DNA of 64,000 nucleotides from an uncultured Poribacteria bacterium (GTDB lineage: Bacteria; Poribacteria; WGA-4E; PCPOR2b): contig OY282444.1 in NCBI GenBank assembly GCA_958296125.1, positions 620,001-684,000 on the forward strand. Direction: 5' to 3'. Below are positions 1 through 64,000 of the stretch, one piece after another. The position numbers and the translations under genes were made by a program. The notes under the pieces were generated by a model. The model was not told the DNA's origin and made no database searches. It saw nothing but the letters and a program-made list of their open reading frames with translations. How positions within the stretch are numbered: position 1 is the stretch's first letter; each line of letters starts with the position of its first letter.

Positions 1-2
1 CG

Positions 3-1247
3 CTGATGCTCACGAGCAACAAAGGGACAGAAGCGTATCGAAACTGGTGGCCTGGTCCCGGCGATACGATGGTGCGTTTCGTGAACCGTTCCATTAATCT
101 GTTGGAAGAGTTGGGGCGAGAAACAGATAACTGCTTCCAAATGAACCGACGTGGTTATGTCTTCTTAACGGCGGATGATCGCCAAATCCCCATCATGAAG
201 GCTGCCGCTGCTGAGACCTCTGCCCTCGGTGCAGGCCCCATTCGGGAGCATCCGGGTCCCACCCCTTACCTTCCCTCACCGTCCGAAGGCTTTGCGGGTT
301 TACCTACTGGCGTGGATCTGCTACTCTCTCCGGATCTCGTCCGAGGACAGTTTCCGTTTGTAGCGGAAGACGCAGTTGCAGCACTGCATGTCCGCCGCGC
401 AGGCTGGCTAGATGCCCAAAAACTGGGCAAATGGCTGTTAGCCGAAGCACAACGCGCCGGTGTTCGTCTCGCCCGCACTCGCGTAACAGATGTTACCGTC
501 ACTGATAACCGAGTCGCAGGGGTTCACCTTCAATCCGGTGATTGTATCAACACCGATACCTTCGTCATCGCTGCTGGACCATATCTCAAGGGTGTTGGCG
601 CGATGTTGGGGGTGGACATCCCCGTTTTCAATGAGCTGCACGGCAAGATCGCTATCAGAGATGAGCTGGGGATTGTGCCGCTGGATGTACCGCTGCTGTT
701 TTGGAGCGATCCGATTCACTTGCCTTGGACCGATGAAGAACGTGAAGAGCTGGCAGCAGATGAGGAAACCCACTGGCTGCTCGATGAATTTCCCGCTGGC
801 GTTCATTTTCGGTCACGTATGGATGGCGACACCCACGTGCTTCTTGCCATTTGGACTTATGACATTGAGCCCTGTGCGCCCGTTTGGCCCCCGACGTTCA
901 ATCCGGATTATCCCGAAATCCTGATACGCGGGCTCGCCCGGATGATCCCTGGTCTGTCGGCGTATTTTGGTCGGGGCAACCAAGCTTACGTCGATGGTGG
1001 GTACTACTGTAAGACGCGGGAAAATCGACCGTTGATCGGTCCCCTGCCGATCGAGGGCGCGTATGTAATCGGGGGCCTGTCAGGCTACGGCATTATGTCA
1101 TCTCAGGCGGCAGGCGAGTTGCTGGCGACTCACATCACCGGCGGTGAACTCCCTGAATACGCACCGGCGTTCCTCCTTTCGCGTTATGAAGCCCCAACTT
1201 ACCAAGCCCTACTAGAGAACTGGGGGGTCACATCGGGGCAATTATAG
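3..1247 (+). CDS. FAD-dependent oxidoreductase, DAO/sarcosine-oxidase-like (5' partial)
   Basis: The reading frame is open to the left edge, and the N-terminal GxGxxG FAD-binding loop is missing, so the gene starts upstream of the window and only about the last 415 residues are seen. The C-terminal part carries the typical D-amino-acid-oxidase-family end: an ENRPLIGP segment followed by a second glycine-rich FAD contact (GGLSGYGIMSSQAAGELLA). The family oxidises secondary or N-methylated amines or amino acids using FAD. The stop lies two bases before a GTG that could begin the next reading frame, so it is probably co-transcribed with the SHMT-like gene. A sarcosine/dimethylglycine-type reaction feeding one-carbon units to that enzyme is inference from context; the exact substrate cannot be read from sequence. 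Confidence 0.75.
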   Translation: MMLTSNKGTEAYRNWWPGPGDTMVRFVNRSINLLEELGRETDNCFQMNRRGYVFLTADDRQIPIMKAAAAETSALGAGPIREHPGPTPYLPSPSEGFAGLPTGVDLLLSPDLVRGQFPFVAEDAVAALHVRRAGWLDAQKLGKWLLAEAQRAGVRLARTRVTDVTVTDNRVAGVHLQSGDCINTDTFVIAAGPYLKGVGAMLGVDIPVFNELHGKIAIRDELGIVPLDVPLLFWSDPIHLPWTDEEREELAADEETHWLLDEFPAGVHFRSRMDGDTHVLLAIWTYDIEPCAPVWPPTFNPDYPEILIRGLARMIPGLSAYFGRGNQAYVDGGYYCKTRENRPLIGPLPIEGAYVIGGLSGYGIMSSQAAGELLATHITGGELPEYAPAFLLSRYEAPTYQALLENWGVTSGQL

Positions 1248-1318
1248 GCGTGATACTTCAACATAGGGGCAAATCGGCTCCCAAACGAAGTAAAAAACTT
1301 GTCCAGAACGAGGTTTTT

Positions 1319-2563
1319 ATGGATTTTAACGAAAAAGTCAAAGAGATTAACTCCCTATTGGAGCAGCACAACAGGTTTCGAGGAGACTGTCTAAATCTTA
1401 TTGCTTCTGAAAATGTCCCAAGTCCGTTGGTGGAGAGGCTGCTTGTCGAAGATTTGGATCAGCGTTACGGGAACTACACCGGCATTGACCTGCGGGCGCG
1501 GCTCTACCAAGGGAATCGGTTCATCGTTCAGATCGAGGAGGTGGCACAGGAACTGGCAAAGCAACTCTTCGGTGCTGCGTATGTCGATCTCCGTCCCCTC
1601 TCCGGCAACATTGCAGGCATCGCGACCACTTTCGCGCTGGCAAGCCCGGGCGATATTGCGTTAGAGGTTCATAACGGTCACCAATATGCACACAAGTTAG
1701 CCACCTCCCCGTTGAAGGTGTCGCTCGAATCCATCGTTATCCCGTGGGATGGCGTTAAATCTAACATCGACATTGATCGGACGGTTGCACTTATCCAAAA
1801 GCATCGTCCCAAATTAGTAACGATTGGGTCGGGGGTGTTTCTTTTTCCGCAGCCGGTGCGCGAACTGAAGGAAGCAATGAACCGCTACAATCCCGACTCA
1901 TACCTAATCTATGATGCCGCCCACGTCATGGGGCTTATCGCCGGGGGGCGGTTTCAGGCACCGTTTGAGGAAGGCGCGGACGTGATTATTTCTAGCACGC
2001 ATAAAACCCTCGCTGGGCCGCAAGGTGGGATAATCTTGACGAACAACAGATCCCTTGCAGAACGGATTGGTCCCGCGGTTGCCCCTTTGCTTGAGAGTAA
2101 CCATCACCTCGGTCGTTTGCCGGCGTTAGCGGGGACATTTTTGGAGTGGATAGCCTGCGGTGGGGCACACGCGGACGCGATTATCAGCAATGCAAAGGCA
2201 TTGGGATTAGCCTTGCATGAGCGGGGAATTCGGTTTGTCGGGCAGGCCCATGGCTTCACGGAGTCGCATACATTGATACCGATTGTTGACGAATTTGGTG
2301 AGGGCAAGGCGTTGGCAGACCAGCTTGAGGCGTGCAATATCATCGCTGGCGCGGCAAGCGTCCCACCAGAATTGGGGACGCACGGTTTACGGATTGGGGT
2401 CCAAGAGGTGACCCGACGTGGCATGACGGAGGTAGATGTGCCGGAGGTCGCGGATTGTATCGTCCGCGCGTTGAAGGGAGATGATCTCGAAGCTGTAAAG
2501 CGTCGAGCAACTGCGTTGGCGGGGCGATTTAATCAGATGCGGTTTACGTTGGAGGGTGTCTGA
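1319..2563 (+). CDS. Serine hydroxymethyltransferase-like PLP enzyme
   Basis: A fold-type I PLP enzyme of about 414 residues, the usual length of glycine/serine hydroxymethyltransferase. An N-terminal LIASENVPSP segment matches the SHMT LIASEN signature, and the PLP-lysine segment reads STHKTLAGPQGG. The usual SHMT tyrosine-rich segment after LIASEN is divergent, so it may be a specialised paralogue (threonine aldolase or alpha-methylserine-type activity) rather than housekeeping GlyA. A GTG at 1250 extends the frame by 23 poorly conserved residues; the ATG at 1319 is preferred because the SHMT-like sequence begins there and a GAGG lies just upstream. It directly follows the FAD oxidoreductase gene, which suggests joint amine/one-carbon metabolism. 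Confidence 0.75.
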   Translation: MDFNEKVKEINSLLEQHNRFRGDCLNLIASENVPSPLVERLLVEDLDQRYGNYTGIDLRARLYQGNRFIVQIEEVAQELAKQLFGAAYVDLRPLSGNIAGIATTFALASPGDIALEVHNGHQYAHKLATSPLKVSLESIVIPWDGVKSNIDIDRTVALIQKHRPKLVTIGSGVFLFPQPVRELKEAMNRYNPDSYLIYDAAHVMGLIAGGRFQAPFEEGADVIISSTHKTLAGPQGGIILTNNRSLAERIGPAVAPLLESNHHLGRLPALAGTFLEWIACGGAHADAIISNAKALGLALHERGIRFVGQAHGFTESHTLIPIVDEFGEGKALADQLEACNIIAGAASVPPELGTHGLRIGVQEVTRRGMTEVDVPEVADCIVRALKGDDLEAVKRRATALAGRFNQMRFTLEGV

Positions 2564-2863
2564 TACAATTACTTACTCAAAATTTCAATTGAAAAAAAAG
2601 TTCAAACGAATGGTGTTAAGGATTGCCTGCCTGCCAGACATTGCCTACAATCATATCATCCAACATAAACTCCGTCAAGCGTAGAAAGCAGGAACTATTT
2701 AGTTTTCGGTTTTTTGACCGATTTTGGCGGAACGGATCGAAGGATTAAATGACCCTAGCAAGGCAGCGTCTGTATGCACAAATCCGCTTGAGCGCAGTGC
2801 AAAGATGGGGTATACTTGGGTCGTCAACCCAATCGAACTGGCATCATGGAGGAACCCCTTTTT
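2564..2863. other. Intergenic, no gene seen
   Basis: About 300 bases between the SHMT-like gene and the next dehydrogenase. It is moderately AT-rich and has no convincing open frame, strong hairpin or recognisable repeat. The last 16 bases hold the GGAGG ribosome-binding site of the following gene at 2848-2852. Confidence 0.6.
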
Positions 2864-3880
2864 ATGGCTTCAATAGATAGCAAGATTCGCATTGGTATCT
2901 ACGGATGTGGGGCTTGGGCGAATCGAACCCACATCCCAAACCTGCTGAAACTCGATGACGTTGAAATTGTCGCCATCTGTGATAGCAGTCCACAGTCGCT
3001 CAAATCGACGGCTGAAACGTTTAATATTTCCAAAACCTACTCTGACGGACACCAAATGGTGGATGACGAAAATATGGACGTGCTTTACTCCGTCGTCCCA
3101 GCTTACGCGCGCACGGATGTCGAAGCAACCGCTGCCGCAAAAGGGATTCATATCTTCAGCGAAAAGCCGCAGGCACTGACAATGGGAGTCGCCCGCAAAA
3201 TCAACGATGCAATTCGGGAAGCCGGCGTAATCAACACCGTCTGTTTCCGGGAACGGTATCGCCCGCTTTTTCAGGAGGCTCGTAAACGTCTGGAAGGGCA
3301 GAAAATTGTCCATGTCCGATTCCAGAGCGTCAGCGGGTTGCCCGAACCCCCATCCGGATCGCAAAAGGATTCTTGGTGGTCTCAGATGGACAAATCTGGC
3401 GGTCAAGCGTTGGATTGGGGGGTCCACGCAACAGACTACACGCGTTTCATGACAGGCTTGAACATTGAACGAGCGCAAGCATTCTACTGCCAGCGTCCAT
3501 CGTACCACAACCCGCTGACCTCTTCTTTCAACTACTATTTCTCGAACCAAGCGACGATGACGCTGACCTTCATTTCCGCTGCCCCCGGCTTTCGGGCTGA
3601 ACCGTGGTTTACAGTCTTCTACGAAGGCGGGTATCTGGCACTCTACGGCTACGAATCCATTGAGGTCAACGGCGAAACGGTCTATCAAGCGGAGGCATTC
3701 GATCCATGGTTTGAACAGGACCGCATCTTCATTGAAGCCGTGCGCGCCAACAACCCCAACCTATTGTTGAATGACTATCACGACGGACTTTTCTCTTTAG
3801 CACCGGTACTCGCAGGTTGGGAGTCGGCTCGTCGAAACGGGGAATGTATTGATGTGCCGGCATTTATGGAGGGGGAGTAG
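2864..3880 (+). CDS. Gfo/Idh/MocA-family oxidoreductase
   Basis: NAD(P)-dependent dehydrogenase of the Gfo/Idh/MocA family, about 338 residues. The Rossmann start IGIYGCGAWANRTHIPNL gives the GxGxxxxxH dinucleotide loop, and the conserved EKP motif appears as FSEKPQALT. A GGxxxDWGVHATD segment corresponds to the substrate-site histidine/aspartate region. The ATG at 2864 is chosen because GGAGG lies 11 bases upstream; in-frame starts further 5' (TTG 2816, ATG 2846) lack this spacing. Members oxidise sugars, inositols or pseudo-sugars. It lies in a run of catabolic genes on the same strand; the specific substrate is unknown. Confidence 0.85.
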   Translation: MASIDSKIRIGIYGCGAWANRTHIPNLLKLDDVEIVAICDSSPQSLKSTAETFNISKTYSDGHQMVDDENMDVLYSVVPAYARTDVEATAAAKGIHIFSEKPQALTMGVARKINDAIREAGVINTVCFRERYRPLFQEARKRLEGQKIVHVRFQSVSGLPEPPSGSQKDSWWSQMDKSGGQALDWGVHATDYTRFMTGLNIERAQAFYCQRPSYHNPLTSSFNYYFSNQATMTLTFISAAPGFRAEPWFTVFYEGGYLALYGYESIEVNGETVYQAEAFDPWFEQDRIFIEAVRANNPNLLLNDYHDGLFSLAPVLAGWESARRNGECIDVPAFMEGE

Positions 3881-3953
3881 GGAAATTAAGCACGTCTTGA
3901 ATCGCGTTTCCCACCCACCAACACAAGATCAAGGGTAAGCGAGGCAGCTTATT

Positions 3954-5741
3954 ATGAGCAAATTGACCGATCATATCTTTTTTGTTGAAGACACATGCAG
4001 CGTTTATGGAGTAACAGCAAACGATAAAACACTGCTGATTGACTGCGGGACATCCCCGGCAAAACTTGAGACCAACGGCGTTCAACAGGTCGATCAGGTG
4101 TTACTGACCCATTTTCATCGGGATACCTGTTCTGCTGCAGCCTACTGGAAAAGGCGCGGTGCACAGATCGTTTTTCCGTTTGCGGAGAAACGTTTCGTTG
4201 AGGAGGCTGATCTTCTCAAGGCATCCTACGATATTTATGACAACTACGCCTCCTACTACCCCTGCTTTGGTCCCTTGGAAGATCTTGCTCCGGACCAGTA
4301 CGCCTACGATTACGAAAGCTTGACATGGGAGGGGATTCGTTTCGATGTGGTCCCTCTGCCAGGCCACACCTTCGGCTCGGTGGGCTACCTTTTCGAGTTA
4401 GATGGACAGCGGATACTTGCCTGTGGTGACCTGATGTCGGGCGGCGGGAAAATTCGGGACTATTTCTGGAGTCAGTGGACCTATATGGACTTCAAAGGGC
4501 ATATCAATCATATAGAGAGTCTGAAGACCGCTGCGGCACTCAATGTAGATCTAATTCTGCCGGGGCACGGCGCACCATTTGAACCGACCGCGGAGGCGTT
4601 TGCCGAACTACGATCGGCGTTGGAGGAACTGTATGAACTTTTCCATGCCCACCCCTACGAATACTATCGCCCCGAATTTCGTCAAATCACGCCGCACGTC
4701 TACGAGGTCACGAACTCCGGTGCCAACACCTATATTATCCGGGACGATGAGGGGCACGCGCTTTTTATCGATTGTGGCTACACCTCCAACGCTGCCATCA
4801 GTGCCAACCCTCACCGTTATATCGACAATCTGTCGCCTTATCTCGAAACGGAGTTGGGAATCCACACCGTTGAATGGTTTCTGCCAACCCACTATCATGA
4901 CGACCACCTTGCTGGTTACCCGATGTTGCAAACACGCTACGGGACGCGGGTTGTATCGTCACCAGAGCTCAAGGATATCCTAGAGCACCCAGAAAATTAC
5001 GACATGCCTTGTGGGGTGCCGCACGGAATGAAGGTCGATCACGTTGTTGAACGGGGAGAGGCTTTCCAGTGGCGCGGGATTGAATTTTTCGTTGAGCAGC
5101 ATCCTGGACAGACCTTTTATCATCATCTCATCTGGTTCACGGTCGATGGACAGAAATTCCTAAGTGTGGGGGATAACATCTCTGGGCTTACATTTAGTGA
5201 ACAGAGGGACTTTATTCACTCCTTTATTCCCAAGAATCGGACCCCGGTTTCGAGTTACCGCGATATGCCCCAACAGATTCTCGATTCCGAGCCAGATCAG
5301 ATTTTTACCGGTCATGGGGGTTGTATCCCATTTGATCGGGCGAAAGCAGAGCGGTGGGTTGATTGGATGGACCGGTGGACGGATCTCTTTACGCAGATTA
5401 TTGACCAACCGCACCCCAATATAGGGATGGATCCACGTTGGGTGGAGTTTTATCCTTACAAGATTCGCATCCAGCCGGGAGGAACAGTAACGTTCAAGGT
5501 CACTATCACCAATCATGAATCAGAAGCGCGCGAGTGCACCCTTCGCTTCCGATCTGTTGATGGTGTGCAGCTCTCTCCGACAACGATAGATCTCCATGCC
5601 CCTGGAGGCACCAATACCCCCTGTCAGGTGGAAGCAACCTTCCCAGAGAAGTTTACCACCCACGCGCTTCCCATCGTGGTGGATGTCACTTGGAACGGGG
5701 CACATCTCGGTGAAATTGCTGAGGCTATTGCTTACTGGTAG
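3954..5741 (+). CDS. Tandem double metallo-beta-lactamase-fold hydrolase
   Basis: A 595-residue protein with two consecutive metallo-beta-lactamase-fold domains and a C-terminal beta-sandwich-like tail (about 500-595, beginning PGGTVTFKVTITN). Domain 1 shows THFHRDT (52-58), GH at 137-138, GD at 158-159 and PGHG at 203-206. Domain 2 shows THYHDDH (312-318), PGQT at 384-387, GD at 406-407 and TGHGG at 452-456. Domain 1 therefore lacks the second histidine of HxHxDH, which is Thr58, and domain 2 has Gln386 where the GH histidine is expected. Single-domain relatives include glyoxalase II-like and alkylsulfatase-like hydrolases; the double form may arise from duplication. The substrate is unknown. 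Confidence 0.8.
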   Translation: MSKLTDHIFFVEDTCSVYGVTANDKTLLIDCGTSPAKLETNGVQQVDQVLLTHFHRDTCSAAAYWKRRGAQIVFPFAEKRFVEEADLLKASYDIYDNYASYYPCFGPLEDLAPDQYAYDYESLTWEGIRFDVVPLPGHTFGSVGYLFELDGQRILACGDLMSGGGKIRDYFWSQWTYMDFKGHINHIESLKTAAALNVDLILPGHGAPFEPTAEAFAELRSALEELYELFHAHPYEYYRPEFRQITPHVYEVTNSGANTYIIRDDEGHALFIDCGYTSNAAISANPHRYIDNLSPYLETELGIHTVEWFLPTHYHDDHLAGYPMLQTRYGTRVVSSPELKDILEHPENYDMPCGVPHGMKVDHVVERGEAFQWRGIEFFVEQHPGQTFYHHLIWFTVDGQKFLSVGDNISGLTFSEQRDFIHSFIPKNRTPVSSYRDMPQQILDSEPDQIFTGHGGCIPFDRAKAERWVDWMDRWTDLFTQIIDQPHPNIGMDPRWVEFYPYKIRIQPGGTVTFKVTITNHESEARECTLRFRSVDGVQLSPTTIDLHAPGGTNTPCQVEATFPEKFTTHALPIVVDVTWNGAHLGEIAEAIAYW

Positions 5742-5759
5742 CGATTCTCAAGTGTGGCA

Positions 5760-7301
5760 CTACCCAGTCCAATCCGATAAAATAACGGCGGCAGCGTTAT
5801 GACCCGGTGCTCCAGTTACTTCGCCGCCGGGGTGCGTGCCCGCACCACAGAGGTAGAGGTTGGTGATAGGCGTGCGGTAGTGTGCCCAACCGGCGAGCGG
5901 ACGTTGAGCAAGGAATTGGCTTGCAACGATATCAAGGTGACGGATGTTTCCGTCGGTGAGACCAACCCGCCGTTCCAAGTCAATGGGTGTAAACAGCGAC
6001 CAGTCCACGATAATATCGCGGAGATTCGGCGCATAAGCGGAGAGGGTATCAATTAAGCTCTCACCGACCTCCTCCCGCCGTTCATCCCATGTTCCCTCCC
6101 GTAGATGGACAGGGGCGTAAAGTACCCAGATCGACATAACATGGTGTCCCGCCGGTGCCATCGTTGGGTCGTAGACGGACGGGATTTGCACCTCCATCAC
6201 AGGTGCACTTGATGGCAAACCACGTTTGGCATCCTCCCAACTCTGCTCATAATATTCAATGGAAGGGCAGATTTTGATTTCCGACAGGTAGCGTGGATTG
6301 AAATCCCCGTTGAAGTAGGCGGAGAAGTCGGGAAGATCATTCAGGGCAGCGTGAAATTTCAGATAAGCAGCATTCGTTTTCAACCGCGTTGTGCTTTCCA
6401 CGAAGTTGGGACTGAGATGTTCACGTGGAATGAGCTTGAGGAAGGTGCGTTTCGGATCAGCGTTTGAGACAACGATGCGGCTGCGAATCTCCGTACCGTC
6501 TGCAAGAGCAACGCCACAAGCTGTCCCATTCTCAACAATAACGTGGCTAATTGTCGCCCCGGTTTGTAGGGTTGCTCCGCGCGCCCGTGCGGACGTAGCC
6601 AACGCCTGTGTGATGCCTCCCATTCCACCCTTGACGATGCCGTTATTTTCGGGTTTGGTAAAATTGCCGCATTTGATATAGGTATAAGCCCACGCGCTGC
6701 CCGGCGCGTCAATGTCGCCGGCATCCTGTGCTTGGGCATACGCGCCCTGCATCGTCTCTGACTCAAAAAACTCCATCAGGAGATCCTTCATGCTCACGGT
6801 GAGGAGCCGATCCAGCAATACTTCATCATCGGTGCCGTGCACCCGTTCGGCGATTTGGCTGATCGTTGGCGGTGTCGTCAGAAAGTATGGATAGATAATG
6901 CTTGCTGCTCGCTTCCAAAAGTCTAACCATTTTGGAAAATTCTCCGCATCGCGGCGGGAGAAATGGGCAATCTCCTCTTGGGTGCGTTCCACATCGTCCC
7001 AGACGAGTAAGCGTGAGCCATCGGGATACGGTTGGAAGCGTGAGGGATCGAGGTGATAGACTTCAAAGCCGTGTTTGTGCAGCTCCAGTTCTTCGATGAC
7101 CTTGTTCTGTAACAGATGGCAGATATAGGAGCAGGCGGAAAATCGGTAGCCGGGAAACAGTTCCTCGGTCACACATGCTCCGCCGAGGAGATCCCGCCGC
7201 TCCAACAGCAGGACATCTAACCCTGCCTCCGCCAAATACCCCCCAGTAACTAAGCCGTTATGCCCGCCACCGATAATTATGACATCGTGGTCTGGTGTCA
7301 T
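5760..7301 (-). CDS. NAD(P)/FAD-dependent oxidoreductase, PYROXD2/phytoene-dehydrogenase-like
   Basis: A 513-residue flavoprotein. The N terminus has the dinucleotide fold IIIGGGHNGLVTGGYLAEAG with an ERR box after the second strand and GGACVTEELFPGYRFS, which is characteristic of the PYROXD2/CrtI-like amine-oxidase superfamily. The C terminus GGEVTGAPGHNAA is the closing FAD contact. AAAGGAG lies upstream of the ATG at 7301. It converges with the upstream metallo-beta-lactamase-fold gene with only 18 bases between stops. These proteins oxidise or desaturate hydrophobic or polyene-like substrates; the actual substrate is not evident. Confidence 0.85.
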   Translation of the reverse strand: MTPDHDVIIIGGGHNGLVTGGYLAEAGLDVLLLERRDLLGGACVTEELFPGYRFSACSYICHLLQNKVIEELELHKHGFEVYHLDPSRFQPYPDGSRLLVWDDVERTQEEIAHFSRRDAENFPKWLDFWKRAASIIYPYFLTTPPTISQIAERVHGTDDEVLLDRLLTVSMKDLLMEFFESETMQGAYAQAQDAGDIDAPGSAWAYTYIKCGNFTKPENNGIVKGGMGGITQALATSARARGATLQTGATISHVIVENGTACGVALADGTEIRSRIVVSNADPKRTFLKLIPREHLSPNFVESTTRLKTNAAYLKFHAALNDLPDFSAYFNGDFNPRYLSEIKICPSIEYYEQSWEDAKRGLPSSAPVMEVQIPSVYDPTMAPAGHHVMSIWVLYAPVHLREGTWDERREEVGESLIDTLSAYAPNLRDIIVDWSLFTPIDLERRVGLTDGNIRHLDIVASQFLAQRPLAGWAHYRTPITNLYLCGAGTHPGGEVTGAPGHNAAAVILSDWTG

Positions 7302-7325
7302 CTTCGTGCTCCTTTGAAAAAGTTG

Positions 7326-7490
7326 TAGGTTGGGTTGAACAGTTAAAACAAATACGTATCAAGGTCAACCATAGTCCTGCTTGTCAACGACGTAGATAGA
7401 CTACTATTTGGGAGATTTTAATCAGAATCGAACCCCGTCCTCCAATTGGAATGTTTGATATGTTTCATGAGTGCCGTTCAACCCAACCTA
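7326..7490. mobile_element. Miniature element with 15-bp perfect terminal inverted repeats (family B)
   Basis: Left end TAGGTTGGGTTGAAC at 7326-7340 and right end GTTCAACCCAACCTA at 7476-7490 are exact reverse complements, bounding 165 bases with no coding capacity. This is the form of a non-autonomous inverted-repeat element (MITE-like). A second copy of one end lies at 30580-30594. The right end coincides with the premature end of the decayed antitoxin frame on the minus strand, so the element appears to have inserted into that gene and supplied its stop codon. Confidence 0.7.
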
Positions 7491-7694
7491 CGTGCTCTCA
7501 CGGCTAGTCTTCGCATCAGGAACAGGCTTAAATTCTTCTAGTTCTTCTGGTGTTACAGGTTGCGCGTCTGGATCTGACAACCTCGCAGCTCAGATCTCTT
7601 CCTACGTCATTGTGTCCACTTGTTCCCAGTCAGTTTTCCCCTTTGATGGATTATTCGGGTCAAGTGTAACTCTCGTGATATTTGCTTCGCTCAT
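7488..7694 (-). pseudogene. Decayed antitoxin-like gene, interrupted by mini-element
   Basis: From an ATG at 7694 preceded by AAGGAG, the frame reads a protein-like sequence of 68 codons: MSEANITRVTLDPNN, TDWEQVDTMT, then in-frame TAG (codon 31) and TGA (codon 35), then LSDPDAQPVTPEELEEFKPV and PDAKTSRE. The pattern TDWxxVDxMTxEEI, AA, DPDAxP resembles the N terminus of small HTH antitoxins of the BrnA/XRE kind, in which the helix-turn-helix would follow. The frame is cut at that point by the inverted-repeat element at 7326-7490. No partner toxin is visible. The assignment to an antitoxin is inference from pattern; that it is a broken gene is seen directly. Confidence 0.55.
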
Positions 7695-7746
7695 GACGTT
7701 CTGCTCTCCTTGCTGAGATAATTCTTGCGTCAACAGAACCCATAGA

Positions 7747-7800
7747 TTGAGATTCACATCTCGACACCCAAATGTCGATTCTGGAAAATCGACCTACTGA
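7747..7800 (+). repeat. Short two-hairpin dispersed repeat (family C), copy 1
   Basis: About 54 bases with two nested inverted repeats: TGAGATTCACATCTCGA and TCGATTCTGGAAAATCGA, followed by CCTACTGAAC. The same arrangement recurs at 14614-14670 and, as the second hairpin only, at 23604-23630. All copies are intergenic, which fits a structured REP-like repeat. Confidence 0.6.
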
Positions 7801-7835
7801 ACAGGCTTTAGGTGGCAACTTGATTTTAATACCCT

Positions 7836-8825
7836 CTAATGGGTGCGTCGGGCTAGGAAGTAATCCGCATTGGCACCGAGTTTCTGTAGCAGCGGTGTTG
7901 TCAGTTCATCCAATTTTGCGATCGTCTCAAGGGAAAGGGAGAGCGACGCAACATGTAGATTCTCCTCAAGTTCCGATAGATTGCGGGTGCCGACCAACTC
8001 ACAGGTGATGCCTGGCTTTGCAATGGTCCAAGCGATTGCGAGTCGACTCATGGGAACCCCTTCCGCCTCGGCGACTTTTTTAATGCCTTCAACGGCGGCG
8101 AACATTTCCTCCTCTGCCCCCTCTTCACCATGACCCGCCCTTTCCCGATCTCCGTGAAAATGTCGGAACCGTGCGTGGACAGCTGGGATTTCCTCTGCTG
8201 TCTTATACATACCGGTTAGGAGCCCCTGTAGCAGCGGCATATACCCTAAAATACCCATCCCATGTTTTTGGCATAACGGTAAAATCTGCAACTCAATCGC
8301 TCGTGATAGGAGATTGTAGCAGAGCTGGTTCACATCGATCTGAACGCCGGTGGCAAGGGCTTCGGACAGTTGCTCTACACCAAAGTTGCTGACACCAATC
8401 GACCGGATCTTGCCCTCCCCCTTCAACGCGTGCAAGGTTTCAAACGCATCCGCAACAGAGTGTTCCGTGATGGGCCAATGAACGATATAGATATCGATAT
8501 AATCCGTCTGCAATCGGCGGAGGCTGGCTTCGCAATGTTCACGCAGCACTGTGGGCTCAGTATTGTTCGGACTGATCTTGGTGGCAACAACCGCTTCGCC
8601 GCGCCGCTCTTTTAAGGCTTTACCGACAGCCTCTTCACTCCGTCCCTCGTTGTATCCCTCCGCCGTGTCAAAGAAGTTGATACCGTGGTCGAGGGCTGCG
8701 TGTGCCACCGCATCGACATCCTCTTGCGCCTGAGGACCCCAGTAATCCCCGCCCCCATAAGACCAACCGCCGATCCCCATTACAGAGATTTCAATGCCAG
8801 ATTTTCCGCATGCTCGCTTTTCCAT
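7836..8825 (-). CDS. Aldo/keto reductase
   Basis: A 329-residue AKR-superfamily (beta/alpha)8 barrel. The catalytic tetrad can be placed: Asp53 and Tyr58 in FFDTAEGYNEGRSE, Lys83 in VVATKISP, and His116 in IYIVHWP. The N terminus RACGKSGIEISVMGIGG is a typical AKR start. NADPH-dependent reduction of aldehydes, ketones or sugars is expected, in the cytoplasm. GAGGA lies upstream of the start. It heads a minus-strand group but is separated from the PhyH gene by a repeat-filled gap, so co-transcription is uncertain. The substrate is not evident. Confidence 0.88.
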   Translation of the reverse strand: MEKRACGKSGIEISVMGIGGWSYGGGDYWGPQAQEDVDAVAHAALDHGINFFDTAEGYNEGRSEEAVGKALKERRGEAVVATKISPNNTEPTVLREHCEASLRRLQTDYIDIYIVHWPITEHSVADAFETLHALKGEGKIRSIGVSNFGVEQLSEALATGVQIDVNQLCYNLLSRAIELQILPLCQKHGMGILGYMPLLQGLLTGMYKTAEEIPAVHARFRHFHGDRERAGHGEEGAEEEMFAAVEGIKKVAEAEGVPMSRLAIAWTIAKPGITCELVGTRNLSELEENLHVASLSLSLETIAKLDELTTPLLQKLGANADYFLARRTH

Positions 8826-8843
8826 TTATCGTTTCCTCTTTAG

Positions 8844-8926
8844 TAGGACTTACGCCGTTGAACGCTCAACGTCCCGATGCTGTTGAGTTGGAACAGTGGT
8901 TACGGCACACGGAGTATGCCCACTAC
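8844..8926. repeat. Family A inverted-repeat end followed by family D repeat
   Basis: TAGGACTTACGCCGTTGAACG begins at 8844 and continues CTCAACG. It matches, with small differences, the ends of elements at 21026 and 57583-57796. It is followed at 8898-8926 by GGTTACGGCACACGGAGTAT and GCCCACTAC, a second repeat also found at 28093-28128 and in part at 13111-13136. The stretch between the two genes is therefore entirely repeat-derived. Confidence 0.55.
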
Positions 8927-8927
8927 T

Positions 8928-9767
8928 TTATTCCCACCGATCCAGTCCCAGCAATTTTCGTCCTAGTGGAGACAGTTCTGCTGTTTGACCCGTTTGATGC
9001 TCCTTCTCGTTTCGGAGTTCCCACGTCGTCACCCCGGTGACCTCTATGACCAGTCCCGCTAGGCGATCTCCCCACGCTTTAAGCCGATGACTGCGTGCGT
9101 CCTCATCATATCCCTGCGATGGGAACATGGTGATGTACTGTGCCACGCGTGGGTGCGCTGCTGTGTTGGAACTGCTGCCGTGGGGCAAGGCACTGTGCCA
9201 GATGATGAGATCCCCGGCTGCCCCAGGAATCGGTTGCGCTCCAAGGCTTTCCAGATCTTGCTCACGCGGCTTCGCCTCCGGCGGCAGGTCTTTCAACCAA
9301 TCCTCCAGCTGTCGATGGAATCCCGGTACGCAGGTGAACGCTCCCTGATTGGCCGCCGTGTCCGTCAGGTATAACACCCCCTGAACCCAGAACTCAATTG
9401 GTGGTTCCAATTTGGTATCCCAGTGAAGTTTGCCGGGATGTTTCCAACCCGGTCGCTCTGGCGGATTCATGCTGGCACGGTCAATGCTCACCCACAGCCT
9501 CTCAGTTCCCCAAATTTCCGCAAACGCTTGATGAACGCGAGGATACTGACGGTTGTCCCATAGTGCCTGATGCTGATACATCTCCGTCATGATAGTAGCA
9601 CGAGACGAGTCGGGGTACCAGCTGTCCGGATTGTCGGGCTGCATCTCCAAAAAATCCCATACAGCCCGCTCGGCAGCTGTGAGGTTCTCCGGTGGAACGG
9701 CGTTGTGAACGATAACGTAACCGTTTTCCTCCCAGAACTTTCGGTCTTCTGCTGTTAAAACAGGCAT
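8928..9767 (-). CDS. Phytanoyl-CoA dioxygenase (PhyH) family protein, paralogue 1
   Basis: A 279-residue Fe(II)/2-oxoglutarate-dependent oxygenase of the PhyH family. The iron-binding triad is His115-x-Asp117 (KLHWDTKLEPP) and a distal histidine in WHSALPHGSSSN (His196). Arg207 in AAHPRVAQY is the likely 2-oxoglutarate-binding arginine. GGAGGG sits about 8 bases before the ATG. Family members hydroxylate acyl-CoAs, and many uncultivated bacteria use expanded sets for small-molecule oxidation. The neighbouring TIM barrel and further PhyH genes suggest a catabolic cluster; the substrate is unknown. Confidence 0.85.
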   Translation of the reverse strand: MPVLTAEDRKFWEENGYVIVHNAVPPENLTAAERAVWDFLEMQPDNPDSWYPDSSRATIMTEMYQHQALWDNRQYPRVHQAFAEIWGTERLWVSIDRASMNPPERPGWKHPGKLHWDTKLEPPIEFWVQGVLYLTDTAANQGAFTCVPGFHRQLEDWLKDLPPEAKPREQDLESLGAQPIPGAAGDLIIWHSALPHGSSSNTAAHPRVAQYITMFPSQGYDEDARSHRLKAWGDRLAGLVIEVTGVTTWELRNEKEHQTGQTAELSPLGRKLLGLDRWE

Positions 9768-9871
9768 CTTTTTACCCTCCCTGACTCTTCACCTAAAGAC
9801 TCATTCCACGAATCCGTATCGGTTTCAACCCAACTAAATTGAGAGTTGAACGGTGTAGGCAACTATAGCAC

Positions 9872-10729
9872 TCATTGAGGCGGCATCCAGTTTTTGATGT
9901 GCTTTTGCCAAACTCGATCTACCTCGCCTCGGATGGCTTGCACATCCTGCCATCGGTCCGGAAATACCGACAGTGTATAGCCCATCGCCCCCTGTTCAGG
10001 ACAGACAAACATCTCTCGTCCCGGTGTCGCCGCTTGCAGCCAGACCTCGATGAGCCGATCTGCAAACTCAAGCCAGTCTAAGAACTCCGGCGTGAACTTG
10101 CCATCATGACCGAGTGCCGGAATCTGGCAATGGTGGCCATTAAAAGGACGGAAGTGGAACTGCTGGGCAAATTGGATAAGATCGACCCGTTCTGCCAGTC
10201 GATCCCAGTATGGCGGCGACAGGTGCTTGATGATAGCGGGATGTGAGAAATCCCACGTCATCTTTAAGGGGTGTCCCTCCGCTTTCTCAAAGCCTGCTGC
10301 GAGCGCGTAAGCCTTCTCTGGTGTCTCAGTGCAGGTGTCGCGGTGCACCTCAATGGCGACATCCATCTCCAACTTGCCTGCGGTTTCCATGACTTGGCGT
10401 GCCCGTGCTACCGCTTCTTCCGTCGGGGTATCGTGGTCGAGCATCTGCACGTTGACACAGACCGCTCCCACCCCTTTGATTGCCTGAAGCTTGGGTTCAA
10501 CCTCAGCTGCCTCCCCTATATCTACAGTTGCTGCGAACAACAACCCGTGCTGTTGCACATGCTCAGCGGTAACGACCGGCACTCGACCGAGAAAGCCGTC
10601 GAATCCGGCATTCTGGATTTCCACTAACTTCCGATCAGTAGACCATTCTCCATCCGCGTCGCCATAATCTGTTAAGGTCCAGAGCGTTGCCATGTGTCGA
10701 ATCTGCGGTGGGTTAATTGTATTTGCCAT
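9872..10729 (-). CDS. Sugar phosphate isomerase/epimerase-like TIM barrel, paralogue 1
   Basis: About 285 residues of the xylose-isomerase-like TIM-barrel superfamily (AP_endonuc_2 fold). Conserved segments include AIEVHRDTCTETPEKA (metal-binding glutamate and histidine at a strand end) and MTWDFSHPAI. The ATG at 10729 is chosen over an upstream one because AGGAGG lies 8-9 bases before it and the upstream residues look non-conserved. It probably isomerises or epimerises a sugar or related polyol, with a divalent metal. It is transcribed divergently from the PhyH gene at 11033. Confidence 0.75.
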   Translation of the reverse strand: MANTINPPQIRHMATLWTLTDYGDADGEWSTDRKLVEIQNAGFDGFLGRVPVVTAEHVQQHGLLFAATVDIGEAAEVEPKLQAIKGVGAVCVNVQMLDHDTPTEEAVARARQVMETAGKLEMDVAIEVHRDTCTETPEKAYALAAGFEKAEGHPLKMTWDFSHPAIIKHLSPPYWDRLAERVDLIQFAQQFHFRPFNGHHCQIPALGHDGKFTPEFLDWLEFADRLIEVWLQAATPGREMFVCPEQGAMGYTLSVFPDRWQDVQAIRGEVDRVWQKHIKNWMPPQ

Positions 10730-11032
10730 ATCATTTTCCTCCCAAGTCATAAGCGAAAAGTGGCGAATGCCTCCAGCGTCGCGCATCAAGGCTTATACGG
10801 ATCTGTGGAATCAGATATATTGCCCCCCGTTAGCTCACAATCCACAAGGGATTTTTCGATTGAATTGTAAACGTCGAAAGGATATACTAAAGCAAAATTT
10901 CTGTCAAGCAATAAAGTCGGTATTCTTCTGCTCACTCAGGACAGCCAAATTCTTAGCGGCGTTGGATTGACCATCCAATGGGAGCATAGGGAATGGCTAA
11001 TCTCTAAGGATCGGAAAGGGAGGAGTAATATA
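10730..11032. other. Divergent intergenic region
   Basis: About 300 bases separating the minus-strand TIM barrel and the plus-strand PhyH gene. It must hold promoters for both. The only firm signals are the two Shine-Dalgarno sequences at its ends: GGGAGG near 10738-10743 (minus) and AGGGAGGAG shortly before 11033 (plus). No repeat or hairpin stands out. Confidence 0.5.
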
Positions 11033-11779
11033 ATGCTCACGGAACAACAAATCAATCACTTTCAAACCTTCGGATTTCTGACTTTTCGGCAGTTGTTCAG
11101 TCAAGACGAACTGAAGACCATCAACGCGGAGTTTGAAACAGCAATGGCGGCTGCATTTCGAGATGACCCATTCGATGGCACACGCCGACATTGGCTGATA
11201 ACAATGGGGCCGGATACGCCCTTCCTCGCTTCATTACTGGAAGACCCACGATTCTGCGATGTGGCAGAGCAACTTTACGGCGAAGATGTCTTCGGCATTG
11301 CCTCCGACATCAACCGTTACGTTGGGGATACACGCTGGCATCCCGATACAGGAAGTCTCCATCAGTACGGTGTCAAGTTCGCCTACTATCTGCAACCGGT
11401 TGCTGCGGAAAGCGGCGCGTTGCGGGTGATACCGGGATCACACGAGCCATCCTTTCACGGGGATTTACGGCAAAAGATGAGCGAGTTAGAACTCGAAATC
11501 CCTGATGTTCCCGCCTACATCTTTGAATCGGAGCCGGGCGACGTGATTGCCTTTGACGTACGATGCTGGCATGCGAGTTGGGGGGGCGCGGTTGATCGCC
11601 GGATGTGTGTCTTGGTTTACTACAATAATCCAAAAACGCCAGAGGAAGCAGAAGCCACCCAAAAACAGATTATTGGCAATGGAGCTGACTATGGACCGTG
11701 GGTTGCCAATACCGAAGGACATCCAAAGCGGGAGCGATGGATCAACCGAATGCGAGAGTTGGCTCCCGAAGCACTTTGA
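11033..11779 (+). CDS. Phytanoyl-CoA dioxygenase (PhyH) family protein, paralogue 2
   Basis: A 248-residue PhyH-type oxygenase. The facial triad is His103-x-Asp105 (RWHPDTGSLH) and His180 (RCWHASWGG); Arg190 in VDRRMCVLVYY should bind 2-oxoglutarate. A PGSH segment is also typical of the family. The ATG at 11033 is supported by AGGGAGGAG ten bases upstream; an in-frame ATG at 10967 would add 22 unconserved residues. The substrate is unknown. It is distinct in sequence from the other two PhyH proteins in this window. Confidence 0.85.
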   Translation: MLTEQQINHFQTFGFLTFRQLFSQDELKTINAEFETAMAAAFRDDPFDGTRRHWLITMGPDTPFLASLLEDPRFCDVAEQLYGEDVFGIASDINRYVGDTRWHPDTGSLHQYGVKFAYYLQPVAAESGALRVIPGSHEPSFHGDLRQKMSELELEIPDVPAYIFESEPGDVIAFDVRCWHASWGGAVDRRMCVLVYYNNPKTPEEAEATQKQIIGNGADYGPWVANTEGHPKRERWINRMRELAPEAL

Positions 11780-11886
11780 CCCTAGATTCGGATTTAGAGG
11801 CTAGGTCCTGTTGACATTTGACAGATTAAACCTATCTCCATTCAATTTTTGGTAGATCTCCCAAATAGCTTAGCTGATAGTTGAAC

Positions 11887-11915
11887 TTCAGATTTTTTAG
11901 CAATCGTGGTATAAT
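11887..11915 (+). promoter_or_regulatory. Candidate sigma-70 promoter for the quinone reductase gene
   Basis: A perfect -10 box TATAAT at 11910-11915 is preceded at 17 bases by TTCAGA (4 of 6 consensus positions). The AT-rich spacer and the position 27 bases before the ATG at 11942, with a GGAGAAAG ribosome-binding site in between, support a promoter for that gene. Confidence 0.5.
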
Positions 11916-11941
11916 TTCTCACGAAAATAGGAGAAAGAAAA

Positions 11942-12910
11942 ATGCACGCCATTTGCATTCATGAACATGGTGGACCAGAGGCACTCCGTTATGAAGAGGT
12001 TTCTACTAGTGAGCCCGGTGCGGGCGAAGCGCGGGTACGCATCGAAGCAGCGGGATTGAACTATATCGACGTTTACCACCGCACGGGACTCTATCCGAGC
12101 GTCAACATGCCCTTCACGCCGGGGATGGAAGGCGCAGGCGTGGTTGAGGCGGTCGGGTCCGGTGTCACCGAGATCAATGTGGGAGATCGCGTTGCCTATG
12201 CGATGCACCAAGGATCCTACACCGAGGAGGCAATCGTGCCATCCGGGGTGCTTGTCCCTTTACCCGATTCAATTGATACGCAGTCGGCAGCGGCGGCGAT
12301 GCTGCAAGGTATGACAGCACACTATCTGACCCGCAGCACGTATCCACTCAGTACGGGCGATACAGCATTGGTGCATGCAGCCGCCGGCGGAGTCGGCCTG
12401 TTGCTCATTCAGATGGCTAAGACGTTAGGCACGCGTGTATTGGGCACAGTCTCCACACCGGAGAAAGCGCAGTTCGCCAAGGATGCCGGTGCCGATGACG
12501 TAATTCTCTATACACAGACCGACTTTGAAGCCGAAGTTAAACGTCTAACCGATGGGCAAGGGGTCGATGTGGTCTACGATTCGGTCGCCAAGACAACCTT
12601 TGATAAGAGCCTCAACTGCCTTCGACCCCGTGGTTATTTGGTGCTGTTCGGACAGTCGAGTGGGCCCGTACCGCCATTAGATCTGAGCCGTCTGTCGAGT
12701 GGTTCGTTGTTTGTGACGCGTCCGGGATTGGGGCACCACGCTGCCAATCGGGCAGAATTGATGGAACGCGCAGGTAACCTCTTTGAATGGATCGCCGCTG
12801 GCACATTAAAGCTGCGCATTGACCGGACGTTTCCGCTCCAAGATGCCGCCGCCGCACACCGTGCACTGGAGGGCAGACAGACAACAGGTAAGGTGCTGCT
12901 GATTCCTTAG
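11942..12910 (+). CDS. NADPH:quinone oxidoreductase-type zinc-independent MDR
   Basis: A 322-residue medium-chain dehydrogenase/reductase of the quinone-oxidoreductase (QOR) type. It starts AICIHEHGGPEALRYEEV, has the substrate-domain segment GLNYIDVYHRTGLYP and the NADPH-binding loop HAAAGGVGLLLIQMAKTLG. The structural and catalytic zinc cysteines of alcohol dehydrogenases are absent, as expected for QOR. It catalyses NADPH-dependent reduction of quinones or enones in the cytoplasm. A promoter and ribosome-binding site sit directly upstream, so it is probably transcribed on its own. Confidence 0.88.
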   Translation: MHAICIHEHGGPEALRYEEVSTSEPGAGEARVRIEAAGLNYIDVYHRTGLYPSVNMPFTPGMEGAGVVEAVGSGVTEINVGDRVAYAMHQGSYTEEAIVPSGVLVPLPDSIDTQSAAAAMLQGMTAHYLTRSTYPLSTGDTALVHAAAGGVGLLLIQMAKTLGTRVLGTVSTPEKAQFAKDAGADDVILYTQTDFEAEVKRLTDGQGVDVVYDSVAKTTFDKSLNCLRPRGYLVLFGQSSGPVPPLDLSRLSSGSLFVTRPGLGHHAANRAELMERAGNLFEWIAAGTLKLRIDRTFPLQDAAAAHRALEGRQTTGKVLLIP

Positions 12911-13211
12911 GATTGGATCCGATTCCAACTCTGCTACACACGTTGCGCCCCGCTAGGGTTATGTCAGTTGATTGGTTCATTCGTGCAATTAATGAACTTT
13001 TGAACGAATGAACTCTTGAGGTTACGGCATATTGCTTTGAATCCCTGGTCTGCCTGCCCCGTTCGCGGGGCCCTCCGCACGGGGGCTCGGCACGGACCCG
13101 ATCCATCGGGACGGAATATGCCCACTACTAGCAACTCGAGTTATCTTAATTGTCCCGCACCATTTGTGCAGGTCCAAAAACCAACCGAATGTAAAAGATA
13201 GGAGTTGTAAT
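12911..13211. repeat. Intergenic repeat patchwork (family D and related pieces)
   Basis: This gap is built of fragments also found elsewhere in the window: CGCCCCGCTAGGG at 12946-12958 is identical to 28062-28074, and GGAATATGCCCACTACTAGC at 13114-13133 resembles 28109-28128. A GTTCATTCG...CGAATGAAC inverted repeat sits near 12976-13012. No gene is seen before the ribosome-binding site of the peptidase gene at about 13200. Confidence 0.5.
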
Positions 13212-14615
13212 ATGGCAACCGCTTCGATCGATACACTTAGTTCACTTGAAGGCTTACAAGACGGGCCATTGTCCCCACACCGAATCGCAAAATTACGCGA
13301 CGATTTTGAGGGTAACCCGGTTTATCGGATGGCGCAGAATGCTGTCTGCAAGATTACCGTAGATGACATCGCCCTCGACCGTCAGGTGGTCACCAACAGC
13401 GACTTTACTTTTAGTCATGTGCTGGACGACTGGAGCGTCACAAACCAGAAAAATAGTGGTAGATGCTGGATGTTCGCCGGGTTGAATCTGTTCCGCGTCG
13501 GCGCGATGAAGAAGATGAACCTGAAAGAGTTTGAATTCAGCCAAAACTACACTTTCTTCTGGGATAAGCTCGAACGCTCCAACTATTTCCTGCAACGGAT
13601 GATCGAGATGGTAGATTGTCCCGTGGACGATCGGTGCATTGCATGGCTACTCGACAGTCCACTGGAGGATGGCGGACAATGGAATATGTTCGTCAATCTG
13701 ATTAATAAGCATGGGCTTGTGCCTCAAGCATTTATGCCTGAGACGCAGAGTTCCTCAAATTCAGGTCAGATGAACCGTATTCTGCTGAGTAAGCTACGTG
13801 AGGGTGCAAAGACGCTCCGCGATATAGCAGCAAAAGGTGCGAGTTTTGATGAATTGCTGGATGCCAAAGACGAGATTATCACTGTCATCCACCGCATCCT
13901 GTCCATCCACCTCGGAACGCCGCCAACCCATTTCAATTGGCAGTGGAACGACGCGGACAAAACGTTCCACCGTGACGGGGAGATGACACCGCAAGAGTTC
14001 GCAGAGAAATATATCACCGTCCCGGTTGATGATTACGTCTGCCTTGTCCACGACCCACGCCCCACAAGCCCTATCGGCAAAACCTTTACGGTTGAATGCC
14101 TCGGCAACGTCGAGGGCGGTGCCATTGTCAAATACCTGAATATCGATATCGACCTCATGAAGCAGATAGCGATGAAGACCATTATCGATGGGGAGCCGGT
14201 CTGGATGGGGTGCGATGTTGGGAAGATGATGCGGAGCGACCTCGGTCTCTGGGACGCAAAGCTGTATGACTATGAAGGTATCTACGACACACCATTTGCC
14301 CTTGATAAGGCGGGGCGGCTTCAATACCACCAGACCCTGATGACCCACGCGATGTTATTCACGGGTGTGGATGTGATACAGGAGAACGGTAGAGAGGTCC
14401 CGCGGCGCTGGCGCGTCGAAAACAGTTGGGGTGCTGATAGTGGGCGCAAGGGATTCTATCTGATGAACGACAACTGGTTTGACCAATATATGTTTGAGAT
14501 TGCTGCGCGGAAGGAGTATCTCCCTGACGAATTACAGGGTGCCCTCGAAACGGAACCGATTGTTCTACCCGCATGGGATCCAATGGGTGCACTAGCGAGA
14601 GAGGCTTCCGTGTAG
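13212..14615 (+). CDS. pepC: C1-family aminopeptidase, bleomycin hydrolase/PepC type
   Basis: A 467-residue cysteine peptidase of the bleomycin-hydrolase family, the usual length for PepC. The catalytic residues are visible: Gln79 and Cys85 in VTNQKNSGRCWMFAGLN, histidine in THAMLFTGVDV, and asparagine in RVENSWG. These enzymes are cytoplasmic hexamers that remove N-terminal residues from peptides and can hydrolyse bleomycin. The ATG at 13212 is preferred because AGGAG lies about 8 bases upstream, whereas the longer in-frame start at 13164 has none. The C-terminal residues that cap the active site in this family are present in general form. Confidence 0.9.
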   Translation: MATASIDTLSSLEGLQDGPLSPHRIAKLRDDFEGNPVYRMAQNAVCKITVDDIALDRQVVTNSDFTFSHVLDDWSVTNQKNSGRCWMFAGLNLFRVGAMKKMNLKEFEFSQNYTFFWDKLERSNYFLQRMIEMVDCPVDDRCIAWLLDSPLEDGGQWNMFVNLINKHGLVPQAFMPETQSSSNSGQMNRILLSKLREGAKTLRDIAAKGASFDELLDAKDEIITVIHRILSIHLGTPPTHFNWQWNDADKTFHRDGEMTPQEFAEKYITVPVDDYVCLVHDPRPTSPIGKTFTVECLGNVEGGAIVKYLNIDIDLMKQIAMKTIIDGEPVWMGCDVGKMMRSDLGLWDAKLYDYEGIYDTPFALDKAGRLQYHQTLMTHAMLFTGVDVIQENGREVPRRWRVENSWGADSGRKGFYLMNDNWFDQYMFEIAARKEYLPDELQGALETEPIVLPAWDPMGALAREASV

Positions 14616-14670
14616 GTCAAGATTCATATCTTGATACCCAACTGTCGATTTTGGAAGATCAGCCTACACA
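14614..14670 (+). repeat. Short two-hairpin dispersed repeat (family C), copy 2
   Basis: Starts at the stop codon of the peptidase gene. It contains TCAAGATTCATATCTTGA and then TCGATTTTGGAAGATC, the same two-hairpin layout as at 7747-7800. The position directly after a stop suggests it could also serve as a transcript end or stabiliser. Confidence 0.6.
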
Positions 14671-14718
14671 AGGGCAACTCTTGAACAGAACACAAGTAAG
14701 ATTGATAGGAGAGATAAA

Positions 14719-15591
14719 ATGACATTTAGTGAAAACTGGTCGGTGCTTGAGCCTGACTTAAAAACCGTCTTTGACCATGAAACGGATCCGCTCAAGGCAC
14801 TTGCAGACGCTCGTATCGCAGGTATTGCCCTGCGCGGTGTCTATAATCCAGACCATTGTAGTGGATTAATGCAGCGATTCGTTGAGCGGGGGATGATGCG
14901 TGCCCCGGAGGACTTCCTCCCGGAAGAGAACTTGCCGACCCGGATCGATATCGGTTCGAGTCTAGTCAACCGAGCGCGGGGCGGTCTAGCGATATCCGAT
15001 GACCCTGCCGAGAACAAGGACGCTTTCCTTGAACACTCGGCGAGTACGCACGAACTCTTCAGCCACCTATTCGACGGGTTTGACAATCCAGTGGATACTC
15101 TCTACAATTGTCTCTCCGCGTTGGCGGTGAACAAGGATGTCAAGGTCGCCCGCGAACCTGATGGATGTCTCTATGGGCCCGCTATCTTTCGGATTCACTA
15201 TGAGGGCCACGAATACGTACCCCACATCAATCATGTCGCTATAGACGACAAGCTGTTCAACTATGAGGTCTCCCGTTTTACACACCAGTTTGCGGGTCTC
15301 ATCTGTATACAGAATTCCGCCCATGACGGGAATAGTCCCCACGCTGTTATCCATCGCTGCGTTTGGAGTCCGGAGGTCCAATCCCACCTCTCCAACGGTA
15401 CATACTACGAATATGCCGCACAAAGCAGGATTGAACAACAGCAAATCACGGTACAGCCGGGTGATTTCTACCTGTTCAACAGCGGTTGTATCCACCAAGT
15501 GGCTGCTGTAGAGGGGAACATCCCCAGAACGGTTCTGGCGACTTTTATCGGCTATTCGGAGGAGGATGACGAAATCTTTGTTTGGGCGTGA
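14719..15591 (+). CDS. 2OG-Fe(II) oxygenase-like protein with atypical HxN...H triad
   Basis: A 290-residue protein. The C-terminal half has the layout of a double-stranded beta-helix oxygenase: a YVPHINHVA segment where PHxD is normally found (His169, Ile170, Asn171), a LICIQN strand, and then PGDFYLFNSGCIHQV with His259 and a following arginine (Arg270, IPRTVLATF) suited to 2-oxoglutarate. The usual metal-binding carboxylate is replaced by Asn171. Loss of this carboxylate is known in Fe/2OG halogenases (Gly or Ala) and in inactive relatives. GAGAGA lies upstream of the ATG. I do not recognise a named family; assignment to this fold is pattern-based. Confidence 0.55.
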   Translation: MTFSENWSVLEPDLKTVFDHETDPLKALADARIAGIALRGVYNPDHCSGLMQRFVERGMMRAPEDFLPEENLPTRIDIGSSLVNRARGGLAISDDPAENKDAFLEHSASTHELFSHLFDGFDNPVDTLYNCLSALAVNKDVKVAREPDGCLYGPAIFRIHYEGHEYVPHINHVAIDDKLFNYEVSRFTHQFAGLICIQNSAHDGNSPHAVIHRCVWSPEVQSHLSNGTYYEYAAQSRIEQQQITVQPGDFYLFNSGCIHQVAAVEGNIPRTVLATFIGYSEEDDEIFVWA

Positions 15592-15776
15592 TAGTTACTC
15601 ATACGAAAGAGAAAAGTTTTATTAAATGAGGGGTGTGTATTATTATCTGAACCACGGATTCGACGGAAAATACGGATGAGTCCAATTGGGAAACCACAAG
15701 TTGCTTTGAATCCCGAACACCCCTCTATTAAATAAAGTCGTGACATCTCCGCGTTTCATCTTCAGGAGAAGCAACT

Positions 15777-16415
15777 ATGAGAACTTCAGACATAAGAAGA
15801 CTCTACTATATTACACATATAGACAACATCCCCTCCATTCTTGAAAGGGGAATTCTTTCCCATGAAAAGATTACAGCAGCACATATCCCGTACACTCCAA
15901 TTTACGACAATTCAATTGTTGAAAGGCGTGGGGGCATATCCACTCCTGAAGGAAGAAGTCTCTGGCACTACGCAAACCTGTTCTTTCAACCTCGTAACCC
16001 AATGCTGTATCGCGTTATTAATACAGTAGGCAGACAGAATCTCGCTGTTTTAGGCGTTGAAAACACGGTATTGCAAGAGCAAGGAATTTTTATCACAAAC
16101 GGCATCGCTGCCAACGAATTAACGCGAATTCACCCTCAACCCGAAGGGCTGGAAATGCTTCAGACACACCAGGAAATTATTCAGTCCACCTCATGGATTG
16201 CGTGGAATGATTGTGAGGAATTAAGGCGTAAATTGATGGCAGAATGTTTAGTGCCTGATCAGGTCAATTCAGAACATATTCAGAGGTTTATCGTTGCTGA
16301 CCATGATGTTGCAAAGTTAATTCAGGATCGCCTGGATCGCCTATTACCCTCCAATCGTTGGAAACTTGTTGCGGACGATGTGGGAAGCAATATATTCACG
16401 CCATCGTTTGACTGA
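15777..16415 (+). CDS. darT: DarT-type DNA thymidine ADP-ribosyltransferase (DUF4433), stand-alone
   Basis: A 212-residue DarT-family toxin. It starts RRLYYITHIDNIPSILERGI, matching the NAD-binding start of DarT. FFQPRNPMLYRV follows, with Arg73 at the conserved arginine position of the NPRNPM motif. The segment KLMAECLVPDQV carries Glu156 at the position of the catalytic glutamate. DarT modifies thymidine bases on single-stranded DNA with ADP-ribose from NAD+, blocking replication; such systems act in phage defence. AGGAGA precedes the start. It is followed 123 bases later by a second DarT domain fused to a macro domain. It carries no antitoxin of its own, so its control may depend on that neighbour. 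Confidence 0.85.
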   Translation: MRTSDIRRLYYITHIDNIPSILERGILSHEKITAAHIPYTPIYDNSIVERRGGISTPEGRSLWHYANLFFQPRNPMLYRVINTVGRQNLAVLGVENTVLQEQGIFITNGIAANELTRIHPQPEGLEMLQTHQEIIQSTSWIAWNDCEELRRKLMAECLVPDQVNSEHIQRFIVADHDVAKLIQDRLDRLLPSNRWKLVADDVGSNIFTPSFD

Positions 16416-16435
16416 AGATTAAATTTGTGTTAAAC

Positions 16436-16464
16436 TTGCTATGTATCCGTAACCAATATATAAG
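16436..16464 (+). promoter_or_regulatory. Candidate promoter for the DarT-DarG fusion gene
   Basis: TTGCTA at 16436-16441 and TATAAG at 16459-16464 are separated by 17 bases in the gap between the two DarT genes. This would give the fusion gene its own promoter in addition to read-through. No strong Shine-Dalgarno sequence is seen before 16539, only AAGAGA. Confidence 0.4.
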
Positions 16465-16538
16465 TGAAGTATTGCTAAAGATGGAGAAACATTTTCCAAT
16501 TCAACAAAGCAAAAACAGTTATTGAAAAGAGAAAAATA

Positions 16539-17735
16539 ATGAGGATAGAGAGACTCTACTACATTACCCATATAGACAACTTACCCTTGATTATTAAGCA
16601 CGGAATTCTTTCCCACGAAAGAATTGAAGTAGAAAACGTGCAGGGAATTTCAATGTTTAAAAGAGAAAAGGATAAAAACGAGAATGTCAAAAGAAAAAGT
16701 AATACTTTGCCCAAAATTTGTGGAAAAAATCTCTTGCATTATGCCAATCTGTTCTTTCAACCCCGTAACCCCATGATGTATCGAGCTATCTTTGAAAACA
16801 GTGCAGAAAAGCTTGCCGTTCTGGAGATTGATAACACAGTTTTGAAAGAACAAGGAGTCGTTATCACAGACGGAGATGCCGCCAATGAGATAACACAATT
16901 TTATCGTCCATCCGAAGAAACGAAAATCCCTCAGCAACTGTGGACAATTATTAAGAACGAATGGTGGAAGGAGTGTGACGGATCAAAACGCAAAATCATG
17001 GCGGAATGTTTGGTGCCTGATGGTGTCAAGCCTGAATACATTCGATCGGTTATCGTTGCCGACGATGAAACAAAAAATGGGGTGCAGGGATTAATTGACA
17101 AGCCTCAACTCCCTATTATTCGTAAACCCCACCTATTCTTTCAACCCCAGCGTCGAATTGAGATCGGCGACAACATTTTGCTTGTTGACAGCGGGGATAT
17201 ATTTTTCTCTGAACTACAAACATTAGCAGTTACAGTTAATCTTCAGGGCGTTATGGGAAAAGGGTTAGCACTGCGCGCTAGAGAGCAATTCTCCGATGTT
17301 TATGTAGAATACGAGAAAGCGTGTCGTGCGAAGAAAATCACATCAGCACGCCCTTATATCTATAAGCGCGAGGCATCAGTTGCAGATGAGTTGACAGATC
17401 TTAAGCCTAACAGGCCGATCAAAAATCCGGTGAAGTGGTTTTTGCTTTTCGCGACAAAGCGGCACTGGCGAACACCATCGCGTTTGGAGGATATTGAAAA
17501 CGGGTTAAAATGGATGCAGAAGAGCTTTCAAGAAGCAAAGATTGAATCATTCGCAATGCCGGCACTAGGGTGTGCATTGGGGGGCTTAAGCTGGACAGAG
17601 GTAGCACCGCTGATGTGCAAGTACCTCCATGGAATAGGAATACCCGTCGAAATCTATCTGCCATGGGAACACCCAATAGAGGAACAATACTTGACCGAAT
17701 CATATCTCTTGGCGGGTCAACTCGAATTGTTGTAA
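16539..17735 (+). CDS. DarT-DarG fusion: DNA ADP-ribosyltransferase plus macro-domain hydrolase
   Basis: A 398-residue two-domain protein. Residues 1-200 are DarT: ERLYYITHIDNLPLIIKHGI, FFQPRNPMMYRA (Arg76) and KIMAECLVPDGV (Glu156). Residues 207-398 are a DarG/TARG1-like macro domain: DSGDIFFSELQTLAVTVN, GVMGKGLALRAREQF, ATKRHWRTPSRLEDIENGL and FAMPALGCALGGLSW. Macro domains of this group remove ADP-ribose from DNA thymidine, reversing DarT. The C-terminal DarG extension normally found after the macro domain is missing. Residues 40-55 form a Lys/Glu-rich insertion absent from the first DarT. Toxin and antitoxin activities would thus be joined in cis, and the protein could also neutralise the stand-alone DarT upstream (inference). 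Confidence 0.85.
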   Translation: MRIERLYYITHIDNLPLIIKHGILSHERIEVENVQGISMFKREKDKNENVKRKSNTLPKICGKNLLHYANLFFQPRNPMMYRAIFENSAEKLAVLEIDNTVLKEQGVVITDGDAANEITQFYRPSEETKIPQQLWTIIKNEWWKECDGSKRKIMAECLVPDGVKPEYIRSVIVADDETKNGVQGLIDKPQLPIIRKPHLFFQPQRRIEIGDNILLVDSGDIFFSELQTLAVTVNLQGVMGKGLALRAREQFSDVYVEYEKACRAKKITSARPYIYKREASVADELTDLKPNRPIKNPVKWFLLFATKRHWRTPSRLEDIENGLKWMQKSFQEAKIESFAMPALGCALGGLSWTEVAPLMCKYLHGIGIPVEIYLPWEHPIEEQYLTESYLLAGQLELL

Positions 17736-17756
17736 CATTTTTAGGAGGAGAGAAAG

Positions 17757-18761
17757 ATGAGTAAAATTGTAAGCCGCGAAATCCGTCTCAAGCAACGACC
17801 CGTTGGCATGCCCAAGGAAAGCGATTTTGAAATTGCCGAAGTAGCCGTCAATGAGCCCCAAGCGGGCGAAGTCCTCGTAAGAAACATCTACATGTCGGTC
17901 GATCCCTACATGCGCGGGGTTGTCAGAAATGTCGCACTCGGTGTGCCGTTGGAAGGTGGGTGTGTCGGGCAGGTTGTTCAGTCGGAGAGCGAATCGTTTC
18001 AGATTGGAGATTATGTATTAGGTGGACTCGGCTGGCGGGAGTATTACTTTGCTTCGGCAAAGAATGTGAGCCGAATCGATCCAACGCTCGCCCCAATCCA
18101 ATCTTTTATCGGTGCCGTCGGTATGCCCGGACGTACTGCCTATTTTGGGCTACTAGACATCGGCGAACCCAAAGCGGGAGAAACGGTATTCGTCTCCGCT
18201 GCCTCCGGCGCGGTTGGCGCAATTGTTTGCCAGATAGCTAAGATCAAAGGGTGCCGCGTGGTTGCCAGTGCTGGATCAGATCAGAAGGTGAATTGGCTCT
18301 TAGAAAAGGTGGGTGTCGATGCAGCCTTTAACTATAAGCGGGTCGATACCTTGGTGGACGAGTTAAAACAGCACTGTCCAGACGGAATTGATATTTACTT
18401 TGAGAATGTCGGCGGTGTGCACCTTGAAGCCGCTCTTTCGCTAATGAACATGTATGGACGCATTCCTTTGTGTGGCATGATCTCGCATTACAACGATGTT
18501 GAATCGACCCCGGGTCCCAAAAACCTCAGCACCGCCATCGGCAAACGCCTGAAATTACAGGGTTTCATTGTTACTGACTACTCGAATCGTACCCCTGACT
18601 TTTACGCCGATATGCGTCAGTGGATCAGTGAAGGCAAGATACATTGGGAAGAAACGATCGTAGAAGGCTTGGAAAACGCACCGCAGGCATTTATCGGTCT
18701 TTTCAAGGGCGAGAATATGGGCAAGATGATTGTTAAAATTGGACCGGAAGAGACCGTATGA
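17757..18761 (+). CDS. NADPH-dependent MDR oxidoreductase, CurA/YncB-like
   Basis: A 334-residue zinc-independent medium-chain reductase of the leukotriene-B4-dehydrogenase/CurA group. Family marks are REIRLKQRPVGMP at the start, YMSVDPYMRG in the catalytic domain, SAASGAVGAIVCQIAKIKG as the NADPH loop and FENVGG before the last Rossmann strand. Enzymes of this group reduce activated C=C bonds in enones and 2-alkenals. AGGAGGAG immediately upstream is a strong ribosome-binding site. The next gene, an SDR, starts 43 bases downstream, so they probably form an operon. Confidence 0.88.
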   Translation: MSKIVSREIRLKQRPVGMPKESDFEIAEVAVNEPQAGEVLVRNIYMSVDPYMRGVVRNVALGVPLEGGCVGQVVQSESESFQIGDYVLGGLGWREYYFASAKNVSRIDPTLAPIQSFIGAVGMPGRTAYFGLLDIGEPKAGETVFVSAASGAVGAIVCQIAKIKGCRVVASAGSDQKVNWLLEKVGVDAAFNYKRVDTLVDELKQHCPDGIDIYFENVGGVHLEAALSLMNMYGRIPLCGMISHYNDVESTPGPKNLSTAIGKRLKLQGFIVTDYSNRTPDFYADMRQWISEGKIHWEETIVEGLENAPQAFIGLFKGENMGKMIVKIGPEETV

Positions 18762-18804
18762 TGGAAGCCGTGACGATCACCACATTGTATAGAGGAGAAA
18801 ACCG

Positions 18805-19593
18805 ATGGACTTAGGGTTGAAGGGAAAGCGGGCAATTGTAACAGGTGGGAATCGCGGTATCGGTCGGTGCTGTGCGTTGGCACTCGCCCGTGAAGGTGCG
18901 CGTGTTTGCATCACCGCCCGCAGCCAAGAACGTTTGGATGCGGTTATTGGCGAAATCAACGGAGCCGGCGGTGAAGGACATGCTGTCGCAGTTGATTTGA
19001 CTACCCCGGAAAGCTGCCAAAAAGTTGTGAGCGAGACTGTGGACCACTTCGGCGGCGTTGATATTTTGGTCAACTGTGCAGGTGCAGCGAGGGGAGGCGA
19101 TATTTTAGACCTGTCCACCGAGTTAATCGATGACGCACTCAGTTTAAAGAGCTATAGCTATCTGCGGATGTCCCAACTTGTGATTCCGCACATGAGACAG
19201 AACGGATGGGGCCGTATCATCAATCTTGCCGGAGGTGCGGGAACAAGTCCTTCCAGCGGAAACATCCCGATAAGCCTTGCCAATATCGCCATTCTGAATA
19301 TGACCCGCGCGCTTTCGGATGCGGTCTCCAAAGATGGAATATTGGTGAACACCATTTGCCCGGGCCTCACTAACACCCAGCGGGCACGCGATGTGCAGCA
19401 AACCAGCGCAGATCAAGCAGGCTTGGATGTGGAGGCACTCCTCCAAGAACTCGGCAGCGAACTTCCTGCAGGACGTATCGCTGAACCGGAGGAAATTGCC
19501 AATGTAGTGACCTTTTTGGCATCAGAGCCGTGCTCGTATATCTTCGGCAGCTCTATATACATGGACGGTGGTGGAAGGCGGGGGACACCGTAG
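18805..19593 (+). CDS. SDR-family protein lacking the YxxxK catalytic motif
   Basis: A 262-residue classical-size SDR. The cofactor loop is intact (VTGGNRGIGRCCALALA) as is NCAGAA. The active site is not: where YSASK normally precedes AALxxLTRAL the sequence reads ISLANIAILNMTRAL, placing Ile156 at the Tyr position and Asn160 at the Lys position. The upstream serine region reads NLAGGAGTSPSSG. The C terminus (GSSIYMDGGGRRG) is typical of FabG-like proteins. It may be a binding-only paralogue or use a different mechanism. It is likely co-transcribed with the CurA-like gene, with AGAGGAG as ribosome-binding site. Confidence 0.8.
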   Translation: MDLGLKGKRAIVTGGNRGIGRCCALALAREGARVCITARSQERLDAVIGEINGAGGEGHAVAVDLTTPESCQKVVSETVDHFGGVDILVNCAGAARGGDILDLSTELIDDALSLKSYSYLRMSQLVIPHMRQNGWGRIINLAGGAGTSPSSGNIPISLANIAILNMTRALSDAVSKDGILVNTICPGLTNTQRARDVQQTSADQAGLDVEALLQELGSELPAGRIAEPEEIANVVTFLASEPCSYIFGSSIYMDGGGRRGTP

Positions 19594-19705
19594 GCGCATG
19601 GGTCATAATAACCAATGGTGCTAGTTTGCGACTGCTGATACGCTCTCCGGTCAAAGACTGAGAGTGAAATGAATTCTAAACGACCTCCTCACCAACTAAC
19701 CCCAA

Positions 19706-19729
19706 CCGGTGCCCACCCTTTTGCACCGG
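19706..19729. terminator. GC-rich hairpin between convergent genes
   Basis: CCGGTGC (19706-19712) and GCACCGG (19723-19729) form a perfect 7-bp stem with a 10-base loop, in the gap between the SDR gene and the convergent lipoprotein gene. No T-tract follows, so it is only a possible bidirectional transcription end. Confidence 0.35.
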
Positions 19730-19739
19730 AGAACCACCA

Positions 19740-20507
19740 TTACCACAGAATCGGTTGCCCGCCTGATCGTACCAGCTTGCGGCCGGGTTTCATCAGAATT
19801 TCTGGCACGGGCCGTTCCTTGATTTTATCCGGTGCTAGCTGATGACCAATTTGGCTAAGCATATGTTTTCTAAGATCGGCTTTTAGCTGGTCTGGCGCAA
19901 TACGACTGGTATGTCTCGCTGGATCTTGCGTGTTGAATTCACGGATATACCTTGTGTAGCCTATAAACCCGCCATTATCCCAGATAACGCTCCCGGATTT
20001 AGTATCAACGGCTTGCACCTGTATGTTAAGCGTTGCCCATTGATACACCAACACAAACTTCGTAGTCCCCGATATCCCTGCCTGAGCACTCATGTCGTAG
20101 AGCGGGTTGCTATCGTAGTTTTCATCAAGCTTCGGATTTTTGATATGGCCGACGATAATTATGTCGGCATTTGCCGCCTTGCCTACTTTTGCCGCGAGGG
20201 CAGGATCAAGAAAGATATCCTTCGGTGTCAAGTTCTGGGCTGCTAGCTGACTACCAATTGGATTGAGCGTATCAGATTGATCATAGATCCACTCTTTGTC
20301 CTTCTTTACAAGGCTAAGTCGCGTAGACAGATCCAAAGGAAACCTGCGCTCCATCCCAGCGGACTCTTCTTCCGTTGAAAAAGGGGCAATGGCAATCCGT
20401 TGAAAATCACTGATATCGAGCGGCTGAACTTCTCCACCACAACCGCTTATCAACGTAACAGATAGTAAAAGCGTGGCACAAACAGACAGTTTCATCCATC
20501 TTTTCAT
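19740..20507 (-). CDS. Lipoprotein of the LpoB/CsgG-like type, unknown role
   Basis: A 255-residue lipoprotein with the signal MKRWMKLSVCATLLLSVTLI and a lipobox ending at Cys23 (LISGC). The mature part begins with a strand pattern IAIAPFSTEEESAG, followed by ADIIIVGHIKNPKL and later AVDTKSGSVIWDNGG. This layout (an adenosine-like start, then I/V-V-x-G and a trailing GxxxW segment) is seen in LpoB/CsgG-like periplasmic lipoproteins. The specific function is not evident. A GGAAGGAG sequence lies about 12 bases before the ATG. It stands alone on its strand. Confidence 0.65.
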   Translation of the reverse strand: MKRWMKLSVCATLLLSVTLISGCGGEVQPLDISDFQRIAIAPFSTEEESAGMERRFPLDLSTRLSLVKKDKEWIYDQSDTLNPIGSQLAAQNLTPKDIFLDPALAAKVGKAANADIIIVGHIKNPKLDENYDSNPLYDMSAQAGISGTTKFVLVYQWATLNIQVQAVDTKSGSVIWDNGGFIGYTRYIREFNTQDPARHTSRIAPDQLKADLRKHMLSQIGHQLAPDKIKERPVPEILMKPGRKLVRSGGQPILW

Positions 20508-20889
20508 TTTATATTTAACGCTCCTTCCTGAAAACAGGTAAAATGTTCATACGACTCATTTGGGGCTTACAGGACAAAAGGGGGTTCTCGTTTAATTGAC
20601 GAAACCTCGTAGCCCCGATTTCATTGAGATTTTCGGATAGGATTTTCGGTTACTGTAGTACTTGAACCGATAGAATTTTCAGTTTCAGATGTAGATTATA
20701 GCATGGTCTCTTTTTTCTGTCAACGCTTGTCTTAAATGAAATTTAACAAATTTCTGAAACACAACGGATTTTAGCTACTGTTAGCAGCTGATTCTGACGT
20801 ACGTTTACCTCTCTGCTCCTCGATCCACCCGTCCCACCTTGTCCCAGAGCGGCAGATTGTCACTGATGGTGAAATTCGCCGTGACCGGT
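20508..20889. other. Intergenic, no gene recognised
   Basis: AT-rich region upstream of the lipoprotein gene. It probably contains that gene's promoter, but no clear -35/-10 pair can be fixed. Nothing coding is convincing until the protein-like fragment that starts at 20890. Confidence 0.5.
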
Positions 20890-20994
20890 CTAGTCAATGG
20901 GCGTGCCCACCAATTCGTCAATGCAGGCTTGGTACTCCTCCTTCTGCATGGGTAGCTCGTAGCGGTAGATGTCGCTAACTGTTGCAAGGCTCGA
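20890..20994 (-). pseudogene. Short gene remnant, C-terminal fragment
   Basis: In one minus-strand frame this stretch reads ATVSDIYRYELPMQKEEYQA followed by CIDELVGTPID and a TAG stop at 20890-20892. The composition is protein-like (acidic/amphipathic, no low complexity) but there is no start codon or ribosome-binding site upstream before an in-frame stop. It probably represents the last 30 or so codons of a deleted gene. The family is not recognised. Confidence 0.35.
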
Positions 20995-21025
20995 TGAAAT
21001 TATATCACCTTTTTTGAGAATATGT

Positions 21026-21126
21026 TAGGACTTATGCAGTTGAACGCTCAAACCATCAACAGAGCACACAACTCTGCCTCCCCGATAAATCGGGTAACTA
21101 CAATCTGAAGTACGTAAGTTCTGTAT
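21026..21126. mobile_element. Family A miniature inverted-repeat element, about 100 bp
   Basis: Left end TAGGACTTATGCAGTTGAAC at 21026; right end around 21108-21126 (GAAGTACGTAAGTTCTGTA) is an imperfect reverse complement. The interior contains the hairpin CCCGATAAATCGGG. The left end matches those at 8844 and, inverted, at 57781-57796. Confidence 0.5.
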
Positions 21127-21185
21127 ATCAAAAAAATCACTGTTGCCCTGAACGTAAGAACATGATACAATAAATAACCAAGTTA

Positions 21186-21296
21186 ATGGGAATGACACCA
21201 AAAGCCTTCAGAATTCAATCGTTGATTGAAAGCCTGAAAGGTTATCCAGAAATAGTTGCCCTTATCGGTGGGGCAACTTGCATTGTTTTGATTTAG
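21186..21296 (+). CDS. Possible 36-residue membrane peptide upstream of waaF-like gene
   Basis: ATG at 21186 opens a 36-codon frame ending TAG at 21296, just 24 bases before the glycosyltransferase start. The N-terminal half (MTPKAFRIQSLIESLKGYPE) is amphipathic and the C terminus (IVALIGGATCIVLI) is hydrophobic enough for a membrane segment. No strong ribosome-binding site is seen. It may be a real micro-protein, a leader peptide for the following gene, or chance; the family is not recognised. Confidence 0.25.
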   Translation: MGMTPKAFRIQSLIESLKGYPEIVALIGGATCIVLI

Positions 21297-21320
21297 CGTG
21301 CCCTGAAATTGGATAGAATC

Positions 21321-22385
21321 ATGAAAAACATCCTTCTCATCCGTCTCAGTTCACTCGGTGATATTGTCCTGACTTCGCCAGCTATCCGCGCGGTGCGGCA
21401 GCACTTTCCGCAAGCGCATATCTCAATGCTAGTGGCGAAGCAGTCCGCCGACCTGCTCACGGAAAATCCTCATCTAGACGAAGTGATTCCGTTTGACCGA
21501 AAAGCAGGAAATAAAGACACAGGTGAAATGCGACGAATCATCCGCCTCCTGCGTGAACAGCGTTTTGATCTGGCGATCGATTTTCAACGTAAATTTCGCA
21601 CAAGCTTGCTCGCATATCTGAGCGGCGCGAAGTGCCGTGTTGGGTATCATCAACCGAATGGGGTGTTGTGTACCGTCCGCGTGCCAGAACATAGCAACAA
21701 AGCTATCCGTGCCGGTCGGATTGCATCCGCGCACGCCATCGATCGCTACTTCGACCTGCTGCACGCAATCGGGGTGGAAGCAACGGATCGGACGCTGGAG
21801 CTGTTTATTACGGACGCAGACCGGGATTTTTCGTGCGAAATTCTTGCTACCAAGGACATCGAGGCGAATCGGATGAAGATTGGACTGTTTCCGGGAGCGG
21901 GGTGGAAATTACGAGAGTGGATGCCCGACCGTTTTGCATCTATCGGTGATCGCGCAGCGGAGCACTTCGACGCGCAGGTGCTACTGTTTGGGGGACCTCA
22001 CGAGGGTGAGCTTGTCCAGCAGGTAGAGAATCTCATGACGACGGAGGCAATTTCGCTCGCTGGCACCCTCCCTATCCGACAATTGGCGGCGTTAATTGAG
22101 CGGTGCGATCTATTCGTTACAAACGACACGGGCCCAATGCACGTCGCCGCAGCAATGCACACACCGACGGTGGCACTGTTCGGGCCGGGCGACCATATCC
22201 GCTTTCAACCGCGTGATCCAATCCATACAACCATCCGCCATCATGTGCCGTGTAACCCGTGCAAACAGTTCACAAACAAGTGCAAGAACAATATCTGCAT
22301 GAAACTAATTACCGTTGATGAGGTATGGGAAACAGTGCATCAGAATTTATCTAATATACGTGAGTCTGTAACATATTCCCAGTAG
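21321..22385 (+). CDS. ADP-heptose:LPS heptosyltransferase-like glycosyltransferase (GT9)
   Basis: A 354-residue GT9 glycosyltransferase. The N-terminal motif KNILLIRLSSLGDIVLTSPA is diagnostic, with FDLAIDFQ in the acceptor domain and NDTGPMHVAAAMHTPTVALF with the GP motif in the nucleotide-sugar site. Enzymes of this family transfer heptose from ADP-heptose to the lipopolysaccharide inner core at the cytoplasmic face of the inner membrane. An LVQQVENLM/LAGTLP region fits the family. The ATG at 21321 is favoured over the TTG at 21309. Its presence argues for an LPS-bearing envelope. It ends with CNPCKQFTNKCKNNICM, a cysteine cluster known at this place in many members. Confidence 0.88.
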   Translation: MKNILLIRLSSLGDIVLTSPAIRAVRQHFPQAHISMLVAKQSADLLTENPHLDEVIPFDRKAGNKDTGEMRRIIRLLREQRFDLAIDFQRKFRTSLLAYLSGAKCRVGYHQPNGVLCTVRVPEHSNKAIRAGRIASAHAIDRYFDLLHAIGVEATDRTLELFITDADRDFSCEILATKDIEANRMKIGLFPGAGWKLREWMPDRFASIGDRAAEHFDAQVLLFGGPHEGELVQQVENLMTTEAISLAGTLPIRQLAALIERCDLFVTNDTGPMHVAAAMHTPTVALFGPGDHIRFQPRDPIHTTIRHHVPCNPCKQFTNKCKNNICMKLITVDEVWETVHQNLSNIRESVTYSQ

Positions 22386-22428
22386 AGCAAATTACCGTGC
22401 CAAGCGGCACATCAGAGAGGAGAAAAAA

Positions 22429-23490
22429 ATGGCTACTCAATATAAAGAATTTCGAGTGTCCAACGACGCAATGGACGACCCCGAAGAGCTTCAACGCCGG
22501 ATTCAGGATGAGGGCTACCTCTTCTTCAGGAAACTGCAAGCTCCGGATAAACTATTAGACCTGCGGCGACAGATGCTGACAGTTATCCAAGAAGGAGGCT
22601 GGCTCGTCCCCGGAACTGATCCGATGGATGGTATCGCTGATATTTCGCGTCAATGTACCGAGGGGAATGCTGAGTACACCGATGTCTATCACGAGGTCTA
22701 TAAATTGGAAGCCTTTCATCGAGCGGGTCATTGGCCCGAGGTTCTCAACATGATGGAGAAGGTGATTGGTAAATCGGTGCTGCCCCATCCCCAGAAAATT
22801 GCCCGCCTATGGTTTCCGAAGTATACGGAACATACCACGCCGATACACCAAGATTTTGTCCATTTCCAAGGAAATTTTCAGACCTATACCTGCTGGGCAC
22901 CTGTCGGTGATTGTTCAATCGAACTGGGTGGACTAGCGTTGTTGCCGGGTTCTCACAAAGTCAATAAGGTTCTCGAACATCACTTTTCTCTCGGCGCGGG
23001 TGCCCAACGTATTAACCCCGACGAAATAGAGGGCGAATGGCACACCACGGACTACGAAATCGGCGATTCCTTAATTTTTTTGGCGTTGACCATACATCAG
23101 GCATTGCCCAATTTCACAGAGGATAAACTCCGCGTCTCACTGGATAACCGGTATCATGCGCTTGGCGATCCGATCGCGGAGCACATGCTAGCACCGCACC
23201 TCAACAGTTCTAGTGAACTCAGTTGGGAGGAGGTATACAAGGATTGGGAATCGGATGACCTGAAGTATTATTGGCAGAATTTGGACCACCCCATCGTCCC
23301 AAGAGATCTTAGCTTTGGCGAAAAAGTGTTTGCAGAGGCGTTGGACCTTGCGAGGGAGGGCGACGCACACGCGATTCTACACCTCAACCGCATCATCACA
23401 CGCGATCCGACAACCGATGCCGCGAAACAGGCCATGGCAGCATTGCAGGGGGCTGAGTCGGCAGTAGATAGCGAAGCTGCTGCAGATTGA
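22429..23490 (+). CDS. Phytanoyl-CoA dioxygenase (PhyH) family protein, paralogue 3
   Basis: A 353-residue PhyH-type protein, longer than the other two because of a C-terminal helical extension (about 300-353). The metal triad is His140-x-Asp142 (PIHQDFVHFQG) and His223 (TIHQALPN); Arg235 in DKLRVSLDNRY should bind 2-oxoglutarate. LLPGSHKVNK is the usual PGSH loop. AGAGGAG precedes the ATG. The extension (HLNRIITRDPTTDAAK) resembles a single TPR-like helix pair. It follows the glycosyltransferase with 43 bases between and may be co-transcribed, although no functional link is evident. Confidence 0.85.
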   Translation: MATQYKEFRVSNDAMDDPEELQRRIQDEGYLFFRKLQAPDKLLDLRRQMLTVIQEGGWLVPGTDPMDGIADISRQCTEGNAEYTDVYHEVYKLEAFHRAGHWPEVLNMMEKVIGKSVLPHPQKIARLWFPKYTEHTTPIHQDFVHFQGNFQTYTCWAPVGDCSIELGGLALLPGSHKVNKVLEHHFSLGAGAQRINPDEIEGEWHTTDYEIGDSLIFLALTIHQALPNFTEDKLRVSLDNRYHALGDPIAEHMLAPHLNSSSELSWEEVYKDWESDDLKYYWQNLDHPIVPRDLSFGEKVFAEALDLAREGDAHAILHLNRIITRDPTTDAAKQAMAALQGAESAVDSEAAAD

Positions 23491-23603
23491 TTGATTCCAG
23501 AAAATGAGTTCATTAGTGCATCGGTTCATTGAGCTGCTGAACCCTATATATTGCTTCGCTAAGGCTATGTTGATTCATTAGATAGCGCAATATTCTAGGC
23601 ATT

Positions 23604-23630
23604 TTCGATTTTGGAAAATCGACCTACTGG
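23604..23630 (+). repeat. Dispersed repeat family C, partial copy 3
   Basis: TTCGATTTTGGAAAATCGAC followed by CTACTGG, identical over its core to 7774-7798. Only the second hairpin of the two-hairpin unit is present. It lies between convergent genes. Confidence 0.55.
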
Positions 23631-23639
23631 AGCCCCCCT

Positions 23640-25049
23640 CTAGTCGAGTGGAGGTCGTTTCTCTGCCCAAGGAGCGAGTGCCTCAAAGGCAGCAGACGCA
23701 CGGAGTACAGTTACATCGTCACGCCACTGTCCGACGATCTGCAGCCCCACCGGCAGCCCATCGCGGTCAAAACCACATGGAACGGATGCCGCCGGTTGAC
23801 CCGTGATGTCAAACGGATAGGTGAACGCAGTCCAACCCAGATAGGTTGTTGACTGACCGTTGATTTGTCCGGGATGATCAACGCCAGCCGCAAACGCAGT
23901 CACAGGCAGTGTGGGGGTCAGCAGGAGGTCATATTGCTCCATGAATCGGCGCCAAGCGTGGTAGTAGTCATTCCGTCGTGCGTAGGCGATGGCGACCTCG
24001 GCACCCGAAAATTGAAGTCCTTGCTCTATCACTTTCACCAAGCCCGGATCGATCTGATCACGAACCGCCTCCAAGTCGTGGAGATGCAAGCCAGCGAATG
24101 CAGATGCCCAAATAATATGAACGATACTGTCCCACGGATCTTCGAGATCGGGATGGGCTTCCTCAACGTGGCAACCGAGTTCACTGAAGCGTTCGGCTGC
24201 TTTCGCAACGATTTCACGGACTTCCGGGTCGATCGGTGCGTAACCCAAATCGGGTGACCAAGCGACCCGCAGGCCGGCAATGTTCCCCTCTAGAGCAGCT
24301 AAATAATCAGTCTCGGTGGGAAGCGAGAGGCGGTCGCGCGGATCGGCACCCGCCATGACGTTCAACATGAGCGCGGAATCGGCGACTGTACGCGTCATCG
24401 GACCGAGGTGAGAGAACAGTTCGACAGCACTGGCGGGATACTGCGGGATGAGTCCCCACGAGGGCTTGAGTCCATAAATACCGCAAAAACTCGCCGGGAT
24501 ACGAATCGAACCGGCACCGTCGCTGCCTTGGGCAAGGGGTCCCAACCCTGCAGCGACTGCTGCTGTCCCACCACCGCTAGAGCCACCAGCGGTACGACCG
24601 TACTTCCATGGATTATGGGTAGAACCGATGATACGGTTAGTTGAGTCCCCCTTCCACCCCAACTCAGGGAGATTGGTCTTGCCCAGCATCACGGTGCCTG
24701 CCTCGTGAAGCCGCTCAACGATGGGCGCATCGTAGTCGGGCACCCAATCCTTATAAAGCAAGGAGCCGCGGGTTGTACAAATCCCTGTCATTGGCACCAG
24801 ATCTTTTATCGAGGTTGGGATGCCAGCCAACGGAGGCGGAGAGTCATCAGTTTGATAGGCTTGTTCGGCGATACGCGCCCCCTCAAGCGCGAGTTCTGGT
24901 GTCATCGTGATGAAGGCGTTGAGGCTTGGATTAAGCTGATCCATGCGGCGGAGTACTGCCTCAGTCACCTCAACCGGTGACACCTCGTGTTTCTGGTATA
25001 GGGCCCGCAATTGCAGGGCTGACAAATAGCAGAGATCGGTTGCTGTCAT
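23640..25049 (-). CDS. Amidase-signature family hydrolase
   Basis: A 469-residue amidase of the amidase-signature family. The Ser-cisSer-Lys triad is visible: Lys82 in PTSIKDLVPM, the cis-serine in TAGGSSGGGTAA (157-158) and the nucleophile Ser181 in GSDGAGSIRIPASFCG. The length and the conserved KTNLPELG segment fit stand-alone amidases rather than GatA, whose partners GatB/GatC are absent here. It hydrolyses an amide to acid and ammonia, in the cytoplasm. A weak AAGAG lies before the ATG. It converges with the PhyH gene and is transcribed away from the TIM barrel at 25169. Confidence 0.88.
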   Translation of the reverse strand: MTATDLCYLSALQLRALYQKHEVSPVEVTEAVLRRMDQLNPSLNAFITMTPELALEGARIAEQAYQTDDSPPPLAGIPTSIKDLVPMTGICTTRGSLLYKDWVPDYDAPIVERLHEAGTVMLGKTNLPELGWKGDSTNRIIGSTHNPWKYGRTAGGSSGGGTAAVAAGLGPLAQGSDGAGSIRIPASFCGIYGLKPSWGLIPQYPASAVELFSHLGPMTRTVADSALMLNVMAGADPRDRLSLPTETDYLAALEGNIAGLRVAWSPDLGYAPIDPEVREIVAKAAERFSELGCHVEEAHPDLEDPWDSIVHIIWASAFAGLHLHDLEAVRDQIDPGLVKVIEQGLQFSGAEVAIAYARRNDYYHAWRRFMEQYDLLLTPTLPVTAFAAGVDHPGQINGQSTTYLGWTAFTYPFDITGQPAASVPCGFDRDGLPVGLQIVGQWRDDVTVLRASAAFEALAPWAEKRPPLD

Positions 25050-25168
25050 GTTCGGACTCTTTTCGTTGAAATGGGTACAAAAGGGTGGAAAGTGACTTAA
25101 CGGTTATGTTGAAAAGATAATACAAGCAATCGGTGGACAAGTCAACGGAAAAACGTAAGGAGATTAAG

Positions 25169-26050
25169 ATGGCTCAATTGAAATACTCAGTAATCATTGA
25201 CGCGTTGGCGACCTTCGGGCTAGACATTTGGGAACAACCGAGTGAGGTGCTTGAACTGGTCAAAGACAGTGGCTATGACGGTGTAGACCTCACCGCAGAG
25301 CCTGACCGGATCGAGATAAAACGGTATCGGGAAATCGCTGAAATAGCGAGGTCAATGGGATTGAAGATTGCGGCACTGCTTGGGGCGTGGGCGACTTGGC
25401 ACGCCGGCGAGGCACGAGATTTGGCATCCACCGACGAGGCGGCTCGACGTTATGCGATCGGTTACGCCCAAAAATGTACCGACCTAGCAGTGGATCTGAA
25501 TGTCTCCGTCTATGAAATCTGCTGTTGTCCAGCTGAGCCAAAGTACCCGGTGCATGACGTTCCCCTCCCGACGGTGAGACAAAACTTCGTCGAGTCCGCA
25601 CGAGAGATTAGCCGTTACGCCGCAGATCATGGTGTGCGGGTGGCAATAGAGCCGGTGAATCGGTTTGAAGGCTACGCGGGGTTCATGAACAGTGTCGTTG
25701 ATGCCGTCGGTGTCGCTGACGAAGTCGGTGAGGATAACTTGGGCGTGATGGTGGACTTTTTCCATGCGAACATTGAGGATGTCTCCGTCACCGATGCCAT
25801 TCGGCGGGCAAAACACAGGCTTATGCTGATCCATCTAGCCGATAGCAACCGTCAAATGCCGGGGATGGGGCACATCGATTTCACCAGCGTGATCAGAGAA
25901 CTTGACGAGGTAGGATTTGAGGGGTACCTCTCTTTGGATTGTCTGCCCGCAAGACCTGATGCTCAGACCTATTTAACCCATTCCATCGGTTACATGAAAC
26001 AACTGGAAGAGGCGGTTGCGCTAGAGAAGCGGCTATCTGAGATGAATTAG
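25169..26050 (+). CDS. Sugar phosphate isomerase/epimerase-like TIM barrel, paralogue 2
   Basis: A 293-residue xylose-isomerase-like TIM barrel. Metal-site segments are VAIEPVNRFEGYAG (Glu), MVDFFHANIED (Asp and His), LIHLADSNRQMPGMGHID (His) and YLSLDCLPA at the C-terminal strand. This set resembles D-tagatose/D-psicose 3-epimerase and sugar isomerase relatives. AAGGAG lies 7 bases before the ATG at 25169; the upstream in-frame ATG at 25133 is not supported. It converges on the Gfo/Idh/MocA gene at 26077, and these plus the 27128 gene form a sugar/polyol catabolic set by inference. Confidence 0.8.
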   Translation: MAQLKYSVIIDALATFGLDIWEQPSEVLELVKDSGYDGVDLTAEPDRIEIKRYREIAEIARSMGLKIAALLGAWATWHAGEARDLASTDEAARRYAIGYAQKCTDLAVDLNVSVYEICCCPAEPKYPVHDVPLPTVRQNFVESAREISRYAADHGVRVAIEPVNRFEGYAGFMNSVVDAVGVADEVGEDNLGVMVDFFHANIEDVSVTDAIRRAKHRLMLIHLADSNRQMPGMGHIDFTSVIRELDEVGFEGYLSLDCLPARPDAQTYLTHSIGYMKQLEEAVALEKRLSEMN

Positions 26051-26076
26051 ATCTGTCCGTTTGGTATGATGACACC

Positions 26077-27081
26077 CTAGTTGGGTACGGTTTGGGGCGT
26101 GCCTGTGCGGGCTGCCTCATCCAAGGCGTTGCATATAGACACGGCGCGTACACCGTCGCGGGCATTGCACAGGGTGTCCCCGTCCGTCCGAATCGCTTCC
26201 AATAGGTTCACCATCATTGACGCTTTGGCTGCCTCTGCTTCGGGCAATTCGCGGGTGTCAAGATAGTCAATTTCGCAGCCACCAAAATCGACGCGAGTCA
26301 TGTGCGAGGAAAAGACCGCACTACGTTCTCCATCCCACATCTGATGGAACCACTTGGACACGAAGGGGTTCATTCCTTGATCCGTGCTAATAACTGTGGA
26401 GAGTCCGCCGCTTTTCCAGAGGATTGTACCCACTAGCCCGTCAGGGTAGCCAGCGGTGCCTTTGTTCTGTCCAAAGATTTGCCCTTCAGCATAGACCCGA
26501 TCCGGCTCACTATCCATCAAATACGTTAGCAGATCGATGGTATGGACTGCGGTGCTAATCAACAGACCACCGCCATCATCAGCGTGCCACACCCACGTAC
26601 TCCCACTCGCACCGGAGTCATTCATTGCTAACTGACCATGGCTCAAGCGCGGTTGGGACAGTAGCTCTCGCGCCTGCTGCGCTGTGGGCGCAATCCGGAA
26701 TTTGCAGTTAATCACGAGCTTGACCCTAGTCCGTTCCACCATCTCAGCTACTTCGACAGCTTGGGCACGGGTCACACACATCGGTTTCTCCAAGAGAATA
26801 TGCTTGCCGGCTTTGGCCCCAGCAAGCGCGAGCGGGTGGTGTGCATCGTGGTGGGTGGCGATTACCAGCAGATCAATGGAATCGTCGCGCATGATGCGGT
26901 CAGCATCGGTTGTGGCATAGGAACCACCAAATTCCGCCAGTGCCTCTTCGGCTTTTTCCTCAATCTCGTCGCAAAAGCCGACCAATTCAATCCCCAGACT
27001 TTTTGCTTTTGCCGCATGGCCTCGTCCAGCACCGCCGCACCCAATCACAGCTGCCTTGAATCCAGATCCAATTAAGGTCAT
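26077..27081 (-). CDS. Gfo/Idh/MocA-family oxidoreductase, second paralogue
   Basis: A 334-residue NAD(P)-dependent dehydrogenase. It starts FKAAVIGCGGAGRGHAAKAK (GxGxxGxxH) and has the EKP motif as ILLEKPMCVT, with GGGLLISTAVHTIDLLTYL as the substrate-binding histidine/aspartate segment. AAGGAGA precedes the ATG. It is followed on the same strand by nothing and preceded by the TIM barrel gene at 27128-27964, which lies 46 bases upstream in transcription order, so the two are probably one operon. Joint oxidation/isomerisation of a cyclitol or sugar is inferred. Confidence 0.87.
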   Translation of the reverse strand: MTLIGSGFKAAVIGCGGAGRGHAAKAKSLGIELVGFCDEIEEKAEEALAEFGGSYATTDADRIMRDDSIDLLVIATHHDAHHPLALAGAKAGKHILLEKPMCVTRAQAVEVAEMVERTRVKLVINCKFRIAPTAQQARELLSQPRLSHGQLAMNDSGASGSTWVWHADDGGGLLISTAVHTIDLLTYLMDSEPDRVYAEGQIFGQNKGTAGYPDGLVGTILWKSGGLSTVISTDQGMNPFVSKWFHQMWDGERSAVFSSHMTRVDFGGCEIDYLDTRELPEAEAAKASMMVNLLEAIRTDGDTLCNARDGVRAVSICNALDEAARTGTPQTVPN

Positions 27082-27127
27082 TTTGGTCTCCTTAAATCAT
27101 CAAACGTAAAGAAGTTATACACAAGAC

Positions 27128-27964
27128 TCATCGAATCGTGATACCAACCTCTCCAGCAACCGACCGAATATGTTCCGCACCGAGTGCATATTCTTCAGCG
27201 GACGGAAGGTGTTCAAGCATCAACGGTATATCCGGATCGAGCCGATCCAGTTCACGCAGATATGTCGCGTAGTCAAGCCCACCAAGACCGGGACGGGTCT
27301 CATCAAGGTGAAGGGTTAAGTTATCAGCAAGGGAGATGTCCTTCGCATGGCAGCTTTTGATATACGCGCCGAGCTTGGCACAACAGTCGCGGATGAGATC
27401 TCCACTGTGGTAGTAGCGTTCAAGACTATTGATGATGTTCACCGGATCAAGATGGACAGCACACTGGACCCGATCAATGGTTTTGATCAAACGCAGGTAG
27501 CCATCGGGTCCTTCGGGATAAGCCCACGGCATCATTTCGAGCGTGTAGAATGTCCGCGTGGGCTTCACATCATCAATAATTGAACGAACGCTCTCGACAA
27601 TCAAATCGAAGGTATCATCTGTCAGATTATCAGGGTGGGGACCATCCCACTTGGGCCCGCGTGATCCGGATATGTTGACACAGCAGTTTGCACCAATCCG
27701 ATCGGCAAGCGCAAGTTGCACCCGACACTTTTCTAACGCAGCCTCGCGTTCTGCATTATCAACGCTGATCGGATTGCTCCATGCCCCGACTTCTGCAATT
27801 ACGATGTCTGCTTTTTTCGCGGCTTCGATGTACGCGTCAATGGTTGCCCCATCGCTTTCTGAATTGACAGGGCAGTAGGCGGCACTGTATCCATGATTCT
27901 TGACCGCTTCCGCCCAGCTGTCAGGATTGGTAATTTCACCAAATATCGGTCCGCCAAGTCGCAT
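27128..27964 (-). CDS. Sugar phosphate isomerase/epimerase-like TIM barrel, paralogue 3
   Basis: A 278-residue xylose-isomerase-like TIM barrel. The metal-site segments are YTLEMMPWAYPEG (Glu), CAVHLDPVNIINS (His/Asp), SCHAKDISL (His) and PLMLEHLPSAEEY (Glu). GAGGGGG lies about 8 bases before the ATG. It is transcribed ahead of the second Gfo/Idh/MocA gene. The substrate cannot be deduced, but this isomerase-plus-dehydrogenase pairing is frequent in inositol and rare-sugar catabolism. Confidence 0.78.
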   Translation of the reverse strand: MRLGGPIFGEITNPDSWAEAVKNHGYSAAYCPVNSESDGATIDAYIEAAKKADIVIAEVGAWSNPISVDNAEREAALEKCRVQLALADRIGANCCVNISGSRGPKWDGPHPDNLTDDTFDLIVESVRSIIDDVKPTRTFYTLEMMPWAYPEGPDGYLRLIKTIDRVQCAVHLDPVNIINSLERYYHSGDLIRDCCAKLGAYIKSCHAKDISLADNLTLHLDETRPGLGGLDYATYLRELDRLDPDIPLMLEHLPSAEEYALGAEHIRSVAGEVGITIR

Positions 27965-28061
27965 TTTTACCCCCTCACAGTTTCAATTAAGCATCTCTAA
28001 TCTATCTATTTTCCACTTGACATGCCTTGCAGCTTTCCATCACAATATGCTATACACATAC

Positions 28062-28128
28062 CGCCCCGCTAGGGCTTTGTAGATTGGGCAAGTTACGGCA
28101 TACGGAGTATGCCTACTACTAGCAACTT
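28062..28128. repeat. Family D composite repeat
   Basis: CGCCCCGCTAGGG at 28062-28074 followed at 28093-28128 by GTTACGGCATACGGAGTATG, CCTACTACTAGC. Both parts recur, in the same order, in the 12911-13211 gap, and the second part recurs at 8898-8926. The copy lies between divergent genes and next to the pseudouridine synthase promoter region. Confidence 0.55.
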
Positions 28129-28188
28129 GACCCATTCTACTGTTTTTCCTCCCTCATGTCTACCTTTTTAGGAATAGTAAACGAAAAA

Positions 28189-28917
28189 ATGCGCCTCGAA
28201 AAATTCCTCTCTAAATCCGGCATCGCTTCTCGACGGGACGCGAAGAAATACATTTCTGCAGGACGAGTCACCGTCAATGGCGAAAAGGTGTTGATCCCCG
28301 GCACCCACATCGCCCCTCAGCAGGATGAGATTACATTTGATGGCAAACCGATACGCAGGAAACCACGGCAGATTTACCTGATGCTAAATAAACCAGCGGG
28401 CTATGTCACAACGGTCCGCGATGATCGAGGGCGTCCAACAGTCATGATGTTGGTGCGTGACATATCCGAACGCATCTATCCGGTTGGACGGTTGGATGTT
28501 GACACTGAGGGGCTTCTGCTGATGACTAACGATGGGGATTTCGCACATAGAATCCTCCATCCGAGCCATGAGATTCAGAAAACATACACTGCGTGGGTGG
28601 AGGGACACCCGAATCGGCGGGAGCTTCAAAGGCTGCGAGAGGGAATCGAAATTGAGGAGGGGGTAATCACTTCGGCAAAGGTCAACCAAACGGGGAGCAG
28701 GGAAGGACAGACACAATTCAAGGTTGTTATCCACGAAGGAAAGAAACGGCAGATTCGGCGTATGTTCCACGCCGTAGGTCACGATGTCATGCACCTCAAA
28801 CGGGTAGGGATTGGATCACTTTCGTTGGGACAGCTCTCGATTGGGAAATATCGCCTCTTAACGCCGACTGAAATCGAATCGCTTGACCGGGAGGTCCCTT
28901 CCCAACATAAAGGTTAA
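28189..28917 (+). CDS. rluB: Pseudouridine synthase, RsuA/RluB family
   Basis: A 242-residue protein with an N-terminal S4 RNA-binding domain (RLEKFLSKSGIASRRDAKKY, about 1-50) and the RsuA/RluB catalytic domain. The catalytic aspartate is Asp103 in PVGRLDVDTEGLLLMTNDGD, and MLNKPAGYVTT and KKRQIRRMF are further family motifs. It converts a specific uridine of 23S (RluB-type) or 16S (RsuA-type) rRNA to pseudouridine; the two types cannot be separated with certainty. The ATG at 28189 aligns with the S4 start; an in-frame ATG at 28156 would add 11 residues. Confidence 0.88.
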   Translation: MRLEKFLSKSGIASRRDAKKYISAGRVTVNGEKVLIPGTHIAPQQDEITFDGKPIRRKPRQIYLMLNKPAGYVTTVRDDRGRPTVMMLVRDISERIYPVGRLDVDTEGLLLMTNDGDFAHRILHPSHEIQKTYTAWVEGHPNRRELQRLREGIEIEEGVITSAKVNQTGSREGQTQFKVVIHEGKKRQIRRMFHAVGHDVMHLKRVGIGSLSLGQLSIGKYRLLTPTEIESLDREVPSQHKG

Positions 28918-28955
28918 ACTAGTTTAAGCACTTAGCGATAATAGACTATGCTACG

Positions 28956-30476
28956 CTACTGATCATCAAGTCCCAGTGTCTCCTTCATCGTCTCTTCCCC
29001 ACCAAGGCATAAGAGGTAATCCTTCAATCCAATATACAGTTTTCCATTGGCGATAGCCGGTGAGGAGTAGATTGGTTTGCCGCCGTTGATTCTGTCTGTA
29101 TCAAACTGCCACACCACGCGACCATCGTTGATGCGAATCTTGTAGATTACGCCGTTATCTGCACCGACATACACCGAACTTTCCGTAACCGCCGGTGAAG
29201 ATACGACTGAGTGTCCAATATTCGATTTCCAACCTAGCGCACCGTCAGCGGCGTTGAGCGCATAGACGTGCCCATCCCGTGACCCAAAATACACAGATCC
29301 GTTACGATAGGCAATCGCTGTGAGGACGGAATCTTCGGCTTCATACTCCCAGATCTGCTCCCCTGTTTGGGCGTTACGGGCGGTGACTCGTCCCTTCGGC
29401 ACTTCGGCACTTTCGATAAAGTTACCGTTGCCAAGGCCGAAAAAGACCGTATCGCCATCGGCACTTGGACTCCCCCAAGCGGGGTAATCTACACGCTTTG
29501 ACCAAATCTCTGCGCCACTATTCGCATCAACAGCGTAGATGCGATACTCGCCATAACCGGTGCCGAAGTAAACTTTCCCCTTCCATACCGCCGGTGACAT
29601 GTCCACATGGATAGATGGATAGTGCCAAATCTCCTTCCCTTCAAGCGCATCAACACAGTAAAGGCCATCACTTCCTGCACCGAAGTAGACCTTCCTTTGA
29701 CTGACAAAAGGCGTTGATTCCACATGACTCGCCGTTTTGAACGTCCAAATCGCACCCCCATTATTGGCATCGAGGCAATGGAGACGACAATCGGCATCCT
29801 GGTGAAATCCCTCACCGACATAAACACGTCCTCCAACAACCGTTGGTGAGGAAAAAATCTGCACCGGCGTATCATAACCCCAAAGGTCAGTCCTGCTATT
29901 TGCATCAATGCAGTAAACCGCACCTCCACTGGAAAAGAACGAACCTTGTGCGGCAGTGATATAAACCCGAGACCCAACCACCGCCGGCGAAGAAGAAAAG
30001 TCTACGACAACACCGCCTTTCCCTTTGAATGACCATGAGACTGTGGGATGCGTTGGTCCGGGGAGATTATCGAGTTGTCCGGTACGCGCGATTCCCCCCC
30101 GAAACGCAGGCCAATCGTGTTTTGCGAGCTGAACATTTGTCGTTGTCATGGCATACGGTTGACCGGACTGAAGCCCTCGATAAATAACCCAAGCCCCCCC
30201 ACCGAGGAGGGTAAGGATCAGTATCAGCGTAATTGCTTTGAGGGGAGTAGATTCGCCGATACGGTAGAACAGTCCCTTAAGCCAATCGCGAGCAAACACG
30301 AATACAGTTAAAAAAGCGATACCGATAACTGCGAGAATCTGAGGGATAATACTGAGCAAGGCAGAAAGCGGTCCCAAGAGTTGAGGGATAACCGCATGGG
30401 CTGTCCCTGCCGAGTTGAAGGCGATACATAAAAACACCAACGCCAAGATTGAGGGCTTTGCTTTTACTCTGATCAT
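28956..30476 (-). CDS. Membrane-anchored PQQ-type beta-propeller repeat protein
   Basis: A 506-residue protein. Residues 1-105 hold a signal-like start and two or three hydrophobic segments (e.g. LLSIIPQILAVIGIAFLTVF and AITLILILTLLGGGAWVIY). From about 120 there are seven or so PQQ-like beta-propeller blades, each with the repeated pattern VYxG...LxxLDAxxGxxxW (for example GGRVYVGEGFHQ and YCVDALEGKEIWHY). Propellers of this kind act as binding scaffolds; no dehydrogenase active site is evident, and the relation to BamB is only of fold. It would sit in the inner membrane with the propeller outside the cytoplasm. Partner and ligand are unknown. Confidence 0.8.
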   Translation of the reverse strand: MIRVKAKPSILALVFLCIAFNSAGTAHAVIPQLLGPLSALLSIIPQILAVIGIAFLTVFVFARDWLKGLFYRIGESTPLKAITLILILTLLGGGAWVIYRGLQSGQPYAMTTTNVQLAKHDWPAFRGGIARTGQLDNLPGPTHPTVSWSFKGKGGVVVDFSSSPAVVGSRVYITAAQGSFFSSGGAVYCIDANSRTDLWGYDTPVQIFSSPTVVGGRVYVGEGFHQDADCRLHCLDANNGGAIWTFKTASHVESTPFVSQRKVYFGAGSDGLYCVDALEGKEIWHYPSIHVDMSPAVWKGKVYFGTGYGEYRIYAVDANSGAEIWSKRVDYPAWGSPSADGDTVFFGLGNGNFIESAEVPKGRVTARNAQTGEQIWEYEAEDSVLTAIAYRNGSVYFGSRDGHVYALNAADGALGWKSNIGHSVVSSPAVTESSVYVGADNGVIYKIRINDGRVVWQFDTDRINGGKPIYSSPAIANGKLYIGLKDYLLCLGGEETMKETLGLDDQ

Positions 30477-30579
30477 GATTTACTTTCTGCCTGTGTTAGT
30501 TGGAGCTATTCAAACGCGAGTTGCCACATGTCGCCCCGCCCTGATTTATCGGGGATGCCCGACCTACGGGTGTGGGATG

Positions 30580-30594
30580 TAGGTTGGGTTGAAC
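30580..30594. repeat. Single end of family B element
   Basis: TAGGTTGGGTTGAAC, identical to the 15-bp terminal repeat of the element at 7326-7490. No matching inverted end is seen nearby, so this is a solo end or decayed copy. GACCTACGGGTGTGGG precedes it. Confidence 0.5.
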
Positions 30595-30661
30595 GGAAAC
30601 AATGAAAAATACCAAGCATTTCACTTGGATTTCGGATTTCGACTCTGAAACGAAACCCACG

Positions 30662-31855
30662 CTATGATCTATCATTCAGCCACTCAACCACAAAATAAAT
30701 CAGGTTTTCTATCATCTGGTAGTTGATAAAGACATTGGCACTCGTTTCGTTTTGGAGACTTGTGATGAGGTACATTCCTTCGCCGTATTCCAAGGTTGCA
30801 AAGGCAATTTCTTTTTTATTGTTGGTAGTGGCAAGGATTGTATATTTATCGCTCCATTTCGTCCATGCGTCGTCAAGGAAGACATCCCCGAATTGGATTT
30901 CATTCGGTTCGCTAAACAGAGTACCCGCTGCCCGTGTTGGCTGGAAATCGCTACGCCCCATCCGTTCCACTCCCTTCATTGGTTCAGGGATCCAACCCGT
31001 CGGACACGGTCGATCATCATCGCTGTCTTGCCCCGAAACAATAACCACGCCGCCGCCTTTCACAAACGCTTTAATCTTGTTCTCTCGTTTTTTCGTCAAG
31101 TGATATTTATCTTCGCAGATTTCGCCTTGCCCCAACCAGAGAATGTCGGCGTGGTCAAGGGTTGGCAAGTTGCGATCTTTCGTTCTTTGGTAAACTAGCT
31201 GATGTCTCCCAACCGGATTCAAGGCAGAAATGGTGGGAAACTCGACATTGTAGCGATTGCCGGAGAGGACAAGCACACGGACCGTGCCGGACGATGCTTG
31301 GGCGAGAGATCGGACTTCCGCGGACTTTGCATTTGTGGGCTTGATTCTCCCGGCAAGCGTATCTCGCACAAGCCGCTGAAAGTCGGGCGTTGAACCTTTG
31401 TAGGTCCGGTGCATGTAGATCTCAATATGAGTAAAATTCCACCAAACGCGGCTCTTATCCGATCGGTTTTGGGCAAAGGTTTGAAACCAAGTGCTGTCGA
31501 TATGTCCGAGACTGGGGATTCGCTGCCCCTCCTTCTCATAGAAGATAATAATCGGCCGCCCAACTTTGAATTTTTTAATCATCTTTTGCGGGAAGTTGCC
31601 CTGCCCGGTGAATAGGTTAATTTTAATCTCTTGAAAATCGCTCTGCCCCTTGAGATTTTCCTCAACTGTCACCTTGGCGGTCATGCGTTTCTGATCGACC
31701 GAGGCTACGGTCCCAAAGATGACGTTGGTGCATTCAGCTAGGACCTCTTGAAGGGTGTAATGTCTCGTAATAAAGGCTTGGGTCTGGGAAACAGTGAACG
31801 GAAAGTGAAAACACAACATCACAATAAAAGAGAGCAGTAACAACCTCATTCTCAT
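30662..31855 (-). CDS. Secreted protein with C-terminal glutamine-amidotransferase-like domain, unknown
   Basis: A 397-residue protein with an N-terminal signal peptide (MRMRLLLLSFIVMLCFHFPF, cleavage near QTQA). Residues 30-110 look like a small beta-barrel (VTVEENLKGQSDF). From about 190 to 397 a class-I glutamine-amidotransferase-like/ThuA-like fold is suggested by VRVLVLSGNRYN, ADILWLGQGE, AFVKGGGVVIVSGQDS and a late GEGMYLITSLQNE. No catalytic Cys-His-Glu triad can be placed, so it is probably non-enzymatic. It is located outside the cytoplasm. The function is unknown. Confidence 0.6.
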   Translation of the reverse strand: MRMRLLLLSFIVMLCFHFPFTVSQTQAFITRHYTLQEVLAECTNVIFGTVASVDQKRMTAKVTVEENLKGQSDFQEIKINLFTGQGNFPQKMIKKFKVGRPIIIFYEKEGQRIPSLGHIDSTWFQTFAQNRSDKSRVWWNFTHIEIYMHRTYKGSTPDFQRLVRDTLAGRIKPTNAKSAEVRSLAQASSGTVRVLVLSGNRYNVEFPTISALNPVGRHQLVYQRTKDRNLPTLDHADILWLGQGEICEDKYHLTKKRENKIKAFVKGGGVVIVSGQDSDDDRPCPTGWIPEPMKGVERMGRSDFQPTRAAGTLFSEPNEIQFGDVFLDDAWTKWSDKYTILATTNNKKEIAFATLEYGEGMYLITSLQNETSANVFINYQMIENLIYFVVEWLNDRS

Positions 31856-32052
31856 AGATGATAAACTCCTTTGCTCATGTCAAAAGAAAGGGCAAAACGT
31901 AAAAAGAAGCTGTAGGGGCGGGGTTTAACCACCTGTGCTTGCCTCGGTTGCTTTGCATGATTTGTTAACATGAGCGTCCTTAGTCTCCTGATTCAGGCGA
32001 TGAAACCATTGGCTTTTCTCTATCTTCTCACGCATCCCGTTAGATCGGGTTA

Positions 32053-32817
32053 TCAGTTAGCGTTTAAGATCTCCAAGACATGGGGGTGTAGATTCTGGGT
32101 TGCAGCTACACACGAATCCCCTTGAACAACATCGCTGCCATCCCACGCAGTAATAACCCCACCCGCCCCGCGAACGACCGGAATGACTGGAAGGACATCC
32201 CACGGATTCACGATGGGGTCGAGCATGATGTCAGCCCCTCCAGCTGCGAGCAACAGATACCCGTAACAGTCGCCCCATGTGCGGAAAAGTTTCGCTTGCT
32301 GAAGTAAATTATCAAATCCCGCTTGATTTTGATATTTACCAATACTCAGAATATCTGTTGTCAGCAGGATCGCTTCAGAGAGATTGTCGGTCTCCCGGAC
32401 ATGCACCGGATGTCCGTTGATGGTTGTTTGTTCATTATCGCCGAGGCACAACCTCTCTAAGATGGGTTGATTAATTGCGCCCAAGACGGGTTGTCCCTCG
32501 TGCAGGAGACAAATCAGCGTTCCGAAAAGTGGGCAGCCGCTTGCAAATGATTTTGTGCCATCTATCGGATCCAACACCCAGACAAATTCAACGGTTTCAT
32601 TTTCGGACCCAAACTCTTCTCCAATGATGCCGTGGTCTGGAAATTCCTTGCGGATGAGATAACGCATGACCTCTTCTGCCCCTCGATCCGCCGCGGTGAC
32701 AGGCGTTTCGTCTTCTTTCAGTTCAACTTCAAGGTCGAAAGCGGCAAAATAGGGCTTTATAACTTCGGCACTTTCCGCCGCAAGTTTACAAACAAAGTTG
32801 ATAAATTCTTCCCGCAC
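32053..32817 (-). CDS. Inositol-monophosphatase-family phosphatase, HisN-like
   Basis: A 254-residue Mg-dependent phosphatase of the inositol monophosphatase family. Metal-binding motifs are IIGEEFGSENE (Glu), WVLDPIDGTKSFASGCPLFG (Asp83, Asp86) and IMLDPIVNPWDVLPV (Asp near 205). The FASGCPLFGTLI and WGDCYGYLLLAAG segments are characteristic of the histidinol-phosphatase (HisN-type) subgroup. It dephosphorylates histidinol-phosphate or an inositol/sugar phosphate in the cytoplasm. The start is a GTG at 32817 with GGGAAAGGG upstream. It follows the YdjY-acylphosphatase gene with 30 bases between, so they are probably co-transcribed. Confidence 0.85.
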   Translation of the reverse strand: MREEFINFVCKLAAESAEVIKPYFAAFDLEVELKEDETPVTAADRGAEEVMRYLIRKEFPDHGIIGEEFGSENETVEFVWVLDPIDGTKSFASGCPLFGTLICLLHEGQPVLGAINQPILERLCLGDNEQTTINGHPVHVRETDNLSEAILLTTDILSIGKYQNQAGFDNLLQQAKLFRTWGDCYGYLLLAAGGADIMLDPIVNPWDVLPVIPVVRGAGGVITAWDGSDVVQGDSCVAATQNLHPHVLEILNAN

Positions 32818-32847
32818 TATTGTCCCTTTCCCTTACTGGATTGCCCC

Positions 32848-33792
32848 TCAAAATTTAACAGCAAAGGAGTTATATTCTCCGCTATGAGGCCGCGCTTCGA
32901 CTTTGACATCCTCGACTTTAGAGGCGGGAGGTCCCTTCCACAAGATGCTCACAAGCGCATCCAGCGTCGCTTTATCCCCCTCGGCGACAACCTCCACTTT
33001 ACCGTTGGGCAAGTTCTTCGCATAACCGTGAACCCCAAGTTTCAGAGCGTTTTGTCGGGTGAAATGACGGAATCCAACCCCCTGGACTTTACCGCTGATC
33101 AGAATATAGCGTTGCATTTTTTGGTTCACCTCAATTGTAACTTTCACCGATGTGCCGAGTGGTGGGAGCACCTCTGGGTTCTTTTTGTAAGGGCTCTCCT
33201 CGGAAGGAATTGGACTTTGAAATAAGGCACTGCCATCGATATAGTTCAGGGCGATGATGTCGTTTCCGACGAATGCTTGGGGTATCGTTGCATCCTGGTC
33301 CTCGCTGTCAAGGTCGGGAATCTCACGAGATCCGGAGAAGATCCATGCGACGTGCTGCATCGGTTTTTTGGTTCGCGTGTTGTAGAGGAGGTCTTCAGCG
33401 CGGACCCTTTTGGTCTCGCTGTTCACGCTCCATTCGACGAACACTAGGACACTGGTCCCTGTCGCGCCCATCATCTCATCTTTCTCTTCGTTGTACATAG
33501 GCGGGACACCCCTTTTGAGACCGAGTTTGAGCATTGCGTCGTAGATTTCCTCTGCGGAACTATTGACGACGATAATACTTTCGTATTCTTTGCCCCTTCG
33601 TCCACAGAGCAGGTATTCCACAGCCCCCTGTAGATGCTCGTCATAGGTGCCAAGGGCTTTGGAGATTTCTCCGGTTAGCACAATCTTCTGTTCGTTCTCC
33701 AGAATTTGGATGGCTTCTTCCCCTTGGCTGACAGCAATCCAGACGAAACTAACGGCGATGATACAGGAAATGCGTCGAAACCTGCATAGCAT
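32848..33792 (-). CDS. Secreted YdjY-domain protein fused to acylphosphatase
   Basis: A 314-residue fusion. An N-terminal signal segment ([17 protein letters not shown]) precedes a YdjY-like domain (about 40-215: [33 protein letters not shown]). The C-terminal 90 residues are a complete acylphosphatase: [14 protein letters not shown] (catalytic Arg) and [19 protein letters not shown] (catalytic Asn). Acylphosphatases hydrolyse acyl-phosphates and are normally small cytoplasmic proteins, so an exported fused form is unusual. GGGGGG lies before the ATG. It probably shares a transcript with the HisN-like gene. Confidence 0.75.
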
Positions 33793-33943
33793 TCGTTTTA
33801 CCCCCTTGTTGATATGTGGAAATTATAACACATAAATATTATGTATAAGTTAAAATTCTGTGAACTTTTGGAATGAGCGGTTAGAAGCTTAAATATTGTA
33901 GAGAAAAAGCAGAGGCTATCGGGACTTGACAGAATCTGCCTTG

Positions 33944-35395
33944 TTATATTCCATTTAGGCTATATTGGTGCGGTGCTTCTTGAATACGTTTGACAAGGTA
34001 TTGCCATGTCCATTTGCTAACCTCGCTTAGGTCTGCAAGTACACCGTCTTTCATGTATCCTTTTCGTTTATTAACTCTACGTAACTCTAGTAGTGTCATA
34101 CGATTACTTTTTTCAAGGTTGCAGGGTTTACATAGCAATGCACGGTTGTTTATATGGTGTTGGCCATGGTCATCTGTGCCACTTTTCGGGTTGATATGAT
34201 CAAGTTCAAGATAGCGTGGATCAGGGGCTTTGAAATTGCAACCCCAACAGTAGGGGCCAAATTGGTTTATGAGCGTTTTATGTATTTCCGCGCGTGTCAT
34301 TTGAAATTCCTCGGTGATTAGAAATACAGATGGTAGATTGGCTGCTGCTAGGGTTGGGTTATCGGTGCGAACTGGCGGTTCTGTTCTATAGTGCATTTCG
34401 TATGGCTGCATTTGTTTGTCAAGCCATGCTTTGTCTGTTGTGTATTTTTCAAATCGCTTTCGTTCCGCTTTGGATATGTCTGCAAGTCGTGTGATAATGT
34501 GGTAACGTGCGTCGGAGCGTCTGTCAATGCCTATCCAACGTCGGTTCAGTTTTTTGGCAGCGATGAGGGTTGTTGCACAACCACAGAATGGGTCAAGAAC
34601 AATATCACCAGGATTACTACTTGCTTTAATAATACGTTTGTAGAGTTTAAGTGGTTTTTGATCTGGTGAACCTGTGCGTTCTTTTGCCATATTGTTTATT
34701 GTTGGTATTCTCCAAACATCGTGCATTAGCTTTCCCTTCTCGTTTGGCCCGTACCGCGGATCGCCGTAGCTATCAGACGCTTTTACCCAGTTACTCTCTG
34801 GTGAGTATGGTTCGCGCATATCATCCCAATTAAAAGGTGCTGCTTTGCTTTTAGCATAGAAGAAGATTGTATCATGTTTACGACCAAGGAATTTTCTTGA
34901 GGTTGATGCAACGTTGTAATAATGCCATATGATCTCATTCCGAAAGTTGTCCTTTCCAAAGATAGCATCTATTGCCATTCGGATATAAGCATTTGCAGTG
35001 TGGTCGCAGTGGAGATAGATTGACCCTGTATCCTTAAGAATACGGTGCATTTCAAGGAGCCTAACACTCAGGAAGCACAAAAAGGCAGCAGTATCCTCAC
35101 CTTGTACGAATTTTGTAGATTCTATGACTTGAAAGAGCTCAGGGTGTCCATCTTGGATAGTTTCGAGCCATTTTGGGTGGACTTCGTTCCATTGCCATTG
35201 GTCAGGGAGTAGACCTATGTTTCCCCATTTCCAACTGTCTACGTAAAAACCTGCGGTGCCGCTGCGGTTTCTCTTCGTATTGAATGGTGGATCTGTTGCA
35301 ATTAGGTCAATGCTATTACTATTAATTCCACGCAAAACTTCGAGATTGTCAAGTTCATATAGTGTGTTTGCTATGTCTTGTGTTATGGGAAACAC
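33944..35395 (-). CDS. DNA methyltransferase-HNH endonuclease fusion
   Basis: A 483-residue fusion of a beta-class DNA methyltransferase and an HNH nuclease. The methyltransferase spans about 1-310, with the catalytic motif DPPF at 35-38 and the SAM motif DIVLDPFCGCATTLIAA at 264-280. The HNH domain spans about 378-435: Cys383-x2-Cys386, LELDHINPKSG (His400), HHINNRALL and Cys422-x2-Cys425 with Asn431. Cleavage and protection would reside in one chain. GTG 35395 is the first in-frame start but overlaps AGGAGG; that sequence is spaced 8 bases from ATA at 35386-35384, so translation may start there or a start codon has been lost. The region is AT-richer than its neighbours, suggesting transfer. 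Confidence 0.8.
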   Translation of the reverse strand: MFPITQDIANTLYELDNLEVLRGINSNSIDLIATDPPFNTKRNRSGTAGFYVDSWKWGNIGLLPDQWQWNEVHPKWLETIQDGHPELFQVIESTKFVQGEDTAAFLCFLSVRLLEMHRILKDTGSIYLHCDHTANAYIRMAIDAIFGKDNFRNEIIWHYYNVASTSRKFLGRKHDTIFFYAKSKAAPFNWDDMREPYSPESNWVKASDSYGDPRYGPNEKGKLMHDVWRIPTINNMAKERTGSPDQKPLKLYKRIIKASSNPGDIVLDPFCGCATTLIAAKKLNRRWIGIDRRSDARYHIITRLADISKAERKRFEKYTTDKAWLDKQMQPYEMHYRTEPPVRTDNPTLAAANLPSVFLITEEFQMTRAEIHKTLINQFGPYCWGCNFKAPDPRYLELDHINPKSGTDDHGQHHINNRALLCKPCNLEKSNRMTLLELRRVNKRKGYMKDGVLADLSEVSKWTWQYLVKRIQEAPHQYSLNGI

Positions 35396-35529
35396 CTCCT
35401 AATGAAAGCCCATAGTATCCCTTTGTTCCTCCTATGATTATCCTTGAAAGCAGCTTCTGAGATGTACAATAGTGCGTATTTCCGCTCGTAGTAGTGATGA
35501 AAATCGAACCATGCCCGCTTGAGTAATGA

Positions 35530-35842
35530 TCAAAAATCCTCTATGGTGTTGGTCATGAGTGCCGTTCCATCAGGTTTTACAAAACCCTTGAGAAACTTGA
35601 GGATTCCTCTGCCGGATAAGTCTGTAGCGACACGAGCAACGACTTTACCACCGCACCGCGTTCAATCGCACCAAGAACAGCAGCTTTCTTTGTGCGGTGT
35701 ATAGAAAGATGATAGAAAGATGCTTGGAGGTGTTTTTCTTGACTCGTTTCTTACGAGGTTTGCCGCATTTATAGTGGTCAATATAGAATTGATACTCCGC
35801 CGCCCTTTTGACACTATCAACAGCGCAGCTTGCTTCCATCAT
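35530..35842 (-). pseudogene. IS1595-type transposase relic
   Basis: Reading the minus strand across frames gives IS1595-like segments: YIDHYKCGKPRKKRVKKNTS, then KKAAVLGAIERG, and after a frameshift GKVVARVATDLSGRGILKF, LKGFVKPDGTALMTN, ending at a TGA at 35530-35532. The frameshift coincides with a direct duplication, GCGGTGCGGTG, near 35655. The N-terminal part is only loosely preserved. The transposase is dead; the element lies between the low-GC methyltransferase-HNH gene and the DegT gene, consistent with past mobility of this segment. Confidence 0.7.
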
Positions 35843-37068
35843 GCCGATCCAGCTAGCCCATGTGCCGCTTTATTGATTGCCTTAGCGATGTCCCGAATGT
35901 CATCCTTGCTCATGTGCTCGTGGATGCCACGGACAGCAACCGTTCTCAAGCCTTCGACCGCGCCGGGCACCAGTTCGGGCCCGTAATGGTAGTCACGGCT
36001 GACATACGGACTGTTAAACGGGAACTGGCTATCGCCGTAGGTGCGTCCCTTTGTCAAGAAGTCGCCACGCATATAGATTGGATCCTTGATGTAATGGGCA
36101 CTCATGGAGATACCTTCGGCGGAGACAGCTTGACAAAATTCGTCGGGGTCGTGCCCGGTAACGTGGAAGATATAGTTCCACCAAGAGATCTCGCGGTCGG
36201 CTGGCAGTGGGACAACCTCAACGCCGGGGGCATCAGCAATCAGTTCGGTCAGTACCCTTCCGAGCGCAATTCGCCGCTCGACGACATCGCGTAGTTTTTC
36301 AAGCTGTGCCAGACCAACAGCCCCTTGCATCTCTGTCATGCGGTAGTTAGGGGCGAGGAAGGCGTGGTCACGGTCTCCCATGTATTGATAGTCCCACCCT
36401 TTGTCGGAAAAGAGTTTCAGACGGATATAGGTTTCCTGATCGTTGGTCAAAATCATCCCGCCATCCCCTGTAGTCATGTGCTTCGACTGCTGGAAGCTGA
36501 AGCAGCCCATCTGCCCAAATGTCCCGGCGTAACGTCCTTTGTACTTCGTTGCGTGGGTTTGGCAGCAGTCCTCAATTAGGATGACGTTATGCTTTTCGGC
36601 AATTTTTACGACTTCGTCAATGTCGCACGGGTGACCAAAAAGATGTACCAAAATAATGGCGCGGGTGCGGTCGGTAATGTTCGCCTCAATGGATTCGGGG
36701 AGCATGTTCAAGGTCTTGGGATCTACATCGGCAAAGATGGGCACGGCGTTCTGCATTAAGATCGGCATAACGCTGCCGGGGTCAGTAATCGGCGCGGTGA
36801 TAATTTCATCGCCGGGGTTGGGATTGACAACACCAACCGCTGTGTGGATAGCAGCGGTCCCGCTCGTTGAGGCCTGTGCGTACTGCGTACCGTAAAATGC
36901 GGCGAATTCCTTTTCCAATTCTTTGACGAACCTCCCACTTTTGACAAAAAGGGTTTGACTACGCACCGCCTGAAGCAGAAGTTCCTCTTCACGTTTACCG
37001 AAAGGGGTGCGTTCCGGAAAGGGCTCGGTTCGCACCTTTGACCCACCGTGGATGGCGAGTTTCTCCAT
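35839..37068 (-). CDS. DegT/DnrJ/EryC1/StrS-family aminotransferase
   Basis: A 409-residue PLP enzyme of the DegT/StrS family. The PLP-phosphate contact is ASTSGTAAIHTA, Asp167 in LIEDCCQTHATK pairs with the cofactor, and Lys196 in SFQQSKHMTTGDGGM forms the Schiff base. Most members aminate keto-sugars or bind them as regulators. AAGGAG precedes the ATG. The gene follows the BMC aldehyde dehydrogenase in the direction of transcription with a 50-base gap, and so is likely the last gene of this BMC operon. A role in generating the BMC aldehyde from an amino alcohol or amino acid is speculation. Confidence 0.87.
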   Translation of the reverse strand: MEKLAIHGGSKVRTEPFPERTPFGKREEELLLQAVRSQTLFVKSGRFVKELEKEFAAFYGTQYAQASTSGTAAIHTAVGVVNPNPGDEIITAPITDPGSVMPILMQNAVPIFADVDPKTLNMLPESIEANITDRTRAIILVHLFGHPCDIDEVVKIAEKHNVILIEDCCQTHATKYKGRYAGTFGQMGCFSFQQSKHMTTGDGGMILTNDQETYIRLKLFSDKGWDYQYMGDRDHAFLAPNYRMTEMQGAVGLAQLEKLRDVVERRIALGRVLTELIADAPGVEVVPLPADREISWWNYIFHVTGHDPDEFCQAVSAEGISMSAHYIKDPIYMRGDFLTKGRTYGDSQFPFNSPYVSRDYHYGPELVPGAVEGLRTVAVRGIHEHMSKDDIRDIAKAINKAAHGLAGSA

Positions 37069-37118
37069 TTTTGTCTCCTTAATTTCATATCGGGGCTTGA
37101 CCCCTCATCTAGACACCC

Positions 37119-38549
37119 TCACAATGTGTGAGCGGACAATGCCCCCGCAACGGTCAATCGCTGTTGACGGGTGAAAGTGCGTGGACGAGTAAACCCTTCG
37201 CCGGTGGGACCCGCAATCGTCATCGCTAGGAACCCCTCACCATCAATTCCAGCACAAGCGTAGGAGGGCGCGTTCACAACAACAACGTTGCAGTTCATCG
37301 CCTGTGTAAATTGTGTAATTCGCGCACTGTTGTTGGTGTGAAGCATTGCAGTGTGTCCGCGTCCCCCATCTGCCGCCACAGCCCCTTCCACCGCCTCATC
37401 AAAATCACGCACCCGTACTACCGGAAGCATTGGCATCAGGTATTCGTCAGTAACGAAGGTGTGGTCGCCGGGGACTTCAACGACGACGGAAACCGTTCCC
37501 GTCGTTGCTCGGATTCCAGCCGCGTCAAGGATAACGATCGCATCTTTACCGATGTAGTCAATGTTGGGATTGCCATCTTGGCTGACAATATTTTCGACAG
37601 CTTGTCTCTCGCTTGGATTGGTCAAGTAACCGCCGCTGTTTTCCAGCTCACGGATAACTGCATCAGCGACAGATTCAACGACAAAGAGTGCTTTTTCGCC
37701 GATGCAGAGTAGATTGTTGTCAAAGCTGTTTCCGACTATAACATCCTTTGCCGCTTTCCCCAGATCTGCGGTTTCGTCAATGACCGCTGGTGGGTTGCCC
37801 GGGCCCGCTGCGATCGCCTTCTTACCGCTAGTAAGCGCGGCTCTCACAACGCTACCGCCGCCTGTGGCAACGACCATTGCGATATCTGGGTGGTCCATAA
37901 TCTCCTTCGCCCGCCGCAATGTCGCTTCCGAAACGGTTGTGAGCATATTGGGAGGTCCCCCCGCTTTGACAACTGCTGCGTTGATGACCTTCATCGTTTC
38001 CTGTGTGCATCTCTGTGCATTCGGGTGCGGACTGAATACAATCGAATTTCCAGCTGCGAGCATAATGATGGCGTGATTGATAACGGTCGAAGTCGGATTC
38101 GTGGTCGGAGTGATTGAATTAATCACACCAAAAGGGAGATACTCCACAAGCAGCATCCCTGTATCTCCAGTTGTTGCCTCCGAACTCAAATCTTCCACGC
38201 CGAGTGAAAGGTTTGCCCCGCCATCATTTTTCATTACTTTATGCTCGACAACTCCCATTTTTGTGTCTTCGACAGCGATTTCTGCGAGGGACCTTGAATG
38301 CTCAAGCGCGGCTCGCCTGATAGCTTCAATGATTTCCCTGCGTTTGGCAAAGCCAAGTTTTACGAATTCTGCTTGCGCGGCTTTGGCGGCGGTAATCGCT
38401 TGATCCACGGTAGGAAAGATCCCCGTATCAGCTGCCTCGGAAGCTGCGGGTTGAGGTGTTGTTGTCGATAAGCCACCTCCTTCATTCCGAAGATTCCTGA
38501 TGACCTGTGCGACAATCTCCTCAATCTGTGCTTCGTTGATTTCTGCCAT
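37119..38549 (-). CDS. BMC-associated acylating aldehyde dehydrogenase, EutE/PduP-like
   Basis: A 476-residue CoA-acylating aldehyde dehydrogenase. The N-terminal helix NEAQIEEIVAQVIRNLR followed by a flexible Ser/Thr/Pro linker (to about 45) is a typical encapsulation peptide that targets enzymes into microcompartments. The catalytic core shows GNSFDNNLLCIGEKALFV with nucleophile Cys282, PFGVINSITPTTNP and VVATGGGSVVRAA for cofactor binding. It converts an aldehyde plus CoA and NAD+ to acyl-CoA inside the compartment. It lies 29 bases after the shell-protein gene and is transcribed with it. Confidence 0.92.
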   Translation of the reverse strand: MAEINEAQIEEIVAQVIRNLRNEGGGLSTTTPQPAASEAADTGIFPTVDQAITAAKAAQAEFVKLGFAKRREIIEAIRRAALEHSRSLAEIAVEDTKMGVVEHKVMKNDGGANLSLGVEDLSSEATTGDTGMLLVEYLPFGVINSITPTTNPTSTVINHAIIMLAAGNSIVFSPHPNAQRCTQETMKVINAAVVKAGGPPNMLTTVSEATLRRAKEIMDHPDIAMVVATGGGSVVRAALTSGKKAIAAGPGNPPAVIDETADLGKAAKDVIVGNSFDNNLLCIGEKALFVVESVADAVIRELENSGGYLTNPSERQAVENIVSQDGNPNIDYIGKDAIVILDAAGIRATTGTVSVVVEVPGDHTFVTDEYLMPMLPVVRVRDFDEAVEGAVAADGGRGHTAMLHTNNSARITQFTQAMNCNVVVVNAPSYACAGIDGEGFLAMTIAGPTGEGFTRPRTFTRQQRLTVAGALSAHTL

Positions 38550-38578
38550 ACGTACCCCCTTGGCCTAACCTTTAGTTA

Positions 38579-38851
38579 TTATCCGCTAGTCAACATATTT
38601 TCAACTTCTGCGTGTGGGCGCGGAATGACGTGGACGGAAACCAATTCACCAACAGTCTTTGCGGCTTCAGCTCCTGCTTCCACTGCAGCTTGAACCGCCC
38701 CGACATCACCACGAACCATGACGGTGACCAAACCACCGCCAATCTCTTCTTTGCTGAGGAGTGTTACGTTGGCAGCTTTGACCATTGCATCTGCTGCTTC
38801 AATTGCACCAACCAAACCTCTTGTTTCAATCAATCCTAATGCTTCACCCAT
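38579..38851 (-). CDS. Bacterial microcompartment hexameric shell protein (BMC-H), copy 1
   Basis: A 90-residue single BMC domain, the standard BMC-H length. It begins [20 protein letters not shown], has the [16 protein letters not shown] pore-side segment and [17 protein letters not shown], and ends [16 protein letters not shown], all typical of EutM/PduA-like hexamers. The central pore would be lined by the GG after EEI. Hexamers tile the facets of the protein shell. AGGAGG precedes the ATG and a clear promoter lies upstream, so this is the first gene of the locus. Its closest relative in the window is the shell protein at 63184-63516. Confidence 0.93.
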
Positions 38852-38893
38852 GTTACTGACCTCCTGATTTTATTGCCACTTTGAAATATCTTC

Positions 38894-38922
38894 ATTGTAA
38901 CAAGATCGGCAACGCTTATCAA
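38894..38922 (-). promoter_or_regulatory. Sigma-70 promoter of BMC locus 1
   Basis: On the minus strand TTGATA (38922-38917) and TACAAT (38899-38894) are spaced by exactly 17 bases, each matching 5 of 6 consensus positions. It lies about 40 bases before the shell-gene ATG at 38851. It would drive shell protein, aldehyde dehydrogenase and aminotransferase. Confidence 0.65.
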
Positions 38923-38943
38923 GGAAAAAATCCGTCATTTACC

Positions 38944-38999
38944 GACAGATTGCAAATTGGACTGTCTATGCCTCCCCATTAAAAATCCTTGACAAGGAT
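38944..38999. promoter_or_regulatory. Palindromes upstream of the BMC promoter, possible operators
   Basis: Upstream of the promoter are GACAG(13)CTGTC (38944-38966) and ATCCTTGACAAGGAT (38985-38999), the latter a 15-base palindrome. Their placement just upstream of the -35 box suggests binding sites for a regulator of the BMC operon. No regulator gene is adjacent. Confidence 0.35.
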
Positions 39000-39102
39000 C
39001 CCTTGAGATGCTATCCTTATGTCTCATATTTCACCCAAAGCTATCTTGGTATGGCACTATCTGGTCTATACCACGGCTTCGTCCGATAATTAACAAGCAT
39101 CA

Positions 39103-39403
39103 ATGAATCGCTGGAGGGTGCTGACGAAAAACGCCTAAAGAACCAATCACCCCTACAGATGTCGAGGGGTTAAAGAAACAGATTCATCAAAATCGAGAAG
39201 ATATTAATCTGCTCAAACAAGAGATTGAACGGTTACATACTAAACTGGGACTTTCATCAGATACCGATGAGTTTAAAGCTCAATTAAGTCAGGAGGAAGT
39301 TCTCGAATTTGGGATCCTTGGCGATGGTGTGGTCAAGGGAAAAATTAACTGGATGAGCCCTTACCTCATCAGCTCGAAGAATTATAGAGTTAAAACGAAA
39401 TAA
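39103..39403 (+). pseudogene. Small coiled-coil protein gene with frameshift
   Basis: A frame ending with TAA at 39401-39403, directly before nadC, encodes a convincing protein: TPKEPITPTDVEGLKKQ, then IHQNREDINLLKQEIERLHT with heptad-like leucines, then a domain ending GVVKGKINWMSPYLISSKNY. It has no ATG; upstream an in-frame TGA lies at 39122. In another frame GTG 39118-39120, just after GGAGG, opens LTKN, then stops. Removing one A from the AAAAA run at 39127-39131 joins them into a protein of about 95 residues starting LTKTPKEP. Either a real or sequencing frameshift, or slippage on the run. Function unknown; the C-terminal part loosely recalls Sm/Hfq-like strands. Confidence 0.5.
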
Positions 39404-40264
39404 ATGCGTAATCGAATGCCCGAAATGTTAAACTTCCGCTCAATCGATCCGCTCATAGAATTAGCCTTCGTGGAGGATATCGGTATTGGTGATATTACGA
39501 CCGAATCCACAGTTTCCCAGTTGCAGCAAGGGTTAGGCACGATCCTCACCGAGATCGAAGGCGTGATTGCCGGGCTGCCGATTGCTCAACGTGTTTTTGA
39601 AAAGATAGATCCAGACCTGGATTTCCAGATGCTTGTCACCGACGGTGATTGTGTTGGAAATATGACACCAATTGCGACGGTGGGGGGAAGCGCGAAATCT
39701 ATCCTCACCGGTGAGCGTATCGCTCTCAACTTCCTGCAACGCCTTTCGGGAACTGCCACCCTGACCGCGCGGTTTGTTGCTGCTACAGCCAAATACGATG
39801 TCAAAATCATTGATACCCGAAAGACAACCGCTGGATGGCGATCCCTCCAAAAGTACGCTGTCCGTGTCGGTGGCGGACATAATCACCGCTTCGGGCTTTA
39901 CGACGGTGTCCTGATTAAGGATAATCACATCGTCGCTGCCGGGGGCGTTGCGAAGGCAATCGAACGGGCCCGGTCGGCTGTGCCTCACACGATGCGGATT
40001 GAAATCGAAGTGGACACGCTCGATCAGGTAGCAGAAGCACAAGCGGCAGGGGCGGACATTATATTGCTCGACAATATGCCGGTCAGTTTCATGAAGGCTG
40101 CTGTCGGAGAGATTGGTAGGACTGCTCTCACTGAGGCATCGGGGGGGATTACATTAGATCAGGTTGAAGCCGTTGCAGCGACGGGGGTAAACCTTATCTC
40201 TGTCGGTGCGTTGACACATTCAGCGATGCCGTTGGATATTCGTTTGGACTTGGAAATTAAATAA
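39404..40264 (+). CDS. nadC: Nicotinate-nucleotide pyrophosphorylase (quinolinate phosphoribosyltransferase)
   Basis: A 286-residue NadC, the usual length. Motifs: EDIGIGDITTEST at the N terminus, GERIALNFLQRLSGTAT, DTRKTTAGWRSLQKYAVRVGGGHNHRFGLYD with the catalytic arginines, lysines and histidines, and VLIKDNHI. It makes nicotinate mononucleotide from quinolinate and PRPP in de novo NAD synthesis. The ATG immediately follows the stop of the frameshifted gene (TAAATG), suggesting translational coupling. Later in-frame ATGs (39419, 39428) are alternatives. The DarT enzymes in this window consume NAD, but no functional link is claimed. Confidence 0.93.
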   Translation: MRNRMPEMLNFRSIDPLIELAFVEDIGIGDITTESTVSQLQQGLGTILTEIEGVIAGLPIAQRVFEKIDPDLDFQMLVTDGDCVGNMTPIATVGGSAKSILTGERIALNFLQRLSGTATLTARFVAATAKYDVKIIDTRKTTAGWRSLQKYAVRVGGGHNHRFGLYDGVLIKDNHIVAAGGVAKAIERARSAVPHTMRIEIEVDTLDQVAEAQAAGADIILLDNMPVSFMKAAVGEIGRTALTEASGGITLDQVEAVAATGVNLISVGALTHSAMPLDIRLDLEIK

Positions 40265-40406
40265 AACGACCCGCTTGTCCATTTCGTGATAAATGAGCAA
40301 GTTGCTTTGAATCCCGCTATCAAGCCCTCTCATACGACTCCGATCGATTAGTTCAGAATTGATACACCAATCCGTTTTGGAATACTTATGAATCAAGGAA
40401 ACATGC

Positions 40407-41456
40407 ATGAAAGAGCTTTTTAGCCGATCGCTGAATCCGAAACATTTTGCTCGTGGAATACTGTTTTTCATTCTATGCACAATTATTGGATTATATCTCA
40501 GCTTTCTGCGGAGTGATATTGAGAATATTGGAACTGTCTTACGCTCAATAGACGGGGAGTTCTTACTTATCGCAGCACTTTGCATGTTCTGCGATTGGCT
40601 ATCAGGTGGTGCGCGTCTCTATATTTTTGTGCGGAAGATGGCACCGCGCGTGACATTTGTTCATGGTCTCCGCGCCAATCTGGCAACCCTATGTGTCGGC
40701 GGAATCACACCATTCCAAACCGGGGGTATTGGACATCTCTATATTTTTAATCGGGCGGGCGTGCCGTTCTCCGGGATTATGACCACCAGCATTATCTGTT
40801 TCATCAGCACGCTGACGTTCCTCATACTTTCGACAGGGTATGTTGTGCAGCGCGCCCCCGCCTTTCTTCCCAAGGCAATCACGCTTGTCAGTCAATATAG
40901 TTTGTTGATGTTTGCGTTTACCCTTTTTGTCTTCCTCCTTTTGCTCATCAAACCTGAAACAGTATTGCTTCCTCTGACCCGTATCCAACTGCCAAGACGA
41001 CGTGGCTTTCAACTTGCTGCAAACATTCTAGACCGTCTGATCCTTACCCTCGAAAACGTGATTGTGGAGCACAAGGCATTCACTCGTATGTTCGTCAATG
41101 AACATAAACTGGTCTGCCTGCTGAGCTTCGTTTTGACGATAGGTATCTATATGAGTCGGTTCGTCGGCGGCTATGTCGTTGTTCGTGCCTTGGGGGGAGA
41201 CGCTCCCTTTTGGCATGTCGTTGCTGTTCAAGTCATCCTCAGTTTTGTGACCTTATTTGCACCGAGCCCAGGCGCAAGCGGTATCTCAGAGTTTTTAATT
41301 GCGATTCTGATGAAACCACTACTTGCCTCCGGGGCAATCGGTTTATATGCCCTGATGACACGATTCTTCACAACCTATTGCGCTGTCGCGGTTGGCGGCA
41401 TAGTCTTGATGTCACAATTGACGAAAGACCTCCGAAATGAGGCGATCGGGGAATAA
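40407..41456 (+). CDS. Flippase-like membrane protein, LPG-synthase TM/UPF0104 family
   Basis: A 349-residue integral membrane protein with about eight hydrophobic segments (e.g. FARGILFFILCTIIGLYLSF, FAFTLFVFLLLLIK). It has the GGITPFQTGGIGHLYIF and LFAPSPGASGISEFLIA motifs that mark the lysylphosphatidylglycerol synthase transmembrane domain/UPF0104 (YbhN-like) family. Members move or modify lipids across the inner membrane; the soluble aminoacyl-transfer domain of MprF is absent. The following epimerase gene begins 24 bases later, suggesting an envelope or glycolipid operon with the genes to 45.8 kb. Confidence 0.85.
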   Translation: MKELFSRSLNPKHFARGILFFILCTIIGLYLSFLRSDIENIGTVLRSIDGEFLLIAALCMFCDWLSGGARLYIFVRKMAPRVTFVHGLRANLATLCVGGITPFQTGGIGHLYIFNRAGVPFSGIMTTSIICFISTLTFLILSTGYVVQRAPAFLPKAITLVSQYSLLMFAFTLFVFLLLLIKPETVLLPLTRIQLPRRRGFQLAANILDRLILTLENVIVEHKAFTRMFVNEHKLVCLLSFVLTIGIYMSRFVGGYVVVRALGGDAPFWHVVAVQVILSFVTLFAPSPGASGISEFLIAILMKPLLASGAIGLYALMTRFFTTYCAVAVGGIVLMSQLTKDLRNEAIGE

Positions 41457-41480
41457 ACTGAATTCATTCACGTTTTACTC

Positions 41481-42479
41481 ATGAAGGCTTATGTCACCGG
41501 CGGAACAGGTTTCATTGGCAGCCATCTGGTCGAGCGACTTGTTGATCAAGGCTATCACGTCACCTGCTTAATCCGCAAAACGAGTAATTTGCGTTGGCTC
41601 AACCATCTCCTTGCAGCAAAATCGCCGCAAGTCCAACCGGTCATGGGTGATCTGCACGATTCCGATGCTTTGGCAAGCCATGTCCGAGATGCCGATATAG
41701 TTTTTCATCTCGCCGGTTTGACCAAAGCCCCGGACGCTGCAACATATGACCGGATCAACGCTGGGGGCACAGAGCGTCTCATTGAGGCGTGTCTGCGTGC
41801 ACATCCAAACTTAGATCGATTTGTCTATTGCAGCAGCCTCGCTGCAATTGGTCCAAGTCGCGATACAACGCCAAACACCGAAGATGTTACCCCGCAGCCG
41901 CTGACAGATTACGGTAGGAGCAAACTCAAAGGTGAGACGATTGTCCGCGAGTACGCAGATTGCCTGCCGATAACGATTATTCGTCCGCCTGCTGTCTATG
42001 GACCAAGGGATACGGACATTTTTCTCTTTTTTCGACTGATTAATCGTGGAGTGATGCCAATCCTCGGTGACGAAAACAAATTGTTGAGTTTGGTGCATGT
42101 CAAAGATCTGGTGGCAGGAATTTATACTGCTGCTGTATCTAAGTGTGCGGTCGGCGAAACCTATTTTCTGACGGACGGTGATATTCATACGTGGATGGGG
42201 ATTGAGCGCACAATTGCCGATGCACAGGCAAAGCGTCCGTTCAAAATGAAAGTCCCGCTTTTCCTGCTGGATTTTATTTCGATCTTTACGGAGGCTGCGG
42301 CGAAGGTTACACGCCAAACCCCAACCTTGAATCGCCAAAGAGTGCGAGATCTGAGGCAACGGTTTTGGATCTGTGACAGCACAAAGGCACAAAAGGAACT
42401 CGGCTATCGCCCGACCTATTTCCTTCAGAAAGGGATTCAGGAAACAGCAGACTGGTATCGGGCGAATGGCTGGCTCTAA
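41481..42479 (+). CDS. NAD-dependent epimerase/dehydratase (extended SDR)
   Basis: A 332-residue extended SDR. The cofactor loop is MKAYVTGGTGFIGSHLVERL, the catalytic motif is YGRSK (within PLTDYGRSKLKGE), and VYCSSLAAIGPSR supplies the serine. IIRPPAVYGPRDTDIF is also typical. Members act on nucleotide sugars or, in the 3-beta-HSD-like branch, on sterol-like or dihydroflavonol-type substrates; the short insert before YGRSK and LEACLRAHPNLDRFVYCSS are nearer that branch. It is likely co-transcribed with the flippase-like gene. The substrate is not evident. Confidence 0.88.
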   Translation: MKAYVTGGTGFIGSHLVERLVDQGYHVTCLIRKTSNLRWLNHLLAAKSPQVQPVMGDLHDSDALASHVRDADIVFHLAGLTKAPDAATYDRINAGGTERLIEACLRAHPNLDRFVYCSSLAAIGPSRDTTPNTEDVTPQPLTDYGRSKLKGETIVREYADCLPITIIRPPAVYGPRDTDIFLFFRLINRGVMPILGDENKLLSLVHVKDLVAGIYTAAVSKCAVGETYFLTDGDIHTWMGIERTIADAQAKRPFKMKVPLFLLDFISIFTEAAAKVTRQTPTLNRQRVRDLRQRFWICDSTKAQKELGYRPTYFLQKGIQETADWYRANGWL

Positions 42480-42548
42480 TACGCACTGCGTTTTACGCAA
42501 TCGCATAACCGCATTTACAACCTATAATTAATTTAAGGAGACAAAATA

Positions 42549-43457
42549 ATGACGACTACAATCGATCCAAAGGGAACGAAAATTGGCTGGGTTGGGACAG
42601 GCGTGATGGGACGCTGGATGTGCCAACACATTATGGACCTCGGGTATTCGGCAACGGTCTACAATCGAACCAAGGCAAAAGCACAACCACTGCTTGATGC
42701 CGGTGCCTCTTGGGAAAATTCACCAAGCGATGTAGCCGCAGCGTCAGATGTCATCTTCAGCATCGTCGGGTTCCCGCCCGATGTGCGCGAGGTCTACCTC
42801 GGCGACAATGGCATTTTGAAAAGCGCGAAGTCCGGCAGTATCATCGTTGATATGACAACAACCGAACCTTCGTTAGCACAAGAGATTGATGCAGCAGCGA
42901 AGCCGCAAGGCATCTCTTCCATTGATGCGCCCGTTTCCGGCGGCGACGTTGGTGCACGGGAAGCGCGGCTTTCCATTATGGTGGGCGGCGATGCTGATGC
43001 TGTCGGAGCTGTCATGCCGCTCTTTGAAGCGATGGGGAAAAATATCGTGCATCAGGGCGGGGCAGGTGCCGGACAACACACAAAGATGTGTAACCAGATC
43101 ACAATCTCTGGAACGATGATTGGTGTTTGCGAAGCATTACTCTACGGTTACAAAGCAGGTTTAGATCTGGAAACGATGCTATCATCGATCAGCGGAGGCG
43201 CAGCTGCTTGTTGGTCACTTGATAACCTTGCTCCTCGCATTCTCCAACGCAACTTTGACCCCGGCTTCTTCGTTGAACATTTCATCAAGGACATGGGCAT
43301 TGCGCTTGATGAAGCCAAGAAGATGAACCTTAGCTTACCCGGACTCGCACTCGTGCATCAACTGTATCTCGCTGTCCAAGCCCAAGGACACGGTCGCTTA
43401 GGGACTCAGGCACTTATGCTCGCGCTGGAGCAGATGTCGAGTACGGAACTGAGTTAG
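42549..43457 (+). CDS. 3-hydroxyisobutyrate dehydrogenase-family oxidoreductase
   Basis: A 302-residue beta-hydroxyacid dehydrogenase. The Rossmann loop is [18 protein letters not shown], the substrate-binding segment is [22 protein letters not shown], and the catalytic lysine is Lys179 with Asn182 in [18 protein letters not shown](P)-dependent oxidation of 3-hydroxyisobutyrate, tartronate semialdehyde, or related hydroxyacids is expected. AAGGAGA precedes the ATG. The gap on both sides suggests its own transcript. Confidence 0.9.
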
Positions 43458-43576
43458 TCTATCAAACGTAATACAGTAAAGCGTAATTCGTAATTGGCGA
43501 TCGGTCACTAGACATAAGCCCCCTTACGCATTATGCCTTACGGTTTCCAAATGCCATACATATACAGGAGAATCAG

Positions 43577-44170
43577 ATGGCAAGGCAACTGAGAATGGTT
43601 CGGCCAAATCTGGATGGATTATCACAACTCGAAATTCCGGAGGGGTATGAAATCCGCACCTACCAGGAGGGGGACGATGTACATTGGGCAAACGTAATCA
43701 GCGACTCGTTTGGCGGTGAGCGTACGCCTGAGGATGCCCGTCGTGATATAATGGACCGCGACGTGTTTGACCCGAAGGGACTCTATTTTGCTACCTATCA
43801 AAGTACGCCGGTTGGTACGACGTGCGCGTGGAAAGATACGCCCGATGAAAAAGAGGTTGGCATTGTTCACATGGTTGGTGTCCATTCTGCCCACACAGGA
43901 CATAGGCTCGGTAAATGTGTAGTGCTCTGCGTGCTATTGTATCTTCGAGAACACGGTTTCAAGTGCGCTCAGCTAGGCACCGACGACCTTAGGCTGCCGG
44001 CGATTAAGACATATCTGAACCTTGGCTTTTTGCCGGTCTATGTCGATGTCGACCAGCCAGAGCGTTGGCAGCAGATTTTCAAGAAACTCGGACTGCCAGC
44101 CGTGTCGGATCAATCAGAGAAGATTAGAGCCGCAATCTCTGACGAAATGTGGGCAAAGGTTTGCAAATAA
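43577..44170 (+). CDS. GNAT-family N-acetyltransferase
   Basis: A 197-residue GNAT protein. The fold's key acetyl-CoA segment is partly seen: VGIVHMVGVHSAHTGHRLGK (motif A, with V.p.hrg.glg-like spacing) followed by VVLCVLLYLREHGFKCAQLGTDD and AIKTYLNLGFLPVYVD. TTCAWKDTPDEK precedes motif A. The family transfers an acetyl group from acetyl-CoA to an amine. AGGAG precedes the ATG. Substrate unknown. Confidence 0.8.
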   Translation: MARQLRMVRPNLDGLSQLEIPEGYEIRTYQEGDDVHWANVISDSFGGERTPEDARRDIMDRDVFDPKGLYFATYQSTPVGTTCAWKDTPDEKEVGIVHMVGVHSAHTGHRLGKCVVLCVLLYLREHGFKCAQLGTDDLRLPAIKTYLNLGFLPVYVDVDQPERWQQIFKKLGLPAVSDQSEKIRAAISDEMWAKVCK

Positions 44171-44215
44171 GCTGCTGATAATTGGAAGTTGAGATGCCTG
44201 TGTACTCCCTGAAGA

Positions 44216-45832
44216 ATGAAACGCTTCTCTCGGATTGATCTGGTTCTCATTCCTATCCTCACGATCGGTTTTGCTCTCCGAACCGTTGGGCTTGGCATCA
44301 GCTTGCCCGACCATCCAGATCCACGGGAGCCGCTGATTGCACAGGACATCTTCAACCTCATCCATTTTGAATCCCCGCCCGAGATCTATAATTGGCCCGG
44401 AACAGCTTGGTTTTACCTAATTGCGGCGATTGGGATGGTTTTAGAGACGTTTGGATTAGAACTCACAGTTGCTCACATTATCTGGCTGGGCCGCTTTACA
44501 AACGTTTTGCTGTCAACAGCGACCATCTGGCTGACGTATCAGATTGGGGGTTGGCTTTACAACCGTCCTACTGGACTTATCAGCGGGGGATTGCTCGCCG
44601 TAACAATGCTGCATGCAACGAACGAGTCTCGCTTTGCACTCGTCGATATTCCCGCCACCTTCTGTGTAACCCTACTGATCTGGTTCTGTGCCAAAGCACA
44701 ATCCGTTTCATTTCGTCAAGCCGCTTGGCTGGGTGTTATCGCAGGAATCAGCTTCGCTGTCAAGTTCACAACGATTTTCGTAGGCTTATCCGTCGTCGCT
44801 CTTCTGCTCTTGCGAACAGAGCGTTTTCAGGCTTCAGATTTTTTCTTGAAATTGGCGACGGTTGTCGGGGTTGCGGGGGCAGCGTTCACGATAATCTGTC
44901 CGTACTGGCTAATCGACCTCTTTTCCCCGGAGTGGAACCTATTCTTCGATGCCCTCTTTTATGAATCCTCGCATTACCGGAAAGGGCACTTTGGACTGTT
45001 TGCGACCGGCGAAATCAACTGGTTCAATCGATTCATCTATCTGTGGGCACTGCTGCGATGGGGTATGGGCACGCCGTTGGCGTTGCTTGCCATCGCCGGA
45101 ACGTTGTTAGCGATAATCCAACGGAAAGATGGGGATAAAATTCTCCTCGCCTTTGCAATACCCTATCTGCTATTCATCGGTTCACACAAGCTGAAATTTG
45201 TCCGTCATCTGCTGCTGATTTACCCGGCGTTGATACTATTCGCGGCAGGGTGTATAGGTAGGGTGAGCCCCATGTTCACTCGATCCGATCGGGGCTATCG
45301 AAATTCGATTCTGAAACAGTGGGCAATGCCTACCCTATCGGTTGTTATTTTGGGCGGGGTAGGTGTGTATTCGCTAATTTATACCGCAGCCTTTGCCAGC
45401 GTTATGGGGTCGGTGCCAACGACAGTTGAGGCAGTTGAATGGATAGAATCGAATATTCCATCGGATAAATCGGTTGAACGCGAGCCTGAGATCTTATTTG
45501 ATTGGCTGCTGCCAAGATTGGACCGAGCAGAGGAGGGAGGGGAAGCAGAGTGGGTCCTTGTTTTGATGCCGAATGCGGAGGTTTTTCTGAACTACGCCGC
45601 GAAGCCAACGCACTATTCGGCAATCGATTGGTATCCGTTGGAATCGGTGAATACAGAAGCGGCGGTAGCGTTCTATGATCGGATTTTCGGGAAGTCAAGC
45701 CGATATACCCTCGCACAACGTTTTCAGTGCCAGCCGCATTTTCTCGGTATTCCGATTTCTGACCAAGGCGCACCATTTCCGATACGGGCGTTGACACATC
45801 CAGAGATACGGGTTTACCGTTTGCGGGAGTAA
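44216..45832 (+). CDS. Polyprenyl-phosphate-dependent glycosyltransferase, GT39/ArnT-like
   Basis: A 538-residue multi-spanning membrane protein. The N-terminal part has the first loop with conserved acidic residues (GLGISLPDHPDPREPLIAQD), then GWLYNRPTGLISGGLLAVTMLHATNESRFALVD with the second-loop arginine/aspartate. About ten hydrophobic spans follow, with a soluble tail from about 400 to 538. This is the GT-C layout of dolichyl/undecaprenyl-phosphate-sugar glycosyltransferases, which add a sugar to lipid A or proteins outside the inner membrane. It fits with LPS synthesis elsewhere in the window. Follows the acetyltransferase with 45 bases between. Confidence 0.75.
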   Translation: MKRFSRIDLVLIPILTIGFALRTVGLGISLPDHPDPREPLIAQDIFNLIHFESPPEIYNWPGTAWFYLIAAIGMVLETFGLELTVAHIIWLGRFTNVLLSTATIWLTYQIGGWLYNRPTGLISGGLLAVTMLHATNESRFALVDIPATFCVTLLIWFCAKAQSVSFRQAAWLGVIAGISFAVKFTTIFVGLSVVALLLLRTERFQASDFFLKLATVVGVAGAAFTIICPYWLIDLFSPEWNLFFDALFYESSHYRKGHFGLFATGEINWFNRFIYLWALLRWGMGTPLALLAIAGTLLAIIQRKDGDKILLAFAIPYLLFIGSHKLKFVRHLLLIYPALILFAAGCIGRVSPMFTRSDRGYRNSILKQWAMPTLSVVILGGVGVYSLIYTAAFASVMGSVPTTVEAVEWIESNIPSDKSVEREPEILFDWLLPRLDRAEEGGEAEWVLVLMPNAEVFLNYAAKPTHYSAIDWYPLESVNTEAAVAFYDRIFGKSSRYTLAQRFQCQPHFLGIPISDQGAPFPIRALTHPEIRVYRLRE

Positions 45833-45882
45833 GACTGGCCGGTGATCAGCATCCGATCGCCAACTCTCATAACCTGCTGGTG

Positions 45883-46077
45883 TTATATGAACAATTTTTC
45901 AAAGGAGGGGAAGGGGACATAACGAAAAAAATCCCTACAAACTGGGGGTGTATCTTCAGGTTTTGCCAGCCGTAAGGCTAACAAGCCTAGAGGGTACACC
46001 CTTTTTTTGTCTGGTTTACTCTTAACTTCGTAAATGGTTTTCCTATACAGATTGTCAATGATGGGCGTAGCTATCAT
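45883..46077 (-). pseudogene. Possible N-terminal transposase fragment
   Basis: An ATG at 46077 has a strong ribosome-binding site (GGAGG, 8 bases away) and opens a 64-codon frame: MIATPIIDNLYRKTIYEV, then KSKPDKKRVYPLGLLALRLA and KPEDTP. The DKKRVYPLGLLALRLAKPEDTP pattern recalls the N terminus of ISAs1/DDE_Tnp_1-associated transposases, where R.YPL.LLL.LLLAKL.GEDTPSG is typical, and a piece appears missing. Alternatively it is an unrelated small gene. It overlaps a hairpin with T-tract on the plus strand. Confidence 0.35.
45946..46008 (+). terminator. Structured hairpin with T-tract after the GT39-like gene
   Basis: GGGTGTA (45946-45952) pairs with TACACCC (45995-46001), followed by seven T (46002-46008). 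Inside is a tight AGCC-GTAA-GGCT hairpin (45968-45979) and an overlapping GGCT/AGCC alternative. It probably ends transcripts from the glycosyltransferase gene; competing inner helices are unusual for a plain terminator. Confidence 0.45.
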
Positions 46078-46277
46078 TGCGCTTTCCTCCATTCAACTAT
46101 CCAGTTGTAGATATATCGGCTCATTCCTGTCTGCTGCATGATTAAGGTTCGGCCTCCAGTATAGCCTTAGGTGTCGAGTTCTGCGAGGAATTAAATCTTT
46201 TGCACCTTCCTTCCCTGTGTGGTAGAATATCCCCAAGCATCATACAACACACCGTAAAAAAAAGAAGAACTCACAAG

Positions 46278-47996
46278 ATGACAAACGACGAAATTAGTGA
46301 AGTGTTCAGGAACATCGGCAATCTGCTTCAAATCAAAGGCGACGACTTCTTCCGTGCCAGAATTTACGATCGAGCGGCGGAGACCATTGACGAACTCTCG
46401 GCAGATCTACATAGATTGGCAGAGGAGGGAACGCTTCGCTCAATTCCGGGTGTCGGCAAAACCATTGAACAAAAAATCATCGAAATGCTGGAAACAGGAC
46501 GATGTCGCTTTTATGATAACCTAATCCAAGAGATGGGACCCGATGTGCTAGATCTCATCGCAATTCGGGGGGTTGGGGTGAAAACAGCGGGACGGTTTTA
46601 TCAGGAGTTGGGCATAAAAAGTCTCAGCAATCTCCGAACAGCAATTGATACCGATCAGCTCAAGCAGATGAAACGGGTGGGGCCCAAGACAATTGAATCA
46701 ATCAATGAGGGCTTGCAGTTTCTCGAAGCGCAAAGAAAGATGCGCCCGCTCCGGCAGATTTTACCGATTGCGGATGCTGTCTTTGATGCACTCAAAAACT
46801 GCTCAGATGTCAAACGGTTGGATTTCACCGGGGATCTTCGCAGGCGCGAGGAGGTATTACAAAGCCTTGAGCTAGTTGCAGAATGTGACTGTGCACAGGG
46901 GGTTGTCGAAGCATTGTCCGGGGTGGAAGGTGTGGCAGCTCCGGGGATACAGGATAATGTTCACGTCGCCGCTTCCGTAGATAGGGGATTTCCGTTGCGG
47001 GTTTATTGTACCAGTGCGGCAGAATATGAAGCGACTTTAGTTGTAACGACAGGAGCAGATACACACTTAACCCAACTCAATCAGGTCGCAGCATCTCAAG
47101 ATATTGAGGCAATGAGTCAACGGCTGCCAGATTGGTCAAAAAATAAGACGGAATCTGACATTTATGGTCAACTTGGATTGGCGTTCATCACCCCTGAATT
47201 GCGAGGTGATGCCGATTCGATCGAGACAGCATTAGCGGATAATTTGCCAACCCTTATCGAGCAGGGCGATCTACGGTGTGATCTGCATATACACACTGAT
47301 TGGAGCGATGGACGGGGCTCAATTCGGCAGGTGGTAGAGGCTGCAGCGTCACTTGGGCATGAATACATCGCCATCACCGATCACTCCGAATCCTCACGGG
47401 TTGCCAACGGCTTAACCCCTGAGCGGTTGTTGGCACAGATTCAACAAGTTCGCGCAATCAACGCAGAAATTGATGGGATGGAAGTGCTTACTGGTTCAGA
47501 GGTTGATATCCTGAAGGACGGCAGTCTTGACTTCCCCGATGAACTCTTGGCGCAGCTTGACATCGTTGTGGCGAGTGTTCACGCGGGCTTTTCAATGAGT
47601 GAAACGGAGATGACCGACCGTGTCATCCGCGCAGTCGAAAATCCATATGTCACCATCATCGGACACCCGACCGGGCGTCTGCTGGGTCGGCGTCCGGGGT
47701 ACGCAATCAATCTTGAAGCAGTGATTGAGGCAGCGGCAGCACACCGCGTGGCGTTAGAGATTAATGCTGCCCCCAGCCGATTGGATCTCGAACCGAGTGC
47801 TGTGCGGCAGGCGCGTGCTCGCGGTGTCCTACTCTCGATCAACACCGATGCACATACAATCCCTGACCTAGAGCGTGTTCTATTCGGGATCAACGTTGCC
47901 CGGCGCGGTTGGTTGGAGAAAGCAGATGTTCTCAACACCTATTCACTGATGGCAGTGAAAGAAATAATGGCTGGACGAGTGAGGGGTAACGAATGA
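46278..47996 (+). CDS. PolX-like protein with inactivated polymerase core and intact PHP domain
   Basis: A 572-residue PolX-type protein. Residues 1-155 are the helix-hairpin-helix 8-kDa/fingers region (SIPGVGKTIEQKIIEML, AIRGVGVKTAGRFY, RVGPKTIESI). The palm follows: GDLRRREEVLQSLELV (185-200) replaces the normal GSLRRxxETVxDxD, so both catalytic aspartates are gone, and the VDLRV strand reads PLRVY. The C-terminal PHP domain keeps its metal ligands: CDLHIHTDWSDG, IAITDHSES, VASVHAGF, IGHPTGR and INTDAH. The protein probably cannot synthesise DNA but may keep 3'-5' exonuclease or AP-site phosphoesterase activity. ATG at 46278 chosen by alignment; an earlier in-frame start (46200) adds unconserved residues. 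Confidence 0.85.
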   Translation: MTNDEISEVFRNIGNLLQIKGDDFFRARIYDRAAETIDELSADLHRLAEEGTLRSIPGVGKTIEQKIIEMLETGRCRFYDNLIQEMGPDVLDLIAIRGVGVKTAGRFYQELGIKSLSNLRTAIDTDQLKQMKRVGPKTIESINEGLQFLEAQRKMRPLRQILPIADAVFDALKNCSDVKRLDFTGDLRRREEVLQSLELVAECDCAQGVVEALSGVEGVAAPGIQDNVHVAASVDRGFPLRVYCTSAAEYEATLVVTTGADTHLTQLNQVAASQDIEAMSQRLPDWSKNKTESDIYGQLGLAFITPELRGDADSIETALADNLPTLIEQGDLRCDLHIHTDWSDGRGSIRQVVEAAASLGHEYIAITDHSESSRVANGLTPERLLAQIQQVRAINAEIDGMEVLTGSEVDILKDGSLDFPDELLAQLDIVVASVHAGFSMSETEMTDRVIRAVENPYVTIIGHPTGRLLGRRPGYAINLEAVIEAAAAHRVALEINAAPSRLDLEPSAVRQARARGVLLSINTDAHTIPDLERVLFGINVARRGWLEKADVLNTYSLMAVKEIMAGRVRGNE

Positions 47997-48027
47997 TCCT
48001 CGTCTATTACGATAGATTTTTCAGACG

Positions 48028-49884
48028 ATGAAGATTCAAATCACAGACCAAATCTTTGAAATCGATGAAAAAACCTTATATGATTGGATAAAGCTGGGAC
48101 GTGTACCACGGGAGGCCTCCGTATGGTCTGAAACACTCACCGATGGTCAATGGCAGCCTGTTTGTGAGCTTCCGCCGGTTCGGAAACTGTGGGGACTTGA
48201 CAGCAATTCAGAGAGTGCAGCTGTCGGCAAATCGGAGAGCACCAAAAGCGAGTTGAAAGTAGAGCAAGGATTTCTCAAGTACCAAAAAAGATTACCCTTA
48301 GTGACGCTCACTTTAATTGTATTGAATATTGTTATTTTTCACCCACTCGAACTTCGGCTGATTGCCTCTTCCCAAGACTTGAGATCCTTAATTCAATTTG
48401 GAGCGTATTCTTACCGTCTAATTGTGGAGGAGGGAGAATATTGGCGACTACTAACAAGTACCTTTTTGCACGCCCACACCTTGCATCTTCACCTGAATAT
48501 GGGCATCCTCTTCCTCCTTGGTCGTTTACTGGAAGGGTTGTACGGCAGAGGTCGGTTTCTGCTTCTCTACTTGACTTCAGCAATCGCTAGCAGCCTTGCA
48601 AGTTTACCTTTTGTCCAAGACGCTTTGGGGGTCGGGGCATCAGGTGCCGTATTCGGGTTAATCGGTGTTGCTATCGCTTTGGGCATCCGCTACAAAGATC
48701 GCCTTCCTCGAAGACTGGGGCGGATTCTCGGCTTACGTCTGCTCCCATTTGTTGGAATTGACCTTTTTCTTGGCTTCTACGTCCTCCCACACTTTAATTA
48801 CAACGTCAACAACGCTGCTCACCTCGGCGGACTGTTCACAGGATTTATTGGCGGGCTAGTCCTTGCGCCAGAAATTTTTAGCCATCGTGAACGTGAAAAA
48901 AAGATCGTGGCAGGGTTGGTAACAGCACTTGTGGGTTTGGCAATTGCAAGCGGCATCATGACGGTCTTACATGCCCTTACAGACTCAGTGAAAACGGTTG
49001 AACGGCAGGTTGATAGGGTATCCCCCGCTGACCTCCCCGATTATATTGCAGGTTATGAGAAGGAAATCCTAAAACGTCCTTACGATCCGAGCACTTACGC
49101 GGTTCTTGAAAGGCTCTATATCGAGGCACTAAGGACTTTTCCGGATGACGCTTCTTGGACACATAAACTCAAACAGTTCTATGAAAAGGTGCTCCAAGCG
49201 GATCCGGACAACTCCATTTGGAATAATAATCTGTTTTGGGTGTACCAAGCAACAGCTTTCGAGCGTCCAGATGAGAAAGCGGAACTGACAGACTATATCA
49301 AACTGTGTGAAACGGTCGCAGGCAAACGAGGTTATAATCGGACCCTTTATCTAAACTTGGAATATTTTTATACGCGTGCAAAGGGGCTTGCTCCTCAGGA
49401 GGGTGGATTTTGGGATCGCAAACTGGAAGACTTTTATCAGGGAGCTGTGAAAAAAGACCCTGAAAATGGGACATGGAGTAACAACTTGGCGTGGCTCTAC
49501 GTCGAGCAGCGGACCAACCCCCAAAAGACAGTTGAACTTGCCCTGAACGCCGTGAGGCAAGCCCCGAAGGAAAAAAACTTCCTAGATACCCTTGGATGGG
49601 CATATTTTCGGGATGGGCAGTATCGTAAAGCGCTTCGTGCATTTGAGCAAGTTGTCGCAAACTCCGTAGAAACCGAGGAGGAATTGAAGGCTCAAGAAAG
49701 TGGCTGGAGAGGCATTACAGAGCTAGTTCAGACTGAGAAGGCCCCTCAAGCGTCTCAAAGCTTCAACCCGGCGTTCTTGAAAATTTATGAACGACTGTCT
49801 CGCATATTCCCAGAGGATTCCACAGATCGAGCAAAACTCGATGCTGTCTTTAATCTCTTTCAGCAAAGTTCCCACGGCGGGTAG
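48028..49884 (+). CDS. Rhomboid-family serine protease fused to C-terminal TPR region
   Basis: A 618-residue protein. Residues 1-55 are a small soluble domain with DEKTLYDWIKLGRVPREASV that resembles a GYF_2/DUF4339-like module. Residues 85-320 form a rhomboid protease: HLHLNMGILFLLGRLLEG, GVGASGAVFGLIG (catalytic Ser205) and NNAAHLGGLFTGF (His265). About 330-610 contains TPR-like repeats (EKVLQADPDNSIWNNNLFWV, AVKKDPENGTWSNNLAWLY). Rhomboids cleave transmembrane substrates in the membrane; the cytosolic or periplasmic TPR part would recruit partners. No ribosome-binding site is clear. It follows the PolX-like gene by 31 bases and may be co-transcribed. Confidence 0.85.
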   Translation: MKIQITDQIFEIDEKTLYDWIKLGRVPREASVWSETLTDGQWQPVCELPPVRKLWGLDSNSESAAVGKSESTKSELKVEQGFLKYQKRLPLVTLTLIVLNIVIFHPLELRLIASSQDLRSLIQFGAYSYRLIVEEGEYWRLLTSTFLHAHTLHLHLNMGILFLLGRLLEGLYGRGRFLLLYLTSAIASSLASLPFVQDALGVGASGAVFGLIGVAIALGIRYKDRLPRRLGRILGLRLLPFVGIDLFLGFYVLPHFNYNVNNAAHLGGLFTGFIGGLVLAPEIFSHREREKKIVAGLVTALVGLAIASGIMTVLHALTDSVKTVERQVDRVSPADLPDYIAGYEKEILKRPYDPSTYAVLERLYIEALRTFPDDASWTHKLKQFYEKVLQADPDNSIWNNNLFWVYQATAFERPDEKAELTDYIKLCETVAGKRGYNRTLYLNLEYFYTRAKGLAPQEGGFWDRKLEDFYQGAVKKDPENGTWSNNLAWLYVEQRTNPQKTVELALNAVRQAPKEKNFLDTLGWAYFRDGQYRKALRAFEQVVANSVETEEELKAQESGWRGITELVQTEKAPQASQSFNPAFLKIYERLSRIFPEDSTDRAKLDAVFNLFQQSSHGG

Positions 49885-49980
49885 CACTTCACTGCAGAAG
49901 CATTCGGACAGTTTTGGTGAGTGCCGTAGCATTTATACTTCAAAGCAAAAGGTTATCGAAAAATAGAAGGAGAGGATGTT

Positions 49981-51336
49981 TCACGCATTACGCTCAACCG
50001 TTTTTGTGTAACGTTTCAATTTATACTGTAAGGAACGCAAGCTAATCCCCAAACTTTCTGCCGTTCGGGTGCGATTGCCCTCCATTCTTTCAAGGGTTTT
50101 GAGGATTAACTCTTTTTCCATCTCCTTCATTGTCAGGCCGACGGATATGTTTTCGACCTGCTGTCGGCCGGCGGATTGAACTTCTTCGGGGAGATGTTTT
50201 GGGAGAATTACATCGCCCTCCGCGAAGAGGACAGCTCGTAGGATGGAGTATTCCAGTTCTCGCACGTTGCCGGGCCAGTCGTATTGCATGAAAAGTTCTC
50301 TTGCCTTTTGGCTGATTAGTTGCACGGGTTGACTGTGCGCCTTACTGTGTGTCTGCAGGAAATATTCAGCCAATATCAAAATGTCCTTCTGGCGTGCTCG
50401 TAATGGTGGTAGGTGGATTGGAATCATATTCAAACGGTAGTAGAGGTCCTGACGAAATGCTCCCGTTTTAATGGCGTGCCGCAAGTCTTGATTGGTTGCT
50501 GCAATAATTCGTACATCAACGTGGATCACCCTGGTTCCACCCAGACGCTCGATTTCGCCTTCTTGTAAGGTACGCAACAATTTGGATTGTAGTTCAATCG
50601 ACATATCTCCAATTTCATCCAAAAACAGTGTGCTGCCGTGCCCGCGTTCAAATTTTCCAATTTTTTGGTAAGCTGCCCCAGTAAACGCACCCCGCTCATG
50701 GCCAAAGAGTTCGCTCTCGAGCAGGTGATCCGGAATGGCGGCGCAATTGACGACCACCATCTCTTTTTTTCTGCGCGAACTGTTTTGGTGAAGTGCACGT
50801 GCGACCAGCTCCTTCCCTGTACCGCTTTCCCCTTGCACCAACACTGTAGAGTCAGTATCCGCAACCTTTTCGATAATTTTTAAGACTTCGAGGATGGGCG
50901 GACTTTCCCCCACAATTTCTTCGTAGTTGTGGATGAGTTCATCTCTAGTACTGTGCTCGACAGTGTTTTGGTGCTCTAATGCCTGATCCACCTTTTGCGT
51001 AATATGTTCTGGTTGGAAGGGTTTTTCCAAGAAATCGTAGGCACCACGCTTCGTCGCCTCGACAGCACGCTGGATTGTACCATGTGCTGTCAACATGAGC
51101 ACAAGTAAACCGGGGTATTTTTCGTGGATGCGTGTAAGGGTTTCGATTCCATCTAAGCGCGGCATCTGAATATCCAAAAGTACTAGATCCGGCAGGTCCT
51201 GATCGATTAACTCAAGGACTTCATGCCCATCGGTAGCCGTCACAACTTCGTAGCCCTCCATCTCAAGACGATCTTGTAAGATCAGGATAGTGTCAGGTTC
51301 ATCATCAACGATGAGGATCTTTTCTCGCTCGTTCAT
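49981..51336 (-). CDS. NtrC-family sigma-54-dependent response regulator
   Basis: A 451-residue regulator with three parts: receiver domain (1-120; ILIVDDEPDT, phosphorylation site Asp55 in LVLLDIQMPR, and Lys near 106), AAA+ sigma-54-interaction domain (Walker A GESGTGKE 169-176, GAFTGA loop 216-221 that contacts sigma-54), and a C-terminal Fis-type helix-turn-helix (NRTRTAESLGISLRSLQYKL). It would activate sigma-54 promoters when phosphorylated. No histidine kinase is adjacent, so the partner lies elsewhere. It follows the exbD genes on the same strand but is separated by two terminator hairpins, so it is probably independently expressed. Confidence 0.93.
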   Translation of the reverse strand: MNEREKILIVDDEPDTILILQDRLEMEGYEVVTATDGHEVLELIDQDLPDLVLLDIQMPRLDGIETLTRIHEKYPGLLVLMLTAHGTIQRAVEATKRGAYDFLEKPFQPEHITQKVDQALEHQNTVEHSTRDELIHNYEEIVGESPPILEVLKIIEKVADTDSTVLVQGESGTGKELVARALHQNSSRRKKEMVVVNCAAIPDHLLESELFGHERGAFTGAAYQKIGKFERGHGSTLFLDEIGDMSIELQSKLLRTLQEGEIERLGGTRVIHVDVRIIAATNQDLRHAIKTGAFRQDLYYRLNMIPIHLPPLRARQKDILILAEYFLQTHSKAHSQPVQLISQKARELFMQYDWPGNVRELEYSILRAVLFAEGDVILPKHLPEEVQSAGRQQVENISVGLTMKEMEKELILKTLERMEGNRTRTAESLGISLRSLQYKLKRYTKTVERNA

Positions 51337-51357
51337 CTGATTACGTTAATACAAAAA

Positions 51358-51381
51358 AAAGGCAGCACGTTGGCTGCCTTT
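51358..51381 (-). terminator. Rho-independent terminator 2 of the exbB-exbD-exbD operon
   Basis: Stem AAAGGCAGC/GCTGCCTTT (51358-51366, 51373-51381) with loop ACGTTG; on the minus strand it is followed by eight T. It is an almost exact duplicate of the hairpin at 51411-51434. It lies just before the start of the regulator gene. Confidence 0.75.
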
Positions 51382-51410
51382 AAGAAAATATCGAAACTTC
51401 CAATTGTGAA

Positions 51411-51434
51411 AAAGGCAGCACATCGGCTGCCTTT
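51411..51434 (-). terminator. Rho-independent terminator 1 of the exbB-exbD-exbD operon
   Basis: Stem AAAGGCAGC/GCTGCCTTT (51411-51419, 51426-51434) with loop ACATCG; T-run after it on the minus strand. It begins 14 bases after the exbD stop and is the first of two tandem copies. Confidence 0.75.
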
Positions 51435-51447
51435 AGATATAGTGCAG

Positions 51448-51879
51448 TTATTGTCCGAAACTTTCCTCTGCAACCATCAAAGCGATCTCCTGCCCTTCCG
51501 CCTTACTAAATCGGCGTTTCGCACGTTCCATGACATCAATAACTCTGCCATGTTTGGCAAGCCTGTCCGCCTTGATAATAAGTGTAGTAATTTGAGTCTC
51601 TTTTGCTGACAGGTACATTTCCATATGGTCTAGCGTTAGCATCTCCAGATCATCAAATGAAATCCTACCATCTGCACTGATAAAAAGATTGAATTTCTTA
51701 CGCGGAAAGTCATGCTTCGTAGCTGACTCCGGCAGCGTCACAGTGAAAGGCGGCGGAACACGCATAATCGCTGAAACCATAAAGAAGATCAACAATAGAA
51801 AGACACAATCAATCATTGGTTCCATCATTAAGGTTTGACCACGGTCCTTGGTCCCCCCCGTCTTCATTTGCACAGACAT
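51448..51879 (-). CDS. exbD: ExbD/TolR-family biopolymer transport protein, copy 2
   Basis: A 143-residue ExbD/TolR protein with the single N-terminal transmembrane segment MIDCVFLLLIFFMVSAI and the conserved aspartate before it (MEPMIDCVFLLL). The periplasmic part carries LIIKADRLAKHGRVIDVMERA. ExbD works with ExbB to couple proton flow to TonB- or Tol-dependent outer-membrane processes. GGAGG lies before the ATG. It is the last gene of an exbB-exbD-exbD operon, 14 bases after the previous exbD. Confidence 0.9.
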   Translation of the reverse strand: MSVQMKTGGTKDRGQTLMMEPMIDCVFLLLIFFMVSAIMRVPPPFTVTLPESATKHDFPRKKFNLFISADGRISFDDLEMLTLDHMEMYLSAKETQITTLIIKADRLAKHGRVIDVMERAKRRFSKAEGQEIALMVAEESFGQ

Positions 51880-51893
51880 ATTATCCTCCTTTG

Positions 51894-52340
51894 TTATTCC
51901 CTTGCCACCACTGCAAAGCCAATTTTGTCTATACCTGCTTGCTTGGCAATATCCATCACGTTAATAATCTGCTCATGTATGACATCCCGTTCTGACTGAA
52001 TGATTACCATATTCTTGATTTCTTCGGGAGCGTGGATAAATTCGGTAAACATTTGATTGATGTTCACAATCTCGTCATTCAAGATCATTGTGCCATACTT
52101 CTGAGCACCATCAGGGTTTGCAATCCTCACAATGAGCCCTTTGGGTTTATTGGGATTCGGTTTACCTGGGGGCGGTAATTGAACACGAATGCCAGGCATC
52201 GGTGCAAAGCTAGTTGAAACCATGAAGAAAATCAGAAGCAGGAACACACAGTCAATCATCGGAGCCATATCGAGCTTAGGCGTTTTCTTCTCTCTAGCCG
52301 CCATTCGGGTCATACCCCTAGGTGCTTGCGTATCTGCCAT
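51894..52340 (-). CDS. exbD: ExbD/TolR-family biopolymer transport protein, copy 1
   Basis: A 148-residue ExbD/TolR protein with MAPMIDCVFLLLIFFMVSTS as the transmembrane segment and critical aspartate. The periplasmic domain has VIIQSERDVIHEQIINVMDIAKQAG, the family's conserved part. AGGAGG lies upstream of the ATG. It sits between the ExbB-like gene and the second exbD, with short gaps, so the three probably form an energising complex in the inner membrane. TonB itself is not visible. Confidence 0.92.
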   Translation of the reverse strand: MADTQAPRGMTRMAAREKKTPKLDMAPMIDCVFLLLIFFMVSTSFAPMPGIRVQLPPPGKPNPNKPKGLIVRIANPDGAQKYGTMILNDEIVNINQMFTEFIHAPEEIKNMVIIQSERDVIHEQIINVMDIAKQAGIDKIGFAVVARE

Positions 52341-52428
52341 CTTCGACTACCTCCTGTTCTAATTCTAAGGTAAGGCTTCCTGCCACCCTAAAAGGGTCGC
52401 CCCTAGGGTGACAGGAGAACGTTGAAAT

Positions 52429-53418
52429 TTACGCGGAGTGACCAAGGATCAGCTGGTTTACGATTTCTGTCGAAACCTGCTCAATCTCAAGTACAAATTT
52501 GTTAACCCAGCTCTCAAAGACCTGGGAGAAAATGAGACACGGAATAGCGATGGTTAAGCCCCCAGCAGTGGTCAGCAACGCTTGGGAAATACCGCCGGCA
52601 AGTGCCTGTGGGTCACCAGTACCTTCCAGTGCAATCGTGGTAAATGCGTTAATCATACCCATCACCGTACCGAGGAGACCAAACAGCGGTGAGATAACTG
52701 CAACCGTACTAATCACAGGTATGTTTCGTTCGAGTTCAGGGATCTCAAGGAGTCCTGCTTCTTGAATTGATTCCTGTATCTCTTCTTTTGTAATCTCCTG
52801 CTCTTCAATCTGGGCTTGACTGTATCTTAACAGGCCTGCTTTCAGAACGTTTGCAAGCGGCCCCCCTGCCTCTTCACAGGTTGAAACCGCTTCCATAATG
52901 TTATCGTTACGCAGAGAATCGGTAATATTTGCCATGAACTGTTCTGTACCAAGCTTGGAACGGCTTCTTAAAAAAGTAAAGAGGCGTTCAATAATAAATG
53001 TCAACGCAGCCACAGAACAGAGGAGAAGCGGCCAGAAGACAATCCCAAACTTAGCAAAGAAAGTGACAATCGTATCTTTTTTGGTCATTTTCAGCGGCAC
53101 ATAGTGATCGCCTCCAGCGACGATGGTGACCGGTTTACCGGTTCGGTCGCCATATCCGTCTTTGTAAATACTGAGGAGATAACGTCCCGGTGGCAAGCCC
53201 GATTTGCTATATTCACCGACATCATCCGTTGTCGTTTCATGTTCTGTGCCATCGATACCGACAATAACAACCCTAACCTCACTAATCGGCGTCTGTGCCG
53301 TTGTGGTATCTACAACGGTACCACGAGCGGTGCCGGTTGTCGCCTCTTGAGCAAACGCAACCGCACCGTAAATGATTAACATGCTAGCTAGAATTAAGGT
53401 TAAACTCAGGTGTTTCAT
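52429..53418 (-). CDS. MotA/TolQ/ExbB proton channel with N-terminal carboxypeptidase-regulatory-like domain
   Basis: A 329-residue protein. Residues 1-23 are a signal peptide (LTLILASMLIIYGAVAFAQ). Residues 26-112 form a beta-sandwich of the carboxypeptidase-regulatory/peptidase-associated type (GTVVDTTTAQTPISEVRVVI, YSKSGLPPGRYLLSIYKDGY). The ExbB/TolQ/MotA domain follows, with transmembrane segments near 125-150 (FWPLLLCSVAALTFIIERLF), and ALAGGISQALLTTAGGLTIAIPCLIF. The extracytoplasmic sandwich in front of an ExbB is an unusual addition. AGGAGG precedes the ATG. First gene of the exbB-exbD-exbD operon. Confidence 0.9.
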   Translation of the reverse strand: MKHLSLTLILASMLIIYGAVAFAQEATTGTARGTVVDTTTAQTPISEVRVVIVGIDGTEHETTTDDVGEYSKSGLPPGRYLLSIYKDGYGDRTGKPVTIVAGGDHYVPLKMTKKDTIVTFFAKFGIVFWPLLLCSVAALTFIIERLFTFLRSRSKLGTEQFMANITDSLRNDNIMEAVSTCEEAGGPLANVLKAGLLRYSQAQIEEQEITKEEIQESIQEAGLLEIPELERNIPVISTVAVISPLFGLLGTVMGMINAFTTIALEGTGDPQALAGGISQALLTTAGGLTIAIPCLIFSQVFESWVNKFVLEIEQVSTEIVNQLILGHSA

Positions 53419-53489
53419 ATATTCCTCCTATTGGAGTTTGAAGGTGGAGTTAAAACTTAGAGGGGGTGAAGCGATACAAACATATTGCC

Positions 53490-53745
53490 CTCAAGTGACA
53501 TACTCCCAAGCATAAATGCTTGGGCTTCTTACCTATTCTTGACAGGCTTCTTGGATATGAGTCCCCTAAAGGGCGACCACGAGTCCAAGCGACATAGATG
53601 TGTATTGAATCACACGCCTACGGGCGATGCCACACCGCCCCTGGTCTCGGAACGGACAACTACAGGGGTGAACGCCTACCCCTGATACTTTGTCTAGATA
53701 TGGCTTGCACCCACAACTCTAAAAGGTGGGGGCAATGCAAAATCA
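53490..53745 (-). mobile_element. Orphan IS200/IS605-type right end with omega-RNA-like hairpins
   Basis: Read on the minus strand, this region carries GAAGCCCAAGCATTTATGCT followed by TGGGAGTATGTCAC. Its hairpin CCCAAGCA/TGCTTGGG (53505-53512, 53517-53524) followed by GAG and a TCAC is the form seen at the right end of IS605-type tnpB elements, where the omega-RNA scaffold ends. Upstream, AGACCAGGGGCGG and ATCCAAGAAGCC are typical of the end of tnpB. The reading frames are broken, so no active TnpB remains. No tnpA or tnpB gene is adjacent. The gap 53419-53489 carries nothing else notable. Confidence 0.5.
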
Positions 53746-53979
53746 CATCTAATTATAACACATGCCTTAGTTGTGTGTAAGGTAAAAATCACGGTGTTTG
53801 CCCCAACGCTGTCCATGCCGCCTGTCCCGCTTGCGGGGAGACCAGGAAAGCATTGGGATTGAGGGAAATTCTTTCAAGTCGCCTCAACCACCTCGTATCG
53901 GACGACTAAACCTTGTATACAATACAGAAGTCTTGACTTTATAAACACTTTCGTTTTTTGAAAGTTTCGGTAAAATCAA
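53746..53979. other. Intergenic, no gene seen
   Basis: A stretch of about 230 bases between the IS605-like end and the terminator of the large lipoprotein gene. It contains a GTCCATGCCGCCTGTCCCGC segment with a CCCGCTTGCGGGG hairpin near 53827. No gene or named repeat is recognised. Confidence 0.45.
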
Positions 53980-54013
53980 AAAAGTGCCAAGCACAAAAAT
54001 GCTTGGCACTTTT
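53980..54013 (-). terminator. Terminator of the large lipoprotein gene
   Basis: A perfect 14-bp stem, AAAAGTGCCAAGCA/TGCTTGGCACTTTT, with a 6-base loop (53994-53999), lies 8 bases past the stop at 54022 on the minus strand. A run of six T follows on the minus strand. Confidence 0.85.
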
Positions 54014-54021
54014 GGAGGTTG

Positions 54022-57000
54022 TTAGAATCCCATCATTGCTCGAACGAAGGTCGTGTTACTTGTCGTATGGTCAAGCAAGATAGTGGTTCTCCTGAAACCT
54101 GCGAGAATGACGATATTAAAACCTTGCCATTCACCGCGACTGACCGACTGAACTTCAAAGATACGGGTCCGGATGTCTGGACGGAAGAGAATGGGAATAT
54201 CAGCATCCGCAAACGCTGGCGTATCTAAATAGGCTTTGATATTTTGATCGCGATTGGTGAATTTACGATACTGAAAACCACCGAGGATATTCATCCTTTG
54301 GGTGAACTGATAGTCCAAACGTACACCCATAACATCTTCACGACTACGTTTGTTAAATCGAAGGTACTCAATAACCTCCGGATCATCAGGAACAAATTTC
54401 GTCGGATCCAGCGGGTTGATATACCTACCACTTCCAATATCATCAGTCGTATGATCAAATGCTCGCGTCCAAATATATTTTGCCATTGGTGTCAACGTTA
54501 AATCTTCACCAATTCGGTCCACCCCGGGCAAATCGCCCAATGGGATTTCATATTTGGCTCTGATAATGGTGACCTGGTTTCGGACGGTTTTCTCTTGAAA
54601 ACGACGTGGTATCCAGTTTTCTGGATCATAGATTAAGCCAAGGTCCTCCGGATTCAGCGGGTTAAGTCCATGATCCGGATAGAACGGGAATGACTTACGG
54701 TCCCCATCGGCACGGACCTGCTCATCTGGCACCATGAAATCAACGTGATCGTCCTTCTCTTGGCTTGGATCATCTTGTGGAAAATCTAGCGCAATTGCAT
54801 CCGCTTCGTCAAGTGCCAACTGTTTTCGCCAATCAACGAGGAACTTGGTTTCGAGCGTTAAGTTTGGAATCGCGCTGTAAAGGAACTGAAGGCTTGTCAC
54901 GTTGACCCGTGTCTTGAAGAAATCGAGAAAGTCAGATTCCTGTGTAGCATCCAACTCACCAGGACGTAAGGTAATCGAGTAATCTGGAATATCGTCGTCA
55001 ACACGGACGAAGCGATTTTGGAACAGTATTGTTCCGAAATCTGGAACGTCACGCTGGAAGGTGAGATGGAGGTATTTTGAATCGTTCTTCCGCTGGCTGG
55101 AAATTTCGCTCTCATTTAACCAACCCAATTTGAGGGTCATGTTATCGAGTAAGTCGTAGCTAGCGGTGATATGGTATCCTTCGCGGTTAATACCGTATTC
55201 ATACTGTGGCTCAAAATCATCTTCCAATGAATCAACAACGCCATTGTTATTGAGGTCAACGAGATCTTCAAAAACCGGCGGATCTGCCTCAAAGATGAGG
55301 AAGTCTTCTTGGAAATCGAGGATGCCGTTCTGGTCCCGGTCATCGGCTTGCGGCAGAACGCCGTCAAAATCGATGCTATCTGGCCAGTCGTCGTCGTCAT
55401 CATCGTCTTCAATGAGTGAATAACTAAGCTCATCGAAGGGGGGCTGTTCTGCGCCGGATTCAGGCGTTCGGTCAAGAGAATAGGTCGCATCTCTTGCATC
55501 GTTCGCACCGAAGTTATGGTAAGTTGTTGTGTAACCCGGATCGATATGGTAAAAAGTTTCCTCAAGGAAGAGTTTGCCGAAACGCTGCCTGAGGTTGACA
55601 AACCAAGCGGTTTCACGGCCCATCTCTCCATCATCATCCGGATTGCCATTCAACTTGGCTTCAAATCTTTCCCCCTCCGTTTCAGAGTATGTGGGGACAT
55701 TATTGGCATCAAGAGGAACCCCGAAGGTTGGGTTAGGCAATCCATCGTCCAACGTCTCTGTCTCATCTATGGTGATGTTAGCCCCTTCAATTTCAGGATT
55801 CAGTCGGCTGAAACCGATCTGGTCTCTCGGAATGGTTGGATATTGCTTAAATTTGCCATTAATTGAATAATGCGCCCGGATAAAGGTATTAAATAGGGTG
55901 CCCTCCAGATCGATACCATACAGCACACCAGCGCGTGCCGCGCCGTAGCGATACCGAATCTGACGAGGTCTGCCTTCATCCTCCCAGTCGCTTGGGTTAC
56001 GTCTCAAGCTCGACCTGTTTTGAGTATAATGGTCTGATCGACCATAATTGCCGGGAGCTTGAAGCACATCACGATACGGCGTTTCGATATGACCGTCTTC
56101 GGTCTTAATCCATTCTGCCGCGAGTGGATCCTCTGATTTGTTTGCTTCACTAAATCCGATGACAACGATATTATAATCCCCAGCAACCGTCATATCAAAC
56201 TCAACAGACTTCACTGTACGCGGATCGATGGGACCATTGGGGAGTTCTTCAGAAGTAAGGTCCAAGGTATACTGCATCTTATTGAACCCTTCGGCAATTT
56301 TCCAATTTCCATCCCTGGATTCAATCGGTTCAGCACTGCCCTCCACAGCAACGATATCATCAATAAAAACTGAGATTGTCTGCGTTCTCTCGGGGCCCAT
56401 CGGACGGTCTGGCCCATCAGCGGAGGAACCGGAAAGGGCTTGTGTGATAACGTGTACTTTCATGCCCCTAACGGCAACACCGACCCCACCCTGAATCCTT
56501 GCTGCTTGGGTGTCCCTTTCGAGGTCATGCGCTAATCCGCCATAATTGTTATCCTCAGGGGAATCATCACGGAAGACAACAGTGATGCGCTCCGGAGGTG
56601 TATTGGCAACCGTACCACCGAACAGAGGGTTCTCAACCCGTTCCGGGTGTTCCTTGTGGAGATTGACATAGGTGAGTCCGATGCGGAACACATCTCCTAG
56701 CAACCCTTGTGCGCGAAACCCGATTAAGCGAGCATTCTCAATATGGCGCAGCCCCACATCATCACTGAGACCATTACGGCGACCTAGTGTTGGTGCGAGG
56801 TTCGCGGCTGCATCAGACAACTGCACCGGGTTCGAGATACGAGAGTTCAACAAGGTGAAAAGGTGGCGTTCTTGTGAGAACGAGATGTCCCATCGGAAGC
56901 CATCAAATTCCGTTTTGTAGATGATATACCGGTTAGGGAATAGTGTTTGAGGCTTAATACGCATATTATCCCCAATGACGAATTGTGTAAATCTGCCACG

Positions 57001-57357
57001 GAAGTTATCTTCGGTTAAAATCTGGCGGTCTAACTGTGCGGAAAATCTCTCGCTATCAAGCTGACCGGTCCAACCTAAAATCAGTTCTCCGTTTTGATCA
57101 AATTCTTTCACCTCGCGATAATTATACACTTCGTTACCTTCGAGGAGTTCTCTACCAAACAGGTCATAGAAGAACTGAGGTTCTTCTTCCAGTTGGAAAC
57201 GGTCGGAAAAGTTTGCCTGTCCTTCGACCGTCGGTAAAAGCGGTTCTTGTGGACCAAGACTAGTTGCACCGCACCCATAAAGCACGAAACAACTGATTAG
57301 CCCCGCTATTAAAAAAAGAACATCAGATGAGCGTTTTAAAAACTTCATTACTTTCAT
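54022..57357 (-). CDS. Large (about 1,111-residue) outer-membrane-type lipoprotein with calcium-motif insert
   Basis: A very large envelope protein. The signal (MKVMKFLKRSSDVLFLIAG) ends in a lipobox with Cys29 (VLYGC). The rest is rich in aromatic/charged alternation and has no membrane helices; the C terminus ends in Phe (RAMMGF), common in outer-membrane barrels. Around 640-720 is an Asp-rich block, with DRDQNGILDFQED and DLNNNGVVDSLEDD, which match DxDxDG calcium loops of the thrombospondin-3/dockerin kind. No known domain is recognised. ATG at 57357 follows AGGAGG (short spacing); 57348 is another possible start. It is alone on its transcript and ends at the strong hairpin at 53980. Confidence 0.7.
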   Translation of the reverse strand: MKVMKFLKRSSDVLFLIAGLISCFVLYGCGATSLGPQEPLLPTVEGQANFSDRFQLEEEPQFFYDLFGRELLEGNEVYNYREVKEFDQNGELILGWTGQLDSERFSAQLDRQILTEDNFRGRFTQFVIGDNMRIKPQTLFPNRYIIYKTEFDGFRWDISFSQERHLFTLLNSRISNPVQLSDAAANLAPTLGRRNGLSDDVGLRHIENARLIGFRAQGLLGDVFRIGLTYVNLHKEHPERVENPLFGGTVANTPPERITVVFRDDSPEDNNYGGLAHDLERDTQAARIQGGVGVAVRGMKVHVITQALSGSSADGPDRPMGPERTQTISVFIDDIVAVEGSAEPIESRDGNWKIAEGFNKMQYTLDLTSEELPNGPIDPRTVKSVEFDMTVAGDYNIVVIGFSEANKSEDPLAAEWIKTEDGHIETPYRDVLQAPGNYGRSDHYTQNRSSLRRNPSDWEDEGRPRQIRYRYGAARAGVLYGIDLEGTLFNTFIRAHYSINGKFKQYPTIPRDQIGFSRLNPEIEGANITIDETETLDDGLPNPTFGVPLDANNVPTYSETEGERFEAKLNGNPDDDGEMGRETAWFVNLRQRFGKLFLEETFYHIDPGYTTTYHNFGANDARDATYSLDRTPESGAEQPPFDELSYSLIEDDDDDDDWPDSIDFDGVLPQADDRDQNGILDFQEDFLIFEADPPVFEDLVDLNNNGVVDSLEDDFEPQYEYGINREGYHITASYDLLDNMTLKLGWLNESEISSQRKNDSKYLHLTFQRDVPDFGTILFQNRFVRVDDDIPDYSITLRPGELDATQESDFLDFFKTRVNVTSLQFLYSAIPNLTLETKFLVDWRKQLALDEADAIALDFPQDDPSQEKDDHVDFMVPDEQVRADGDRKSFPFYPDHGLNPLNPEDLGLIYDPENWIPRRFQEKTVRNQVTIIRAKYEIPLGDLPGVDRIGEDLTLTPMAKYIWTRAFDHTTDDIGSGRYINPLDPTKFVPDDPEVIEYLRFNKRSREDVMGVRLDYQFTQRMNILGGFQYRKFTNRDQNIKAYLDTPAFADADIPILFRPDIRTRIFEVQSVSRGEWQGFNIVILAGFRRTTILLDHTTSNTTFVRAMMGF

Positions 57358-57582
57358 TTGCCTCCTTGAGGAAATCATAAATTACATTTGACGTAAAAGT
57401 GAAGATATAAAACCTCCATAATCACGTTCATCCAAGCACCAAGTTAAAATAAGGAGATTGAATTAATCACAGTTTTGGAGTCTTAGACCGTTTATCAATC
57501 CTCCTCCCATTTCAACCTGCGTCAGTAGTGGAACATATCACAACCTCCTTTAACAAGGATTTATTAGAAATACAAAACTATA

Positions 57583-57796
57583 TAGGAGTTACGCACTTGA
57601 GTTTGTAGTCGCGCGTTCATTGCGCGGCACAACGGGTGATAAATTGCCTGACTACAAGTCCCGATTCCTGTATGTTGGAAAAACACTTACCCAATCGGGG
57701 CCCCTCGGTTGGGTGTAGGAATCAACAATCGTTGTTCTCTACGGGTTTCTTGATGGAGTCCCTATTGTATTTGAACGTCCAACTGCGTAAGTCCTA
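57583..57796. mobile_element. Family A miniature inverted-repeat element, about 214 bp
   Basis: Left end TAGGAGTTACGCACTTGA (57583-57600); right end AACTGCGTAAGTCCTA (57781-57796), an imperfect reverse complement. No coding capacity. The right end matches, inverted, the ends at 8844 and 21026. An inner hairpin CAATCGGGGCCCCTCGGTTG (57692-57711) is present. The interior differs from the other copies, so the shared part is the terminal sequence. Confidence 0.6.
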
Positions 57797-58474
57797 CTAT
57801 ATTAGTTGCTTAGATTTGGTGCAAAAACAGCTTTTACATTTTTTCTGCTGGAGTTGCCCCCTAGCGGTATCAGATTGAGGCTTACAGCCCAATCTATTGG
57901 GATACAACTTGCCACCATAAAAACACGAAAATTCCAGGTCTAACCTGTATTCAATTTATGCTTTTTTTCTCAATGAAACTCTGCTCAGAAAAAAAGTAAC
58001 TTCTAAGATAACACTTCTACAATTTTCTGTCAAGTGTTTTTTCTCAAATTAATTATGATGCGCCGGGATGGGTCAAGAATGGGCTGCCCCTGTGACATTA
58101 CAACAGATCTTCGTAATGTTTTGAGAAGTTTTTACGAGGTGTAAATCAAACTCAGGTAGAATATGAATCATTCCCAGATTGTGAGCACAAATGTTGACGA
58201 CTGTTCCTTTGGTTGTGGCCAACATTACCGGACAGAAGACATTGAAAAAGGTTGGTAAAAAATACAGGCAGGCAAATATCGGTTGGATAAGCATTGAGGT
58301 CAAAACTACATAAATTTTGGTAATCGCAGATTGCAGAAATCAAGATTAGTGGCGCACTCCCATACCCTGAAGGGTACGGTACAGGTGGAACTAGGTAGGC
58401 ACCATCGAGCAATAGAAAATGATCGCTAGAAGGAGAGAATCCTTGCCTGAAGTTTTAGGCGACATGCCAAACAA
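57797..58474. other. Intergenic, nothing recognised
   Basis: About 680 bases between the family A element and the NTF2-like lipoprotein gene. It contains short open frames on the minus strand (around 58073-58410) whose translated sequences show no start signal, known motif, or steady codon use. There is a small GTACCCTTCAGGGTAC hairpin (58364-58379 approx.). It may contain old mobile-element debris, but nothing can be named. Confidence 0.4.
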
Positions 58475-59056
58475 TTATGGGAGGTTGTTGGCGGCTCTAA
58501 TCTGCTCCTCGCTATACGCCTCATCATTCCATTCAGTGATACGCCATTCTTGCTTATTGGAATCCGCATTTTTTCTCAATTCAAAGGTAAAGACATTATT
58601 CCCTTCTGCGAACCATCCCGTATATCCCCCTTCAAGGGAATCTCCATCAGCGACAAACCCTTGGATTCGATAGTGATTTCTGACCTCTGCTCGCGTCCGA
58701 TCTGTATTCAGTTGCACCTCGGGTGGCTCAGATAACTCAATCTCAATATCTTGGAATCTTGCAAAAACACGCTTCGCAGAATCTCTTTCGTCCCGGATAT
58801 CGTCAAATATGACATCATCTGTTTTATCAGCCTTTGAGCCCATATCCGAAACATAAAGAAATCCGTCTTCCCAGAACGCACTCATATACCTATCAAGGTC
58901 TTCGCTCTGATATCCTTCGCGCCAGTTTTTCAGAACTTGGTTAATCAACACAAGCTCTTTTGACTGGACTTTGGTGACGCTACTTACGTCTCCACAACTT
59001 ATAAGAAAACTAACAGCAAGCAATACCCCGGTGATTTTGGCAAATACTTTTAACAT
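58475..59056 (-). CDS. NTF2-like lipoprotein
   Basis: A 193-residue lipoprotein. The signal MLKVFAKITGVLLAVSFLIS ends at Cys21 (LISCG). The mature region NQVLKNWREGYQSEDLDRYM, SAFWEDGFLYVSDMG and WRITEWNDEAYSEEQI follow the NTF2/DUF4440/SnoaL-like pattern (helix-strand cone fold, as in small periplasmic binding or calcium-kinase association domains). The ATG at 59056 with AAGGAAA upstream is preferred; 59104 would add 16 residues without function. It lies 44 bases after the stop of the membrane-protein gene and is probably in one operon with it. Confidence 0.7.
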   Translation of the reverse strand: MLKVFAKITGVLLAVSFLISCGDVSSVTKVQSKELVLINQVLKNWREGYQSEDLDRYMSAFWEDGFLYVSDMGSKADKTDDVIFDDIRDERDSAKRVFARFQDIEIELSEPPEVQLNTDRTRAEVRNHYRIQGFVADGDSLEGGYTGWFAEGNNVFTFELRKNADSNKQEWRITEWNDEAYSEEQIRAANNLP

Positions 59057-59100
59057 GGCTGAATTTCCTTTATAAGGCCAAGCTGTGCTCGCTAGACCTC

Positions 59101-59652
59101 TCAAAAGAATTTGACAATACCTAGTTGAAGTTGTGTTGGAGTTACCTTGAGTTGCACGCCCAATTCTTCAATCTGTTTCATATCATCAATGAGTTGATCG
59201 GCTTTCGCCGCTGCATTGTACAAATTCGCGCCAACATAGGAATCAATCAAGCTGTATGCCCATAGGCCTGCCGCTGCGAAGAGGAAAAACTGCCGTAGCT
59301 TAAAACGTTGATTCGCTCGATTGTATTGAAAAACAGCTTCTGGAGACTTATCATTGTCTAAGGCAGCTGGAACATACTCGTTGTTGTAAACATGTTGGAA
59401 GGATTGGTGAGTAATCAATGCACCGATGAGAAGCCCGCTTGTGCCCACAAAGGAGGTGGCACCGAGAAAACGGTTATGAGCATAAAATTGCCCCCATCCG
59501 GGCAGAATCGCAGAACGCGCAATGGCACCAATCGGTGAAATAAGGCGCAGGTCTTCATCTGGCTGCGCGGCACTGATTTGAACCCGCCAAAATAAACATA
59601 AAACAGGAATCAAAAGCGTAAGGCTAAACAACTTCACCAGAAATCCGGTCAA
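59101..59652 (-). CDS. Small membrane protein, DUF5683-like
   Basis: An approximately 183-residue membrane protein. The TTG at 59652 is proposed as start: AGGGAGAGGG lies 7-8 bases upstream, and a standard signal peptide (TGFLVKLFSLTLLIPVLCLF) follows directly. Further segments: AILPGWGQFYAHNRFLGATSF (a conserved PGWGQFY motif of DUF5683-type proteins), a hydrophobic span (FVGTSGLLIGALI) and another at FFLFAAAGLWAYSLIDSYVG. Inner-membrane or envelope location is likely. Function unknown. A longer reading frame starts with ATG at 59688. Confidence 0.65.
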   Translation of the reverse strand: MTGFLVKLFSLTLLIPVLCLFWRVQISAAQPDEDLRLISPIGAIARSAILPGWGQFYAHNRFLGATSFVGTSGLLIGALITHQSFQHVYNNEYVPAALDNDKSPEAVFQYNRANQRFKLRQFFLFAAAGLWAYSLIDSYVGANLYNAAAKADQLIDDMKQIEELGVQLKVTPTQLQLGIVKFF

Positions 59653-59715
59653 ATTCTTATCCCTCTCCCTAAAAGGGCATAATAGCAAAACCTGAAAGCC
59701 TTGTCAACAAAAAAA

Positions 59716-59744
59716 CAGCTAAGGAAAAAATTCCTCCTTAACTG
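59716..59744 (-). terminator. Terminator of the Arg/Ser-rich protein gene
   Basis: CAGCTAAGGA (59716-59725) and TCCTTAACTG (59735-59744) form a 10-bp stem with one mismatch; on the minus strand it is followed by seven T. It follows the stop at 59769. Confidence 0.65.
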
Positions 59745-59768
59745 CTTAATTTTAGTTGCAAGTTAAAG

Positions 59769-61403
59769 CTATTTTCTTCGACTACGGGTTCGGGTTCTTG
59801 TAGTATTGCGGCTACGCTCTTGTTTTTCATCATCGTCATCTTTACTGCTCGCACTTGAACTTGTCGGCGTAGATCTTTGGGGGCGCGGTGCAGCAGCAGA
59901 TGAACGAGACCTTGATTGCTTGGATCGGCTTCGTGTTTCTGTACTTTTTCTGACGCTTGAAGATTTGCTGCGCGAAGGGGGCGTACTCAACCGACTTCTC
60001 GAAGACTGTGTTCGGTTGTAAAGGCGCGCACGTCGTTCCGCGTTGGATCGGGTAGATACTTCATTATCAGATGAATAACGCTTGCCCTTTGTAGAAAATC
60101 GGAAGCGATCATACTGGTGGGTGCGAGGTGCTGCGTTAGATTGGCTATCCTTATTTAATCGACTATCCTTCTCAAATGACCTTAAACGTTTACGTTTTAA
60201 GATTTGCTGAGTTGCACGGTAAGACCGGGTGGAGCTGTCACTAGCGGAACGCCGGACACTACGCTGCCCCTCTATTGCCGCCGCGTTCGGTTTATTTCTC
60301 GCATCGAACAGTTTGCGTTTTTGAGAAAGCCGAGAAAACGTTGAGCGTTGGCTGACGCGACTTGCGGGAACCGGTGTCTGACGATGTTCTGTAATTAGTG
60401 AGCGAACACGGGTCTGTACATTGGATGTATTCGTTCTGGATGTGGTTATTGACAACCGACTCCGCGAATATTCGCGGCGCGTGGTTTCATGCGTTGGGGT
60501 CCAGCGATTGAGTCGTCGCGTTTTAGGTGATTTATCGACATCGACCCCCACATGGTAGTGGGAATTGCGATGGTAGCGACGCGGGTAACGACGCTGGTAA
60601 TGGTGGAGGTAGCTGCCGTGAGCGCGACGAATGGCAAGGTAGCGATGGTCATAGATCGGATAATTCCATCGAATGTAGTAGCCCAGATCTGTACCGTAAT
60701 AAGATGGGCCATCGTAAAAATAGAGATAGGTATATCTGTTCCAAGGTTGCCAATGGTAATCTCGAGCGTAACGGTGTATGACACGAACATCAGGCTGTCG
60801 TTGATAAGCTGCAACATCAACATACTCTATGTCAAGTTGCTCGCCATTTGCGGCGACAATGTGCATCTCAAGCATACCGTTATCAACATGTCCCGCTGTG
60901 GCAATTTTTATTGTCTCTGAGCGACGTTTTGCACGTAAAAAGAAGGTATCGCCGTAGAGGGTTTCCTCCTCACCGTTATCATTATAGCGTCTGCGGGAAT
61001 ATTCACGTTTGGTATTGCGAATCCAAACACGCCCTGCAATCTCCTCATAATCAAAGTCCGCCCGATGCGGCTCCCCCCGGTAGCGTACCAAAATCTCAAT
61101 GTATTGAGCCCGTCGAGGTATCTCAAAAAGATAGATTGCACTGGCTATTGCAAATTCGTAGTGCTCTGCTTCATCAGATTCACTTGCCCAAGCTGTCAAG
61201 CGGATCCCGTTTTCAAAACGAGGACTTGCGGTGACGGTTGCATTGCCGCGCTCGATCCAGTCCTCAACATCGCTCGCATCTCGGTGTTCACGACCCATTC
61301 GGTCGGAAAAGTAATTGTACTCTGCTAGCACGGCAGAGGGCACGAGCATTAATAAGAAGATTGTTAGCATCAGGCATATGGAAGTCGAGATGTGAAATTT
61401 CAT
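59769..61403 (-). CDS. Secreted protein with Arg/Ser-rich (RS-like) C-terminal half
   Basis: A 544-residue exported protein. The signal peptide MKFHISTSICLMLTIFLLML ends near VLAEY. Residues 25-200 look like a beta-sandwich that binds carbohydrate or polymer (YFSDRMGREHRD, GIRLTAWASESDEAEHYEF, IEILVRYRGEPHRADFDYEE). Residues 200-290 are Tyr/His/Arg-rich (RYPRRYHRNSHYHV). From about 290 to the end it is a low-complexity tail with many SR and RS dipeptides (SRLSTPPSRSKSS, RSRSKQSRSRSS) and terminal RTRTRSRRK. No family is recognised. ATG at 61403 is supported by AGGAG. It may bind nucleic acid, anionic polymer or mineral outside the cell (inference). Confidence 0.65.
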   Translation of the reverse strand: MKFHISTSICLMLTIFLLMLVPSAVLAEYNYFSDRMGREHRDASDVEDWIERGNATVTASPRFENGIRLTAWASESDEAEHYEFAIASAIYLFEIPRRAQYIEILVRYRGEPHRADFDYEEIAGRVWIRNTKREYSRRRYNDNGEEETLYGDTFFLRAKRRSETIKIATAGHVDNGMLEMHIVAANGEQLDIEYVDVAAYQRQPDVRVIHRYARDYHWQPWNRYTYLYFYDGPSYYGTDLGYYIRWNYPIYDHRYLAIRRAHGSYLHHYQRRYPRRYHRNSHYHVGVDVDKSPKTRRLNRWTPTHETTRREYSRSRLSITTSRTNTSNVQTRVRSLITEHRQTPVPASRVSQRSTFSRLSQKRKLFDARNKPNAAAIEGQRSVRRSASDSSTRSYRATQQILKRKRLRSFEKDSRLNKDSQSNAAPRTHQYDRFRFSTKGKRYSSDNEVSTRSNAERRARLYNRTQSSRSRLSTPPSRSKSSSVRKSTETRSRSKQSRSRSSAAAPRPQRSTPTSSSASSKDDDDEKQERSRNTTRTRTRSRRK

Positions 61404-61675
61404 GGGAACTCTCCTTTCGGGTGCACGTAACAAATTCGTGAGGCGATTGCATAATGCAAGGAGTTCGCTCATGACAATCACAGCGCATGAGCGAACTAGA
61501 CGTTATCCACCAATAAAATTTGTGATGTGTATCATTAGCAATTTAGATGCCATCATTGATTTAACCGCTGTCTGTTCTACAGTGGCAAAGAAATCTGGTG
61601 TCCGTTGAGTCCAAATAGTGGTAATGGAGCTACACGACTGTGGCAAAAACGATACCAAACATTGATTCGCAGATT

Positions 61676-62437
61676 TTAATCCATCGCCACGAGTCGAATG
61701 CCCTTTCGGGCTGCTAAATCCCGTGCCAGCGGTGTAATAATCGCTGGATTCGCGTAACCAACTTCGCGTACATCCGGTGCAAGCCCGGCAATCACCGAGG
61801 CGGTGATAATGTTTTGCCTACCCATTGATTCCGACGGGCTAAAACGCCGTGTACCATTACTTAGAATTGTCTCAGCGAGCTGATTAGTAGCGACAAATTG
61901 AACCCCGAAGTCCGACAGGGTTTTAATGTAATTTTGCCCCAGCTTTGAAATTTCAGGTGGAATTTGAGATTCATCCGCAATTTCAAAGCCATCAAACGTT
62001 GCCAGAACTCTGTTCCTACGAAGGAGTGCCTGGAACACAAGGTAAGCACATGGCGTATCCGCCATTCCCAAGCTAAGTTTCGCTGCCATCGCGCAAGATA
62101 GCGTTGGAATAACAATTAAGGAGAAACCCTCACTGAAAGGTTGAAGGTTCGTAATTTCGCTGGCTACGAAAACTTGTTCATTTCTGCATGTGGATCGAAT
62201 ACGGGAAACGTCCAAGAGCTTGACCGCCATATCTGACAAAATAGCTGTGACAATATAGCCCCGCTGAATGCACTTATCAAGCTGTGCCAGAGGCTGTGCC
62301 AGATCGACTTGAGTGGCATCGAATATCGCCAGAATCCGTTTATCGGGCGGGGAAGATGTCAAAGAGATTCCCTGTTGCGTGAGCACCTTCATCACTTCTG
62401 CTTCAATCCGCCGAATTATCTCTGGACTGAACCCCAC
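61676..62437 (-). CDS. BMC-associated flavoprotein-like protein
   Basis: A 253-residue protein. After a short N-terminal helix (EIIRRIEAEVMKVLTQQG) a Rossmann-like start (KRILAIFDATQVDLAQPL) is followed by strand-helix units (VTAILSDMAVKLLD, FSLIVIPTLSCAMAAKLS). This layout matches the flavoprotein (HFCD/PF02441-like) family, members of which occur in some BMC loci. The N-terminal helix resembles an encapsulation peptide. The start is GTG at 62437 with GAGAGG 7 bases upstream; it overlaps the end of pduL by 35 bases, so it is translationally coupled to it. FMN-dependent role unknown. Confidence 0.6.
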   Translation of the reverse strand: MGFSPEIIRRIEAEVMKVLTQQGISLTSSPPDKRILAIFDATQVDLAQPLAQLDKCIQRGYIVTAILSDMAVKLLDVSRIRSTCRNEQVFVASEITNLQPFSEGFSLIVIPTLSCAMAAKLSLGMADTPCAYLVFQALLRRNRVLATFDGFEIADESQIPPEISKLGQNYIKTLSDFGVQFVATNQLAETILSNGTRRFSPSESMGRQNIITASVIAGLAPDVREVGYANPAIITPLARDLAARKGIRLVAMD

Positions 62438-63155
62438 TTAGATACCTCTCATCTTTCAGCAGCTCGACCCCTTCTCCTCCACGTAAACCGGCGGCATTCG
62501 CGTCATCTGTATCTAGATGCATCTGCGGCACATAACTCGGTGATATTTTCGGATGAATGTTTTCAAAGGTCAATGCACGTTCGCCGGGAATGCGAACTTT
62601 TAACAAATCCCCTTCGCGTATACCCCAATTTTCCGCATTTTGGGGAGTCATGTGAATATGGCGCGTCGCACAGATTGCGCCCTCTTCTAAGTGAATAGAT
62701 CCCTTGGGGCCAATCAATACAATCGACTCTGAACCTGCGAGATCACCTGAATCGCGAATGGGTGGATTCAGGCCTAGTCGAATTGCATCGGTCCGTGCGA
62801 GCTCAGCCTGAGAATAATCCCTCACGGGCCCGAGAATCCGAAGCCCTTCAATTGGTTGCATACGTCGTCCAACAACGGTTAATGTCTCTTTCGCCGCAAA
62901 TGCACCGGGTTGATACAAAGGGGCGTGAACTGTTAATTGATGGCCCTCGCCGTACAAAATCTCCAAGTGTTCTTGAGTCACGTGTGCATGTCGTGCTGAA
63001 ACACCAACTGGAATTTTCTGCTGTTGAGCGACGGTGTCACAGGCACGCTGCCCGGCCTCGCACATTCGTAAAGCACAGCCGCCACAGGGTTCGCCCTGTT
63101 CTAATTGTTCAAGCACTTTATGAGTGACCAGTTCAATGAGTGCCTTGTCATTCAT
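62403..63155 (-). CDS. pduL: PduL-type phosphate propanoyltransferase
   Basis: A 250-residue PduL. After the N-terminal segment ALIELVTHKVLEQLEQ, which resembles an encapsulation helix, come a Cys-rich piece (GEPCGGCALRMCEAGQRAC) and two PduL beta-barrel units with zinc ligands: VGVSARHAHVTQEHLEIL and ICATRHIHMTPQNAENWG. MHLDTDDANAAGL carries the third set. PduL converts acyl-CoA and phosphate to acyl-phosphate and CoA in the BMC lumen, recycling CoA for the aldehyde dehydrogenase. A cysteine cluster of this kind is not in all PduLs. Start chosen at 63155; 63200 and 63215 are alternative in-frame starts. Confidence 0.9.
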   Translation of the reverse strand: MNDKALIELVTHKVLEQLEQGEPCGGCALRMCEAGQRACDTVAQQQKIPVGVSARHAHVTQEHLEILYGEGHQLTVHAPLYQPGAFAAKETLTVVGRRMQPIEGLRILGPVRDYSQAELARTDAIRLGLNPPIRDSGDLAGSESIVLIGPKGSIHLEEGAICATRHIHMTPQNAENWGIREGDLLKVRIPGERALTFENIHPKISPSYVPQMHLDTDDANAAGLRGGEGVELLKDERYLSGVQSRDNSAD

Positions 63156-63183
63156 CCGCTGTTTTCCCCAACTCAATGTTTCA

Positions 63184-63516
63184 TCAATTTGCTGCTTCAT
63201 CGCTGGCGATATCAATCGTCAGTGTGTTATCATCAGACTGTTCTTGGATGGGTAAAACCGATTCAACTTCTGTATGTGGCCGTGGAATAACGTGGACCGA
63301 TACGACTTCCCCGACCCGTGCAGCTGCTTCCGCACCGACATCCGTGGCTGCTTTGACAGCACCAACATCACCACGGACTATGACCGTCACATATCCGCCA
63401 CCAATCTTTTCATAGCCGATAAGTTGAACATTCGCCGCTTTGACCATCGTGTCAGCCGCTTCGACGCTTCCAACAAACCCTCTCGTTTCAACCAAACCTA
63501 AAGCCTCTCCAGCCAT
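63184..63516 (-). CDS. BMC hexameric shell protein (BMC-H), copy 2
   Basis: A 110-residue BMC-H protein: [39 protein letters not shown] as pore segment, [17 protein letters not shown], and [16 protein letters not shown]. About 18 extra acidic residues follow ([20 protein letters not shown]) beyond the usual end, absent from the first shell protein. It is the first gene of BMC locus 2, and its end overlaps or abuts the pduL start, so translation is coupled. No Shine-Dalgarno is seen before the ATG; TACAAT lies only 7 bases before it, so a leaderless transcript is possible. Confidence 0.93.
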
Positions 63517-63599
63517 AATCGATATTGTAACCTGTACCTTTCAACCTGAACAACCTGATACAAAAACGTATAAAGCGTTCGGTTTGCATTGAGCTGTGT

Positions 63600-63812
63600 T
63601 TAGCTCGCTGGAAGTACCCTCAAAGCACGGGCGACATTCTTGATGAATATCCCAGTCCGTTCCGAGACCAGGCGTGCGCCGTTTAAACCCCTGTCCATCC
63701 TTGTGCTGTCCGACGCGTTGATGACTTTAGCACCGCCTAATTTCTCAATCACTTCACCCGTCCACGATACGGTTTTGGAGGTATACGCTTCACACACATC
63801 AATCACCTGCAC
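63600..63812 (-). pseudogene. C-terminal TnpB (IS200/IS605-type) relic
   Basis: A 70-codon frame with VQVIDVCEAYTSKTVSWTGE and MDRGLNGARLV. CEAYTSKT and DRxxNGAR are the C-terminal RuvC-associated marks of TnpB-type proteins, but the Cys-x2-Cys zinc finger is reduced to SWTG and the final aspartate context is altered. Upstream the frame is closed by TAG (preceded by ETLRK), so the N-terminal part of the gene is missing. It is dead. It lies just before BMC locus 2. Confidence 0.55.
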
Positions 63813-64000
63813 CCCAAACTATTTACGCAACGTCTCCTTTTGCTGGGGCATCGGTAAGATTTCTATCTTCATTGATTTGATTACGGTATTGGCGCAAACC
63901 ACACATTCTACAGGAAAAGATGCGGAGAATTGCAAGTCAACCTGCTCACGGAACGGAGTTGGCAGTAAGCTCTGCTTCGGGCCTATGAGCTGTCGGGTCA
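63813..64000. other. Right edge of window, no gene recognised
   Basis: About 190 bases. The minus strand reads MKIEILPMPQQKETLRK from ATG 63873 to a stop at the TnpB relic, too short to assign. A TTGACT on the minus strand near 63940 could be part of a promoter but has no matching -10 at proper spacing. The window ends here. Confidence 0.35.

Follow-up and report, generated by a model that had tools for sequence, protein, structure and literature searches.

Characterized DarT toxins ADP-ribosylate thymidine in single-stranded DNA, a reaction that is reversed by the macro domain of DarG (PMC5179494, PMC11481870). The isolated macro domain is enough as an antitoxin against Thermus aquaticus DarT, and hydrolysis by Thermus aquaticus DarG is impaired or abolished when K80, N22 or K29 is changed (PMC5179494). 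In other systems, the C-terminal domain of DarG, a mimic of single-stranded DNA, adds DarT binding, and phages carry antitoxin mimics against DarT (PMC11481870). The target motifs of DarT enzymes differ: the Thermus aquaticus enzyme has TNTC, that of enteropathogenic E. coli TYTN (PMC8385414, PMC13368585). The latter enzyme is attenuated by a G49D change in its NAD+-binding loop region (PMC13368585).

These systems come in several forms. In two-gene DarTG2 systems, such as those of Thermus aquaticus, Mycobacterium tuberculosis and enteropathogenic E. coli, toxin and antitoxin are encoded by separate genes. In DarTG1 systems, DarT1 is paired with a NADAR antitoxin. Thermosipho africanus DarTG (PDB 7omu; according to its Foldseek entry, a complex with ADP-ribose released in 2021) is a single polypeptide of about 400 residues with DarT at its N-terminal and a macro domain at its C-terminal end.

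The locus compared with described DarTG systems

The window, meaning the whole stretch of 64,000 nucleotides that was analyzed, is part of a 5.16-Mb single-contig genome of an uncultured, sponge-associated bacterium (Candidatus Poribacteria). It encodes a stand-alone DarT (the solo) followed by a DarT joined to a macro domain in a single chain (the fusion), both as intact open reading frames (Table 1).

Table 1 Features of the solo-fusion locus, in window coordinates
Feature	Coordinates	Strand	Support or remark
Cassette, absent in three congeners with collinear flanks (empty site)	15592..17744	.	L131-L133
Upstream non-coding cassette end with imperfect 20-nt inverted repeat (15617-15636 / 15717-15736)	15592..15776	.	
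Solo DarT of 212 aa, a presumed toxin (DNA thymidine ADP-ribosyltransferase)	15777..16415	+	Pfam DarT, residues 10-187, E 1.5e-40
Solo Arg51	15927-15929	+	invariant in 9/9 solos
Solo Arg73	15993-15995	+	invariant in 9/9 solos
Solo Glu156	16242-16244	+	invariant in 9/9 solos
Intergenic spacer between solo and fusion, 123 nt	16416..16538	+	8/9 tandem loci: 113-135 nt; remaining locus: 86 nt
Fusion of DarT and macro domain in one chain (398 aa), as in Thermosipho africanus DarTG	16539..17735	+	end-to-end match to PDB 7omu (phmmer, residues 2-391), E 4.2e-107; Foldseek E 2.6e-31
Fusion DarT domain, residues 1-201	16539..17141	+	Pfam DarT, residues 7-201, E 3.1e-39
Fusion Arg76	16764-16766	+	
Fusion Glu156	17004-17006	+	
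Fusion DarG-type macro domain, residues 207-398, presumed DNA ADP-ribosyl glycohydrolase antitoxin	17157..17735	+	PADLOC DarG, residues 216-383, E 2.4e-44
Fusion macro Asn234	17238-17240	+	aligned with N22 of Thermus aquaticus DarG
Fusion macro Lys241	17259-17261	+	aligned with K29 of Thermus aquaticus DarG
Fusion macro Lys307	17457-17459	+	aligned with K80 of Thermus aquaticus DarG

An earlier sequence-only reading of this DNA had described two DarTs in a row, of which the second also contains a DarG-type macro domain with the motifs GVMGKGLAL and ATKRHWR. The profile searches it called for bear this out: DarT models match both proteins, macro and DarG models match the fusion, and both motifs are present in it. 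The Pfam Macro match (residues 298-359, E 8.9e-07) is over the Pfam cut-off. The NCBIfam antitoxin_DarG match (residues 217-384, E 7.6e-42) falls under the whole-protein cut-off of that model because only positions 4-157 of its 338 are matched; the chain stops after the macro domain, and the C-terminal DarT-binding domain of DarG is absent from the fusion. The conserved residues were also read correctly, as Arg73 (solo), Arg76 (fusion) and Glu156 (both) align with conserved positions. The counterpart of the solo Glu156 in Thermus DarT is the catalytic Glu160, as judged by alignment with the 7omv chain, which has 210 residues and apparently an Ala at the catalytic Glu position, its numbering being taken as shifted by one. 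Arg51 is clear in the solo; in the fusion it is displaced, with an Arg one or two columns off in a loop whose alignment is uncertain. In our own alignment, Ala346 of the window fusion occupies the position of G119 in Thermus aquaticus DarG, where tandem fusions have residues other than Gly and lone fusions have Gly.

The fusion is a known type of protein with a solved structure and is not new in itself. Its whole chain matches the single chain of 7omu, which leaves no room for a novel protein type, and the predicted fold is that of 7omu, with 44% identity in the Foldseek alignment. The structure predictions, made from shallow alignments, are weak (mean pLDDT 56 for the solo and 59.6 for the fusion) and were used only for this fold match. 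The sequence-only reading was thus mistaken in stating that known DarTG systems have separate genes, and its "new architecture" stands in part: the fusion was already known, and its pairing with an extra solo DarT appears to be new. It had also allowed for a sequencing error joining two genes. A frameshift or an assembly joint is out as the origin of the fusion, as ten relatives (59-68% identity) have the same chain and 7omu aligns with it from end to end.

The window differs from the Thermosipho africanus system, which is not known to be paired with another DarT, in its second DarT gene 123 nt upstream, found likewise in eight relatives. This is an arrangement rather than a property of the protein family. 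Two-gene DarTG2 systems share with the window a DarT with a catalytic Glu and a DarG macro domain with equivalents of K80, N22 and K29, but they separate toxin from antitoxin, whereas in the window only the solo toxin is separate, and their DarG has the further C-terminal domain that the window lacks. As in DarTG1, a DarT-fold toxin lies beside an ADP-ribosyl hydrolase; however, neither window protein contains a NADAR domain at E values up to 1, although this domain is present in other Poribacteria. Single-chain relatives with no second DarT nearby are found in Chloroflexota, LCP-89, Sumerlaeota, Blastocatellia, Aerophobetes and cyanobacteria. The best plasmid matches are mostly two separate genes. 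A 7.5-kb phage record from human faeces (MT837167.1:795-1910) holds a DarT-macro-like frame that covers 98% of the fusion at 26% identity.

Distribution of the tandem arrangement

An intact solo lies directly upstream of a fusion in nine of the 85 genomes of the phylum, sampled at one genome per species (G000, G017, G018, G020, G025, G033, G037, G049 and G066). The window's genome is one of them, so that the search for the same two-gene pair proposed with the sequence-only reading yielded eight further Poribacteria genomes. No intact solo of the window clade was found without a fusion among these 85 genomes, and about 20 Poribacteria carry lone fusions without such a solo. Outside the phylum, no tandem pair was found in the stretches examined around nine related loci (eight fusions and one split pair) or in a 39-genome sample of another phylum. 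The pairing of solo and fusion thus appears to be a new arrangement conserved within Poribacteria.

Two further genomes carry tandem-type fusions. In G059, the fusion is accompanied by a 58-aa remnant of a solo; in G040, it lies at one contig end and a solo-like fragment at another, and the two may be one locus split by the assembly. Extra broken DarT copies are present in G012 and G025. We left out an 80-aa DarT fragment of G022, as it scores as the lone-fusion type. The nine tandem loci are not all independent gains because four of them, in relatives of one genus, share a genomic neighbourhood; the other five have no flanking gene in common in the stretches compared. In G012, an intact 219-aa solo of the lone-fusion type is followed by a broken DarT and then by a lone-type fusion (L032:3322-6022), a row of DarT copies that looks like an independent tandem.

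Descent of the two genes and natural variants

In the DarT-domain tree (53 rows), the solos form one clade (support 100/100), and the tandem fusions form another, with the exception of L033. In the macro-domain tree (40 rows), all 11 tandem fusions group together (100/99). The fused state is probably older because the nearest outgroups are nearly all fusions, and the solo would then have arisen through loss of the macro part. In our reading of the alignment, the conserved tail of the solos, SNIFTPF, lies at about the same place as the linker motif FFQP of the fusions.

The eight orthologs of the window solo are 54-60% identical to it. Among the solos, dN/dS is about 0.14-0.30 for pairs with measurable dS; many of the dS values behind this and the other ratios given here exceed 1 and are rough. 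These values indicate that the solos are under purifying selection and that the solo is maintained as a working gene. It is highly improbable that the solo is a functionless, decaying by-product of duplication. Loci of this kind do contain decayed DarT copies, as the remnant in G059 and the broken copies in G012 and G025 attest, but the nine intact orthologs, with their invariant catalytic residues, conserved C-terminal tail and dN/dS around 0.2, do not look like decay.

The solo follows its partner's macro domain more closely than its partner's DarT domain. Solo distances correlate with those of the macro domains (Mantel r 0.67, p 0.0045) and less so with those of the DarT domains (r 0.42, p 0.056). 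The L033 fusion (G033) is a natural domain swap: up to about residue 200 its identity is 0.44-0.71 to the nearest lone group versus 0.28-0.56 to tandem fusions, and after about residue 240 it is 0.72-0.82 to tandem fusions versus 0.55-0.71 to lone ones. As the DarT half is of the lone-fusion type and the macro half of the tandem type, these identities indicate that the toxin half was replaced through recombination and that the solo kept the macro half as its neighbor.

A second variant is the L035 fusion (G066, one assembly), which reads IMAGC instead of IMAEC (codon GGA, E156G) while the solo Glu is intact; this locus would combine a solo toxin with a fusion that has an antitoxin role only. 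One could imagine that tandem fusions in general are becoming plain antitoxins, their DarT decommissioned and the solo taking over as the toxin, so that a fused system is splitting again. Besides E156G, H14N occurs in the L041 fusion and N67S in 5 of the 11 tandem fusions, none of the three being seen in the 20 lone fusions, and tandem fusions have gained residues in the same loop region where G49D attenuates the enteropathogenic E. coli enzyme (PMC13368585). However, Glu156 is kept in 10 of the 11, the DarT domain of tandem fusions evolves at a dN/dS of 0.13-0.32 (0.05-0.18 for the macro domain), and tandem and lone fusions have the same DarT/macro divergence ratio, 2.22, so that a general relaxation or decay of the tandem DarT domain is unsupported. 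We consider such a split unlikely.

Loop differences between the two DarT domains

Lone fusions have in common the ARTT loop WWNxxDGSKRKIMAEC and a second loop, IYxxxIVxxR. The solos keep the second loop, but their ARTT loop is changed to SWISWNxSxKxRRQLMAEC, with loss of the DGSKRK motif and a gain of about three residues. Tandem fusions, in turn, keep the ARTT loop; except in L033, their second loop, in the NAD+-binding loop region, is longer than that of lone fusions by about six residues. Since the loops of the two DarTs differ, their DNA target or activity likely differs as well.

This raises the possibility of two independent enzymes, with a self-contained fusion and a solo that now targets a different DNA sequence or base and is either under control from elsewhere or non-toxic, the pair widening the target range. 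The loop changes fall where NAD+ and DNA are handled, and known DarTs do vary in their target motif (PMC8385414, PMC13368585). Nevertheless, independence leaves unexplained why intact solos are found only beside a fusion and why the macro half stayed with the solo after the domain swap, and we regard it as rather unlikely, if the most serious of the alternatives.

A proposed model of control in trans

Our preferred explanation, which we consider probable, is that the locus works as a toxin-antitoxin cassette: ADP-ribosylation by both DarTs is reversed by the fusion's macro domain, and the solo depends on the fusion in trans. The fusion would act as an ordinary single-chain DarTG, its DarT marking thymidines of single-stranded DNA and its macro domain taking the mark off. 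The solo would go back to a fusion duplicate whose macro domain was lost at the linker and would be an active second toxin with a changed ARTT loop. Having no antidote of its own, it would rely on the neighboring macro domain acting on ADP-ribosylated DNA, and a drop in fusion activity, by loss or titration of the antitoxin (plausibly upon phage infection or gene loss), would leave it unopposed. The chemistry, the toxicity and a role in phage defense are expected by analogy with characterized DarTG systems; control in trans and its release are plausible steps that we infer.

Dependence on the fusion's macro domain is suggested by the position of all nine intact solos of the clade directly upstream of a fusion, the swap in L033, the E156G change in L035 and the macro-linked Mantel signal. 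Because the fusion lacks the DarT-binding domain of DarG, it would have to protect from the solo through repair in trans. Such control by repair alone counts against this reading, as do the small number of loci (nine) and the fact that co-inheritance can be explained by physical linkage.

The sequence-only reading had gone further and proposed that the fusion guards the solo, with a phage protein inactivating the fusion and thereby releasing the toxin. The dependence of the solo would fit, and phage-borne antitoxin mimics against DarT exist (PMC11481870). However, we found no sensor part, phage link or defense island, and the flanking genes examined look metabolic. On top of the dependence that our preferred explanation also requires, the guard would need a trigger, of which we found no sign, and we consider it very unlikely.

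We also put forward, tentatively, a wider history. A fused, self-neutralizing toxin-antitoxin would have been duplicated, one copy would have lost its antidote half and become a free toxin under the protection of the fusion in trans, and the pair would be kept as a unit in which the solo is partnered by the antidote half of the fusion and not by its toxin half, with the two toxins hitting different DNA motifs. If true, this would show how toxin-antitoxin systems gain dependence, as a partner-free fusion acquires a free toxin that needs a partner. Natural test cases are at hand in the relative with a dead toxin half and the relative with a swapped one, with lone fusions as controls, and DarT pairs with different loops offer material on how DarT picks its DNA target.

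Borders of the cassette

Three congeners have flanks collinear with those of the window on both sides (80-87% identity) and carry an empty site: the aligned flanks lie about 23, 536 and 86 bases apart, versus 2.15 kb in the window. This comparison indicates that the cassette was either gained in the window genome or lost in the congeners. The upstream non-coding end is complete only in the window within the genus, with short repeated pieces elsewhere. Its inverted repeat was considered as the end of a mobile element or as an RNA and rejected, having no Rfam match, a fold that does not clearly surpass shuffles (z -1.5) and no full copy elsewhere in the genus. A 25-nt piece at 15692-15716 recurs widely across the genus, with a spacing of about 1.27 kb in contig C18 of G003.

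The spacer between solo and fusion has no Rfam match. Its length is largely maintained across the tandem loci (Table 1) and a GTTAAT-like stretch in it is partly conserved, perhaps as a separate promoter for the fusion. A scan for promoters and terminators found no excess over shuffles.

Other DarT architectures in Poribacteria

Several other DarT proteins were seen in the phylum. In G009, a 965-aa open reading frame (L124:1825-4722) joins two DarT domains and sigma-70 regions 1.2, 2, 3 and 4 in one chain, and is preceded by a NADAR-DarT1 antitoxin gene (L124:1114-1788; PF22397, E 3e-83). To our knowledge, there is no known example of a fusion between DarT and a sigma factor. In G030, a 748-aa chain on the minus strand (L125:1239-3485) combines macro, DarT and NADAR-DarT1 domains, that is, one toxin with two kinds of antidote. 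Finally, two WD40 beta-propeller proteins of 606 and 862 aa (L125:4824-6644 and L126:2182-4770, both on the minus strand) carry a DarT at their end, and similarly long DarT frames are found in several other Poribacteria.

What the first reader, a model, noticed from the sequence alone, without database searches (positions are those of the whole stretch)
33944..35395. DNA methyltransferase and HNH nuclease fused in one protein
A beta-class methyltransferase with DPPF and DPFCG is followed in the same chain by an HNH nuclease with two Cys-x2-Cys pairs. A single-gene restriction-modification or DNA-marking system is implied, with no separate specificity subunit seen. The AT-rich composition and adjacent IS1595 relic point to transfer.
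Basis: partly seen in the sequence, partly recalled or inferred. Interest (0 to 1): 0.6.

Follow-up and report, generated by a model that had tools for sequence, protein, structure and literature searches.

The report
Transposon-borne one-gene restriction-modification enzyme
One gene encodes a DNA-marking enzyme and a DNA-cutting enzyme in a single chain, and its relatives swap their target-reading parts and travel as the only cargo of small transposons, which would make it a self-contained, mobile bacterial immune gene.

Summary
Window 33944-35395 (minus strand) is one open frame of 483 aa: a beta-class N6/N4 methyltransferase (PF01555), then a catalytic-type HNH nuclease (PF01844). It is no isolated oddity: the genome (Poribacteria-like) carries eight such fusions, relatives many more. 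All catalytic positions (DPPF; D399/H400/N417/N426; four Cys) are invariant in 43 of 43 relatives.

The family is modular. Target-recognition segments (TRDs) are exchanged: cores 85-96% identical with TRDs about 27-30% identical, or TRDs 75-89% identical on cores only 42-54% identical. The same chassis carries either HNH or an unrelated Mrr-type PD-(D/E)XK nuclease. This fits a single-chain restriction-modification enzyme (Type IIC-like, but beta-MTase then HNH).

M-HNH genes are also cargo of IS1595-family transposons: four complete elements in two other bacteria's MAGs have terminal repeats, transposase, an M-HNH gene and perfect 8-bp target duplications. In the window the transposase is a decayed remnant ending at the M-HNH start, and the roughly 2-kb insert is absent from congeners. 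The reviews I read describe no beta-MTase-HNH single-chain enzyme. Activity, target and phage restriction are untested; the ancestral ATG start is ATA here.

The parts
33944..35395 (-). M-HNH fusion gene, 483 aa
   Evidence: intact frame, stop at 33944
34511..35311 (-). beta-class N6/N4 MTase domain (residues 29-295): motif IV DPPF (35), TRD about 158-236, motif I DPFCG (268)
   Evidence: top structure RsrI, then MboIIA
34688..34924 (-). target-recognition segment (residues 158-236), hypervariable and exchanged between family members
34100..34249 (-). HNH nuclease domain (residues 383-432): CxxC...DH...N...CxxCN
35395..35693 (-). decayed IS1595-family transposase (C-terminal half; frameshift, 31-residue deletion, in-frame TGA), same strand and directly upstream of the M-HNH gene
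33869..35837 (.). inserted segment (about 1.97 kb) with M-HNH plus transposase relic; homology with congeners stops at 33868 and about 35838
   Evidence: G001, G002, G003, G005, G007
35384..35386 (-). ATA codon (residue 4 of the listed frame) at the position of the ATG start of four relatives (L042-L045)
   Evidence: position counted from the listed GTG start at 35395

Best explanation
The gene encodes a single-chain restriction-modification enzyme. The N-terminal beta-class MTase domain, with its own internal TRD, recognises a specific sequence and methylates a base in it (probably N6-adenine). The C-terminal HNH domain, brought to DNA by the same TRD, cleaves or nicks DNA whose site is unmethylated, so host DNA is protected and foreign DNA is attacked. 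Because one TRD sets both activities, exchanging the TRD changes both at once, which lets the family diversify. Genes of this family spread as the sole cargo of IS1595-family transposons; the window copy most likely arrived that way, its transposase has since decayed, and it now sits as an immobile gene. Shown: the fusion, catalytic residues, TRD exchange, nuclease-type exchange, transposon cargo status of relatives, and insertion and transfer in this genome. Inferred: the enzymatic activities, coupling of cleavage to methylation state, the target, and the role in defence.
For: Both domains score above Pfam cut-offs. MTase fold and sequence match RsrI and MboIIA. HNH catalytic and zinc residues are invariant in 43/43; the HNH profile hits Cas9/IscB HNH and the fold hits Gme HNH nickase and EcoKMcrA. 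TRD exchange: window vs L045 core 85%, TRD 30%; L043 vs L045 core 96%, TRD 28%; L049 (HNH) vs L230 (PD-type) TRD 80%, core 42%; L191 (HNH) vs L184 (PD-type) TRD 76%, core 47%. The same chassis carries HNH (41 proteins) or a Mrr-like PD-(D/E)XK domain (84), as expected if cutting is the selected function. No adjacent R, M or S gene. Cargo status: L363, L364, L369 and L016 each have TIRs, an IS1595 transposase, an M-HNH gene and a perfect 8-bp TSD; IS1595 Pfam hits; genome-wide co-location. Transfer: 83-84% identity to G021/G018 against 66-70% for two neighbouring genes, and absence from the site in congeners.
Against: No enzymatic, methylome or phage data; the target is unknown. In this copy the ancestral ATG is ATA and the start is uncertain, so it may be weakly expressed. 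Most transposon-borne copies examined (L364, L369, L016, L367, L254) have frameshifted M-HNH frames, either decay or MAG errors. AlphaFold confidence for the HNH part is modest (pLDDT about 66), and Foldseek E-values for it are 0.05 or higher. No TIR of the window element was recognised.
Confidence: 0.7

Rival explanations
1. The M-HNH protein serves the transposon rather than defence: its HNH cleaves empty or donor sites, with self-protection by methylation, to promote retention or homing of the IS1595 element, as IscB/TnpB nucleases do for IS200/IS605 elements.
For: M-HNH is cargo between IS1595 TIRs. The HNH weakly resembles IscB (NCBIfam E 4.6e-6; IscB and Cas9 HNH).
Against: Many plain IS1595 copies carry no M-HNH (for example L236 and L238, with perfect TSDs), so it is not needed for transposition. 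TSD sequences differ between elements, so there is no fixed homing site. No Rfam RNA in the window. Most Poribacterial M-HNH copies are not next to an IS1595 element.
Confidence: 0.12
2. The window copy is a remnant that only methylates, or is unexpressed: an orphan MTase with a passive HNH tail.
For: ATG to ATA start change in this copy; the transposase partner has decayed; frameshifts are common in relatives.
Against: The whole 483-aa frame is intact and all HNH catalytic residues are kept. HNH is nearly as conserved as the MTase core in the 20-member subfamily (0.51 against 0.3-0.4 bits).
Confidence: 0.12
3. The HNH domain is only a structural zinc or DNA-binding module that helps the MTase.
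For: The CxxC pairs are structural in HNH folds (PMC4081073); the AlphaFold model of this part is of modest confidence; a non-restriction HNH-fold protein, DotN, appears among the fold hits.
Against: D, H and N catalytic positions invariant in 43/43. On the same chassis the domain is replaced by a different nuclease class, not by other DNA-binding domains.
Confidence: 0.06

Closest known systems
Type IIC / IIG restriction-modification enzymes (MmeI, BcgI, BtgZI), as reviewed in PMC4081073
   Same: Endonuclease and methyltransferase in one chain, both steered by one specificity module; specificity changes move both activities together.
   Different: The review gives an N-terminal PD-(D/E)XK plus gamma-class MTase for most, and BtgZI as the differing case (alpha-class MTase then C-terminal PD-(D/E)XK variant). 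Here it is a beta-class MTase first, then HNH, with the TRD inside the MTase.
MboII R-M system (M.MboIIA beta-class MTase; MboII listed among HNH REases in PMC4081073)
   Same: MboIIA and RsrI are the closest solved MTases; a beta MTase paired with an HNH nuclease.
   Different: MboII uses separate proteins; here both are in one chain.
TRD movement in Helicobacter pylori Type I/III MTases (PMC3983042)
   Same: TRDs move between non-orthologous MTase genes by recombination at conserved motifs.
   Different: Here TRDs move between fused enzymes that carry unrelated nuclease classes (HNH and PD-(D/E)XK).
IS1595-family insertion sequences (that some carry passenger genes is recalled from memory)
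   Same: DDE transposase PF12762 with zinc ribbon PF12760, TIRs, 8-bp TSD.
   Different: The passenger is a single-gene M-HNH; L191 is a transposase-free unit with only M-HNH between the TIRs and a 7/8 TSD.

Membership tests
Type IIC (combined R-M in one polypeptide) | MTase and endonuclease domains in one chain | tested here: met
Type IIC (combined R-M in one polypeptide) | Both activities shown biochemically, at one recognition sequence | not testable with these tools
   no wet-lab or methylome data
Type IIG (strict: gamma-class MTase, AdoMet-stimulated cleavage) | gamma-class (NPPY) MTase domain | tested here: not met
   beta order: IV (DPPF 35) before I (DPFCG 268); best relatives RsrI/MboIIA
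Type IIG (strict: gamma-class MTase, AdoMet-stimulated cleavage) | N-terminal PD-(D/E)XK nuclease (the usual build) | tested here: not met
   C-terminal HNH instead
beta-class N6/N4 amino-methyltransferase | PF01555, DPPx catalytic motif, FxGxx SAM motif, TRD between IV and I | tested here: met
   the SAM loop reads FCGCA rather than FxGxG
HNH (beta-beta-alpha-metal) nuclease superfamily | general-base His and metal-binding D/N residues, CxxC pairs | tested here: met
   D399, H400, N417, N426 and four Cys invariant 43/43; third residue N, as in Cas9/IscB
HNH (beta-beta-alpha-metal) nuclease superfamily | nuclease activity | not testable with these tools
   -
IS1595-family transposon cargo (relatives) | PF12762 transposase, TIRs and 8-bp TSD enclosing M-HNH | tested here: met
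   L363, L364, L369, L016: perfect 8-bp TSDs
IS1595-family transposon cargo (window copy) | intact transposase and both TIRs | tested here: not met
   decayed transposase only; no TIR found

The most novel reading that the evidence does not exclude
A new class of mobile immune gene: single-gene beta-MTase-HNH restriction-modification units that are cargo of IS1595-family transposons, including transposase-free units mobilised in trans, and that re-target themselves by swapping TRDs across non-homologous nuclease classes, spread among bacteria of different phyla.
Probability: 0.5. Interest if true: 0.72.

Novelty: new variant of a known kind. Interest (0 to 1): 0.62.

Why it matters
R-M systems usually need two or more genes moving together. 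A one-gene enzyme with its own TRD, carried on a 2.4-3-kb simple transposon, would be about the smallest self-contained mobile immune unit, and a way for R-M specificity to spread and diversify at once. The modular series (same chassis; many TRDs; HNH or PD-(D/E)XK) gives natural chimeras for testing how a TRD couples methylation to cleavage, and could supply new one-chain restriction enzymes. Sponge metagenomes are reported as enriched in R-M systems (PMC5099237); if this genome is a sponge symbiont, as Poribacteria generally are, this gives one concrete vehicle.

Tried and rejected
A GGAAATTATA motif at about 33823 looked like a terminal repeat of the element, but it lies inside the stretch homologous to the congeners (up to 33868), so it was dropped. 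Poribacterial TIR motif scans of the window found nothing. A blind search for flanking inverted repeats over all family members was at background except L191, L074 and two weak hits; TIRs were recognised only through the IS1595 loci. Fisher test of TIR proximity, HNH versus PD loci in Poribacteria, was not significant (5/38 vs 1/32, p = 0.21); the entries L056 and L172 counted there as PD look like frameshifted HNH genes, so that count is conservative, but I do not lean on it. Viral contigs hold few M-HNH (L071, L072, L074, again as L255-L257) but hundreds of relatives, mostly without HNH. No phage or plasmid record covers 80% of the protein. Guide-RNA association: no Rfam match in the window. 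Relatives of the loci L016 and L010 could not be used as search centres. Paper searches for an MTase-HNH single-chain enzyme or an IS1595 M-HNH passenger found none; the library lacks most subscription papers.

Full report
Observation. The gene at window 33944-35395 (minus strand) is one uninterrupted frame of 483 codons. Pfam places N6_N4_Mtase at residues 29-295 (E 1.6e-53) and HNH at 383-432 (E 6.3e-07), both above the curated cut-offs. Motif order IV (DPPF, 35) before I (DPFCG, 268) is beta-class. The nearest solved MTases are MboIIA and RsrI by sequence and RsrI by fold (AlphaFold pLDDT 75). Neighbouring genes (acylphosphatase-domain protein, inositol monophosphatase, DegT aminotransferase) are unrelated to R-M.

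HNH is of the catalytic type. In an alignment of 43 relatives D399, H400, N417, N426 and the four cysteines are invariant. A profile of the domain hits the HNH of Cas9 and IscB with the catalytic D-H and N aligned. A model of the domain alone (pLDDT 66) has Gme HNH nicking endonuclease (Foldseek probability 0.98) and EcoKMcrA (0.94) among its top hits, although E-values are only 0.05-0.1. The third residue is N, not H, as in Cas9-type HNH.

The family. The window genome (G000, 5.16 Mb, one contig) holds eight M-HNH genes, counting this one, and at least one M-Mrr gene. 47 of 58 order-level relatives have matches at E <= 1e-30. One relative, G045, contains a contig of the same length (5,011,778) as the record titled 'uncultured Poribacteria bacterium', hence the phylum assignment. 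C-termini of the 142 collected proteins fall into a Mrr-like PD-(D/E)XK cluster (84) and an HNH cluster (41), plus small others; Mrr_cat was identified by Pfam in L005 and L014.

Target-recognition exchange. In the 20-member subfamily of the window protein the mean column entropy is 0.39 and 0.31 bits in the two MTase parts, 0.51 in HNH and 2.01 in the TRD. Pairs such as L043/L045 (core 96%, nuclease 81%, TRD 28%) and window/L045 (core 85%, TRD 30%) show replaced TRDs. Pairs such as L049/L230, L191/L184 and L204/L152 share TRDs at 75-80% while the cores are 42-49% identical and the nucleases are of different classes. Sliding identity puts the switch points in the conserved MTase parts. The H. 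pylori literature describes such TRD movement between non-orthologous Type III genes (PMC3983042). Finding it between enzymes with unrelated nucleases argues that the TRD, not the nuclease, sets specificity for both activities; that step is inference.

IS1595 cargo. Transposase genes lie next to M-HNH or M-family genes in L074, L016, L010, L056/L254 and L252. In two MAGs (G058, gammaproteobacterial, and G059, Rhodobacteraceae, by the titles of the records of L016 and L010) five M-HNH loci lie within about 1 kb of an IS1595 transposase; with 9 and 16 IS1595 matches in genomes of about 3.1-3.4 Mb, chance would give roughly 0.1-0.2 (my estimate). Element ends were found for them: L363 (3029 bp, TSD CAAATAAT), L364 (2377 bp, TSD TATATTTT), L369 (2890 bp, TSD TTCAACAG) and L016 (2679 bp, TSD CTAGCAAA), all with 8/8 matching duplications. 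L367 (the L010 locus) has 43-nt TIRs but no TSD. In Poribacteria, L254 has TIRs around a transposase plus a frameshifted M-HNH, and L191 has TIRs around an M-HNH gene alone with a 7/8 TSD, a candidate for mobilisation in trans. Most Poribacterial M-HNH genes, however, have no recognisable element today.

Arrival in this genome. Homology with congeners G001-G003 stops at 33868 on one side and, for G001, G002, G003 and G005, at 35838-35855 on the other; G007 has only 393 bp between the two flanking genes. G002 and G003 have other DNA there, so this is a variable site. The protein is 83-84% identical to those of G021 and G018 in another family, whereas two neighbouring genes are 66-70% identical to the same genomes. 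Both facts support horizontal acquisition.

Mechanism and limits. I take the protein to be a single-chain R-M enzyme. Shown: domain fusion, conserved active sites, modular TRD, interchangeable nuclease, transposon cargo in relatives, acquisition here. Inferred: methylation, cleavage of unmethylated DNA, N6-adenine as the target base (from RsrI/MboIIA similarity) and defence as the role. The copy may be weakly expressed: the ATG of relatives is ATA here.

Comparison. The Type II review PMC4081073 describes combined enzymes mostly as PD-(D/E)XK plus gamma MTase, with BtgZI (alpha MTase, C-terminal PD variant) as a known departure, and lists HNH enzymes such as MboII as separate REases. A beta MTase followed by HNH is therefore a different build of a known kind. 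By strict definition it is not a Type IIG enzyme (gamma-class MTase: tested, not met). Whether REBASE or ISfinder already list such proteins could not be checked.

Noticed in passing
window 35384-35386: The ATG start codon of four relatives (L042-L045) is ATA here; the GTG start listed overlaps the AGGAGG ribosome-binding site.
   Followed up: yes
L073-L150 (viral contigs), L005, L014: Large family of beta-MTase plus Mrr-like PD-(D/E)XK fusions, abundant in IMG/VR contigs, sharing the MTase chassis and TRDs with the M-HNH family.
   Followed up: partly
L074 2912-5712: Nested elements: an M-HNH gene bounded by its own 23-nt inverted repeats (4106-4128 and 5468-5490) sits inside another M-HNH-like gene that follows an IS1595 transposase, within a larger TIR pair.
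   Followed up: partly
L364, L369, L016, L367, L254: Most transposon-borne M-HNH genes have broken frames; decay, phase variation or MAG errors not distinguished.
   Followed up: no
L039 7868-11070; L014 5872-10851: Tandem M-HNH pair in the window genome, and three consecutive MTase-fusion genes in a Poribacteria record.
   Followed up: no
L346 1235-4475; L347 1238-6450: The site between the acylphosphatase-domain gene and the DegT gene holds different DNA in congeners G003 and G002 (a variable site).
   Followed up: no
window 32848-33792: Protein with a long unassigned N-terminal part followed by an acylphosphatase domain (PF00708 at residues 230-311).
   Followed up: no
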